DNA of 42,357 bases, from NCBI GenBank assembly GCA_902776735.1, contig CACYRE010000002.1, positions 1-42,357 of the forward strand, read 5' to 3'. Shown piece after piece: positions 1-42,357 of this stretch (position 1 is the stretch's first letter; every line of letters starts with the position of its first letter). A program made the translations under genes and the position numbers. The notes under the pieces are model-generated. The model saw only the letters and a program-made list of their open reading frames with translations. It was not told the origin of the DNA and ran no database searches. The stretch is from an uncultured Erysipelotrichaceae bacterium (GTDB taxonomy: Bacteria; Bacillota_I; Bacilli_A; RF39; UBA660).

Positions 1-35
1 TGTAAATAGACATACTCTTTTTTCTTAAAAATATA

Positions 36-64
36 TTGAAAGAACCATAAAAATAAACTATAAT
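36..64 (+). promoter_or_regulatory. Promoter for noc
   Basis: TTGAAA (36-41) and TATAAT (59-64) are separated by exactly 17 bp, a near-consensus housekeeping sigma factor promoter. The noc start codon follows about 39 bp after the -10, behind an AGGAGGGG ribosome binding site. Confidence 0.75.
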
Positions 65-102
65 GATAATATAGGAAAATAAAAGAATAGGAGGGGTACG
101 TC

Positions 103-1356
103 ATGTCTGAAGAAAAAGATGAGGTAGTCCAATTATATTTAGATGATATTATTCCAAATCGGTTTCAACCACGAGAAATATTTGATGAAAGAGCTTTAAA
201 AGAACTAGCTGTTTCTATAAAAGAACATGGTGTAATCCAACCAATTATTGTTAGAAGTGTTACCAATGGAAAATATGAAATAATTGCCGGTGAAAGAAGA
301 TATAAAGCATCAGCCCTAGCAGGACTTACCAAGATTCCAGCAATTGTTAGAAATTTAGATGACAAAGAAAGTTCTAAAGTAGCATTACTAGAAAATCTTC
401 AAAGAAAAAATTTAAATCCAATAGAAGAAGCAAGAACTTACCAAAAAATATTAGAAATAGATCAAATGACCCAGGAAGAACTTGCCAAAACAATGGGTAA
501 AAGTCAATCAGCAGTAGCCAATAAATTAAGATTATTATCTCTTCCTGAAGAAGTACAAAAAGCCCTTTTAAAAGAACAAATTTCTGAAAGACATGCTAGA
601 GCCTTAATCAACATAACAGATGCTAAAAAGCAAAAAGAAATGTTAAAAAAAATAATTGATAATAAAATGAGCGTCAGATCAGTTGAAGAAGAAATAAAAA
701 AAATGTATCCAAAAGAAGAACCAAAAGCACCTTTAGTTGCAACGACAGATGCGTTTGTCAATAGCAAGCCTTTAACTCCAACAGCAGAATTACCAGTGGA
801 TGAATCAAACTTCGGAAAAGTAACAATTGCTCCACCAGAAGGAGGGAATATGCCTATGGGAAGATTTATTAATTATGGTGAAGTTGGTAAAGAAGAGGAC
901 ACTGAACCAGAAATAACTCCATCTGTCACTCAAGTAAATGTCAATGATATAAAAAATAATTCTGAAGACATTAATAATGATTCAACTAATTCATCACTTG
1001 ATAATTTGTTAAATATCTCCGGTCATAAAGATTTTATTACCCCAGCTGAAAAAATTGTCAAGGAAGAAACTACACCAAGTATTGATAAAATTAATAATTC
1101 TAAAGATTATTTTGATTCAATAGATTTAACTTCATTAAACATACCACAAGAAACTTCGAATATTGTTCCAATAAACAATAATATGATACCAACTGATAAT
1201 GTTATAGAATCAAGTTATACAATAGAAGAAGCAATTGAAAAAATAAGAGATTTAGTAAAAGACTTAAAAGAACATAAAATAAATATTGATACTGATGAAA
1301 TGAATTTTGAAAAGTCATATCAAATTATTATTAAATTATATAAAGAAAATAAATAA
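103..1356 (+). CDS. noc: Nucleoid occlusion protein Noc (ParB family)
   Basis: A ParB-family CTP-dependent DNA clamp. In Bacillus, Noc binds dispersed DNA sites and keeps the division machinery off the nucleoid. Seen: NRFQPR box (residues 19-24), GERRYKA phosphate-binding patch (63-69), then a central helix-turn-helix; the ERHARALI segment (162-169) matches Noc rather than Spo0J, whose counterpart reads MGHAR. Position upstream of parA-parB is the Bacillus noc position. Start: ATG with AGGAGGGG upstream, and an in-frame TAG at 88-90 rules out a longer N-terminus. Odd: the protein is 417 aa against about 280 in Bacillus. It lacks the N-terminal amphipathic membrane helix of B. subtilis Noc, and carries about 190 extra residues, mostly low-complexity, ending in a charged helix. 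A second ParB with another role is the alternative. Confidence 0.82.
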   Translation: MSEEKDEVVQLYLDDIIPNRFQPREIFDERALKELAVSIKEHGVIQPIIVRSVTNGKYEIIAGERRYKASALAGLTKIPAIVRNLDDKESSKVALLENLQRKNLNPIEEARTYQKILEIDQMTQEELAKTMGKSQSAVANKLRLLSLPEEVQKALLKEQISERHARALINITDAKKQKEMLKKIIDNKMSVRSVEEEIKKMYPKEEPKAPLVATTDAFVNSKPLTPTAELPVDESNFGKVTIAPPEGGNMPMGRFINYGEVGKEEDTEPEITPSVTQVNVNDIKNNSEDINNDSTNSSLDNLLNISGHKDFITPAEKIVKEETTPSIDKINNSKDYFDSIDLTSLNIPQETSNIVPINNNMIPTDNVIESSYTIEEAIEKIRDLVKDLKEHKINIDTDEMNFEKSYQIIIKLYKENK

Positions 1357-1365
1357 AAATAATTT

Positions 1366-1408
1366 AAAGTAGACAGATAATATCTAATCTAAAAAGTCTA
1401 CTTTTTTT
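1366..1408 (+). terminator. Intrinsic terminator after noc
   Basis: A 9-bp perfect stem, AAAGTAGAC (1366-1374) with GTCTACTTT (1396-1404), runs into a T tract. It separates noc from parA. Confidence 0.75.
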
Positions 1409-1418
1409 CTTAAAATCA

Positions 1419-1447
1419 TTTAAAAAAAATATATAATTTGATACAAT
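1419..1447 (+). promoter_or_regulatory. Promoter for parA-parB operon
   Basis: An extended -10, TG-A-TACAAT (1439-1447), with a weak -35 TTTAAA (1419-1424) 17 bp away. It lies just after the noc terminator and 30 bp before parA. Confidence 0.55.
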
Positions 1448-1477
1448 ATACTAGTAAATTAGAAAATGGGTGATTAG

Positions 1478-2275
1478 ATGGGAAAGGTTATATCATTAGT
1501 TAATCAAAAAGGTGGAGTAGGTAAAACTACTACAAGTATTAATCTTTCTGCATCATTAGCAGTATTAGGAAAGAAAGTATTATTAATAGACTTAGATCCT
1601 CAAGGAAATACAACTACTGGTGTAGGAATTAATAAAGGTGAGATAGAAAAAAGTATTTATGATGTTTTAATAGGAGAGTGTAAAATATCAGAAGCTATTA
1701 TAAAGACTAAATATAAAGGGTTATATGTTATTCCAGCAACTATTAACTTAGCTGGAGTTGACGCTGAATTATTAGAAAAAAGTAGAACAGAAAATGGTTT
1801 TAAAAAAGGAGAACAATTAAAAAATGCCTTAGCAGACATTAGAGAAAGTTTTGACTATATAATAATTGATTGTCCACCTTCACTTGGAGTTATTACAACT
1901 AATGCACTAACAGCATCAAACTCAGTAATAATTCCAGTACAATGTGAATTTTTTGCTCTAGAGGGAATTACACAATTGTTAAAAACTATTATGCTAGCAC
2001 AAAAAGGTTTAAATCCTTCATTAGACATTGAAGGAGTATTACTAACCATGCTTGATTCTAGGACAAATTTAGGATTTGAAGTAGTAGAAGACATTAGAAA
2101 ATTCTTTAAAGAAAAAGTATATAACACAATAATTCCAAGATTAGTAAGATTAACAGAAGCTCCATCACACGGAGAACCAATAATAGCCTATGATCCAAAA
2201 AGTAGAGGCTCAGAAGCTTATATTAATCTAGCAAAGGAAGTGATTGAAAGAAATGAAGGAAATGGAAACAAATAA
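1478..2275 (+). CDS. parA: Chromosome-partitioning ATPase ParA (Soj)
   Basis: A ParA/MinD-type ATPase that works with ParB in origin segregation and, in Bacillus (Soj), also modulates DnaA. Seen: deviant Walker A KGGVGKTT (residues 11-18, with the signature lysine K11), DLDPQGN switch region, and Walker B-like IIIDCPPS. The length, 265 aa, is normal for chromosomal Soj, which lacks the N-terminal DNA-binding extension of plasmid ParA. The ribosome binding site is weak (GGGTG). The 3' end overlaps parB by about 23 bp, so the two are probably translated together. The noc-parA-parB order supports the assignment. Confidence 0.95.
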   Translation: MGKVISLVNQKGGVGKTTTSINLSASLAVLGKKVLLIDLDPQGNTTTGVGINKGEIEKSIYDVLIGECKISEAIIKTKYKGLYVIPATINLAGVDAELLEKSRTENGFKKGEQLKNALADIRESFDYIIIDCPPSLGVITTNALTASNSVIIPVQCEFFALEGITQLLKTIMLAQKGLNPSLDIEGVLLTMLDSRTNLGFEVVEDIRKFFKEKVYNTIIPRLVRLTEAPSHGEPIIAYDPKSRGSEAYINLAKEVIERNEGNGNK

Positions 2276-3170
2276 TGAAGAATATGAAATACCAAGAAGA
2301 AGAGCTCTTGGTAAAGGTCTAGAAGAGTTATTCAATAGTGAAATATTAGACTATAGTGCTGTTGAAAAACAAATCATAGATGAAACACCAAAAGATAAAG
2401 TAGTAAAAATTAAATTAAGTGAATTAAGAAGTAATCCATATCAACCAAGAAAGGTATTTGATGAAGAAGCTTTAGAAGAACTGGCAGAATCTATAAAAGA
2501 ATATGGTGTATTTCAACCAATAATTGTAAAAAAATCAATAAAAGGCTATGAAATAGTAGCTGGAGAACGCCGAGTAAAAGCTTCTCTAATGGCCGGACTT
2601 ACTGAAATACCAGCAATTATAAGAGAATTTAATGATGCTCAAATGATGGAAATTGCATTACTTGAAAACTTACAAAGAGAAAATTTAACTGCAATCGAAG
2701 AAGCAACAGCCTATAAAAAATTACAGGAAACTTTATCATTAACTCAAGAAGAACTTGCTAAAAAACTAGGCAAAAGCAGAAGTCACATTACAAATATGCT
2801 GGGATTATTAAATCTACCTGAAAATATTCAAAATGATATAAATAATAAAAAAATAACTATGGGCCATGCCAGAGTATTAAGTAAATTAGAAGATATTAAT
2901 CAACAAAATGAGCTAGAGGAAAAAGTAATAAATGATGGCTTAAGTGTTAGGGAACTAGAAACTCTTACTCAAGAACCAACAATAATAAAAACAAATCCAC
3001 AAAAACCAAAAATAAAACAAAATAATGAATATAGTTATCTTCAAGAAGAACTAAGTGAAAAATTAGGAACTAAAGTCCTTATTAAAAAAAATAAATTAGA
3101 AATAAGTTTTGTAAATGGTAATGATTTAAATAGACTATTAGAAATAATGAATATTGAGGTAGAAAAATAA
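2253..3170 (+). CDS. parB: Chromosome-partitioning protein ParB (Spo0J)
   Basis: Centromere-binding CTPase clamp that loads at parS and stimulates ParA. Seen: the RALGKGLEELF N-terminal helix that contacts ParA in this family, NPYQPR and GERRVKA boxes, and a helix-turn-helix with MGHARVL typical of Spo0J rather than Noc. The C-terminal dimerisation part is present. Starts at TTG 2244, ATG 2253 and ATG 2262 are all in frame; I chose 2253 because AAAGGAAGTGA just upstream sits at a workable distance for it and too close for 2244. The gene begins inside parA and ends overlapping mscS by one base, suggesting one transcript. No consensus parS was found in the window. Confidence 0.93.
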   Translation: MKEMETNNEEYEIPRRRALGKGLEELFNSEILDYSAVEKQIIDETPKDKVVKIKLSELRSNPYQPRKVFDEEALEELAESIKEYGVFQPIIVKKSIKGYEIVAGERRVKASLMAGLTEIPAIIREFNDAQMMEIALLENLQRENLTAIEEATAYKKLQETLSLTQEELAKKLGKSRSHITNMLGLLNLPENIQNDINNKKITMGHARVLSKLEDINQQNELEEKVINDGLSVRELETLTQEPTIIKTNPQKPKIKQNNEYSYLQEELSEKLGTKVLIKKNKLEISFVNGNDLNRLLEIMNIEVEK

Positions 3171-3976
3171 TGATAAAAATATTAGGTTATGATTTAACAA
3201 AGTTAGTTTTATCAATTATCTATATAATTATAGGTATAATTATATTTGATTTTTTAAAAAAAATTATTATTAAATCTACTTCTAAAAACAAAATATTAAA
3301 AAAAGAACAAGCTCAAAAAATAAAAACTATGCGTAGTCTAATTATAAATATAATTAAATATACTATAGTAATAATAGTTGCTCTTGCTATTCTTTCTAAC
3401 TTTGGAATAAATGTTAAATCAATACTTGCTGGACTTGGAATTGGAACTGCCTTAATAGGTTTAGCTTTTCAAGATTTAGCAAAAGACTTAATAGCAGGTT
3501 TTTCTATTATTACTGAGGAAGAATATGAAGTAGGAGATACAATAGAAATAGATGGATTTATGGGAGAAGTAATAGCAGTTGGATTAAGGACTACTAGAAT
3601 CAGAAATTATAAAGGAGCAACTAAAATAATTGCTAATCACTATATGGATAATTTAATTAATTATAGTACCCATAATACTCTTGCGATAATAGACGTTGGT
3701 ATTGCATATGAAAATAATGAAAAAGAAATAGAAGAAACATTTAATAATTTGTTTAAAAGATTAAAAGGAAAGATACCTAATGCTATAAAAGAACCAGAAT
3801 TATGGGGAATAAATGAATTAGCAGATTCGTCAGTAATTTATAGAGTCGCAATTGAGGTAAAACCTACAACTAATTTTGAAACTGAAAGATTCATGCGTAA
3901 AGAAATAAAAAAAGAGTTTGACGAAGCTGGTATCAAAATACCATATCAACAAATAGAGGTGCATAATGGAAAATAA
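3170..3976 (+). CDS. Small-conductance mechanosensitive channel (MscS family)
   Basis: A membrane channel that opens on membrane tension and releases solutes during hypo-osmotic shock. Seen: two hydrophobic N-terminal segments (about residues 8-25 and 52-78), then the glycine/alanine-rich pore helix around ILAGLGIGTALIGLAFQDL, followed by the beta-domain with GDTIEIDG and the alpha/beta C-terminal domain. Its 268 aa match the YkuT-like short MscS class. Its start overlaps the parB stop by one base and its end overlaps the DUF951 gene, so it belongs to the parAB transcript. An mscS gene at this position is common in low-GC Gram-positives. Confidence 0.9.
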   Translation: MIKILGYDLTKLVLSIIYIIIGIIIFDFLKKIIIKSTSKNKILKKEQAQKIKTMRSLIINIIKYTIVIIVALAILSNFGINVKSILAGLGIGTALIGLAFQDLAKDLIAGFSIITEEEYEVGDTIEIDGFMGEVIAVGLRTTRIRNYKGATKIIANHYMDNLINYSTHNTLAIIDVGIAYENNEKEIEETFNNLFKRLKGKIPNAIKEPELWGINELADSSVIYRVAIEVKPTTNFETERFMRKEIKKEFDEAGIKIPYQQIEVHNGK

Positions 3977-4163
3977 TAATTACAAACTTGGTTCGATTGT
4001 TATCATGAAGAAACAACATCCTTGTGGAACAAATAAATGGAAAATAGTAAGGGTTGGGGCAGATATAAAAATTAAATGTCTAAATTGTGGAAGAACAGTC
4101 CTAATTCCTCGAATAGAATTTAATAAAAAATTAAAAAAAGTTATTGAGGAGGAAGAAATATGA
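3966..4163 (+). CDS. DUF951 zinc-ribbon-like small protein
   Basis: A 65-aa protein of the DUF951 (YyzM) family; the function is unknown. Seen: HPCG near residue 19 and CLNCG near residue 40, a probable zinc-binding pair, with the family's KKQHPCG...W.I.R.GAD.KIKC pattern. The gene overlaps mscS by 11 bp and the following transporter by 4 bp (ATGA), so it is translated from the same message. It is found between parB and ychF in many Bacilli, which is strong contextual support. Confidence 0.85.
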   Translation: MENNNYKLGSIVIMKKQHPCGTNKWKIVRVGADIKIKCLNCGRTVLIPRIEFNKKLKKVIEEEEI

Positions 4164-5755
4164 TAGAAAAGCCAAAATTAAAATTAAAAAAATTCTACTT
4201 TCATCCAATAACAACTTTTATATTATTAACATTCTTTTTAATGATACTAAGTGGAATATTATCCTTATTTCAAACACAAGCAACATATAATACCATTAAT
4301 TCTAATACTTATGAATTAGAACCAGTATTAGTTACAGTTGAAAATCTACTGTCATTTAATGGAATTAAATTTATAATAAGTAATGCAGCTGTTAATTTTT
4401 TAAGTTTTGGACCACTAAGTACCTTATTAATATCTCTAATTGGTTTATCAATTGCTGAAGGTACAGGTTTTATTGAAGTTCTAACTAAGAGACATATAAG
4501 TAATATGAATAAATATGTTTTAACATTTTTAATAATGTTAATTTCAACTATTTCTTCCCTTATAAATGAAGTGGGGTATGCTATTTTAATACCACTTGTT
4601 GCTTTAGTATATTTCATTAATAATAGAAATCCTATACTAGGTATTGTAACAGCTTTTTGTGGAGTATCATTTGGTTACGGAGTTTCAATATTTGTAGGAT
4701 CTACAGAAGTAAATTTAATAAACTATACAAGAAATGCTGCCAGATTAGTTGATGAAACAAGTCATATTGCTTTATCTTCAAACCTAATATTTATAATTGT
4801 AGCCAGTATAATTTTATCTATAGTAGGTACAATAGTAATTGAAAAAGTAATAGCTCCTAAAATTGGTAAATATAAAAGAGATGAAGAATATGCTAAGACT
4901 GAACAATATCATATTTCTGATATTGAAGAAGAAGAACAAAAACAAATAGAAGATGAAAAGAATGAAAAAAGAGGACTAAGATATGCCCTTATTGTACTAT
5001 TAGTTGTAATATTATTCTTTATATATTCCTTAATACCAGGATTACCTTATTCTGGAGTTTTGCTAGATCTAGATGCTACAACATATGTTGACCAATTATT
5101 TGGAAAAAATTCTTATTTTCAAGATGGCTTTACTTATATAATATCCATTATGTTCATTTTAATGGGAATTGCATATGGATTAGGCAGTAAATCTATAAAA
5201 AATGATAAAGAAATAATAGAAAATGCTAGTAAAAGATTTACTGGTATTGGAACTATGATAATCTTAATATTTTTTGTTTCTCAGTTTATTGCTGTTTATA
5301 GAAAAACAAATATTGGTACAATTATTACTGCTTGGATTACATCATTCTTAGAAAACATCCAATTTAGTGGTATTCCATTAGTTTTAATAACTTTAATTTT
5401 AATCGCAATATCTGGCTTATTTTTAACTTCATCTTCCAGTAAATGGATGATATTTTCTCCAGTCGTTGTTCCAATGTTTATGCAATCAAATCTATCTCCA
5501 CAATTTGCTCAAATAATAATGCGTGTAGGAGATTCAATGACTAAAGGATTTACACCATTACTTGCTTCATTTGTAATATATATAGGTTATCTAAATATTT
5601 ATAACTTAAATAAGAAAAAGCCATATACTATAAGAAGATCATTAAAATTAATTACACCATATTTCTTAATTATAGCAGCAACTTGGATAATCATCGTATT
5701 AGGCTGGTATATTTTAGGACTACCATTAGGTCCAAAAGTTTTTCCTACTATCTAG
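4160..5755 (+). CDS. AbgT/MtrF-family membrane transporter
   Basis: An inner-membrane transporter resembling the AbgT family (p-aminobenzoyl-glutamate uptake, or sulfonamide and PABA efflux in MtrF). Seen: about ten hydrophobic segments, GLSIAEGTGF (about residue 95), a re-entrant region with NEVGYAILIP, a charged cytoplasmic loop (about 240-275), and the family's C-terminal SSSSKWMIFSPVVVPMF and MRVGDSMTKGFTPLL signatures. The length, 531 aa, is typical. It is joined to DUF951 by an ATGA overlap and followed by a terminator, so it closes the parAB operon. The substrate cannot be read from the sequence. An AbgT gene between DUF951 and ychF is not the Bacillus arrangement. Confidence 0.8.
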   Translation: MIEKPKLKLKKFYFHPITTFILLTFFLMILSGILSLFQTQATYNTINSNTYELEPVLVTVENLLSFNGIKFIISNAAVNFLSFGPLSTLLISLIGLSIAEGTGFIEVLTKRHISNMNKYVLTFLIMLISTISSLINEVGYAILIPLVALVYFINNRNPILGIVTAFCGVSFGYGVSIFVGSTEVNLINYTRNAARLVDETSHIALSSNLIFIIVASIILSIVGTIVIEKVIAPKIGKYKRDEEYAKTEQYHISDIEEEEQKQIEDEKNEKRGLRYALIVLLVVILFFIYSLIPGLPYSGVLLDLDATTYVDQLFGKNSYFQDGFTYIISIMFILMGIAYGLGSKSIKNDKEIIENASKRFTGIGTMIILIFFVSQFIAVYRKTNIGTIITAWITSFLENIQFSGIPLVLITLILIAISGLFLTSSSSKWMIFSPVVVPMFMQSNLSPQFAQIIMRVGDSMTKGFTPLLASFVIYIGYLNIYNLNKKKPYTIRRSLKLITPYFLIIAATWIIIVLGWYILGLPLGPKVFPTI

Positions 5756-5774
5756 AGAACTTCGGTTCTTTTTT
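5754..5774 (+). terminator. Terminator after the AbgT-family gene
   Basis: A GAAC-TTCG-GTTC tetraloop hairpin extended to about 7 bp, followed by a T run. It starts inside the stop codon of the transporter. Confidence 0.75.
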
Positions 5775-5795
5775 CTTTTAATTAACTATAATCAA

Positions 5796-5804
5796 TGATA
5801 TAAT
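5796..5804 (+). promoter_or_regulatory. Extended -10 promoter for ychF
   Basis: TG-A-TATAAT at 5796-5804, a perfect extended -10. The -35 position (5776-5781, TTTTAA) is weak. The ychF start codon is 24 bp downstream. Confidence 0.6.
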
Positions 5805-5827
5805 AAACGAAGAAAAGAGGAGATATT

Positions 5828-6928
5828 ATGAGTTTAACAGCTGGAATAGTTGGTCTACCAAATGTTGGAAAGTCAACTTTATTCAATGCCATTACAAATC
5901 AAAAAATACTTGCTGAAAATTATCCATTCGCAACCATCGAACCAAATGTTGGAATAGTAACTGTTCCAGATAAAAGAATGGATAAATTAAAAGAAATGTA
6001 TAATCCAAAAAGATTTATACCAACAGCATATGAATTTACAGATATTGCTGGTCTTGTAAAAGGAGCAAGTAAAGGAGAAGGACTTGGTAATAAATTTTTA
6101 TCTCATATTAGAGAAGTAGATGCTATTGTTGAAGTAGTAAGATGCTTTGATGATGGTAAAATTATCCATGTTGAGGGAAATATTGATCCAATAAGAGATA
6201 TAGAAACAATTAATCTAGAACTTGCCATTGCAGACTTAGAAGTAATAAATAATAGATTAGAAAAAGTATCTAAAAAAGCAAGAACTACTAAGAATAAAGA
6301 TGATATTTTAGAAACAGAAGTTTTGAAAAAATGTAAAAAATCATTAGAAGAAAATAAACCAATTAGGTTATTAAACTTATCAGATGATGAAAAAAAAGCA
6401 ATAAAATCATATAGTTTCTTAACTGAAAAACCTATTATTTATTTAGCAAATATTAAAGAAGAAGATATTGGAAATTCCGATAATAAATATGTAAAAGAAG
6501 TAAAAGAGTATGCTAAGAAAGAAAATGCTAGAGTTATCAGTTTATGTGCTAAAGTAGAAGAAGATTTAAGTGAATTAAATGCACAAGACAAGGAAGAAAT
6601 GTTAGAAGCTTTAGGACTAGATTCTTCAGGATTAGATAAACTAATAAACACAACCTATGATATTTTAGGACTTGCTACTTATTTTACAGTAGGCCCTGAT
6701 GAAGTAAGAGCATGGACTTTTAAAAAAGGCATGAATGCTAAAGAATGTGCTGGAATAATTCATACTGATTTCGAAAAAGGTTTTATTAGAGCCGAAGTAA
6801 TTTCATATGAAGATTTAATAAAATATGGGGATGAATTAAAAGTAAAAGAAGCAGGACGCGCCAGACTAGAAGGAAAAGACTATTTGATGCAAGACGGAGA
6901 TATCTGTCACTTCAGATTTAATGTATAA
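5828..6928 (+). CDS. ychF: Redox-regulated ATPase YchF (Obg-like)
   Basis: An Obg-family P-loop NTPase that prefers ATP and associates with ribosomes; in other bacteria it affects stress responses and translation. Seen: P-loop GLPNVGKST (residues 9-17), switch region NYPFATIEPN (31-40), DIAG (72-75) with GASKGEGLGN, a coiled-coil insert, and a C-terminal TGS domain ending FRFNV. The length, 366 aa, is canonical. The ribosome binding site is AGAGGAGAT. It has its own promoter after a terminator and overlaps the next start by a few bases, so the YfiH-like gene is probably co-transcribed. The ychF-rpsF neighbourhood is conserved in Bacillus. Confidence 0.97.
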   Translation: MSLTAGIVGLPNVGKSTLFNAITNQKILAENYPFATIEPNVGIVTVPDKRMDKLKEMYNPKRFIPTAYEFTDIAGLVKGASKGEGLGNKFLSHIREVDAIVEVVRCFDDGKIIHVEGNIDPIRDIETINLELAIADLEVINNRLEKVSKKARTTKNKDDILETEVLKKCKKSLEENKPIRLLNLSDDEKKAIKSYSFLTEKPIIYLANIKEEDIGNSDNKYVKEVKEYAKKENARVISLCAKVEEDLSELNAQDKEEMLEALGLDSSGLDKLINTTYDILGLATYFTVGPDEVRAWTFKKGMNAKECAGIIHTDFEKGFIRAEVISYEDLIKYGDELKVKEAGRARLEGKDYLMQDGDICHFRFNV

Positions 6929-7703
6929 AATGAACACAAAAATAACGATAATTGAAACAGGTAGAGCAGATGGCATTATGTCGCGTACTAAAAGGTTTTA
7001 TCCAGAAGATTATTCCCAAAAGCAAATCGATGAAGAATTTAAAAATACTAGAACAAAAATAGGAAAAAAATATCATTTTAATGGGCTTCATATTATTAAA
7101 CCAACACAAATAGAACTAACTAAAGATAAAAATAAAAATTTCAAAGACTATATAATTGTTTCTAAAGAAATGTTAAATAAAAAAGATTATTATTATATTG
7201 ATTTTTATTGTGATGCCCTTGTCTTACCAAGTACTATAAAAGATGTAGTTCTAGGACATCCTGAAGCAGATTGTCCAATATTAATATGTGAAGATAGAAA
7301 AAAAGGCTTTACTGCTTTAACCCATTGTGGAGCAGTAATGATTAATCGTGGAACTATAAAAAATTGTATTAAGGCCTTAACTGAGGGCTGTAATTCAAAT
7401 AAAGAAGATATTTATTGCTATATTAGTAACTCTATAAAAAAAGATTCTTATATATATGATAAATATCCTCCATTTGCTACCAATAAAACCATTTGGAAAA
7501 ATGCAATTAAAAAACATAATAATGAATATAAGATTGATTTAGTATTAGCAATTATAGAAGAATTACATAGATTAGGAATAACTAATATTAAAGAAAATAA
7601 AGAAGATACAGCAACATCTTCAAAATATTATTCTCATGTTAAAGAAACACAAGGCGATAATTCAAAAAAAGGTCAAAATTTTGTTGGATTATACTATATT
7701 TAA
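6921..7703 (+). CDS. Divergent YfiH/PgeF-like laccase-domain protein
   Basis: Resembles the YfiH (DUF152, PgeF) fold, whose E. coli member edits UDP-MurNAc carrying L-Ser in place of L-Ala. Seen: HPEADCPILIC aligns with the family's TADC-PVL box, THCGAVMINRG with the HAGWRG box, and DLVLAIIEELHRLGITNI with the helix before the C-terminal strand. The cysteine and histidine of the two boxes are kept, but the tryptophan-arginine of HAGWRG and the terminal FFSYRR are changed. About 260 aa, normal for the family. The start is uncertain: ATG 6921 overlaps ychF, and ATG 6930 just clears it; neither has a clear ribosome binding site. A non-enzymatic relative is possible. Confidence 0.65.
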   Translation: MYKMNTKITIIETGRADGIMSRTKRFYPEDYSQKQIDEEFKNTRTKIGKKYHFNGLHIIKPTQIELTKDKNKNFKDYIIVSKEMLNKKDYYYIDFYCDALVLPSTIKDVVLGHPEADCPILICEDRKKGFTALTHCGAVMINRGTIKNCIKALTEGCNSNKEDIYCYISNSIKKDSYIYDKYPPFATNKTIWKNAIKKHNNEYKIDLVLAIIEELHRLGITNIKENKEDTATSSKYYSHVKETQGDNSKKGQNFVGLYYI

Positions 7704-7707
7704 ACCC

Positions 7708-7736
7708 TTGTCAAACAAAAATAGATTTGTTATAAT
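7708..7736 (+). promoter_or_regulatory. Promoter for rpsF-ssb-rpsR
   Basis: TTGTCA (7708-7713) and TATAAT (7731-7736) with a 17-bp spacer, the strongest-looking promoter in this part of the window, placed 4 bp after the upstream stop codon. Confidence 0.85.
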
Positions 7737-7741
7737 ACATT

Positions 7742-7777
7742 GCGAGTATTTAAAATACTCCTTGCTGTATTAACAGC
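7742..7777 (+). promoter_or_regulatory. Structured 5' leader of rpsF
   Basis: Two adjacent hairpins: GAGTATT (7744-7750) with AATACTC (7754-7760), whose stem can be extended by GC/GC across a CTT bulge, and GCTGT (7764-7768) with ACAGC (7773-7777). The transcript would begin almost exactly at the first hairpin. Leaders of rpsF operons are known to bind the S6-S18 complex; this one sits in the right place, but the CCG element of the described motif is not evident. Confidence 0.4.
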
Positions 7778-7802
7778 CAAATGTCCAAAAGGAGGTGTAC
7801 AT

Positions 7803-8093
7803 ATGAATAAATATGAAATTATGTTTGTCGTAAGACCAGATATGGAAGAAGCAGAAATTAAAAAAACTGCTGAAGCTATGAAGAAAGTTTTAACAGATGC
7901 AAAATCAAATATTATTGAAGAAAAAGCAATAGGTCAAAGAGAACTAGCTTATGAAATCAATAAATTTACAACAGGATATTATTTCTTATATGTTGTAGAA
8001 GCTGATAGCAAAACAGAACAAGAATTTGATAGAATTGCAAGAATAAATGAAAATCTTCTACGTCATATTATTGTAAAAGTAGAAGATAAATAA
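7803..8093 (+). CDS. rpsF: 30S ribosomal protein S6
   Basis: S6 binds 16S rRNA together with S18 in the platform of the small subunit. Seen: MNKYEIMFVVRPDM start typical of the family, followed by two babbab halves with GQRELAYEI and TGYYFLYVVEAD; 96 aa, canonical. The start ATG at 7803 is set by AAGGAGGTG just upstream; an in-frame TTG further upstream lies in the leader and is not used. It is the first gene of the rpsF-ssb-rpsR operon, with spacings of 13 and 20 bp, as in Bacillus. Confidence 0.97.
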   Translation: MNKYEIMFVVRPDMEEAEIKKTAEAMKKVLTDAKSNIIEEKAIGQRELAYEINKFTTGYYFLYVVEADSKTEQEFDRIARINENLLRHIIVKVEDK

Positions 8094-8106
8094 AAAGAGG
8101 TAATTT

Positions 8107-8625
8107 ATGAACAAAGTAGTTTTAATAGGAAGATTAACAAGAGATCCTGAATTAAGATATACTGGTAGCAATATTCCAGTAGCAACTTTTTCTTTAGCTG
8201 TAAATAGAAATTTTACTAATCAGCAAGGAGAAAGAGAAGCAGATTTTATTAACATTGTAGTATGGAGAAAACAAGCTGAAAATGTTAAAAATTATCTTTC
8301 TCAGGGAAGTCAAGTCGCAATAGATGGAAGAATTCAAACTAGAACTTATGATGACCAAAATGGTCAAAGAAGATACATCACTGAAGTAGTTGCTGATAAC
8401 ATAGAATTTTTAGGATCAAAAAATTCCTCAAATAATTTAAATAATGCAAATACTGCAACAAATAATAATGCAGGACCAACACCTTATGACTTTGCTGATA
8501 ACAGTAGTAATAATAGTAAAAATTCAACTACTAGCAATGATTCAAAAGGAACTGATGTTGATAGTAATCCATTCGCTGATTTTGGATCAAGTATCGAAAT
8601 TAGTGATGATGAATTACCTTTCTAA
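8107..8625 (+). CDS. ssb: Single-stranded DNA-binding protein
   Basis: Binds single-stranded DNA in replication, repair and recombination. Seen: N-terminal OB fold beginning MNKVVLIGRLTRDPELRYT with VATFSLAVNR and DFINIVVWRKQAENV; a flexible asparagine/serine-rich linker from about residue 105 to 160; and an acidic C-terminal tip, DDELPF, that recruits partner proteins. The length, 172 aa, matches SsbA. Flanked by rpsF and rpsR in the classic three-gene operon. The ribosome binding site is AGAGGTAA. Confidence 0.97.
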   Translation: MNKVVLIGRLTRDPELRYTGSNIPVATFSLAVNRNFTNQQGEREADFINIVVWRKQAENVKNYLSQGSQVAIDGRIQTRTYDDQNGQRRYITEVVADNIEFLGSKNSSNNLNNANTATNNNAGPTPYDFADNSSNNSKNSTTSNDSKGTDVDSNPFADFGSSIEISDDELPF

Positions 8626-8645
8626 AATGAAAAGGAGGGAATACA

Positions 8646-8861
8646 ATGGCAGAATTCAATCGTAGAAAGAAAAAAGTATGTGCTATGTGTACTGGAAAAA
8701 CCGTTGACTGGAAAGACACAGAAACACTAAAAAGATATACAAACGAAAAAGGAAAAATTTTACCAAGACGTGTTACAGGAAATTGTGCTGAACACCAAAG
8801 ATATATTGCTAAACAAGTAAAAAGAGCTCGTGCTGTAGCCTTAATGCCATATTCAAAATAG
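8646..8861 (+). CDS. rpsR: 30S ribosomal protein S18
   Basis: S18 forms a heterodimer with S6 on the small-subunit platform. Seen: [10 protein letters not shown] near the N-terminus, [15 protein letters not shown], and [23 protein letters not shown] at the C-terminal half (quoted in part: the key residues are the cysteine and histidine of CAEH). The CxxC plus CxxH set suggests a zinc-binding form. 71 aa, canonical. The ribosome binding site is AAGGAGG. Last gene of the operon; a terminator begins in the stop codon. Confidence 0.96.
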
Positions 8862-8891
8862 AAATGTTGAAAAATACATTTCTTTATTTTT
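8861..8891 (+). terminator. Terminator after rpsR
   Basis: GAAATGT (8861-8867) pairs with ACATTTC (8876-8882) and is followed by a T-rich tract. Confidence 0.7.
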
Positions 8892-8908
8892 ATCCATATC
8901 TATTTCAT

Positions 8909-8937
8909 TAGACAAACATACTAAATTATTATATAAT
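8909..8937 (+). promoter_or_regulatory. Promoter for the DHH-rplI-dnaB operon
   Basis: TAGACA (8909-8914, one mismatch from TTGACA) and TATAAT (8932-8937) with a 17-bp spacer, 26 bp before the start codon. Confidence 0.75.
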
Positions 8938-8962
8938 AAGAATAGACTTTGGAGGAGAGATA

Positions 8963-9946
8963 ATGGAAATAATCAAAGAAAGAAAAAAATTAAATAGAGC
9001 AATACGTCATGCCAAAAAAATATTTTTGATGGGACATAAAAACTTAGATTTAGATGCCTTGGGAAGTCAAATTGGTATGTATATGGTTTTAAAGAAAAAG
9101 AAAAAAGATTGTTATATAATAATTGATGATAAAGAACATGAAGCAGGAGTAGAAAAAATTCTAAGAGAACTTGATGGTGTAATTACAAAAATAAAAAGTT
9201 CTGAAATTGATGAAAATTTATCTCCAAATAATTCAAAAAATTTACTAATTATTTTAGATACTAATAAAACTGAGTTAGTTCAAAGTAAAGAAGCACTAAA
9301 TAAAATAAATAAAAAATTAGTAATCGATCATCATATATTAGGCAAAACAACTATAAAGAATGCCGATATTATTGATGACTCTAAAGCCTCAAGCACCTGT
9401 GAAATGATAACTAGCCTAATTGAATATTATGACGTAGAAGTGGATTCTTACTATGCTACAATACTATTATCAGGAATAGTTCTAGATACTAATAACTATA
9501 CATTAAATACTACTTCAGAAACATTTTACGCTTCATACTATCTATCATCACTTGGAGCAAGTGCAAAAAAAGTTCAATATTTACTAAAACAAGATATTGA
9601 AGAATATACTGAAAGACAAAAATTAATGGCTAATATTGAAACTATTAATGATATAATAGCTTTTACACATGCATCAACTAATACAATTTATAGAAAAGAA
9701 GATCTTGCTAAAGTAGCAGATACTTTACTCTTCTTTAATAACATTGAAGCATCATTTGTCATAGGAAAAATAGATAAAGAAACAGTAGGAATAAGTGCTA
9801 GAAGTTTAGGAAATTATGATATATTAAATGTATTAAAAAAATTTAATGGTGGAGGAGACACTAACTCAGGAGCTGCAACTGTAGAAAAATCAACTATTTC
9901 TAAAGTAGAACAAGAATTAAAAAAACTAATTAAAGAAGGTGAATGA
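8963..9946 (+). CDS. GdpP-like DHH/DHHA1 phosphodiesterase lacking sensor domains
   Basis: Catalytic part of a GdpP-type phosphodiesterase, a family that hydrolyses c-di-AMP or short oligonucleotides. Seen: GHKNLDLDALG (residues 24-34) with the metal-ligand H25, D29 and D31; D99 in IILDTN; DHH at 122-124; D175 in GIVLDTNNY; and a C-terminal DHHA1 domain. GdpP from Bacillus is about 660 aa, with two membrane helices, a PAS domain and a degenerate GGDEF; all of these are missing in this 327-aa protein. The DHHA1 GGGH motif reads GGGD (296-299). It occupies the gdpP position before rplI and overlaps or abuts it. An NrnA-like role is the alternative. Start: ATG after GGAGGAGA. Confidence 0.85.
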   Translation: MEIIKERKKLNRAIRHAKKIFLMGHKNLDLDALGSQIGMYMVLKKKKKDCYIIIDDKEHEAGVEKILRELDGVITKIKSSEIDENLSPNNSKNLLIILDTNKTELVQSKEALNKINKKLVIDHHILGKTTIKNADIIDDSKASSTCEMITSLIEYYDVEVDSYYATILLSGIVLDTNNYTLNTTSETFYASYYLSSLGASAKKVQYLLKQDIEEYTERQKLMANIETINDIIAFTHASTNTIYRKEDLAKVADTLLFFNNIEASFVIGKIDKETVGISARSLGNYDILNVLKKFNGGGDTNSGAATVEKSTISKVEQELKKLIKEGE

Positions 9947-9947
9947 G

Positions 9948-10388
9948 ATGGAAGTTATATTTATTAAAAATCTAAAAAACCAAGGAAAAGTAGGCCAAAT
10001 AAAAAAAGTAAAAGATGGTTATGCAGAAAATTACTTGATAAAAAATGGTTATGCTGTAAAAAAAACTAAAGAAAATTTAGCTAAATTAAATCATGAACAA
10101 GAAAAAAAAGCAAAACAAGATGAAAATAATAAAAAAGAAGCTGAAAGCCTAAAAAAAGAACTTTCTAAAGTAACATTAGAATTTAAAGTAAAAACAGGCG
10201 AAGCAGATAAAGTATTTGGAAGTATAAGTGCTAAACAAATAAAAGATGAATTAAAAAAACTTGGATTTAATATTGAAAAAAATGCTATTGAAATTTCTTC
10301 TCCAATAGCAACACTTGGTTTTCATAACATAAATATTACTCTATATCAAAATGTAGTTGCAACAATTAAAATACATGTAATAAAATAG
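9948..10388 (+). CDS. rplI: 50S ribosomal protein L9
   Basis: L9 binds 23S rRNA domain V and extends from the large subunit. Seen: N-terminal MEVIFIKNLKNQGKVGQ and VKDGYAENYLIKNGYA, a long charged connecting helix (about residues 42-78), and a C-terminal domain with GSISAKQI and KKLGFNIEKNAI. 146 aa, typical. I start at ATG 9948, since the family begins with M-x-VIF; a GTG nine bases upstream is in frame but overlaps the previous stop and would add three residues. Precedes dnaB as in Bacillus. Confidence 0.95.
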   Translation: MEVIFIKNLKNQGKVGQIKKVKDGYAENYLIKNGYAVKKTKENLAKLNHEQEKKAKQDENNKKEAESLKKELSKVTLEFKVKTGEADKVFGSISAKQIKDELKKLGFNIEKNAIEISSPIATLGFHNINITLYQNVVATIKIHVIK

Positions 10389-10398
10389 AGGTGATTAT

Positions 10399-11760
10399 AT
10401 GCCAATAAGGACATTACCAAACAATCAAGAGGCTGAAGCGTCAGTCCTAGGTGCTTGCTTTTTATCTAAATATGCCCTTCAAAAAGCTAGTGAGAATTTA
10501 ACAGTAGATTCATTTTATAATGAAAAAAACAGTAAAATATATGCAACTTTATTAGCTTTAATGGAAGAAAATACTCCTATCGATATAACAACAATTACCA
10601 GTGAATTGAAAAAGAAAAATGAATTAACTGAAGTAGGTGGAGTAGAATATATAACAGAAATAGTAAATTTCGTTCCAACAGCCAGCAATGTTGACTATTA
10701 TATTAAAACAGTTGAAGAATCAGCTATTCTTAGAAACTTAATCACAACTGCTGAAGAAATAGCAACAGAAGGGTATAGTAGTGATGAAACTGTTAATGAA
10801 ATTCTAGATAACTCTGAAAAGAAAATTTTAAATATAGTAAAAAACAGAAAAGCTAGTGAATTTAGAACTATTAAAGATGTTTTAATTAAAACACAATCAG
10901 ATCTAGAAAGATTATCTGAAAATAAAGGCGAGATTACAGGGCTCGCAACAGGTTGGTATGACTTTGATAAACTTACAACTGGCCTTCATCCTAATGAATT
11001 CATTATTATTGCTGCTCGTCCAGCTATGGGAAAAACAGCATTTGCCCTAAATCTTGCTACACACGTTGCCATGACTCAAGACAAGTCAGTTGCCTTATTC
11101 AACTTAGAAATGAGTGCTGAACAACTTGCTATGAGAATATTATCAAGTCTTGGTCAAATAGAAGGATTTAAATTAAGAACTGGAAACTTAATGAACCAAG
11201 ACTGGAGAAGAATTAATGAAGCATCTTCTCAACTATCAAATACTAATTTAGTTATAGATGATACTCCAGGTATAACAATTGGAGAAATAAGAGCTAAATG
11301 TCGTAGACTTGCCAGTAGTGAAAAAGGATTATCATTAGTAATAATCGACTATCTTCAGTTAATATCAGGTGGTAAAAACTATGGTACCAATAGACAACAA
11401 GAAGTATCAGATATATCAAGGAGCTTAAAAACACTAGCAATGGAATTACAAGTACCAGTCATAGCTCTTTCACAATTATCTCGAGGTGTTGAAGCCAGAG
11501 AAGACAAAAGACCTTTAATGAGCGATTTACGTGAATCAGGTTCAATTGAACAAGATGCTGACATAGTTGCCTTTCTTTATCGTGATGATTATTATAATAA
11601 AGAAGCAAGAACAGATGACAACAATAGTATTAGTGAATTAATAATAGGAAAGCATCGTAATGGCCCAACCGCAACAATTGAACTACTATTTAAAAAGAAT
11701 ACATCAACATTCCTAAATTTAAGAAAAGAAAATAATATGGAGGGAAAATCTAGTGAATAA
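10399..11760 (+). CDS. dnaB: Replicative DNA helicase DnaB (DnaC in Bacillus)
   Basis: Hexameric helicase that unwinds DNA ahead of the replication fork. Seen: N-terminal primase-interacting domain beginning with PNNQEAEASVLGACF; linker helix; RecA-like motor with ARPAMGKTAF (residues 206-215, Walker A GKT at 211-213), LEMSAEQL, IIDYLQLI (Walker B) and the C-terminal QLSRGVEAREDKRP and IGKHRNGPT motifs. 453 aa, canonical, no intein. The ribosome binding site is AGAGGTGAT. It ends by overlapping the M23 peptidase gene by 8 bp. Confidence 0.98.
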   Translation: MPIRTLPNNQEAEASVLGACFLSKYALQKASENLTVDSFYNEKNSKIYATLLALMEENTPIDITTITSELKKKNELTEVGGVEYITEIVNFVPTASNVDYYIKTVEESAILRNLITTAEEIATEGYSSDETVNEILDNSEKKILNIVKNRKASEFRTIKDVLIKTQSDLERLSENKGEITGLATGWYDFDKLTTGLHPNEFIIIAARPAMGKTAFALNLATHVAMTQDKSVALFNLEMSAEQLAMRILSSLGQIEGFKLRTGNLMNQDWRRINEASSQLSNTNLVIDDTPGITIGEIRAKCRRLASSEKGLSLVIIDYLQLISGGKNYGTNRQQEVSDISRSLKTLAMELQVPVIALSQLSRGVEAREDKRPLMSDLRESGSIEQDADIVAFLYRDDYYNKEARTDDNNSISELIIGKHRNGPTATIELLFKKNTSTFLNLRKENNMEGKSSE

Positions 11761-13228
11761 AAAAAGTAAATTAATTTTTATAATATTTTTATCAGTTATA
11801 TTAATTTCTACAACTGGTTTTACCAAAATAGAGTCAAAACCAAGAATTCTTTATAGAGTCTATTTAAAAGGAGAATCATTAGGACTAATCAAATCCAAGA
11901 AAAAATTAGAAGAATATATTAATAAAGAACAAGATTCTATTAAAAAGAAATATAATGTAAATAATGTATATCCACCCGAGGACTTAAGTATAGAAAAAGA
12001 AATTACTTATTCTAATGACATTAAATCAATAAACAAAATATATGAAGAAATTAAAGATATTTCCCCATTTACTATTAAAGGTTATCTCATAAAGATAAGA
12101 GGACTAGATACAATAGATAGCACAACCGGTAAAAAAATAAAAGGAAAAGTACAGACTATATATGTCATTGATAAAAGTATTTTTACAAATTCTATGCAAA
12201 ATACAGCTAAATCTTTTGTAACAGATGGAGATTATACTAACTATTCTAATAATACTCAAAAAGAAATAAAAGATACAGGAAAAATTATTGAAAATATCGC
12301 TGTACAAAATAAAATAACTATAAAAAAAGGTAATATTCCAGTAGATAAAAAAATATATCAAACAGAAGAAGAATTAAGTAAATATCTACTTTTTGGAACA
12401 GAAAAAGAACAAGGTACTTATACAGTAAAAACAGGAGACACTATTTCGGATGTAGCATTTAACAATAAAGTTTCAACAGAAGAATTATTAATAGCTAATC
12501 CTAATTTAAAAGATGAAAATAGTTTACTTTCACCAGGACAAGTAATAACAATAGGTATTCTAAAACCTCAAGTAAGTATTGAAGAACAAGAACACGTAGT
12601 TGAATATGAAACTCAAAACTATACTACAGAAACTCAAATTGATAACAGTAAGCCAGCGGGTTATGAAGAAACTACTCAAAAAGGAGTAGCTGGAGAAAAT
12701 AAAGTAACTAAAAAGATTCAAAAAGTTAATGGTGAAATAGTAAATACAGTTACAGTATCGACTGAAGTAATAAAAGAACCAATAAAAGAAATAATTACAA
12801 AAAGCGACAAGGTGGCAGGATATGGTTCTGTTGTTGCAACACGTGGACAATGGGGTTGGCCAGCAACTTGTTCATCTGTATCTAGTGGATTTGGATGGAG
12901 ATGGGGAGCACTTCATGACGGAACAGATATTGCTGGATGTGGATATGGATCAAATATCTTTGCTGCTCAAGCAGGAACTGTAGTTCAATCTTCTTCTAAA
13001 TTTGATAATGGTCAATATATTACAATTGATCACCATAATGGTTACTATACTATGTATGCCCATTTATCAGCAAGATATGCCAAAGTAGGCGACTATGTTG
13101 AGAAAGGACAAGTAATTGGAGCAATGGGACAAACTGGTTTCGCAACAGGAGTTCATCTACACTTCGCAATTTGGCGAGGATATCCTTATCGAGGAGGAGT
13201 AGCGCAAAACGCTATGAATTATTATTAA
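11753..13228 (+). CDS. Secreted cell-wall endopeptidase: LysM, G5 and M23 domains
   Basis: A membrane-anchored or secreted murein hydrolase. Seen: an N-terminal hydrophobic signal or anchor (about residues 7-22); an unassigned region; a LysM peptidoglycan-binding domain (222-267); a G5-like domain (about 275-345); and a C-terminal M23 metallopeptidase with H388 and D392 (HxxxD), H437 in YAHL, and H468/H470 (HLH). All zinc and catalytic residues are present, so it should be active, probably as a DD- or DL-endopeptidase. Start: GTG inside dnaB, with ATGGAGGG upstream; the overlap couples it to dnaB. It lies just before walJ, where many Bacilli have walR-walK-walH-walI. Confidence 0.88.
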   Translation: MNKKSKLIFIIFLSVILISTTGFTKIESKPRILYRVYLKGESLGLIKSKKKLEEYINKEQDSIKKKYNVNNVYPPEDLSIEKEITYSNDIKSINKIYEEIKDISPFTIKGYLIKIRGLDTIDSTTGKKIKGKVQTIYVIDKSIFTNSMQNTAKSFVTDGDYTNYSNNTQKEIKDTGKIIENIAVQNKITIKKGNIPVDKKIYQTEEELSKYLLFGTEKEQGTYTVKTGDTISDVAFNNKVSTEELLIANPNLKDENSLLSPGQVITIGILKPQVSIEEQEHVVEYETQNYTTETQIDNSKPAGYEETTQKGVAGENKVTKKIQKVNGEIVNTVTVSTEVIKEPIKEIITKSDKVAGYGSVVATRGQWGWPATCSSVSSGFGWRWGALHDGTDIAGCGYGSNIFAAQAGTVVQSSSKFDNGQYITIDHHNGYYTMYAHLSARYAKVGDYVEKGQVIGAMGQTGFATGVHLHFAIWRGYPYRGGVAQNAMNYY

Positions 13229-13229
13229 A

Positions 13230-13985
13230 ATGAAAGTACAAACAATCGCAAGTGGATCAAAAGGAAATTGTACAATCGTATTAGGAAGTAGTGCAAACTT
13301 AATAATTGATATGGGAATTTCCTATAGAACATTAAAAAAAGTTCTAGAAGAAAATTCCCTTTCTTTTACAGATTTTTCTGCTATTTTAATAACACATTGT
13401 CATAAAGATCATACCAGTGGCCTATCATCCCTTTTATCTCATACAAAATTAAAAGTATTTATTTCAGAAAAAATGTATGATAGCCTAAAAGAAATTGTCC
13501 CATATACCAGTTGCAATTTTATTGATCAAGACTTTGCAATAAATGATATTAATATAAAACTATTACCAACATCTCATGATGCACCATCATCCACTGGTTT
13601 CCTAATAAAAGAAGAAAATAGAAGCCTTGTCTATATAACAGATACAGGCTACATTAATAGAAAAATTCTAAATAAAATTGTAAATGTAAATTGTTATATA
13701 ATAGAAAGTAATCATGACGAAGTTATGTTAATGGATGGACCATATCCTAGATTTCTAAAGGAAAGAGTAATTAGTGATAAAGGGCATCTTTCTAATAAAA
13801 CAACAGCCAAATATTTATCTAAAATAGTTGGTCCAAATACTAAAAACATAATTCTAGCTCATAGAAGTGAAACAAATAATACAGAAGAAAAAATAAAAGA
13901 AGCCATAGAAGAAGTAAACTTAAGAGAAGATATAAATGTTATAATTGCTAAACAAAATGAACCATCTCCCTTAATAGAAATATAG
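13230..13985 (+). CDS. walJ: Metallo-beta-lactamase-fold protein WalJ (YycJ)
   Basis: A metallo-beta-lactamase-fold hydrolase of the YycJ/WalJ family, related to nucleases and implicated in coordinating cell division with replication in Gram-positives. Seen: start VQTIASGSKGNCTIV, HCHKDHTSG metal-binding motif (HxHxDH type, residues about 51-59), SHDAPSSTGF, ITDTGYIN, and C-terminal LAHRSETNN. 251 aa, slightly shorter than Bacillus WalJ (about 264). It begins two bases after the M23 stop without a clear ribosome binding site, so is likely translationally coupled. Followed by rlmH, as in many Bacilli, but without the walRK two-component genes upstream. Confidence 0.9.
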   Translation: MKVQTIASGSKGNCTIVLGSSANLIIDMGISYRTLKKVLEENSLSFTDFSAILITHCHKDHTSGLSSLLSHTKLKVFISEKMYDSLKEIVPYTSCNFIDQDFAINDINIKLLPTSHDAPSSTGFLIKEENRSLVYITDTGYINRKILNKIVNVNCYIIESNHDEVMLMDGPYPRFLKERVISDKGHLSNKTTAKYLSKIVGPNTKNIILAHRSETNNTEEKIKEAIEEVNLREDINVIIAKQNEPSPLIEI

Positions 13986-13993
13986 AGGTAAAA

Positions 13994-14449
13994 ATGATAA
14001 AGATAATAACAATAGGTAGTATAAAAGAAAAATATTTAAAAGATGCTATTAATGAATATTTAAAAAGACTGAAAAAATATACAGAAATTGAAATAATTGA
14101 ATTAAAAGATGAAGGACTAGTAGAAAAAGATAAAGCAATTAAATTAGAAGGACAGAAAATAGAAAGATATCTAAATAATAAAGATTATATTATAACATTA
14201 GAAATAGAAGGTAAGGAACTAACGTCCTTAGAATTTGCTTCTAAATTAGATAATATATTTATAGCTCATAGTAATATAACTTTTATTATAGGTGGAAGTT
14301 ATGGCTTATCTAATCAGATTAAAGAAAAATCTAATTTTCATCTTTCGTTTTCTAAAATGACCTTTCCACATCAATTATTTAGATTAATTCTCTTAGAACA
14401 AATATACAGATCATTTAAAATAAATAATAATGAGAGTTATCATAAGTAA
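13994..14449 (+). CDS. rlmH: 23S rRNA (pseudouridine1915-N3)-methyltransferase RlmH
   Basis: SPOUT-class methyltransferase that modifies position 1915 in 23S rRNA helix 69 on assembled ribosomes. Seen: IKIITIGSIKEKYLKDAINEY-like N-terminus, FIIGGSYGLS SAM-binding loop, and the C-terminal FPHQLFRLILLEQIYRSFKI (20 residues) ending YHK, where the last histidine and lysine are characteristic. 151 aa, close to the usual 155-159. In staphylococci the 3' end of this gene is the SCC insertion site; here ung follows directly, so no insertion is present. Confidence 0.96.
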   Translation: MIKIITIGSIKEKYLKDAINEYLKRLKKYTEIEIIELKDEGLVEKDKAIKLEGQKIERYLNNKDYIITLEIEGKELTSLEFASKLDNIFIAHSNITFIIGGSYGLSNQIKEKSNFHLSFSKMTFPHQLFRLILLEQIYRSFKINNNESYHK

Positions 14450-14469
14450 AATAAGAAAAGAGGAATAAT

Positions 14470-15132
14470 ATGATTGGTAATAATTGGGACATTAAATTAA
14501 AAGATGAATTTAAAAAGGAATATTTTACTAATTTAATGAACTTTATTAAAAATGAATATAAAACAAAGACCATTTATCCAAAACAGAATGAAGTATTTAA
14601 TGCCTTCAGATATACTGATTTTAATAATGTAAAGGTAGTAATTATAGGTCAAGACCCATATCATGGCCCAAATCAAGCAGAAGGCTTATCTTTCTCAGTA
14701 AGTAATGAAGTATTAAAACCACCTTCACTACAAAACATTTTTAAAGAACTAGAAAGTGACTTAGGAATACCATTTCCTAAACATAATTCATTAAAACCTT
14801 GGGCCAAACAAGGAGTTCTTTTATTAAATGCTGTCTTAACAGTAGAAGAACACAAACCAACATCCCATAAAGATAAAGGCTGGGAAACATTTACTGACGA
14901 TGTAATTAAAATTATAAATAAAAAACAACAGCCAGTTGTCTTTATACTCTGGGGAGCATTCGCTAGAAGCAAAAAAAATCTAATTACCAATCCTAAACAT
15001 TTAATTATTGAATCAGCTCATCCATCACCATTCTCCGCAAGAAATGGTTTCTTTGGAAGTAAGCCATTCTCTAGAACTAATGAATTTTTAAGAAAAAACA
15101 ATCTAAAAGAAATAGATTGGCGTATAGAATAG
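14470..15132 (+). CDS. ung: Uracil-DNA glycosylase (family 1)
   Basis: Removes uracil from DNA to start base-excision repair. Seen: catalytic water-activating loop GQDPYHGPNQAEGLSFSV (residues about 61-78), LLLNAVLTVEEHKPTSH uracil-recognition region, and the HPSPFSARNGFFG leucine/phenylalanine intercalation loop. 220 aa, standard. The ribosome binding site is AGAGGAATAAT and the gap to rlmH is 20 bp, so it is the last gene of the dnaB operon. Confidence 0.97.
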   Translation: MIGNNWDIKLKDEFKKEYFTNLMNFIKNEYKTKTIYPKQNEVFNAFRYTDFNNVKVVIIGQDPYHGPNQAEGLSFSVSNEVLKPPSLQNIFKELESDLGIPFPKHNSLKPWAKQGVLLLNAVLTVEEHKPTSHKDKGWETFTDDVIKIINKKQQPVVFILWGAFARSKKNLITNPKHLIIESAHPSPFSARNGFFGSKPFSRTNEFLRKNNLKEIDWRIE

Positions 15133-15229
15133 AATTAAATTAACTATATTTTACACTTTTCTTGTGGAAAAAGTAAAAATCACTTTAATTAAAAATTTAA
15201 ATAGTTTATATTAAAGATGGAGGAATAAT

Positions 15230-16117
15230 ATGAATATAGAAAAATTAGAAATAGTAAAAAATAGACTAGGCTTTATCGCAGCACTAGACCAATCAGGAGG
15301 AAGTTCAGCAAAAACTTTGGAAAAATATGGAATACCTGCAAGCTCTTACAATAGCGAAGAAGAAATGTTTAGTTTAATCCATGAAATGAGAGCTCGTGTA
15401 ATAACTTCCCCTAAATTTAATAGTGAACATATCCTAGGTACAATATTATTTTATAAAACTATGATGAGTAAAATAAATGGTGAATACACTTCTGACTATT
15501 TATGGAATCAAAAACATATCGTCTCATTCCTAAAAGTAGATAAAGGACTTCTAGATGAAGAAAATGGTGTTAAATTAATGAAACCTATTCCAGATTTAGA
15601 AGAACAATTAGATGAAGCAGTAAAGAAAAATATTTTTGGTACTAAAATGCGTAGTGTAATTTATACTGCTAACGAAAAAGGAATTGAAGATATTGTTAAT
15701 CAACAATTTAAATTTGCAGAAATTATTTGTAATAAGGGACTTGTTCCAATAATTGAACCAGAAGTAGATATTAATTCTAAAGATAAGAATGAAGCAGAAC
15801 ATATATTACTAGAAAAAATAAATAATAAATTAACTAATTGGGATAAAAATAAAAAAATAATGTTTAAGTTTACAATACCAACAGAAGATAATTTGTATTT
15901 ATCCCTTACTAATAATGAATCAGTAGTTAGAGTAGTTGCTTTATCAGGTGGCTATGATATTGATACAGCATGTAATCTACTTTCTAAAAATCATAATATG
16001 ATCGCAAGCTTTTCAAGAGCTTTACTTGAAAAATTAAATGTAAATCAAACAGAAGAAGAATTTAATAATGCCCTAGAAAGTGCCATTATAAAGATATATA
16101 CTGCTTCTATTAAATAA
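15230..16117 (+). CDS. fda: Fructose-bisphosphate aldolase class I
   Basis: Glycolytic aldolase that cleaves fructose 1,6-bisphosphate through a Schiff base. Seen: FIAALDQSGGSSAKTLEKYG start, LKVDKGL, GTKMRS, IIEPEVDIN, and MFKFTIPT with the predicted Schiff-base lysine K213, matching the S. aureus class I enzyme in length (295 aa) and motifs. This is the small bacterial class I type rather than the zinc-dependent class II enzyme usual in Bacillus. The ribosome binding site is GGAGGAATAAT. It appears to be a single-gene unit; the 97-bp upstream gap holds AT-rich inverted repeats but no promoter I can defend. Confidence 0.95.
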   Translation: MNIEKLEIVKNRLGFIAALDQSGGSSAKTLEKYGIPASSYNSEEEMFSLIHEMRARVITSPKFNSEHILGTILFYKTMMSKINGEYTSDYLWNQKHIVSFLKVDKGLLDEENGVKLMKPIPDLEEQLDEAVKKNIFGTKMRSVIYTANEKGIEDIVNQQFKFAEIICNKGLVPIIEPEVDINSKDKNEAEHILLEKINNKLTNWDKNKKIMFKFTIPTEDNLYLSLTNNESVVRVVALSGGYDIDTACNLLSKNHNMIASFSRALLEKLNVNQTEEEFNNALESAIIKIYTASIK

Positions 16118-16136
16118 CAGGCTATACTGTTTTTTA
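16116..16136 (+). terminator. Weak terminator after fda
   Basis: AACAG and CTGTT form a 5-bp stem around a 6-base loop and run into six T residues. The hairpin overlaps the stop codon. The stem is short, so confidence is limited. Confidence 0.45.
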
Positions 16137-16175
16137 TACAAAAAATATTATTAGTTGGAAAAAAGACTTTCTATA

Positions 16176-16204
16176 TTTACTTTAAAATTAATTTTAAATA
16201 TAAT
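16176..16204 (+). promoter_or_regulatory. Promoter for the DUF308 gene
   Basis: TTTACT (16176-16181) and TATAAT (16199-16204) with a 17-bp spacer, 23 bp before the start codon. Confidence 0.5.
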
Positions 16205-16226
16205 TTAAATAGAAAGGAAGAAATAT

Positions 16227-16784
16227 ATGAGAGATATTGTAAAAAAGTTTTCTAATTCAATTATAATTGTTTCTATACTATCAATTATCTTAGGACTAAT
16301 ATTTATTGCATACCCAGATACATCAATGAAAACAATAGGTACAATAATTGCTTTATATATGATTGGACAAGGTATAGTTTTATGTATCTTTGATTTTCAA
16401 ACAAGAAATATTCCACTTCCAATAGATAGTTTATTTAGTGGAATTTTATCAATTATCTTAGGAATTATAATTATGATGTATCCTACAAGTATAGCAACTC
16501 TAGTAACTATAATGCTTGGAATATACATACTAGCATCAAGTATTAACTATATTAGATTATCTATTGAGTTAAAAGATGAAGATATACCTTGGATATTAAT
16601 GTTAATAATAGGAATACTTGATTTAATAGCTGGATTTATAATTATATTTAATCCGTTTGAAGCATCTATTTCTTTGGCAATATTTATAGGAATTATCTTA
16701 ATAGTAAATGCTATATGTAATATAATTGATACATTAACTTTAAGAAACAATATAAAAAAGATAAAGAAATATTTTGAAGATTAA
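16227..16784 (+). CDS. HdeD-like DUF308 membrane protein
   Basis: A 185-aa membrane protein with about six hydrophobic segments in three repeated hairpins. Each pair carries a short turn with a conserved proline: AYPDTSM (about 28-34), MYPTSIA (about 84-90) and FNPFEAS (about 142-148). This repeat pattern is that of DUF308, the family of the acid-resistance protein HdeD. The biochemical role is unknown. The start ATG follows AGAAAGGAAG. It has its own promoter and a strong terminator, and converges on pta, so it appears to be monocistronic. Confidence 0.75.
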   Translation: MRDIVKKFSNSIIIVSILSIILGLIFIAYPDTSMKTIGTIIALYMIGQGIVLCIFDFQTRNIPLPIDSLFSGILSIILGIIIMMYPTSIATLVTIMLGIYILASSINYIRLSIELKDEDIPWILMLIIGILDLIAGFIIIFNPFEASISLAIFIGIILIVNAICNIIDTLTLRNNIKKIKKYFED

Positions 16785-16792
16785 TTATTTTG

Positions 16793-16825
16793 AAGAACTA
16801 TTATTTTAGAGTAATAGTTCTTTTT
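16793..16825 (+). terminator. Terminator after the DUF308 gene
   Basis: An 11-bp perfect stem, AAGAACTATTA (16793-16803) with TAATAGTTCTT (16812-16822), followed by T residues. Confidence 0.85.
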
Positions 16826-16830
16826 ATATT

Positions 16831-16858
16831 AAAAAATCCACAGAATTTGTGGATTTTT
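16831..16858 (-). terminator. Terminator after pta (minus strand)
   Basis: AAAAATCCACA (16832-16842) pairs with TGTGGATTTTT (16848-16858). Read on the minus strand it lies at the pta stop codon and ends in a T run. Together with the neighbouring plus-strand terminator it separates the convergent genes. Confidence 0.85.
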
Positions 16859-17852
16859 ATTTACTTTGAGCTTGAACTGCTGTAATAGCAATTACACCAA
16901 CAATATCTTCTGTACTACATCCTCTACTTAAATCGTTTATTGGAGCAGCTATTCCTTGTGTTATTGGACCATATGCTTCAGCTTTAGCAAGTCTTTGTAC
17001 TAATTTGTAACCAATATTTCCAGCATCTAAGTCTGGGAATACCAAGACATTGGCATGTCCTGCTACCTCAGAATTTGGAGCTTTAGAAGAAGCAACACTT
17101 GGAACAAGTGCAGCATCTAATTGAAGCTCACCGTCAATTTTATATTGTGGAAAATTAGTCTTAGCAAGCTTTGTAGCTTCAACTACTTTATCAACATCAG
17201 CATGTTTTGCACTACCCTTTGTAGAATGAGATAGCATTGCAACAATTGGTTCTTTTTGAACTAGTAACTTAAAACTTTCAGCACTACTTCCAGCAATAGC
17301 AGCAAGTCTTTCAGGCGTTGGATTTTGTTCAAGTCCAGCATCGGCAAAAATAAATGTACCATTAGCTCCATATTCACAATCAGGAACAACCATTAAAAAG
17401 AAAGCCGATACTAATAACACTCCAGGCTTAGTTTTAATTATTTGTAAAGCTGGCCTCAAAGTATTTGCCGTAGAGTGACATGCTCCAGATACAACTCCAT
17501 CAGCTCTACCAGTCTTAACTAACATACAAGCATAATACATATAATCAGTAAGTAGATACTTCTTAGCCTCATCATAAGTTAGACCTTTATTCTTTCTAAT
17601 CTCAACTAATTTATTAATCAATTCTTCCGTAATTTCACTAGTATCAGGATCAATAATAGTAGCCTTAGAAATATCAAAACCTTTAGCAGACTCTTTTAAA
17701 ACTTCGTCTTTTCCAATAATAATTATATCAGCAATACCCTCATTACTCGCAATCGCAGCAGCTTCCATGACCCTTTTATCCATTGACTCAGGAAGAACAA
17801 TTTTCATCTTTTTACTCTTAGCGCGTATTTTAATATTCTCAATAAAACTCAT
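16857..17852 (-). CDS. pta: Phosphate acetyltransferase
   Basis: Interconverts acetyl-CoA and acetyl phosphate; with acetate kinase it yields ATP from acetate formation. Seen: LPESMDKRVMEAA near the N-terminus, ADGVVSGACHSTANTLRPAL, GTFIFADAG, LSHSTKGSAKHADVDKV, DGELQLDAALVPSVA and NVLVFPDLDAGNIGYKL. 331 aa is the normal short Pta, without the extra N-terminal domain of enterobacteria. The ribosome binding site is AGGAGTGAG. It lies 17 bp downstream of the LemA-like gene and is probably co-transcribed with it. No ackA is in the window. Confidence 0.97.
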   Translation of the reverse strand: MSFIENIKIRAKSKKMKIVLPESMDKRVMEAAAIASNEGIADIIIIGKDEVLKESAKGFDISKATIIDPDTSEITEELINKLVEIRKNKGLTYDEAKKYLLTDYMYYACMLVKTGRADGVVSGACHSTANTLRPALQIIKTKPGVLLVSAFFLMVVPDCEYGANGTFIFADAGLEQNPTPERLAAIAGSSAESFKLLVQKEPIVAMLSHSTKGSAKHADVDKVVEATKLAKTNFPQYKIDGELQLDAALVPSVASSKAPNSEVAGHANVLVFPDLDAGNIGYKLVQRLAKAEAYGPITQGIAAPINDLSRGCSTEDIVGVIAITAVQAQSK

Positions 17853-17869
17853 TTTCTCACTCCTAATAA

Positions 17870-18400
17870 TTATCTGTCATTTAAAATTTCAAATATTTCT
17901 CTTTTTTCGTCATTATAAAAATCTTTTCTCTTATATCTTTTAAAAAATCCAATTATATTAGATGGAAAACTAACTAGTAATTTATTAAATTCAACTACTG
18001 TATCATTATAAAATTTAATTGCTCCAACAATATCTTCTTCATTATCATTTAAATCTTCTAATATAGATAATAAATTTTCACTCTTAAGTAATTTTTCATT
18101 CTCATCTAGAGTTTTAAAAAATTTATTATAATCATTCTTTAATAATTCATATTCTTGAAAATTATTCATCTCATCTAAATTATCATCTAAATTTTCTAAA
18201 AAAGTATCTAATTTTAACTCTTTTAAAATAATTGGTCTTGCTCTATTTAATAACTCTTTCTTTTTATCTAAGTAAATACTTATATCTTCCTCAGCCTTAT
18301 CAATCTTTATAATAGAAAATTGAAATTTATTATTATTAATAACAATTATTAATAATAAAATGGTTATTATTACAATAATTAACATAATTATTTCTAACAT
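17870..18400 (-). CDS. LemA-like single-pass membrane protein
   Basis: A 176-aa protein resembling the LemA family, whose molecular role is unclear. Seen: one N-terminal transmembrane segment (about residues 3-22, leucine/isoleucine-rich), then a mostly helical domain. The segment IVGAIKFYNDTVVEFNKLLV followed by SFPSNIIGFF matches the family's YND-V-YN...FPSN-I signature. The rest is divergent. Start: ATG at 18400 is preceded by GGAGGTATGAT; an in-frame ATG five codons upstream would place that ribosome binding site inside the gene. It lies upstream of pta. Confidence 0.6.
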   Translation of the reverse strand: MLEIIMLIIVIITILLLIIVINNNKFQFSIIKIDKAEEDISIYLDKKKELLNRARPIILKELKLDTFLENLDDNLDEMNNFQEYELLKNDYNKFFKTLDENEKLLKSENLLSILEDLNDNEEDIVGAIKFYNDTVVEFNKLLVSFPSNIIGFFKRYKRKDFYNDEKREIFEILNDR

Positions 18401-18422
18401 ATCATACCTCCACATTAACTAG

Positions 18423-18431
18423 ATTATATCA
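18423..18431 (-). promoter_or_regulatory. Extended -10 promoter for lemA-like-pta
   Basis: On the minus strand the sequence reads TG-A-TATAAT (18431 down to 18423), 22 bp before the LemA-like start codon, with no convincing -35. Confidence 0.55.
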
Positions 18432-18436
18432 CAAGC

Positions 18437-18468
18437 AAAAAAAAAGGAAAATAATAATCTTATTATCC
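18437..18468 (-). terminator. Terminator after the PBP gene (minus strand)
   Basis: ATAATA (18451-18456) pairs with TATTAT (18461-18466), with an outer GG/CC pair across an AAA bulge. On the minus strand it is followed by a T run (18437-18445). Confidence 0.6.
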
Positions 18469-18525
18469 ATCCATAACGTTAAAAAAAACAAGATATTTTA
18501 CTAAACTTTTTTTATAAATATACTA

Positions 18526-20469
18526 TCAATTAATTTCATCAAATACAGGATCTGTATCTTTTGGTTCAGTGCCCTTTAAAAAGTAAACTAACTTTTGCTT
18601 TTTATCAGTACTAGTAGCTGGTTTTCCTGAAATTGGTTCAACAAGCATACCTTCTACATTCTTTGGCATTTTATACCAAACATCATCGTTTTTCATATCT
18701 TTTTCATAATTTTCTACGGTTTTATACCAAATATTTTGGGCATATTTATAATCTTTTGTATTAAGTTTTTTATCTTTATCATATCCTACCCAAACTGCAC
18801 AAATAATTTTCTTATTAAAACCAATATTCCAGTTATCTGTAGATGTTGTTCCGCTTTTTAAAGCATAAGTATGATTTAGCTTTCCATTTAAACCAATACC
18901 TGTAGGATAGTTATAATCTACATAAGCTGGATCATAAGTTGCTGTTAATAAATTATTTAAAATAAATACTAGACTAGAATTTAATACTAAATCTTTTTGA
19001 TTATTATACTTATATAAAACCTCACCATTACCATTAACTACTTTTTCAATTAAATGACCTTTTAATTTGTATCCTCCATTAGCAAAAGCTCCATAACCAC
19101 TAGCCATTTCTATTATATTAATTTCATTTGTACCAAGTGGAAGTGAAGGCACTGCTTCTAACTTAGCTGTTATTCCAACTCTTCTAGCTACATTGATTAA
19201 AGAATCATATCCTAAAAACATATGAGTTTTTACCGCATAAATATTATCACTATATGCAATTGCTGTTGCCATACTTATAGCTTTATTGCCATATTTATTA
19301 TTGTAATTTACAGGAGAATAAGTCTTACCATTATCTAGTGGAAAAGTAGTAGCCTCACTTGTAAAAGCCGTACTTGCTGTAAAACCATTTTCTAAAGCAG
19401 CATAATATAAATATGGTTTCATAGTTGAACCAACTTGCCTACTAGAATCTGTTGCTCTATTATATGTAGACTTATTATAATCTCTTCCTCCAACTAAAGC
19501 CATAATTCCACCATTTTCTGGATTCATTACAACACTTGCTGTTTCGATATCATTATTCTCTGGAAAAGTTTCTTTAATATTACTTTCTAAATTAGTTTGT
19601 ACATCATAATTAAAGTTAGTATAAATCTTTAAACCTTTAAGATCATTATAGTTACTTGGAATACTACTTAATTCCTTTAATTCATCCATAACAGCATCTT
19701 TATAATAATTAATACTACTATAAATATTTTTTTTATCACTTCCAATAATATTTAATTTTTCATTATATGCCTTCTCCTTCTCCTCTATAGAAATTATTCC
19801 ATTATTAACTAAACTATTAAGTACAATAAGTTGTCTTTTTTTAGCTGAATCCATATCAATTATTGGTGAATAAATACTAGGAGCCTTAGGAATACCAGCT
19901 AACATTGCTGCTTCAGCCAAATCTAAGTCCTTACTTTTTTTATTAAAATAAAACAAAGAAGCATTTTCTATTCCATATTCTCCGTGTCCATAATTAATTG
20001 TATTTAAATATCCCTCTAATATTTCATTTTTTGAATAATTAGCTTCTATTCGAAAAGTATACCATGCTTCATCCCATTTTCTTTTCCAAGTTTTATCAAA
20101 ATTTAAAAACAAGTTTTTAGCATATTGTTGTGTAATAGTAGAAGCTCCTTGATTATTATTTCTACTGACAATATTTGTTACAATTGCTTTACCTATTCTT
20201 AAAAAATCAAATCCAAAGTGTTTATAAAAATTTTTGTCTTCTGTATAAATTGTTGCATTAATTAAATTTTTACTTATATCACTTAAATTAACCCATTCCT
20301 TCTTTTCATTACCTTTAAAAAATATATTATTATTTGTATCATACAAAGTAATATTATTAGCACTATTAATTACCGGTTTAGGAGAAAATTTAACATACAA
20401 AAAACAACCTATACAAGCAATTATTAATAAAATAATAAAAAATTTTATTATTTTCCAAAGTTTCTTCAA
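18526..20469 (-). CDS. Class A penicillin-binding protein (PBP1A-like)
   Basis: Bifunctional enzyme that polymerises glycan strands and cross-links peptides outside the membrane. Seen: a short lysine-rich cytoplasmic tail and one transmembrane helix; GT51 domain with EDKNFYKHFGFD, GASTITQQYAKNLFL and LAEAAMLAGIPKAPS; then the transpeptidase with STMK (SxxK), SDN (SxN) and KSGTT (KTG-like, with serine as second residue). About 647 aa. I start at TTG 20469, since GGAGGGG lies 7 bases upstream; an ATG 17 codons earlier has no ribosome binding site and would extend the N-terminus across that site. Transcribed divergently from the 20587 gene, away from all plus-strand operons. Confidence 0.93.
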   Translation of the reverse strand: MKKLWKIIKFFIILLIIACIGCFLYVKFSPKPVINSANNITLYDTNNNIFFKGNEKKEWVNLSDISKNLINATIYTEDKNFYKHFGFDFLRIGKAIVTNIVSRNNNQGASTITQQYAKNLFLNFDKTWKRKWDEAWYTFRIEANYSKNEILEGYLNTINYGHGEYGIENASLFYFNKKSKDLDLAEAAMLAGIPKAPSIYSPIIDMDSAKKRQLIVLNSLVNNGIISIEEKEKAYNEKLNIIGSDKKNIYSSINYYKDAVMDELKELSSIPSNYNDLKGLKIYTNFNYDVQTNLESNIKETFPENNDIETASVVMNPENGGIMALVGGRDYNKSTYNRATDSSRQVGSTMKPYLYYAALENGFTASTAFTSEATTFPLDNGKTYSPVNYNNKYGNKAISMATAIAYSDNIYAVKTHMFLGYDSLINVARRVGITAKLEAVPSLPLGTNEINIIEMASGYGAFANGGYKLKGHLIEKVVNGNGEVLYKYNNQKDLVLNSSLVFILNNLLTATYDPAYVDYNYPTGIGLNGKLNHTYALKSGTTSTDNWNIGFNKKIICAVWVGYDKDKKLNTKDYKYAQNIWYKTVENYEKDMKNDDVWYKMPKNVEGMLVEPISGKPATSTDKKQKLVYFLKGTEPKDTDPVFDEIN

Positions 20470-20547
20470 AGTACTATCCCCTCCAATAATAGTATTTAAA
20501 AACTTAAAAAAAATATACATAAATAAATTTTTATTTATAAATATTAA

Positions 20548-20556
20548 TGTTATAAT
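20548..20556 (+). promoter_or_regulatory. Extended -10 promoter for the 20587 gene
   Basis: TG-T-TATAAT at 20548-20556, in the divergent gap between the PBP gene and the next plus-strand gene. No clear -35. Confidence 0.55.
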
Positions 20557-20586
20557 AAGAACAAATTAAGAAAGGAAGAATCTTTT

Positions 20587-21432
20587 ATGTCATATAAAAT
20601 TTATTTTTCATCGTCTACTAAAATAAGTGCTGTAGGAAAAATCATTAATTTAAAAAAAAGAACTAAAGAAGAATTAAAGACAAAATTTTCTATTTTAGAA
20701 AAAGAATTAAAGAAATTAAAATTAAATACAGAAACAAAAATTATTGTAACTGAAGAAGTAGATTATAAAGAAGAAAATGTTGAATTATTTATTGGTTATT
20801 TAAATCTAGATATAAATTCAGAAACTATACAAAAAATTAAGCAAAATAAATATTTAACACTATATTCTATACCTACTATGGACTATTTAGTTTCAGAAAA
20901 AGTTAATATAGATGATATAAACAATGTTTGCAATGATATAATTAAATACTCAAAAGATAAAAACGTTCAATTAATTGGTCCTTATACAGAAATATATTAT
21001 GATCAAGATAAACCAAATATTTATGTTATGGCCCATGATTTAGTAAGAGAAGAATATGAAAATGAATTAATAAAAAGATACTCTATAAAAAAATATAATG
21101 AGCCATTTAAATTAAATAAAGAAATACTTGGTACTTGGAAAATAAAAGAGATACTTCCGAATATTAATTTTAATTATAAAAAGCAAAAGAGTAATCCTAA
21201 AACAGAATATAATAAAATAGAGTTTAAAGATGATGGTACAACAAATCATAAAGACTTAAAATGGTCAAATGATAATCTATTTTTAATAACTAAGGACCAT
21301 GTAGTTGCAAACAAAATGATTATAAAAAACATAGATAATAAAAAATACTTAGAAATTAGAATGAGTGAATTAAGTAAAGTTTACTATCATGCTAAGCCAA
21401 TATCTTATATATACGAAAGAGAAGAAAAATAA
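20587..21432 (+). CDS. GyrI-like / effector-binding-domain protein, no DNA-binding domain
   Basis: Not firmly identified. Residues 1-160 look like the GyrI-like (BmrR/Rob C-terminal) small-molecule-binding fold: alternating beta strands, an acidic ETKIIVTEEVDYKEENVELF segment (20 residues), and IGPYTEIYYDQDKPN resembling the family's GP-x-EIY motif. Residues about 175-281 form a separate beta-rich domain beginning ILGTWKIKEI with an IEFKDDGTT strand, like lipocalin-type modules found attached to such proteins. There is no helix-turn-helix, so it would bind a ligand or protein rather than DNA. The ribosome binding site is AAAGGAAGAA. It has its own promoter and is divergent from the PBP gene. 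Confidence 0.45.
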   Translation: MSYKIYFSSSTKISAVGKIINLKKRTKEELKTKFSILEKELKKLKLNTETKIIVTEEVDYKEENVELFIGYLNLDINSETIQKIKQNKYLTLYSIPTMDYLVSEKVNIDDINNVCNDIIKYSKDKNVQLIGPYTEIYYDQDKPNIYVMAHDLVREEYENELIKRYSIKKYNEPFKLNKEILGTWKIKEILPNINFNYKKQKSNPKTEYNKIEFKDDGTTNHKDLKWSNDNLFLITKDHVVANKMIIKNIDNKKYLEIRMSELSKVYYHAKPISYIYEREEK

Positions 21433-21454
21433 TTTATGAATAAAAAGAAATATG

Positions 21455-21463
21455 TGCTATAAT
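21455..21463 (+). promoter_or_regulatory. Extended -10 promoter for DUF1934-argS
   Basis: TG-C-TATAAT at 21455-21463, 31 bp before the DUF1934 start codon. No terminator is visible between it and the upstream gene. Confidence 0.55.
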
Positions 21464-21494
21464 CATAACTATAAATTTATATGTAGGTGATCTT

Positions 21495-21845
21495 ATGCCA
21501 GTAATAAATATTAAAGTTAGCATATCAAATTTAGAATATAGTGAAAAATTTAATACAAGAGCAATAATTCAAGATAATATTCTAAAATATAGAGAAAAAG
21601 ATAAAACAATAGTTAAATATTATTTAGATAGTAATATACTAGAAAGAGAAAATAATAAATTAAAATTAAAATATAATTTCATTATTAAAAATAATACAAC
21701 TGGTAAAATATTTTCTAAAGAATTACAAAAAGAAGTACCTATTAGCATTTATACAAATAAAATATTAAGACAAGGCAATAATATTATTGTAGAATATAAG
21801 ATAGAAAATAATATATTTAATTATAGAATCGAGGAGATAAAATGA
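21495..21845 (+). CDS. DUF1934 (YwiB-like) beta-barrel protein
   Basis: A 116-aa protein of the DUF1934 family, predicted as a calycin-like beta barrel, function unknown. Seen: alternating strands, a LERENNKLKLKYNF-type central strand, and a C-terminal IIVEYKIENN strand. Recognition rests largely on context: in Bacillus, ywiB (DUF1934) lies immediately before argS and rpoE, and here the gene overlaps argS by 4 bp (ATGA). The ribosome binding site is AGGTGATCTT. Confidence 0.7.
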   Translation: MPVINIKVSISNLEYSEKFNTRAIIQDNILKYREKDKTIVKYYLDSNILERENNKLKLKYNFIIKNNTTGKIFSKELQKEVPISIYTNKILRQGNNIIVEYKIENNIFNYRIEEIK

Positions 21846-23590
21846 GTTTATATAAAGAATTAGAAGAAGATTTAAAAGAGATAATAAAAAAAGCAGGGTT
21901 TGAAGAAGAAAATATTTCTCTTACACCATCAAATAGAAAAGATTTAGGTGAATATCAATTAAATGATGCTATGCAATTAGTTAAAGTATATCATAATAAT
22001 CCAAGAGAAATAGCTAATTCTATTGTAAAAGAATTAGAAAATGATAAAAGATTTGTTAATATTAATATCGCTGGTCCTGGTTTTATTAATTTTACTTTAA
22101 GTGAAGAATATAAAGTAGAAATTATAAATAAGATGCATGATAATTTATTTAATAATATTGATAAACAAGAAAAAAAGAAAATAATTATTGATTATGGTGG
22201 AGCAAATGTTGCTAAAGCTCTTCATGTTGGGCATTTAAGAAGTGCAGATATTGGAGAAGCATTAAAAAGACTTGCAAATTTAGTGGGATATGAAGCAATA
22301 GGAGATGCTCATCTAGGAGATTATGGAAGACCATTAGGATTAGTTGTCTTAGAAATAAAAAAATTATATCCAAACTTATCATATTTTGACGAAAATTATA
22401 CAGGAGATTATAGTGAAGTAGAACTTCCAATTACTAATGCTGACCTAGAAAGAATTTACCCTGAGGCAAGCAATAAAGCCAGAGTTGATGAAGAATATTT
22501 GGATGAAGCTCGTGAAATAACAAAGAAAATTCAAAGCCATACTAGAGGATATTATGATATTTGGAAAAAAATTGTCGAAATTTCTAAAGAAGATATAAAA
22601 AAAGTTTATAAAGAATTAAATGTCAATTTTGAATTATGGTATGGTGAAAGTGATGCAATGGAATATTTTCCTGAACTAGAAAAAATTTATCGTGATAATA
22701 ACATTTTATCTTTAAGTGAAGGAGCTGAAGTTGTAAATGTTAGTAGTGAAGATGATAAAACTGAAATACCTCCTTTATTATTTATTAGAACAAATAAAAC
22801 AGTTTCATATGAAACAACAGATCTTGCTACCATTCTTCAAAGAAAAAAAGAAGAAAATCCTGATGAAATTTGGTATGTAGTAGATGCTAGACAATCTCTT
22901 CACTTTGAACAAGTATTCCGGGCTGCAAGACGTGCTAAACTAGTTAATGATAATGTTGTACTTGAACACATTGGTTTTGGAACTATGAATGGCAAAGATG
23001 GTCATCCATTTAAAACAAGAGATGGTGGAGTTATGCCACTAAAAACTTTAATAGATATGGTAAATGAAGAAACTTTAAAGAAAATTACCAATGAGTCAAT
23101 GACCGATGAAGAAAAGAAAAAAACATCAAGAATAGTGGCAATAGCAGCTCTAAAATATGCTGATTTATTACCATTCCGTGGAACTGATTACATCTTTGAT
23201 CCAGCTAAATTTGCTGATTTAGAAGGAAAAACAGGTCCATACCTTTTATATTCAACAATAAGAATGAAATCACTTCTAAACAAAGCAAAAAATTTAAGCC
23301 AAGAAAAAGCAAAAATATTACCAGGAAAAACAGAACAAGATATAGCAGTAACTATTTTAAATTTACCAATTACTATTAAAAGAGCAATTGATACTAAGTC
23401 ATTAAATGAAATAGCTGATTATTTATATAATATTACATCTCTATATAATAAATTTTATGCTGAAAACAAAGTATTAATTGAAGAAAATAAAGATAAACAA
23501 GAATCTTGGTTAGTCTTAACTAAAGTAGTTTATGATATAAATATGTTACTTTTAAAAACACTTGGAATAGAAGTACCAGAAAAAATGTAA
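21842..23590 (+). CDS. argS: Arginyl-tRNA synthetase
   Basis: Class I synthetase that charges tRNA-Arg. Seen: N-terminal tRNA-binding additional domain (about 1-110), GANVAKALHVGHLRSADIG with the HIGH-type motif HVGH (residues 128-131), LGDYGRPLG, the GKDGHPFKTRDGG stretch in place of KMSKS, and the C-terminal anticodon-binding domain ending LLKTLGIEVPEKM. 582 aa, slightly longer than B. subtilis ArgRS (about 556). The ribosome binding site is GAGGAGAT, inside the DUF1934 gene. Followed by rpoE, the Bacillus order. Confidence 0.97.
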   Translation: MSLYKELEEDLKEIIKKAGFEEENISLTPSNRKDLGEYQLNDAMQLVKVYHNNPREIANSIVKELENDKRFVNINIAGPGFINFTLSEEYKVEIINKMHDNLFNNIDKQEKKKIIIDYGGANVAKALHVGHLRSADIGEALKRLANLVGYEAIGDAHLGDYGRPLGLVVLEIKKLYPNLSYFDENYTGDYSEVELPITNADLERIYPEASNKARVDEEYLDEAREITKKIQSHTRGYYDIWKKIVEISKEDIKKVYKELNVNFELWYGESDAMEYFPELEKIYRDNNILSLSEGAEVVNVSSEDDKTEIPPLLFIRTNKTVSYETTDLATILQRKKEENPDEIWYVVDARQSLHFEQVFRAARRAKLVNDNVVLEHIGFGTMNGKDGHPFKTRDGGVMPLKTLIDMVNEETLKKITNESMTDEEKKKTSRIVAIAALKYADLLPFRGTDYIFDPAKFADLEGKTGPYLLYSTIRMKSLLNKAKNLSQEKAKILPGKTEQDIAVTILNLPITIKRAIDTKSLNEIADYLYNITSLYNKFYAENKVLIEENKDKQESWLVLTKVVYDINMLLLKTLGIEVPEKM

Positions 23591-23597
23591 AAAACTA

Positions 23598-23626
23598 TTG
23601 TCAAGTAAAAATATATATGATATAAA
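23598..23626 (+). promoter_or_regulatory. Promoter for rpoE
   Basis: TTGTCA (23598-23603) and TATAAA (23621-23626) with a 17-bp spacer, directly after the argS stop. The -35 is identical to that of rpsF. Confidence 0.75.
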
Positions 23627-23678
23627 TTTTATTGGTAATTTTTCTACCAAATTTAATCTATATTTAGGAGGAATACCT

Positions 23679-24125
23679 ATGAGTATTAAAAAAAGTAAAG
23701 ATGAATTAGAATTAATGTCCAATAAAGATATAGCTGCATTAATATTAGAAGATAGTAAAAAGACTATTAATACAGCTGATCTTTTTAAAAAAATAATAAA
23801 ATTATTAGAACTTCCTGAGTCAACTTTTGAAAAGAAAATAGCTGATTTTTACACATCATTAGCAACAGATAAAAGATTTATCTTGTTAGATAATGGTAAA
23901 TGGGACTTAAGAAGTAATCATACGTCTGATAAAGTAGTTAAGGTCGCAACAGATGATGATGAAGAAGATGAAGAAGAAACAGAAGAAGAAAAAGTTGAAG
24001 AAATAGAAGATAGTGAAGATAACTATGATGATACAGATGATGAATCTGATTATGATGATGATACCAATGAAGAACTAAAAGACCTAGTAGTTATAGATGA
24101 TGATGAACTAGAACTAGAACAATAA
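23679..24125 (+). CDS. rpoE: RNA polymerase delta subunit
   Basis: Delta factor of Gram-positive RNA polymerase, which increases recycling and promoter selectivity. Seen: an N-terminal winged-helix (HARE-HTH) domain (about residues 8-80) with FYTSLATDKRFILLDNGKWDLR (key residues F, Y, W, D, L, R), and a C-terminal tail of nearly continuous aspartate and glutamate (about 85-148) that mimics nucleic acid. 148 aa. Start ATG 23679 is fixed by TTAGGAGGA seven bases upstream; an in-frame TTG-type start at 23598 lies in the promoter. A terminator overlaps its last codons. Confidence 0.93.
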   Translation: MSIKKSKDELELMSNKDIAALILEDSKKTINTADLFKKIIKLLELPESTFEKKIADFYTSLATDKRFILLDNGKWDLRSNHTSDKVVKVATDDDEEDEEETEEEKVEEIEDSEDNYDDTDDESDYDDDTNEELKDLVVIDDDELELEQ

Positions 24126-24140
24126 TCTAGTTCTTTTCTT
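24111..24140 (+). terminator. Terminator overlapping the rpoE 3' end
   Basis: GAACTAGA (24111-24118) pairs with TCTAGTTC (24126-24133) and is followed by TTTTCTT. The 5' arm is coding sequence of rpoE. Confidence 0.75.
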
Positions 24141-24150
24141 CAAAAAAATA

Positions 24151-24159
24151 TGATACAAT
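24151..24159 (+). promoter_or_regulatory. Extended -10 promoter for prfA-prmC
   Basis: TG-A-TACAAT at 24151-24159, 31 bp before prfA and directly after the rpoE terminator. No clear -35. Confidence 0.55.
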
Positions 24160-24190
24160 AAGACTGCTTTACGAAAGGTTAGGTGTAAAT

Positions 24191-25255
24191 ATGATAGAAC
24201 ATTTAGATTTAATTCTTGAAAAATATAATAAATTAGAGGCTGAATTAACAAAAGCTGAAGTATTAAGTGATGTTAAAAAGACAAGAGAATACAGTAAGCA
24301 AATATCTTCTATGTCTGATGTTGTTGCTTGCTACAAAAAATACAAAAAAGTATTAACTGATATTGAAAATACTAAAGAGATGGAAAAAGATCTTGAGCTT
24401 GCAGAAATGGCTAAAGAAGAATTAACTAATTTATTAGATGAGAAAACAAAATTAGAAAGTCAATTAGAGCTTTTATTAATACCAAAGGATCCAAATGATG
24501 ACAAAAATGTTATTGTTGAAATTCGAGGAGCAGCAGGCGGTGATGAAGCTAACATCTTTGCAGGTGATTTATTTAGAATGTATACTAGATATGCTGAAAA
24601 AAAAGGATTTACTTATAAAGTCTATAATGCAGTAGAAGGAGCAGCAGGTGGTTATAGTCAAATTGAATTTATTATCAAAGGAAAAGGTGCATATTCACTT
24701 TTAAAATATGAATCAGGTTCACATAGAGTACAAAGGGTACCAGTTACAGAATCAAATGGCCGAATACAAACATCAACAGCTACTGTTCTTGTCATGCCTG
24801 AAGCAGATGATAACCTTGAAATTGAAATAAATCCAAATGATTTACGTATCGATATTTATCGCTCTAGTGGTAATGGTGGACAAGGAGTTAATACAACCGA
24901 TTCAGCTGTTAGAATTACCCATTTACCAACAGGAATAGTAGTAACTTGCCAAAATGAACGTAGTCAAATACAAAATCGTGAACAAGCATTTCGCGTTTTA
25001 AAGTCACGTTTATATGACTTAGAAGAACAAGAAAGAGAAGAAAAGGAAGGCAAAGAACGTCGTAGTAAGATTGGAACTGGTGATCGTGCTGAAAAAATTC
25101 GTACCTATAACTATCCACAAAATAGAGTGACAGATCATCGAATAGGTTATACTACTAAAAACTTAGATAGAATCATGGATGGTGATTTAGACGACCTACT
25201 AAATGCTCTATCGCAAGAAGACCAAAAAAGGAAACTAAGCGGAGAAGAAGACTAA
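24191..25255 (+). CDS. prfA: Peptide chain release factor 1
   Basis: Recognises UAA and UAG and triggers peptide release. Seen: coiled N-terminal domain, GAAGGDEANIFAGDLFRMY, the stop-codon recognition tripeptide PVT (residues 184-186; PAT or PVT in RF1), and GGQ (229-231) within RSSGNGGQGVNTTDSAVR. 354 aa, canonical. The glutamine that PrmC methylates is present, and prmC follows with no gap, an arrangement conserved in most bacteria. Confidence 0.98.
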   Translation: MIEHLDLILEKYNKLEAELTKAEVLSDVKKTREYSKQISSMSDVVACYKKYKKVLTDIENTKEMEKDLELAEMAKEELTNLLDEKTKLESQLELLLIPKDPNDDKNVIVEIRGAAGGDEANIFAGDLFRMYTRYAEKKGFTYKVYNAVEGAAGGYSQIEFIIKGKGAYSLLKYESGSHRVQRVPVTESNGRIQTSTATVLVMPEADDNLEIEINPNDLRIDIYRSSGNGGQGVNTTDSAVRITHLPTGIVVTCQNERSQIQNREQAFRVLKSRLYDLEEQEREEKEGKERRSKIGTGDRAEKIRTYNYPQNRVTDHRIGYTTKNLDRIMDGDLDDLLNALSQEDQKRKLSGEED

Positions 25256-26089
25256 ATGACAGTAGAAGAACTCCTAGTTCTTGGAAAAAGTTATGCATCA
25301 AGTGATCATGCCAAAATTTTATTAGCTGAACTTTTAAATAAAAATCCTTTAGAACTATTAAATTACTTAGATTATAAAGTTAATATAGAATTGTCTAATA
25401 AATATAAAGAAGAACTTCTAGCCTTAAAAAATGGTAAACCTCTCCAATATGTCATTGGTAATGTAAATTTTTATGGTATAAAATATTATATAAATGAAAA
25501 TGTATTAATACCTAGATTTGAAACAGAAGAGTTAGTTGAAAATACTATTAATTATATAAAAAAAAATTTTAACTATCCAATAGATATTGTTGATCTAGGC
25601 TGTGGAAGTGGAGTAATAGGCTTAACTCTAGAAAAGAAAATATCAACAAAATCTGTGGATTTAATAGATATAAGTCCAAAAGCACTAACAGTTACAAAAA
25701 AAAACATCATAAATTTAAATTCTAGAGCTAATATTATGGAAAACAACTTCCTTGAAAATATAAATAAAAAATATGATCTCATTATCAGCAATCCACCTTA
25801 TATAAAAACAGATGAACAAATAGAAAATATTGTTAAAGAAAATGAACCACATATAGCATTATATGGAGGAATAGAAGGTCTTGATTGCTATAAAGAAATA
25901 TTAAAAAATATAAATAATAATCTAAAAGAAAAAGCACTTATTGCTTTTGAAATTGGATCAAGCCAAGCACAAGATTTAATTAAACTAATAAATATTTATC
26001 TAACAAATGTTAAAATTATTGTTAAAAAAGACTTATCAGGTCGAGATAGAATGTTGTTTATTTTTAAAAACATTGGAATAAATGAATAA
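25256..26089 (+). CDS. prmC: Release factor glutamine methyltransferase
   Basis: Methylates the glutamine of the GGQ motif in RF1 and RF2. Seen: N-terminal helical domain; LQYVIGNVNFYG and VLIPRFETEELVE; SAM-binding IDIVDLGCGSGVIGL; and catalytic NPPY in IISNPPYIKTDEQI. 277 aa, typical. Its start codon directly follows the prfA stop, so the two are translationally coupled. A hairpin begins 8 bp after its stop. Confidence 0.97.
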   Translation: MTVEELLVLGKSYASSDHAKILLAELLNKNPLELLNYLDYKVNIELSNKYKEELLALKNGKPLQYVIGNVNFYGIKYYINENVLIPRFETEELVENTINYIKKNFNYPIDIVDLGCGSGVIGLTLEKKISTKSVDLIDISPKALTVTKKNIINLNSRANIMENNFLENINKKYDLIISNPPYIKTDEQIENIVKENEPHIALYGGIEGLDCYKEILKNINNNLKEKALIAFEIGSSQAQDLIKLINIYLTNVKIIVKKDLSGRDRMLFIFKNIGINE

Positions 26090-26096
26090 AAAATTA

Positions 26097-26135
26097 AATA
26101 AAACCTCACTATTATTATGAAAGCGAGGTTTTATT
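26097..26135 (+). promoter_or_regulatory. Hairpin between prmC and spoIIR that buries the spoIIR ribosome binding site
   Basis: An 11-bp perfect stem, AATAAAACCTC (26097-26107) with GAGGTTTTATT (26125-26135), and a 17-nt loop. It could end the prfA-prmC transcript, although the T run is interrupted. The GAGG at 26125-26128 is also the only candidate ribosome binding site for spoIIR, so read-through message would have it sequestered. Confidence 0.6.
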
Positions 26136-26642
26136 ATTAAAAAATTAATTATTGTAAGTGCTGTTATAATAGCTATACTAAGTATAAATAAAGAAGAAAA
26201 TATAGTTGTACCAAAAGAATCTATTAGATTTAGGATAGTAGCAAATAGTAATTCTTCAACAGATCAAAAAATAAAAAAAGAAATTCTTAACTCTTTATCA
26301 ACAAAAATTGTGGAAACAAACAAATTAACCAGTCTAGATAATACAAGAAAATATATTAATAAAAATATTAATCAATTCACAGAAATTGTGGATAATACAT
26401 TAACCAAAAATAATTATTCTACTTCTTTCAACATAAATTATGGAAAAAATTATTTTCCTAAAAAAGTCTATAAAAATGTAATATATGAAGAAGGAGAATA
26501 TGAGTCTTTAGTAATAACTTTAGGAGATGGTAAAGGAAAAAATTTTTGGTGTGTTTTATTTCCACCACTTTGTATGCTAGACGAAGATAACGATATTGAA
26601 TATAAATCTCTTATTAAAGAAACATTAGATAAGTATTTTTAA
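26136..26642 (+). CDS. spoIIR: Stage II sporulation protein SpoIIR, apparent ATT start
   Basis: SpoIIR is made in the forespore and signals across the septum to activate SpoIIGA and thus sigma-E. Seen: an N-terminal hydrophobic segment (KKLIIVSAVIIAILSI), then SIRFRIVANSNSSTDQ, a family signature, and YESLVITLGDGKGKNFWCVLFPPLC (key residues G, GKG, W, C, FPP), the diagnostic C-terminal block. The only conventional start, GTG 26310, would remove the membrane anchor and the IRFR-VANSN block. Upstream to the stop at 26118-26120 there is no ATG, GTG, TTG or CTG in frame; ATT 26136, seven bases after GAGG, is the best start. 168 aa. Confidence 0.85.
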   Translation: MKKLIIVSAVIIAILSINKEENIVVPKESIRFRIVANSNSSTDQKIKKEILNSLSTKIVETNKLTSLDNTRKYINKNINQFTEIVDNTLTKNNYSTSFNINYGKNYFPKKVYKNVIYEEGEYESLVITLGDGKGKNFWCVLFPPLCMLDEDNDIEYKSLIKETLDKYF

Positions 26643-26653
26643 AAGATTAAATG

Positions 26654-26687
26654 AATAGAATATATAGATAATTATATATTCTATTTT
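26654..26687 (+). terminator. Terminator after spoIIR
   Basis: A 13-bp perfect stem, 26654-26666 with 26673-26685, around a 6-nt loop; the T tract is short. Confidence 0.6.
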
Positions 26688-26719
26688 ACGTTAAATTTTC
26701 TCATAATTATATGATTTAA

Positions 26720-26748
26720 TTGACAAAATACACTTGTTTACTTATTAT
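26720..26748 (+). promoter_or_regulatory. Promoter for murA
   Basis: TTGACA (26720-26725, perfect consensus) and TATTAT (26743-26748) with a 17-bp spacer. The leader, about 55 nt, has a small AAGAG/CTCTT hairpin before the GGAGGT ribosome binding site. Confidence 0.8.
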
Positions 26749-26810
26749 AAGATTGAAAAAGAGCCGTAATCTCTTAGAACTTTAATAAATAAAATCATTG
26801 GAGGTATAAC

Positions 26811-28064
26811 ATGAAAATAATGGAAATTGAAGGTGGAAGAGAACTTTCTGGAACTATCAGAATAAGTGGAGCTAAAAATGCAACTGTTGCCTTGATTCCA
26901 GCTGCTATATTATCAGATGAAGAAGTAACTATTTGTAATATTCCTGAAATAACTGATACAACAGCCTTATGTGATATATTAAAAGAATTAAAAGTTGATG
27001 TAAAAAGAGCTAGTGAAAGTATTATTATTAATCCTAGAAATATGCAAAACATTGAAATTAAAGAAGAATATTCAAAAAAATTAAGAGCTTCATATTATTT
27101 TATGGGTGCATTACTTGGCAAATATAAAAAAGCATCCATGTATTTTCCTGGAGGCTGTTCAATAGGAGCAAGACCAATAGATTTACATTTAAAAGGTTTT
27201 GAAGCTTTAGGAGCAACTGTGACAAATGAAAAAAACAAATATACTGTTGAAGCAAAAGAATTACATGGAGCCAATATTTACTTAGATATTGCATCAGTTG
27301 GAGCAACAATCAATATCATGTTAGCAGCTATAAAAGCTAAAGGGACAACTGTTATTGATAATGCTGCTAAAGAACCAGAAATAGTAAATGTTGCAACATT
27401 TCTAAATAACATGGGAGCAAAAATTACAGGAGCAGGAACATCTACTATAAAAATTGTTGGAGTTGATTATCTCCATCAATGTTTTCACGAAGTAATACCA
27501 GATAGAATAGAAGCAGGGACATATCTTATAATAGGATCATTATGTGGTAATCCACTAAAAATAGATAATATTATTCCAGAACATATAGAGTCATTAACTT
27601 CAAAACTAGAAGAAATGGGAGTTGATTTAGAAATAGGACGAGACTATATTATAGTTTCAAATTATGGTAAAAAAAGACCAACTAATATCAAAACAGCTGT
27701 CTATCCAGGTTTTCCAACAGATCTCCAGCAACCATTCACAGTACTACAAACACAGTGCAGTGGAAAGAGTAAAACAACAGAAACTATTTGGGAAAACAGA
27801 TTTATGCACATTCCATACTTAAGAGACTTAGGTGCTGATATTACAGTTAAAAATCAAACAGCCACTATAATTGGACCAACTCCCCTAAAGGGAACAAATG
27901 TTGTTGCAACCGACCTAAGAGCTGGAGCTGCCATGGTATCAGCAGCCCTAGTAGCAAATGGCAAAACAACAATTACAAATGTCGAACATATACTAAGAGG
28001 CTATGAAAATATAGTAGAAAAATTATCAAATGTTGGTGCTAAAATAACCCTTAAAGAAATATAA
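26811..28064 (+). CDS. murA: UDP-N-acetylglucosamine 1-carboxyvinyltransferase
   Basis: First committed step of peptidoglycan synthesis: transfers enolpyruvate from PEP to UDP-GlcNAc. Seen: GGRELSGTIRISGAKNATVA with lysine K22, the catalytic loop PGGCSIGARPIDLH with C116 (the fosfomycin target), and C-terminal FPTDLQQPFTVLQTQ and DLRAGAAMVSAALVANG. 417 aa, canonical. The neighbouring rpmE suggests the MurAB/MurZ paralogue position of Bacillus; whether another copy exists elsewhere cannot be seen here. Driven by a strong promoter. Confidence 0.97.
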   Translation: MKIMEIEGGRELSGTIRISGAKNATVALIPAAILSDEEVTICNIPEITDTTALCDILKELKVDVKRASESIIINPRNMQNIEIKEEYSKKLRASYYFMGALLGKYKKASMYFPGGCSIGARPIDLHLKGFEALGATVTNEKNKYTVEAKELHGANIYLDIASVGATINIMLAAIKAKGTTVIDNAAKEPEIVNVATFLNNMGAKITGAGTSTIKIVGVDYLHQCFHEVIPDRIEAGTYLIIGSLCGNPLKIDNIIPEHIESLTSKLEEMGVDLEIGRDYIIVSNYGKKRPTNIKTAVYPGFPTDLQQPFTVLQTQCSGKSKTTETIWENRFMHIPYLRDLGADITVKNQTATIIGPTPLKGTNVVATDLRAGAAMVSAALVANGKTTITNVEHILRGYENIVEKLSNVGAKITLKEI

Positions 28065-28092
28065 TTACTAGTAGAAATAATTATATTTCTTT
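28053..28092 (+). terminator. Hairpin between murA and the SGNH-like gene
   Basis: A stem of up to 15 bp, 28053-28067 with 28078-28092, with a 10-nt loop. The T run is only three bases and the ribosome binding site of the next gene follows at once, so it may be a partial terminator or a processing site. Confidence 0.5.
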
Positions 28093-28100
28093 GGAGGACT

Positions 28101-28775
28101 ATGAAAAAGCTTATTAAATTATTAATTTTAATATTATTAAATATCTCAGTCTACTTTATATATAATAATACAAAAAATAGTACCTATCGAATACTAATAT
28201 TAGGAGATAATCTATCTTTAGCCAACAAGCAAACATATATAGACTACTATAAAACATATAAATTAAAAAAATATCATCAAGTATATTTAAATAAATCTTA
28301 TTCTAAAAAAGATTTATCTGTCTCTAATTTAAGAAAAGATATTCAAGCTAATAAAACAATTAAAAGAGATTTAATAAGTACTAATATTCTAATTATAAAT
28401 GTAGGTTATAATGATTTAGTATATAAAATAAGTTTATTAGAAGATAAAAATCCAAATAAATTAGCTACTATATTAAATGAAATAAGAAATGATTATTTAT
28501 CTCTAATTAAAGAAATAAAAAAATATTATCATAAAGATATCATAGTAATAGGCTATTATCCTTCTTTAAAAGATGATTATTATTTAAATAAAGGAATAAC
28601 ATATTTGAATAAAATATTAAGAGAACCTACTAAAGTTATTTATATAGATACTTATAATGATTTAAATAATAATAAATATTTTTCTAATCCTAATACTTAT
28701 TTTCCAAATACTTTAGGACATCAAGTCATATCCAAAAAACTTATAAAAACACTTGAAAATAATAAAAATATTTGA
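28101..28775 (+). CDS. SGNH/GDSL-like exported protein with altered nucleophile position
   Basis: A 224-aa protein with an N-terminal transmembrane segment or signal anchor (about residues 4-22) and an SGNH-hydrolase-like outline. Seen: LILGDNLS (about 32-39) where the family has GDSL, INVGYNDL for the GxND block, and PNTLGHQVIS for the C-terminal histidine block. The serine nucleophile of GDS is asparagine here; S39 is nearby but out of register. The function cannot be assigned: an esterase with a shifted nucleophile or an inactive relative. It follows murA by 36 bp behind a hairpin, with GGAGG as ribosome binding site, and a promoter for rpmE lies in its 3' end. Confidence 0.6.
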   Translation: MKKLIKLLILILLNISVYFIYNNTKNSTYRILILGDNLSLANKQTYIDYYKTYKLKKYHQVYLNKSYSKKDLSVSNLRKDIQANKTIKRDLISTNILIINVGYNDLVYKISLLEDKNPNKLATILNEIRNDYLSLIKEIKKYYHKDIIVIGYYPSLKDDYYLNKGITYLNKILREPTKVIYIDTYNDLNNNKYFSNPNTYFPNTLGHQVISKKLIKTLENNKNI

Positions 28776-28781
28776 TATATT
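28753..28781 (+). promoter_or_regulatory. Promoter for rpmE inside the SGNH-like gene
   Basis: TTGAAA (28753-28758) and TATATT (28776-28781) with a 17-bp spacer, at the end of the upstream gene. Confidence 0.65.
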
Positions 28782-28800
28782 AATAAGGCAATTTATATCT

Positions 28801-28819
28801 ATGGCAAATTATTTGTCAT
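28801..28819 (+). promoter_or_regulatory. 5' leader hairpin of rpmE
   Basis: ATGGCAAA (28801-28808) pairs with TTTGTCAT (28812-28819) with one G-T pair, a short stem-loop about 10 nt before the GGAAGGAG ribosome binding site. Leaders regulating rpmE are known in Firmicutes; this is a positional candidate only. Confidence 0.35.
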
Positions 28820-28837
28820 GGCGGAAGGAGAGATAAT

Positions 28838-29053
28838 ATGAAAAAGGGAATACATCCAGAAGTAAAAGAATGTACAGTAACATGTGCTTGTGGTAATACT
28901 TTTACTTGTAAGTCAACAAAATCTGAAATCAATGTTGAAGTATGTTCAAATTGTCATCCATTCTATACAGGAAAACAAAATAGAGCATCACGTGCTGGCC
29001 GCGTAGAAAAATTCAATAAGAAATATGGTTTAGATACTAAAGAAGCTGCATAA
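28838..29053 (+). CDS. rpmE: 50S ribosomal protein L31, zinc type
   Basis: L31 bridges the ribosomal subunits near the central protuberance. Seen: [19 protein letters not shown] (19 residues) with CxC, followed by [14 protein letters not shown] with CxxC; the four cysteines indicate the zinc-binding C+ form. 71 aa, canonical. The ribosome binding site is GGAAGGAG. It has its own promoter and a strong terminator. Confidence 0.96.
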
Positions 29054-29065
29054 ACTTCTTTTTTT
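29039..29065 (+). terminator. Terminator at the end of rpmE
   Basis: AAAGAAG (29039-29045) pairs with CTTCTTT (29055-29061), followed by T residues. The 5' arm covers the last codons of rpmE. Confidence 0.75.
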
Positions 29066-29066
29066 A

Positions 29067-29075
29067 TGCTAAAAT
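29067..29075 (+). promoter_or_regulatory. Extended -10 promoter for rpiB
   Basis: TG-C-TAAAAT at 29067-29075, one base after the rpmE terminator and 20 bp before the rpiB start. Confidence 0.5.
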
Positions 29076-29094
29076 AGATTATGGAGATGATCTT

Positions 29095-29538
29095 GTGAAA
29101 ATAGGAATTGCTAGTGACCATCGTGGTTACAAATTAAAAGAAAAATTAAAAAAAGAATTGTTAAAAAGAAATTATGAAATTATAGATTATGGTACATATA
29201 GTGAGGAATCAACTGATTATCCTGATTATGCCTTTAAATTAGGAGAGAATGTTCGTAATAAAAATGTGAACTTTGGAATAGCAATCTGTGGTTCAGGTAT
29301 AGGAATTAGTATTGCCTGCAACAAAGTGAAGGGTATAAGATGTGCTAAAGTTGTAAATAGTGCTGAAGCTAAAGTAACGCGCCTTGATAATGACGCTAAT
29401 ATTGTAGCATTTGGAGAAAAAACATCTATAGAAGATGCATTAAACATTGTTGAGACATTTATAACAACTCCATTTTCTAATTTAGAAAAACATGTTCGCA
29501 GAATAAATAAAATAAAAAAATATGAGGAAGAAAACTAA
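29095..29538 (+). CDS. rpiB: Ribose-5-phosphate isomerase B
   Basis: Interconverts ribose 5-phosphate and ribulose 5-phosphate (RpiB/LacAB family). Seen: KIGIASDHRGYKLKE, DYGTYSEESTDYPDYA, catalytic CGSGIGISIACNKVKGIRCA with the active-site cysteine, and the DNDANIVAFGEK block. 147 aa, canonical. Start: GTG behind GGAGATGAT. It overlaps the DUF1146 gene by one base. Confidence 0.95.
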   Translation: MKIGIASDHRGYKLKEKLKKELLKRNYEIIDYGTYSEESTDYPDYAFKLGENVRNKNVNFGIAICGSGIGISIACNKVKGIRCAKVVNSAEAKVTRLDNDANIVAFGEKTSIEDALNIVETFITTPFSNLEKHVRRINKIKKYEEEN

Positions 29539-29735
29539 TGAGTGGTAAATTCTATTTATATGTAGTCGTAACATTTATTGTTATTTGGGCAATGGATTCC
29601 CTAAACATAAATGGAATATTTAAAAAAAATAGAGTCTATCAAGCTCGAATATTTTATTTTCTACTAGCCCTAGCACTAATCTACTTAGTAACTAATTTTA
29701 TTTATGATATTTCTTTAACAGTAAATATTGTCTAG
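29538..29735 (+). CDS. DUF1146 small membrane protein (YwzB-like)
   Basis: A 65-aa protein with two transmembrane segments (about residues 5-21 and 38-60) separated by a short basic loop with NRVYQARIFYFLLALAL, matching the DUF1146 pattern in which a QAR motif precedes the second helix. Its role is unknown. In Bacillus the homologue ywzB lies upstream of murAA, spoIID, spoIIQ and mbl; here spoIIQ and mbl follow directly. Overlaps the rpiB stop. Confidence 0.75.
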   Translation: MSGKFYLYVVVTFIVIWAMDSLNINGIFKKNRVYQARIFYFLLALALIYLVTNFIYDISLTVNIV

Positions 29736-29759
29736 AAGATGTATAAATCTTCTTTTTTT
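29734..29759 (+). terminator. Terminator after DUF1146
   Basis: AGAAGAT (29734-29740) pairs with ATCTTCT (29747-29753), followed by a T run. Confidence 0.75.
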
Positions 29760-29785
29760 GTTCAAACTTATATTGAGGTGATAAA

Positions 29786-30403
29786 ATGAAAAGAAAAGTA
29801 AAACTAAAAAAAATACCATTTCTAATTACTCTATTCGTCCTAGTACCTGTTTTTGCTTTAATAATTTTAAAAAATGCTAATTTAACAAATAAAGAAAAAG
29901 AAGAAGACTCTGTCACCAATGATACAATAACTGACTCTATGCCTGTTATTAATGCGACAAATAAAATGATAAACCCATATATTGATAAAAATATTAAAAT
30001 AGGTAAAACATATTATGATTATAAAGGAGAAGAACAAACACAAGAAAATTCTATTACTGTACATGATAATACATACATGCAAAATACAGGTGTTGACTTT
30101 ATTGGAGATAAAACATTTGATGTTGTAAGTGTATTAGATGGAACTGTAATAAATGTTAAAGAAGATAATCTATTAGGAAAAGTAGTAGATGTAAAACATG
30201 AAAATGGACTTATATCTAGTTACCAAAGTTTAAGCGAAGTTAATGTAAAAAAAGATGAAACAATAACCCAAGGACAAGTAATAGGAAAAAGTGGTACTAA
30301 TGAATTAGACAAAGAAAGTGGTAATCATTTACACTTTGAAATTTATAAAGATGGAACAAGTGTAAACCCAGAAAATTATCTAAATAAAGAGATTAGTGAA
30401 TAG
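29786..30403 (+). CDS. spoIIQ: SpoIIQ-like M23 sporulation protein
   Basis: In Bacillus, forespore SpoIIQ pairs with mother-cell SpoIIIAH to form the channel linking the two cells during engulfment. Seen: a basic N-terminus and one transmembrane helix (about residues 10-28), a disordered linker, then an M23 (LytM) domain. As in B. subtilis SpoIIQ the domain is degenerate: the first zinc ligand is N100 in place of His (D104 kept), and Q147 in YQSL replaces another His, whereas H181/H183 (HLHF) remain. It should therefore be a binding and not a lytic domain. 205 aa, shorter than the 283 of B. subtilis. Position before mbl supports the call. Confidence 0.85.
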   Translation: MKRKVKLKKIPFLITLFVLVPVFALIILKNANLTNKEKEEDSVTNDTITDSMPVINATNKMINPYIDKNIKIGKTYYDYKGEEQTQENSITVHDNTYMQNTGVDFIGDKTFDVVSVLDGTVINVKEDNLLGKVVDVKHENGLISSYQSLSEVNVKKDETITQGQVIGKSGTNELDKESGNHLHFEIYKDGTSVNPENYLNKEISE

Positions 30404-30426
30404 AAGAAAAATATTTCTTCTTTTTT
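30402..30426 (+). terminator. Terminator after spoIIQ
   Basis: AGAAGAAA (30402-30409) pairs with TTTCTTCT (30414-30421), followed by six T residues. Confidence 0.75.
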
Positions 30427-30468
30427 CATAATTTTTATTATATAATTAGTCATAATTATCTAAAAATA

Positions 30469-30477
30469 TGATAAAAT
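30469..30477 (+). promoter_or_regulatory. Extended -10 promoter for mbl
   Basis: TG-A-TAAAAT at 30469-30477. Its predicted transcript begins near 30484, leaving a very short leader before the ATG at 30499. A plain TATAAT also lies at 30441-30446. Confidence 0.45.
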
Positions 30478-30498
30478 ATGAAAGAAAGGAATGAAGAT

Positions 30499-31497
30499 AT
30501 GCTAGCAAAAGATATAGGTATTGATTTAGGTACAGCAAATGTTTTAATTTATATCAAGGGACAAGGAATAGTTTTAAATGAACCAAGTATTGTAGTGATT
30601 GACACAGAAACTAATAAAGTAATAGCTGTTGGTAGTGAAGCTAGTGAAATGTTAGGAAGAACCCCAGAAAAAGTAAAAGCTATTAAGCCAATGAAAGATG
30701 GTGTAATTGCTGACTTTGAATTAACTGAAATAATGTTAAACTATTTTATAAATAAAGTTAAAGGAAGATCATTTTTTTCTAGACCGAGAATCCTAATCTG
30801 TTGCCCAACCAATATTACTCCTGTTGAGAAAAATGCCATTAAAGAAGCAGCAGAGCAAACTGGAGCCAGAAAAGTTTATATTGAAGAAGAACCAAAAGTC
30901 GCAGCCATTGGAGCTGGAATGGATATTTCCAAACCAACTGCCAATATGGTATTAGATATTGGAGGAGGAACAACTGATATTGCGATCCTTTCTATGAATG
31001 GAATAGTTTTATCTGCTTCAATTAAAATTGCCGGAAATGCCTTTGATGAAGACATAGTAAAATATATAAGAAGTAAATATAAATTATTAATTGGAGAAAA
31101 AACAGCTGAAGATATAAAAATAAACTTTGCTAACGTATTTAAACCATCGAAAAAAGAAAAATTAAATGTTAAAGGAAGAAATCTATTAACAGGTTTACCT
31201 GATTCTATTGATTTAAGTCAAGATGAAATAAAAGAGGCCCTAGATGATAGTTTAACAAGAATTATTAAGACAATAAAGAGTGTTCTAGAGCAAACCCCAC
31301 CAGAGTTATCAGCTGATATTGTGGAAAAAGGAGTTGTCTTAACAGGAGGAGGTGCACTTTTAACAGGACTTGAAGATTTATTAGAAGAAGAATTAAACAT
31401 ACCTGTTTTAATTGCAGAAACACCACTAACTTGTGTTGCCGAAGGAACAGGAGTACTCTTAGATAACATTAAATTACTAGAAGAAGACCAAGAATAG
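30499..31497 (+). CDS. mbl: Rod shape-determining protein Mbl (MreB family)
   Basis: Actin-like protein that moves with wall synthesis complexes and maintains rod shape. Seen: phosphate-1 loop DIGIDLGTANVLIYIKGQG (19 residues), ICCPTNITPVEKNAIKEAAE, VYIEEEPKVAAIGAGM, phosphate-2 DIGGGTTDIA, and adenosine-binding LTGGGALLTGLE. Residues such as RPRILICCPTNIT and AKDIGIDLGTAN favour Mbl over MreB. 332 aa, canonical. Start ATG 30499 follows AAAGGAATGAAG; an ATG seven codons earlier would extend beyond the conserved N-terminus. Downstream of spoIIQ, as in Bacillus. Confidence 0.93.
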   Translation: MLAKDIGIDLGTANVLIYIKGQGIVLNEPSIVVIDTETNKVIAVGSEASEMLGRTPEKVKAIKPMKDGVIADFELTEIMLNYFINKVKGRSFFSRPRILICCPTNITPVEKNAIKEAAEQTGARKVYIEEEPKVAAIGAGMDISKPTANMVLDIGGGTTDIAILSMNGIVLSASIKIAGNAFDEDIVKYIRSKYKLLIGEKTAEDIKINFANVFKPSKKEKLNVKGRNLLTGLPDSIDLSQDEIKEALDDSLTRIIKTIKSVLEQTPPELSADIVEKGVVLTGGGALLTGLEDLLEEELNIPVLIAETPLTCVAEGTGVLLDNIKLLEEDQE

Positions 31498-31506
31498 GTC
31501 TTTTTT
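31482..31506 (+). terminator. Terminator overlapping the mbl stop
   Basis: AAGACC (31484-31489) pairs with GGTCTT (31497-31502) and runs into T residues. Confidence 0.7.
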
Positions 31507-31513
31507 CACTCCT

Positions 31514-31710
31514 ATGGCATATTTGATACAAATACAAGGTAATATATATGAAATAAAATACACAACTGATTTAAATGAAATAACTCTAAATATATGTAAT
31601 AAAAGGAAAAAAAGACATACATTGAATAAAATATTGAATTAAACAAATTCAACATAAGAAACTCAAGAACTTTATGAAAAATTAAATTAAAAAAATATAA
31701 ATAATAAAAT
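31514..31710. other. AT-rich gap between mbl and the tagO-like gene
   Basis: This is the longest gene-poor stretch of the conserved part. It contains one ATG-initiated frame of 42 codons (31514-31642) without a ribosome binding site and with no recognisable similarity, then low-complexity AT-rich sequence up to a terminator at 31711. It may be the decayed remains of a gene or a small transcript; I cannot tell which. Confidence 0.3.
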
Positions 31711-31734
31711 AGTTCTATATATAGGACTTTTTTT
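31711..31734 (+). terminator. Terminator before the tagO-like gene
   Basis: AGTTC (31711-31715) pairs with GGACT (31724-31728) with one G-T pair, extended by TA pairs, followed by seven T residues. No recognised gene lies directly upstream, which hints that the preceding gap is transcribed. Confidence 0.65.
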
Positions 31735-31751
31735 AATAATTTACTCAACTA

Positions 31752-31780
31752 ATGACAATTTAAAAAAATTTTGATAAAAT
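31752..31780 (+). promoter_or_regulatory. Promoter for the tagO-like gene
   Basis: ATGACA (31752-31757) and TAAAAT (31775-31780) with a 17-bp spacer, plus a TG one base upstream of the -10 (31772-31773). Confidence 0.7.
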
Positions 31781-31800
31781 CATGCTAGGAAGTGAAATTT

Positions 31801-32907
31801 ATGAAAGTACAATTAATTGAAGCTATAAAAATAGTTTTAACAACATTTATTGCTTCAACATTAATAATGTTTTTAATGCGAAAAGTAGCTGTTCATATAG
31901 GAGCAATCGATAAACCAAGAGCAGCTGAAGGTCATAGACATATTCATAAAAAAGCAACTCCAAAACTTGGAGGAGTTGGAATATTTTTAAGTTTTCTACT
32001 AGGATATATGCTATTCGGTGAACAAAGTGTTAGAATGAACTCTATTTTAATTGGAAGTTTTATAATAATATTAACTTCAATTGTTGATGACATTAAATCA
32101 ATAAAAGCATCTCAAAAGTTAATAGGACACCTAGTAGCAGCTTCAATTATTGTCTTCTATGGACATATTCTGTTAGATAATATTACAGTATTTGGCTATT
32201 CCTTTAACTTTGGTATCTTATCCTATCCAATAACCATTCTCTTTATTGTAGCCTGTACCAATATAATAAATTTAATAGACGGACTTGATGGTTTAAGTGG
32301 AGGAATTTGTTCAATCTTTAATATTACAATTGCTATTATTGGTTTCTTTCAAGGCAGATTTGGAAGTTTAGTAATGGTTCTTACACTAATCATGTTAGGC
32401 TCTACTTTAGGATTCCTTGTTCATAATTTTAGGCCATTTCATCAAGCTAAAATATTTGCGGGCGATGGAGCAACTTTCATGGGATTTATAATTTCCATAA
32501 TTACTCTCCTAGAATTCAAAGGACCAGCCCTAATCTCCTTCTTCGTCCCAATCTCAATACTCAGTATACCAATACTAGATACACTATTTGCCATAATTAG
32601 AAGACTATTAAAAGGACAACCACCATTTAAAGCAGATAGAGAACACCTACACCACCAATTACTTGGAATGAACTTTTCTCCAACAACAACTGTTCTAATA
32701 ATTTACGGAATAAACATACTATTTGCTATTGCTTCAATATTATATACTTTAAAACTACAAGAACCAATTATTGCGCGAACTATATATATACTTCTATTTA
32801 TAATAGTATTATGGTTTGTATTTCATACAACAATAATTTCTGATAAGAATCCAGAACTATTAAAAAAACTGTCAAGCAAAATAAAAAAAAATAAAAAGTC
32901 TAATTAA
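31801..32907 (+). CDS. tagO: Undecaprenyl-phosphate GlcNAc-1-phosphate transferase (TagO/WecA family)
   Basis: Polytopic membrane enzyme that starts teichoic acid or related polymer synthesis by moving GlcNAc-1-phosphate onto undecaprenyl phosphate. Seen: about ten transmembrane segments; HKKATPKLGGVGIFLSF near the N-terminus; DDIKSIKASQKL (aspartate pair); NIINLIDGLDGLSGG; FAGDGATFMGF; and DREHLHHQLL, the cytoplasmic histidine loop of this family. 368 aa. Start ATG 31801 follows AGGAAGTG; an in-frame GTG at 31792 lies within that ribosome binding site. Flanked by terminators, so it is a single-gene unit. MraY is excluded by the loop motif. Confidence 0.9.
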   Translation: MKVQLIEAIKIVLTTFIASTLIMFLMRKVAVHIGAIDKPRAAEGHRHIHKKATPKLGGVGIFLSFLLGYMLFGEQSVRMNSILIGSFIIILTSIVDDIKSIKASQKLIGHLVAASIIVFYGHILLDNITVFGYSFNFGILSYPITILFIVACTNIINLIDGLDGLSGGICSIFNITIAIIGFFQGRFGSLVMVLTLIMLGSTLGFLVHNFRPFHQAKIFAGDGATFMGFIISIITLLEFKGPALISFFVPISILSIPILDTLFAIIRRLLKGQPPFKADREHLHHQLLGMNFSPTTTVLIIYGINILFAIASILYTLKLQEPIIARTIYILLFIIVLWFVFHTTIISDKNPELLKKLSSKIKKNKKSN

Positions 32908-32918
32908 TAGACTTTTTT
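32893..32918 (+). terminator. Terminator after the tagO-like gene
   Basis: A 10-bp perfect stem, AAAAAGTCTA (32893-32902) with TAGACTTTTT (32908-32917), around a 5-nt loop. Confidence 0.8.
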
Positions 32919-32921
32919 CTA

Positions 32922-32930
32922 TGATATTAT
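32922..32930 (+). promoter_or_regulatory. Extended -10 promoter for the LytTR gene
   Basis: TG-A-TATTAT at 32922-32930, four bases past the preceding terminator. Confidence 0.5.
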
Positions 32931-32949
32931 TTAAAAGAGCGTGATAAAA

Positions 32950-33633
32950 ATGATAAATTTTATAATAGAAGATAATGATCTAAAAAAAATAATAAATAAA
33001 ATAATGATGAATTATAATTATAAATATAATATACAAAACTATTCTAAAGAAATAAACACTACAAATATCTATATACTTGATTATGATCCTAATAGAATTT
33101 TAAATCTAAGTAAACTAAAAAACATACGATATAACTTAAATGATTGGTCATCGATAATTATCTTAGTTACTAAAAACAATAAAATAAAAAATGATCTATT
33201 TAATAAGAAATATTTGATATTAGATATAATTAATATAAATAATATTGAAAGAAGATTAAAAGAAGATATAAATCTAATAATAAATCATATATTTCAAAAC
33301 TTTAATAATTTAAATTACAATTATAAAAATATTTATTATAGTATACCATTTCAAGATATTTATTATATCGAGAATGATTCTACAAATAAAAGATGTTTAA
33401 TTAAAACAAAAGATGATGAATTTTATATACCAGGGACACTTACTAGTATATTATCTAAATTAGATAAAAGGTTTATAAAATGTAGTAGAAGTTATTTAAT
33501 TAATTTAGAAAAAGTAAAGCATTATAGCATTAAAGATAATGTAATCTATTTTGATAAAAACATTAAAATCTATGAAATATCTAGATCTAAGAAACAAGAA
33601 ATAATAAACTATTTAAGAAATACAAATTGTTGA
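32950..33633 (+). CDS. LytTR-family response regulator with degenerate receiver
   Basis: A 227-aa regulator. The C-terminal half (about residues 130-225) is a LytTR DNA-binding domain: IPFQDIYYIENDSTNKRCLI, then YIPGTLTSILSKLDKRFIKC, and SRSYLINLEKVK. The N-terminal half has the start of a receiver (INFIIEDND) and a possible phospho-acceptor aspartate in IYILDYD, but the conserved lysine of the receiver is not apparent and the region is short and asparagine-rich. No histidine kinase gene is next to it. Start: ATG 32950 is preferred over GTG 32941, as MINFIIEDN matches the family start. AgrA/ComE-type quorum regulators are the relatives; the target is unknown. Confidence 0.75.
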   Translation: MINFIIEDNDLKKIINKIMMNYNYKYNIQNYSKEINTTNIYILDYDPNRILNLSKLKNIRYNLNDWSSIIILVTKNNKIKNDLFNKKYLILDIININNIERRLKEDINLIINHIFQNFNNLNYNYKNIYYSIPFQDIYYIENDSTNKRCLIKTKDDEFYIPGTLTSILSKLDKRFIKCSRSYLINLEKVKHYSIKDNVIYFDKNIKIYEISRSKKQEIINYLRNTNC

Positions 33634-33718
33634 AAAATGTCGAAATAAAACTAAAAGCAGTTTAAAAAGACTAAAATATACTCATATTCTAGAAAAAAAA
33701 TAATATTTAGTATGTATT

Positions 33719-33727
33719 TGCTACAAT
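33719..33727 (+). promoter_or_regulatory. Extended -10 promoter for csp
   Basis: TG-C-TACAAT at 33719-33727, followed by a leader of about 40 nt. Confidence 0.5.
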
Positions 33728-33732
33728 AATTA

Positions 33733-33755
33733 TACCAAGTAAAAAGTAGTTGGTA
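33733..33755 (+). promoter_or_regulatory. Leader hairpin of the cold shock gene
   Basis: TACCAA (33733-33738) pairs with TTGGTA (33750-33755) around an 11-nt loop, just before the GAGGTG ribosome binding site. Cold shock mRNAs often carry structured leaders; a thermosensing role here is inference. Confidence 0.35.
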
Positions 33756-33773
33756 GAATGTGAGGTGTAGAAA

Positions 33774-33986
33774 GTGACAGGACGCGTGAAATGGTTTAAT
33801 AATGATAAAGGCTATGGTTTTATAGGATTTAGAGAAAATGAAGATATTTTTGTTCATTATTCAGCAATTGAACAAGACGGTTATAAAACACTAAAAGAAG
33901 GCCAACTTGTTGAATTTAAACTTATTGAAACAAGTAAAGGTTATCAAGCAATTAACGTTAAATTATTAAGAGAAGCTACTGTATAA
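33774..33986 (+). CDS. csp: Cold shock protein (CspA family)
   Basis: A 70-aa single-domain nucleic-acid chaperone. Seen: [17 protein letters not shown] containing RNP-1, DIFVHYSAI containing RNP-2, and the five-strand OB fold ending in QAINVKL. Start: GTG behind GAGGTG; the reading N-terminus is MTGRVKWF. It is monocistronic, between its own promoter and terminator. Confidence 0.95.
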
Positions 33987-34002
33987 AAATAGTAGTTTTT
34001 TT
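33974..34002 (+). terminator. Terminator after csp
   Basis: CTACT (33976-33980) pairs with AGTAG (33991-33995), extended by A-T and G-T pairs, followed by seven T residues. The 5' arm is csp coding sequence. Confidence 0.7.
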
Positions 34003-34012
34003 ATATATAAAA

Positions 34013-34021
34013 TGCTATAAT
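34013..34021 (+). promoter_or_regulatory. Extended -10 promoter for hpf
   Basis: TG-C-TATAAT at 34013-34021, 23 bp before the hpf start codon, without a clear -35. Confidence 0.6.
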
Positions 34022-34044
34022 ATAAATATAAAGGAGGAGATATT

Positions 34045-34584
34045 ATGGAAATTGTAATTCATGGAGATAAAGTAAAAGTTACTAAAGCTATGAAAGATTA
34101 TATTGAAGAAAAGTTAAGTAAATTAGATAAATACTTAGAAAATAGCGAAACAGTTCGCGCAAATGTTATAGTAAAAGTAACTAATCATGAACAAAGAGTT
34201 GAAATAACAATCCCATTAAAGTCATTTATTTTAAGATCTGAAGAAGAACAAAATGACTTCTATGCAGCAGTAGATAAAACAATTGATAAATTAGAAAGAC
34301 AGATAAGAAAAAACAAGACAAGATTAATGTCTAAGAAAATTAAACAAAGTATGGATTTTAATTTTGAAAATTTTACATCTAATGAAGAAGAAAAGAATGA
34401 AAGTAAAAGAAAAATAGTAAAAAGAAAAAAGATTGAAGTAAAACCAATGAATGAAGAAGAAGCAATTCTTCAAATGGAATTACTTGGTCATGAATTCTAT
34501 ATGTATAAAGATAGCGATACAAATGAACCGGCTGTCGTATATAAAAGAAAAGATTCTAACTATGGATTAATTGAATCTGAATAA
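34045..34584 (+). CDS. hpf: Ribosome hibernation promoting factor, long form
   Basis: Binds the decoding region of idle ribosomes and, in the long form, dimerises them into 100S particles. Seen: N-terminal S30AE domain (about residues 1-100), MEIVIHGDKVKVTKAMKDY and KLSKLDKYLENSETVRANV; basic linker; and the C-terminal dimerisation domain KPMNEEEAILQMELLGHEFY (20 residues) followed by YKDSDTNEPAVVYKRKDSNYGLIE. 179 aa. The ribosome binding site is AAGGAGGAGA. Located immediately before secA, as in Bacillus. Confidence 0.95.
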   Translation: MEIVIHGDKVKVTKAMKDYIEEKLSKLDKYLENSETVRANVIVKVTNHEQRVEITIPLKSFILRSEEEQNDFYAAVDKTIDKLERQIRKNKTRLMSKKIKQSMDFNFENFTSNEEEKNESKRKIVKRKKIEVKPMNEEEAILQMELLGHEFYMYKDSDTNEPAVVYKRKDSNYGLIESE

Positions 34585-34592
34585 TAATAACA

Positions 34593-34629
34593 AAAAGGAA
34601 GATAATACTTTTATTCTTTCTTTTTTTTT
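34593..34629 (+). terminator. Terminator after hpf
   Basis: AAAAGGAAGA (34593-34602) pairs with TCTTTCTTTT (34615-34624) with one G-T pair, followed by more T residues. Confidence 0.65.
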
Positions 34630-34637
34630 GATAGAAT
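34629..34637 (+). promoter_or_regulatory. Extended -10 promoter for secA
   Basis: TG-A-TAGAAT at 34629-34637, beginning at the last T of the hpf terminator. Confidence 0.45.
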
Positions 34638-34661
34638 AATATCTTGAAGGAGTTGATATAA

Positions 34662-37154
34662 TTGAATATTTTAAAAAAGTTATTCGATCACGAATATAAA
34701 GAATTAAGAAAATTTGAAGTAATTGCTAATAAAGTAGTAGCTTTAGATGATGAATATTCAAAATTAACTGATACAGAATTACAAAATAAAACTGATGAAT
34801 TTAAAGAAAGATTAGCTAAAGGAGAAACTCTTGAAGATATATTAGTAGAAGCTTTTGCAGTTGCTAGGGAAGCAGCCTATCGTGTAATTGGAGAAAAACC
34901 ATTTTTTGTTCAAATAATAGGTGCTTTAGCTATTCATTATGGAAATATAGCAGAAATGAAAACTGGTGAAGGAAAAACTTTAACTGCTGTACTTCCAGCT
35001 TATTTAAATGCTTTAACCGGAAAAGGCGTTCATATTATTACAGTTAATGAATACCTAGCTAGTCGTGATGCTGAGTGGATGGGTGGAATACATAGATTTT
35101 TAGGCTTAACTGTTGGAGTTAACAAAAGAGATATGACACCAGAAGAAAAGAGAGATGCTTATAACAGTGATATCTTATATTCCACTAATAATGAAATAGG
35201 ATTTGATTATTTAAGAGATAACATGGTTGTTAGAAAGGAAGACAGAGTACAACGACCACTAAACTTTGCTATTATCGATGAAGTAGACTCTGTATTAATA
35301 GATGAAGCAAGAACTCCATTAATTATTTCTGGTGGAGAAATGGAAAATAAAAATTTTTATTTAAGTGCTGACAAATATGCAAAAAGTTTAAAAGAAGATG
35401 AAGATTTTATTTATGATGAAAAAACTAAGAGTGTTAATTTAACAGAAAAAGGATCAGATAAAGCAGAAAAAATGTTCCATATAGACAATTTATATGACGT
35501 AGATAATGCTACACTTCTTCATTTTATTAACCAAGCCCTACGTGCAAATTATGCTATGAAAAAAGACTTTGATTATGTAGTTCAAGATGGAGAAGTAATA
35601 ATAGTTGATCAATTTACTGGCCGTTTAATGAAAGGAAGAGCTTATTCTGACGGACTTCATCAAGCAATCGAAGCAAAAGAAGGAGTCCAAATTAATCAAG
35701 AAACTAAGACACTTGCAACTATAACATTCCAAAATTTATTTAGGATGTATAAAAAATTATCTGGTATGACAGGTACCGCAAAGACAGAAGAAGAAGAGTT
35801 TAGAGATATTTATAACATGTATGTTATTGAAATACCTACTAATAAACCAATTATCAGAATAGATGAACCAGACCTACTATATGCTTCTAAGGAAGCAAAA
35901 TACAAAGCAATTATTAACTTCGTCAAAGAAAGATATGAAAAAGGGCAACCTGTTTTAATAGGTACAATTGCAATAGAAACTAGTGAATTAATAAGTAATT
36001 TATTAGACCAAGCTCATATTCCTCACGAAGTATTAAACGCCAAAAATCATGAAAGAGAAGCTGAAATTATATCAAAAATTGGTTTAGGAAAATCAGTCAC
36101 AATTGCTACCAATATGGCAGGTCGTGGAACTGATATTAAACTATCTGACGAAGTAAGAGCTTTAGGTGGTCTATGCGTTGTAGGAACCGAAAGACATGAA
36201 TCTCGTCGTATTGATAATCAGTTACGTGGACGTTCAGGTCGTCAAGGAGATCCAGGTTATACTCAATTTTTTGTTTCAATGCGTGATGATTTAATGGTAA
36301 GATTCGGATCAGATAGAATAGGTGCCATGATGGAAAACATGGGATTTGGCGATAATGCTATTAGAAGTAAAGCCTTTACAAGATCAGTTGAACAAGCCCA
36401 AAAAAGAGTTGAAGGAAATAACTATGATATAAGAAAAAATTTATTACAATATGATGATGTAATGAATAATCAAAGAGAAATAATCTATGGTAAAAGGAAT
36501 CAAATATTAGATAATGAATCAATCCATGAGATGGTTTTAAGTACTTTTAGACATCATATCGAAGATATAGTAAAATCTCATATGCCACCAGAAGATATGT
36601 TGACTGAAAGAGATTATGCCGATATAAGAGAAGAAGTTAATGAAAATTTATTAAAGAAAGATTTAACAGAAAAAGAAATAAAAGGAAAAGAGCCAGATGA
36701 TTTAATTGATTATATTTGTAAAAAAGTAATTGCTGAATATGAAGCTAAAATTAAAGAAGTACCAGAAGAAGTAAGTCAAGAATTCGAAAAAGTTATTACT
36801 CTACAAGTAGTTGATAATTATTGGATGGAACAAATCAATACTATGTCTCACTTAAGAGAAGGAATTTACTTAAGAGGTTATGGTCAAGAAGACCCTCTAA
36901 GAGCTTATACCATTGAAGGATTTAATTTGTTTGATAAAATGCTACAAGCTATAGATAAAGATGTATCAGTATTCTTACTTAAAGCAGAAATTAGACAAAA
37001 TATTGAAAGAAAAGAAAATACTGAAACAATGACAACAAATGATTCTGAAGCAGAACCAGTAAAAAGAAAACCTAAAAGAGTAAAAAAGATAGGTAGAAAT
37101 GATCCATGCCCATGTGGGTCTGGCAAAAAATTTAAACAATGCCACGGTAAGTAG
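34662..37154 (+). CDS. secA: Protein translocase ATPase SecA
   Basis: Motor that drives preproteins through SecYEG. Seen: Walker A GEGKT (residues 102-106), [34 protein letters not shown] (Walker B region), the preprotein cross-linking domain, [22 protein letters not shown]-type motif VI (here [14 protein letters not shown]), the helical wing and scaffold, and a C-terminal zinc finger [14 protein letters not shown]. 830 aa, close to B. subtilis SecA (841). Start: TTG behind AAGGAG, followed by NILKKLFD as in the family. prfB, the usual next gene, is absent; an integrase region follows instead. Confidence 0.98.
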
Positions 37155-37155
37155 C

Positions 37156-37284
37156 ATAAAATAAGGGTTTGCGAGCGATTGTGTTCGCAAAATCAGCTAC
37201 AAAAAATGGCAAATGTTCGCAAAAAGTTCGCATAAAAATATTTTGAGAAAACATTATACTGAACAAAGCCTTATAAAATAAGGG
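37156..37284 (+). repeat. 12-bp direct repeat bounding a 105-bp segment next to secA
   Basis: ATAAAATAAGGG occurs at 37156-37167 and again at 37273-37284. The second copy lies inside a palindrome, CCTTAT-AAA-ATAAGG (37269-37283). The first copy begins one base after the secA stop codon. Placement beside an integrase gene suggests an attachment-site core or a scar, but no third copy is visible at the right end. Confidence 0.45.
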
Positions 37285-37336
37285 AAAAATGAATATTCAA
37301 GTTGTGCGAACAAATTGGTTAAAATGTTCACATAAA
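37168..37336 (+). repeat. Cluster of TGTTCGCA-like repeats upstream of the first integrase
   Basis: GTTCGCA occurs at 37183-37189, 37215-37221 and 37226-37232, inverted as TGCGAAC at 37305-37311, and as GTTCACA at 37326-37332. Extended, the copies read roughly TGTTCGCA-n-AAA. The first copy also forms a perfect 7-bp inverted repeat, TTTGCGA (37168-37174) with TCGCAAA (37185-37191). These are plausible arm-type integrase sites, operators or iterons. Confidence 0.6.
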
Positions 37337-37365
37337 GAACAGGCATATTGTTGTCTGTTCTTTTT
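37334..37365 (+). terminator. Hairpin with T-run upstream of the first integrase
   Basis: AAAGAACAG (37334-37342) pairs with CTGTTCTTT (37355-37363), with T residues after it. It may end secA read-through or attenuate integrase transcription. Confidence 0.6.
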
Positions 37366-37396
37366 GCTTATTTAAAGAAAGAGGAGTGAGAACATT

Positions 37397-38710
37397 ATGG
37401 CCAATGTAAGAGTCATGAAAAGAGGAAAGGTATATCAATACCAATTTGAGATAGCACCAGTTGATGGTAAGAGAAAGTATATTAATAAAAGTGGATTTAA
37501 GACTAGAAAGGAAGCGTTTGATGAAGGAGTAAAGGCTTATAACGAATATGAATATTCGGGTAAGAAAGTAAATGTTAAAGATATGTCTTATTCTGATTTT
37601 TTAGATTACTGGGTAGATAATTATGCAAAAATTAACTTAAGATATTCAACTATCATGTCGTATTGTAATATTATTAAGAATCATATTAAGCCAAGAATAG
37701 GTCATTATAGACTATCACAATTAGATACAAGAATGCTTCAAGAGATGATGAATAACATTTATGTACAGAATTCTTTTTCTAAATGCTTTATAGCAAGTAT
37801 TTTAAAGGTTTTAAAAGGATCACTTAAGTATGCATGTTATACATTAAATTATATTAATTCAGATCCAGCTGAAAATGTACATGCACCTAGATATGAAACA
37901 ATAGATAAAGATCCAGCTCATATTTTTACACAAGAAGAAGTGGAAAGAATTTTAGAAAGATTTAGAGAATCACATTCAATTTATTATTCATTACTAACTG
38001 CATATTATACAGGATTAAGAGTATCAGAGTGTTATGGATTAACTTGGGACTGTGTTGATTTTGAAAATAAAACAATTAAAATAAACAAAAATATAATTAA
38101 AAAGAATCAATTAGGTTTACCAAAGAGGAAAAATATTACTAAAGGACACTCTACAACAATTTGGTATTATGGAAATTGCAAAAATCCTCAAAGTCAAAGA
38201 ACAATATCAATAGGAGATAGACTAGTAGAAGCTTTAAAGGAGTATAAAAAAGAACAAGAAGAGAATAGAAAATTTTATGGAGATAGTTATTTATTACATT
38301 ATGAAAAAAGAGTAATAAATGAATTTACCAATAAACCAGAAATAAAAATAATAGATGCCAAAGCTGAATTGGAAGTAGGATTACCAGAGGCACAATTAGT
38401 ATTTGTAAAAGAAAATGGTCAATTTTTAGGAACTGACACACCAAAATATGCTTTTAAAGTAATTCATTACGAATTAGGAATCAATTCCAGATTTCATGAC
38501 TTCAGAGATACACATGCAACTAGATTAATAGAAAGTGGTGCAGATATTAAAGCAGTATCAAAAAGATTAGGACATTCTACCATAGATACAACATATAATA
38601 TTTACGTTAGAGTAACCGAAAAAATGCAAAATGATACTGTAGAAAAGTTTGAAGATTATGCAAAAGATATGATTATCCCCAAAACTGTGGATAAACCTTA
38701 TTTTGACTAA
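37397..38710 (+). CDS. int: Tyrosine-type site-specific integrase (first copy)
   Basis: Tyrosine recombinase of the phage/ICE integrase class. Seen: an N-terminal AP2-like arm-site-binding domain (about residues 1-55), a SAM-like core-binding domain (about 62-165), and the catalytic domain with R208, H367-D-F-R370, H393 and nucleophile Y403; all catalytic residues are present, so it should be active. 437 aa. The ribosome binding site is AGAGGAGTGAG. It reads away from secA. The first 60 residues are very like those of the second integrase at 40962, including a 38-bp identical DNA block, while the catalytic domains differ much more. No excisionase lies beside this copy. Confidence 0.9.
   Translation: MANVRVMKRGKVYQYQFEIAPVDGKRKYINKSGFKTRKEAFDEGVKAYNEYEYSGKKVNVKDMSYSDFLDYWVDNYAKINLRYSTIMSYCNIIKNHIKPRIGHYRLSQLDTRMLQEMMNNIYVQNSFSKCFIASILKVLKGSLKYACYTLNYINSDPAENVHAPRYETIDKDPAHIFTQEEVERILERFRESHSIYYSLLTAYYTGLRVSECYGLTWDCVDFENKTIKINKNIIKKNQLGLPKRKNITKGHSTTIWYYGNCKNPQSQRTISIGDRLVEALKEYKKEQEENRKFYGDSYLLHYEKRVINEFTNKPEIKIIDAKAELEVGLPEAQLVFVKENGQFLGTDTPKYAFKVIHYELGINSRFHDFRDTHATRLIESGADIKAVSKRLGHSTIDTTYNIYVRVTEKMQNDTVEKFEDYAKDMIIPKTVDKPYFD
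37418..37455 (+). repeat. 38-bp block identical to one in the second integrase gene
   Basis: Positions 37418-37455 are identical to 40983-41020. The block codes for KRGKVYQYQFEIA-type residues in both proteins and is flanked by clearly diverged sequence, so it points to recent conversion or strong constraint on the DNA. Confidence 0.85.
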
Positions 38711-38714
38711 ACAC

Positions 38715-38742
38715 TTGATTTTTAGAAAAAAAGTGTTATTAT
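38715..38742 (+). promoter_or_regulatory. Promoter for the leader-peptide transcript
   Basis: TTGATT (38715-38720) and TATTAT (38737-38742) with a 16-bp spacer. An inverted repeat, AACACTT (38710-38716) with AAGTGTT (38731-38737), overlaps both hexamers and could be an operator. Confidence 0.5.
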
Positions 38743-38775
38743 AAAAGACAATTAATTAATTGGAGCTGATGTCTA

Positions 38776-38853
38776 ATGAGAAATAAAGCACTTTTAATTT
38801 ATACACCAAAACAATTTAGTTTATTAATTAATGTGATCAATGAGGGAAATTGA
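38776..38853 (+). CDS. 25-residue leader peptide
   Basis: A short frame starting ATG 38776, with a TTGGAGCTGATG region upstream that supplies GGAG as ribosome binding site. The peptide runs MRNKALLIYTPKQFSLLINV and ends INEGN. Its stop codon (TGA 38851-38853) lies inside a strong terminator whose 5' arm covers the last three codons. A ribosome that reaches the stop would block that arm and let transcription continue, so translation of this peptide probably controls the downstream genes. It is not rich in one amino acid, so it is not a classical amino-acid attenuator. Confidence 0.55.
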   Translation: MRNKALLIYTPKQFSLLINVINEGN

Positions 38854-38879
38854 CTATAAAGTCTTTTTCCCTCTTTTTT
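38842..38879 (+). terminator. Attenuator-type terminator overlapping the leader peptide stop
   Basis: GAGGGAAA (38842-38849) pairs with TTTCCCTC (38866-38873). Inside, GACT (38852-38855) pairs with AGTC (38860-38863) across a TT/TT internal loop. Six T residues follow. The next gene starts 15 bp after it. Confidence 0.85.
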
Positions 38880-38893
38880 GTTAGGAGGGTTTT

Positions 38894-39511
38894 ATGGTAA
38901 GGTATGAAAATGGTGAAATAGTAATAGGAGAATTAGATGATAGAAAAGTATTATCGAAAAAAATGATAGAGAAGTACGATTATAAAGCAATCAAGAAAGA
39001 TTTTGATGATATTGTTGAATTACTTGAAATGAATATGATGTTCCATTCAGAACATAAAGAGAAATTAAAATATGAAGTTAATGACAATCTAGAATTTAAA
39101 ATCTTTGTTAATCCATATCTACATGATTACACACTTACTACTGAAGATGACGATTTGTCGGAATCAGATACTGGTATTCTAACAATGGATAAAACGTTAT
39201 ATGAGCATTTTTATGAATTGTGTGAGCTACTTTTAATAAAAATTCATAAAGCATGGAAACATTTAAATGAAGTAGAAAGATTTATTATAAAATCATTAGA
39301 GTTTGATAATCCACCTTCTACAGATGAAGAATTAGAAGATGTATTAATGTATTGTAATAAGAAATATTATCAATACAAAAAGAGTGGATTCATTAAAATC
39401 GGTACACAATTAAGATTAGAAGAAGCAAGAGGCTCAACTAGAGAAAATGTTAAGAAACAGTCAAAGAAACTAGAGGAAGAGTTTTATGAAAAAGAAAAAA
39501 TTCAAAACTGA
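38894..39511 (+). CDS. Accessory protein, possible ArpU/sigma-like regulator
   Basis: Not recognised with certainty. A 205-aa acidic protein behind a strong TTAGGAGGG ribosome binding site. The N-terminal two thirds is a mixed alpha/beta region with an acidic patch (TEDDDLSESDTG, about residues 81-92). The C-terminal third, LNEVERFIIKSLEF through ELEDVLMYCNKKYYQYKKSG, has the spacing of sigma-70 region 4-like phage regulators (ArpU family), ending in a charged helix. It directly follows the attenuator, so it is the first gene that would be controlled by leader translation. It overlaps the next gene by 26 bp. Confidence 0.45.
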   Translation: MVRYENGEIVIGELDDRKVLSKKMIEKYDYKAIKKDFDDIVELLEMNMMFHSEHKEKLKYEVNDNLEFKIFVNPYLHDYTLTTEDDDLSESDTGILTMDKTLYEHFYELCELLLIKIHKAWKHLNEVERFIIKSLEFDNPPSTDEELEDVLMYCNKKYYQYKKSGFIKIGTQLRLEEARGSTRENVKKQSKKLEEEFYEKEKIQN

Positions 39512-39962
39512 AGACGAAATAAGAAAAACACCCTTAGTTCAAAATAAATACAAAAATTCTTATGAATATGATGTTTATAGAGATTTCGTTATATTTAATT
39601 TAAATGATATGTATGTTTATTATGATATGGATATTGAAGAATTCTACAAGAAATTAGAGAAATTATTAATTAAATATGAAAAAGAAGGAAAATATTTGTT
39701 GATTCAGGAAATAGATATGAAACATGTAGTTTTATCAAAGCATGAAGCAAATAAACTTACATATTGGCAATTTAATGTATGGTATTGGTATTGTATAGAT
39801 AAATTACATAAAGATTCAGAATACTCTTATAAAAGACTCAATATGAAACCAATTATGGATAAGGTACATAAAGAAAAAACGAATAAACTAGAAGCTAAAA
39901 AAATAGAAACTATCTCAATGAAAAACTTTGAACCATTTAAATCTATTATTTATCGTGATTAA
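39486..39962 (+). CDS. Hypothetical accessory protein
   Basis: Not recognised. 158 aa, lysine- and tyrosine-rich, predicted largely helical, without transmembrane segments or cysteine motifs. Notable stretches are KNSYEYDVYRDFVIFNLNDM and YWQFNVWYWYCIDKLHKDSE; the latter aromatic cluster (about residues 97-104) would form a hydrophobic core or interface. It begins inside the upstream gene, with GAGGAAGAG before the ATG, so it is translated from the same message. A terminator closes the unit 15 bp after its stop. Confidence 0.55.
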   Translation: MKKKKFKTEDEIRKTPLVQNKYKNSYEYDVYRDFVIFNLNDMYVYYDMDIEEFYKKLEKLLIKYEKEGKYLLIQEIDMKHVVLSKHEANKLTYWQFNVWYWYCIDKLHKDSEYSYKRLNMKPIMDKVHKEKTNKLEAKKIETISMKNFEPFKSIIYRD

Positions 39963-39976
39963 ATATAATACTTTTT

Positions 39977-40004
39977 AAGAATGATTTATATCATTCTTTT
40001 TTTT
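39977..40004 (+). terminator. Terminator after the two accessory ORFs
   Basis: AAGAATGAT (39977-39985) pairs with ATCATTCTT (39990-39998), loop TTTA, followed by a T run. Confidence 0.85.
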
Positions 40005-40147
40005 GGAGAGAGAAAGGAGAGTTTAAAGAGAGTTTTTAATATACAAAAAATTACATTAAAAAGCTAAAAATAATTCTAAAATTTAGCTAATTTTTTACCA
40101 TGGTGAAATAACCTCTATAAGCGTAAATTTATAGGTGAACAAAGGCC

Positions 40148-40181
40148 TTAGTTCAAATCTAAAGAAAAGGAAGTGAACTAA
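40148..40181 (+). promoter_or_regulatory. Inverted repeat enclosing the ribosome binding site of the HTH gene
   Basis: TTAGTTCA (40148-40155) and TGAACTAA (40174-40181) are perfect 8-bp inverted repeats; the AAAGGAAG ribosome binding site lies in the loop and the ATG starts two bases after the second arm. It may be a translational hairpin or an operator for the encoded helix-turn-helix protein. Confidence 0.55.
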
Positions 40182-40182
40182 A

Positions 40183-40734
40183 ATGAATGGTGAATATATA
40201 AGAATATTCGCAATCATGCCTAGTGAAATCTATAAGACAAAAGATTTAACTAGCGAAGAAAAATTAATCGCAGAGAGAATAACAGCTCTTTGCAAAAAGG
40301 AGGGATTTGCTTGGATAAGTAATAAAGCATTAGCTGATATGTATGGAATAAGAGTTGATACAGTTTCAAAACATATAAAGAATTTAATTGAATATGGATA
40401 TATCAAATGTCTATATGGGAAGAATAACAATGGTAATAAAAAAAGAACCATATATTTATCCAATAACATATGGGACAATGAAGCAATAATAAGTAGTTTA
40501 GATAATCAATCAAATATAGGTTATTCATCCAAATATAATAATAAGAATAAATATAAAGAGAAATATATAGATAATGATATGGTAGATGGTCATCCTAGAT
40601 ATGGAAAAGATGAGAACGGTATAGAATATTGGGATGGTAAAGTAGTTCCACAAGAATCAGAACCTATAGATGATCAAGAATTTCTTGATGAATGGAATGA
40701 ATTTGTAGATTCATTAGATAATGATGAGGAATAA
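40183..40734 (+). CDS. Winged-helix protein, probable replication initiator or regulator of the element
   Basis: A 183-aa protein. The N-terminal half (about residues 1-95) is a winged helix of the HTH_36 kind found in phage and ICE replication proteins: IMPSEIYKTKDLTSEEKLIA, WISNKALADMYGIRVDTVSK and HIKNLIEYGYIK give the recognition helices. The C-terminal half is asparagine- and acid-rich with no clear domain. It has no primase, helicase or DnaA-type ATPase motif, so it could be an initiator accessory or a transcription regulator. It is followed after one base by the excisionase gene, the rep-xis-int order of small integrative elements. Confidence 0.6.
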   Translation: MNGEYIRIFAIMPSEIYKTKDLTSEEKLIAERITALCKKEGFAWISNKALADMYGIRVDTVSKHIKNLIEYGYIKCLYGKNNNGNKKRTIYLSNNIWDNEAIISSLDNQSNIGYSSKYNNKNKYKEKYIDNDMVDGHPRYGKDENGIEYWDGKVVPQESEPIDDQEFLDEWNEFVDSLDNDEE

Positions 40735-40735
40735 T

Positions 40736-40969
40736 ATGGATGAGAGATTAATATATACCGTTCAAGAAGTGGCTAGTGTTCTTCATTCTAGTCCAAATTA
40801 TATTTATGAATTAATTAGAAAAGGTTATTTACCAGCTATAAAACTTGGAAGTTTAAAAGTCTTAAAATCCACTTTAGAAAGATTCTTAATTCAAAATGAA
40901 GGAAAAGATTTATCTGATCTTAATAATATTAGAAAAGTAGTTATACAAGTAGAGGTAGAAAATGGCTAA
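40736..40969 (+). CDS. xis: Excisionase / MerR-like DNA-binding protein (HTH_17)
   Basis: A 77-aa winged-helix protein of the excisionase type. Seen: YTVQEVASVLHSSPNYIYEL as helix-turn-helix and IRKGYLPAIKLGSLKVLKST as wing and recognition segment, close to the Tn916 Xis pattern. It should bend DNA at the element ends and bias the adjacent integrase towards excision. Start ATG 40736 is preceded by GATGAGGA; an ATG five codons earlier lies within the upstream gene. It overlaps the integrase start by 8 bp. Confidence 0.8.
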   Translation: MDERLIYTVQEVASVLHSSPNYIYELIRKGYLPAIKLGSLKVLKSTLERFLIQNEGKDLSDLNNIRKVVIQVEVENG

Positions 40970-42248
40970 TATAAGAATTACTAAAAGAGGAAAGGTATAT
41001 CAATACCAATTTGAGATAGCTTCTGTTAATGGAACTAGAAAATATATAAATAAGAGTGGATTTAAAACAAAAGCAGAAGCTCTCGAGGCAGGAAATATAG
41101 CATATACCGAATATATAAATGCTGGAAAACCTTTTAAAGAATCAAAATTATCTTATTCAGATTATCTTGACTATTGGTTAGATAACTATTGTAAAAACAA
41201 TTTAAAATACAATACAGTTGAAACATATAAATCATTAATAAACAAATATATTAAATCTAAAATTGGAAAGTATAAAATATCAACCCTTACAAGTGTTGCA
41301 TTAAATAATTTTATTGTAGAAATGGTTAATGAATATGATTTTTCTAGAGAATACTTTAAGAATATTTTAAAAGTTCTTAAAGGTTCATTTAGAGAAGCTT
41401 GCAATCTATATGGAATAATTAAATATAACCCAGCTTTAACAATTAGACTACCAAAAATTGATAAAGAAGATGAAGATATAAAACACTTATATACAAAAGA
41501 AGAAATAGATATAATTCTAGATAAATTTAGAGATAACAATTCATTTATATGTGCATTCTTAACTTCATGTTTTACAGGAATGAGAACTGGAGAAGTGTTT
41601 GCTCTTACATGGGAAGATATTGATTTAGAAAATGGAGTGATATATGTTCAACATAGTGTTTATGATAAACCAAAAGATTCTTTGGGAAGATGGTATATTG
41701 GATCTACAAAGACAATAACAGGAAAAAGAACAATATATATTGGCGATACTTTAAAAACAGCTTTAACAAATTATAAAAAAATGCAGGATGAGATAAAGAA
41801 ATTATATGGAAAAGAATATAAATATTATCATATAGAAGATGTAAAAAATGAATATGGAAAAGTTATTGAAAATAGGATAGTAATAAACAACAATGAATTA
41901 GAATATGAAAATGTAAATTTAGTATTTACAAAAATTGATGGAACATATACAGGAACAGATTTAATTAGATATCCATTTAAAGTGATTCATGAAGAACTTG
42001 GCATAAAGAAATGTAGATTTTATGATTTAAGAGGAACTTATGCAACAAAAGTATTAAATAATGGAACAGAAATTAAAGATGTAGCAAATCTATTAGGACA
42101 TAGAAATGTTGAAACAACTGAAAACTATTACATTAGAAGTATAGAAGATAATAGAAGAAATGCAGTTAATGAATTTGATAGTAAAAATACAACTGATGTT
42201 ATAAAAAGTGTTATTGGATTTCAAATTAAAGAAGGTGAAGCATTATGA
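40962..42248 (+). CDS. int: Tyrosine-type site-specific integrase (second copy)
   Basis: Tyrosine recombinase paired with the upstream excisionase. Seen: N-terminal AP2-like arm-binding domain (about residues 1-55), core-binding domain, and catalytic residues R208, R357, H380 and nucleophile Y390. The usual HxxR box reads YDLR, with Y354 in the histidine position; this position is known to tolerate changes in some family members. 428 aa, ending 109 bp before the window edge. The first 60 residues match the other integrase closely. Translation is coupled to xis through an 8-bp overlap. The downstream repeats suggest the element end is near. Confidence 0.9.
   Translation: MANIRITKRGKVYQYQFEIASVNGTRKYINKSGFKTKAEALEAGNIAYTEYINAGKPFKESKLSYSDYLDYWLDNYCKNNLKYNTVETYKSLINKYIKSKIGKYKISTLTSVALNNFIVEMVNEYDFSREYFKNILKVLKGSFREACNLYGIIKYNPALTIRLPKIDKEDEDIKHLYTKEEIDIILDKFRDNNSFICAFLTSCFTGMRTGEVFALTWEDIDLENGVIYVQHSVYDKPKDSLGRWYIGSTKTITGKRTIYIGDTLKTALTNYKKMQDEIKKLYGKEYKYYHIEDVKNEYGKVIENRIVINNNELEYENVNLVFTKIDGTYTGTDLIRYPFKVIHEELGIKKCRFYDLRGTYATKVLNNGTEIKDVANLLGHRNVETTENYYIRSIEDNRRNAVNEFDSKNTTDVIKSVIGFQIKEGEAL
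40983..41020 (+). repeat. 38-bp block identical to one in the first integrase gene
   Basis: Second copy of the block at 37418-37455, in the same position of the reading frame and direct orientation, 3.57 kb apart. Confidence 0.85.
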
Positions 42249-42251
42249 ATT

Positions 42252-42312
42252 ATGCAATGCTCAAATGAAAATGTAAATGCAACATTGAAGGGTTAAATGC
42301 AATGTTTGAGTT
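42252..42312 (+). repeat. Three ATGCAA-type repeats downstream of the second integrase
   Basis: ATGCAATGCTCAAATG (42252), ATGCAACATTGAAGGG (42277) and ATGCAATGTTTGAGTT (42297) are related. Outer CTCAAA (42260-42265) and TTTGAG (42305-42310) are inverted. Such sets at the integrase end of an element are typical of arm-type or core attachment sites. Confidence 0.5.
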
Positions 42313-42322
42313 AATTATTAGT

Positions 42323-42349
42323 AACAAACAAGGGAATTCCTTGTTTGTT
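42323..42349 (+). terminator. Palindrome at the right end of the window
   Basis: A perfect 11-bp stem, AACAAACAAGG (42323-42333) with CCTTGTTTGTT (42339-42349), with loop GAATT. The T run is absent, so it may be a weak terminator for the integrase or part of an attachment site. Confidence 0.55.
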
Positions 42350-42357
42350 GGACTTAT

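Follow-up and report, generated by a model that had tools for sequence, protein, structure and literature searches.

The 42,357-bp stretch of DNA analysed here (the window) is an entire contig, C2, of a MAG (1.36 Mb, 141 contigs), and carries two related tyrosine integrase genes behind secA, raising the question of whether they belong to one mobile element or to two, and how secA is involved. From comparison with relatives, we consider it very probable that the last stretch of the window is the left portion of a single IME of ~10 kb or more, inserted site-specifically in the secA 3′ end, for which joint action of Int1, Int2 and Xis, transfer by MobV, and movement of further units in trans are inferred. 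The right-hand part of the element is missing, because the window is the whole MAG contig. The genes that a sequence-only reading of the window had placed after secA are all present, and their coordinates are right. The features are as follows.

34662–37154, + strand: secA, the target gene; body of the host, last ~13 codons, by comparison, of the element
37113–37117, + strand: TGTGG, the minimal attL core, which encodes Cys-Gly in the SEC-C tail
37113–37154, + strand: element-carried SecA C-terminal codons and stop; copies 2 and 3 on contig C55 at 6745 and 9197
37182–37335, no strand: left arm sites, assigned from the matching arm types at the two ends of relatives; TGTTCGCA at 37182 and 37214, copies with one mismatch at 37225 and 37325, inverted copy at 37305
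37397–38710, + strand: int1, tyrosine integrase (Pfam), adjoining the secA tail in all assessable relatives
38711–38893, + strand: structured leader of orfA, possible attenuator
38894–39511, + strand: orfA, kept in small elements; weak match to phage transcriptional activators
39486–39962, + strand: orfB, no family assignment
40183–40734, + strand: winged-helix gene, replication-initiator-like (HTH_36; phrog_270, E 4e-15)
40721–40969, + strand: xis, excisionase (HTH_17; TIGR01764 above cut-off)
40962–42248, + strand: int2, second tyrosine integrase, YxxR instead of HxxR
42245–42258, + strand: first 14 bp of mobV (ATGAATTATGCAAT)
42259–42357, no strand: foreign sequence to the contig end, probably the edge of an insertion nested in mobV

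The match of orfA is to phrog_248 (E 8e-4); homologues are present in relatives, and a structure predicted for it (pLDDT 39.9) was set aside. Pfam, NCBIfam-type and phrog profile scans matched orfB to no known family. The orfA leader folds better than its shuffles (z −2.3), which is compatible with an attenuator. A short ORF, MRNKALLIYTPKQFSLLINVINEGN (38777–38854), lies ahead of a terminator-like hairpin 5′ of orfA and could encode a leader peptide. Elsewhere in the window, an L31-Firmicutes ribosomal protein leader was found at 28799–28830 (Rfam RF03156, 35.5 bits).

The 3′ end of secA as attachment site

Scanning species genomes with an int1 alignment yielded 80 loci in Bacilli and Clostridia, in hosts whose secA is 37 to 84% identical to that of the window. 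The public records list these relatives as MAGs of Bacilli and Clostridia; many come from gut samples, of ruminants among others, and some are filed as Candidatus Onthousia or Candidatus Coprovivens. The int1 gene lies ~230 bp behind a secA tail in 77 of the 77 loci with enough upstream sequence: a secA gene ends <400 bp upstream in 64 of the 80 and a secA tail is found there in seven, while the remaining six, four of them in arrays or away from secA, all showed a tail ~230 bp upstream on inspection by eye; three loci were too short to be assessed.

The insertion point is codon 817–818 in the 3′ end of secA, within the zinc-binding tail (SEC-C). The secA contigs of several relatives break at codon ~818, and extra short copies of the secA 3′ end occur elsewhere in relatives, as do two on contig C55 of the genome under study; a secA-tail pattern gave about 60 matches in 39 genomes of the genus, and the reversed pattern none. 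Such tails are present as direct-repeat att sites at both element ends. In flank alignments, the homology between secA and the element-borne tails begins at TGTGG. Eight left ends with TGTGCACA arms, of which two represent a single contig present in both of two collections, were compared around the core: mean identity is 58% over the 90 bp of secA that precede TGTGG and 96% over the 95 bp that follow. The element therefore supplies the last SecA codons and the DNA behind them. The switch at TGTGG is less clean between our genome and G014. As shown by comparison of these ends, integration swaps the last ~13 SecA codons for the element's copy, and secA is left intact with a new tail because the element carries the TGTGG core followed by its own SecA C-terminal codons. 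Element-borne tails vary in the last zinc ligand, CC or CH (e.g., L213 at 4774 and L215 at 7918), so that insertion can alter a SecA metal ligand. Immediately ahead of the core at the right ends lie 9-bp direct repeats (autocorrelation, 0.484 vs 0.327 in shuffles), possibly the sites of Xis. The inverted symmetry of the secA core, checked for homo- versus heteromeric binding, extends at best to 5 of 11 positions, which speaks for neither.

The expectation of prfB behind secA, expressed in the sequence-only reading, was right in essence: the two genes are on the same contig and strand in five relatives. Since prfB follows there only after 4.0–24.6 kb, the interval, of highly variable content in these genomes, is taken as a hot spot. 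A proposed comparison with an empty junction could also be made: in G003, 58 bp separate secA from a GNAT gene downstream, neither arms nor integrase are present, and the site is apparently unoccupied. Instead of recurring in all relatives, which would have spoken against an integrative element, the element is carried by some, not all, genomes of the genus. Full-text searches of open-licence literature returned nothing relevant on secA as an attachment or integration site, and the secA-tail element family of gut bacteria is apparently large and undescribed.

Two integrases and their arms

Matched ends were identified in two size classes of relatives, the right end being unreached for most int1 loci. 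In G017, G028, G154, G324, G094, and G069, small mobilisable elements of 10–14 kb, they enclose int1, orfA, the winged-helix gene, xis, int2, mobV, and cargo, with xis-int2 preceding mobV and the cargo. In G352, G362, G369, and G360, large conjugative elements, they enclose 42–92 kb, with int1 as the first gene and xis-int2 as the last before the right arms; a pooled scan of the proteins of these four gave a relaxase, T4SS-DNA_transf, a TraG P-loop protein, and BREX genes. The same xis-int gene set, a search for which had been suggested, thus recurs in relatives across genera.

The int2 gene overlaps mobV in G094, G154, and G069, and int2-mobV is uninterrupted in relatives. In our genome, the recognisable part of C2 ends with the 14 bp of mobV, the same 14 bp stand where C55 resumes and mobV goes on, and AAATGCAA repeats lie in both window 42259–42357 and C55 1–113. 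A nested insertion at the mobV start codon is probable; its flanks were recognised on C2 and C55, and the inserted element itself was not found. C55 carries mobV (above the NCBIfam cut-off), restriction-modification genes, the secA tail at 6745, a GntR-ABC-permease unit without an integrase, the tail at 9197, and a GNAT gene. It is likely the continuation of the C2 element, the contiguity being likely rather than proven because the right arms ahead of the tail at 6745 combine one TGTTCGCA with two TGTGCACA. Hence the earlier remark that no relaxase is visible holds within the window, but not for the element, with MobV following int2 in relatives and opening C55. Also on C55 (3726–4941, − strand), an m5C methyltransferase that has 414 aa in G034 is apparently broken, in two pieces of 273 and 92 aa, and adjoins an intact-looking MutH-type restriction enzyme.

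Int1 and Int2 both match Arm-DNA-bind_4 and Phage_int_SAM_3, and their catalytic residues appear intact, with YxxR for HxxR in int2 throughout. Their overall identity is 44%, rising to 73% in the arm-binding domain (the first 45 residues), which bears out the shared arm-binding domains noticed from the sequence alone. The arms are located ~70–210 bp to the right of the left core, between the secA tail and int1, and ~150 bp to the left of the right core, where the same arm type recurs before the second tail. Left and right arm sequences agree far better within units than between them (permutation p ≤ 5e-5 for 20 units and 2.5e-4 for 10 small units). Of 25 int1-int2 pairs, 24 have matching residues at positions 14 and 28 (expected, 13.8 and 8.5, respectively), and columns with significant agreement number 8 of 44 testable in the N-terminal part against 6 of 238 elsewhere, although the permutation p values for residue agreement are optimistic because several pairs are close relatives. 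The residues at 14, 16, and 28 track the arm type: Gln14/Gln16/Tyr28 go with TGTTCGCA arms, Gln14/Arg16/Tyr28 with TGTGCACA arms, and Glu14/Arg16/Trp28 with TTGTCCAC arms. Because the variable residues of the arm domain are common to the Int1 and Int2 of one element, the two enzymes probably recognise the same arms. Compared with G094, the HTH_36 gene, xis, and mobV are 96–99% identical (xis, 99%; mobV, 98%), whereas secA (63%) is diverged and int1 and int2 are 66% and 75% identical; our element is a mosaic, as if both integrases had been exchanged together.

A real possibility, though short of an even chance, is that the labour is divided, Int1 alone recombining at secA and Int2 with Xis carrying out another reaction (excision only, or at a second target). 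The catalytic domains differ to the extent of the overall identity given above, YxxR is constant in int2, xis always adjoins int2, and an arm-bounded unit of 6.9 kb within an array (L264) has int1 without int2. On the other hand, the arm specificity is shared and a single pair of arms serves both enzymes, and an int2-type integrase stands alone beside secA in G066, a locus that may be a deletion product. Joint catalysis by Int1 and Int2, which we favour, remains inferred.

The sequence-only reading had taken int1 for a lone integrase in an accreted or minimal element, which would make the locus a tandem of an int1 element at secA and an independent xis-int2-mobV element behind it. Tandem accretion is common at the secA site, int2 precedes int1 across an element boundary in G243 and G212, and in G017 a GNAT gene, elsewhere flanking the site, lies between int1 and int2. 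However, neither the window nor the complete relatives have a secA tail between the two integrase genes, the order int1...xis-int2 is kept from genus to genus and also in the 42–92-kb elements, and the recognition residues match within pairs. We rejected the two-element reading, now quite improbable, because one matched pair of ends encloses both integrases in the complete two-integrase elements recovered. By this evidence, int1 and int2 belong to one element, variably present at the secA-prfB junction; the units with one integrase type in L264 and G066, the mixed right arms of C55, and the less clean switch between our genome and G014 count against this reading. Of the two options left earlier, a small element of its own or the left part of a larger one, the second stands, with site-specific insertion at secA added, and a separate or minimal element is not supported. 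A prophage or phage-satellite end, suggested by the replication-initiator-like and phage-activator-like genes and by phage integrases related at about 33% identity, is extremely unlikely and was set aside in view of MobV in small elements and the T4SS coupling protein and VirD2-type relaxase in large relatives, with no structural phage gene in the window part or among the relatives' proteins scanned.

Integrase-less units and a putative mechanism

On contig C115 of G029, five secA tails follow one another 0.9–1.2 kb apart with one gene between each (a cupin, an unknown-family protein with a hydrophobic N-terminal stretch, and two methyltransferases), all on one strand and with no integrase in the array. 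Similar integrase-less units occur in G008, G016, G031, G012, and our genome, and the arms match at both ends in most of them, not all. Accretion at secA, as supposed earlier, does occur, but in the form of such cargo-only units, which lie to the right of the two-integrase element in our genome (C55) and make up arrays in relatives. The G029 units retain attL and attR and contain no integrase or transfer genes, and the integrase-less units look like single-gene CIMEs. Proteins of the form MEEKKKSN..GLIVLVV, with a hydrophobic stretch and a variable rest, recur in or beside integrase-less units with AGATACC arms (L079 1479–2144, L081 221–1024, L128, L172, and L077).

With the TGTGG core and its own SecA codons, the two-integrase element leaves secA whole, with its tail replaced, on integration; once a large element is excised as a circle, attP would have xis-int2 directly on one side and int1 on the other. 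In the mechanism that we propose, Int1 and Int2, bound to a common set of arms, would cooperate with Xis in integration and excision, and MobV would make the circle transferable by a resident conjugative element. Units that keep arms and core but lack integrases may be mobilised in trans and accumulate as tandem cassettes. More speculatively, and on balance doubtful, the system could represent gene capture outside integrons, in which an obligate Int1-Int2 pair, reading an arm code that is common to both and can switch, would recombine secA-tail cores; single-gene cassettes with matching arms would be brought in trans into rows behind secA, and each insertion would swap the zinc-binding tail of SecA.

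In uncultured gut Bacilli and Clostridia, secA appears to be a major hot spot of integration, previously undescribed, that serves mobilisable and conjugative elements with restriction-modification and BREX genes. The paired integrases offer a natural experiment on DNA recognition by arm-binding domains, as two diverged catalytic cores within one element have matched recognition residues that change together with the arm sequence, and with the tandem single-gene units one can test whether integron-like arrays can arise from an integrase system of the arm type.

Comparison with known systems

The element of the window is likely an IME: it has its own integrases and excisionase (int1, int2, and xis), direct-repeat att sites for site-specific integration, and a relaxase, MobV, seen after int2 in relatives and on C55, the likely continuation of C2. 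No conjugation pore was seen among its own genes scanned on C2 and C55, between which the assembly has a gap; the pooled proteins of the large relatives include the relaxase and T4SS genes of an ICE. The unusual features, with no prior description in the open literature searched, are the pairing of two integrases, the use of secA as a target whose tail is exchanged, and the arrays of single genes.

Streptococcal IMEs, which insert in the 3′ ends of rpsI, rpmG, and rplL (PMC5357655), are alike in the ~10 kb size, the restored gene 3′ end, tandem accretion, and a relaxase without an own T4SS. They differ in the target, secA being absent from the text of that paper, and in having an integrase at one end facing outward, whereas here two integrases share arms and int1 faces inward. 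CIMEs (PMC5704250) likewise have both attachment sites without an integrase and are accreted at one gene; here a unit of ~1 kb often holds one gene, and several such units, each having an arm type of its own, stand side by side. Integron arrays also line up mostly single genes in one orientation behind a single attachment site, but here the site is a coding secA tail with double-sided arms, and an integron was rejected since the integrases fall far below the IntI cut-off (63 and 57 bits vs 265). SEs, GInts, and Tn554 (PMC10214605) share with our element the presence of two catalytic tyrosine recombinases; theirs are adjacent, at one end and in an operon, and SEs have imperfect terminal inverted repeats, whereas the arm-type integrases described here stand apart, at opposite ends in the large elements, and are accompanied by xis and direct-repeat att sites.
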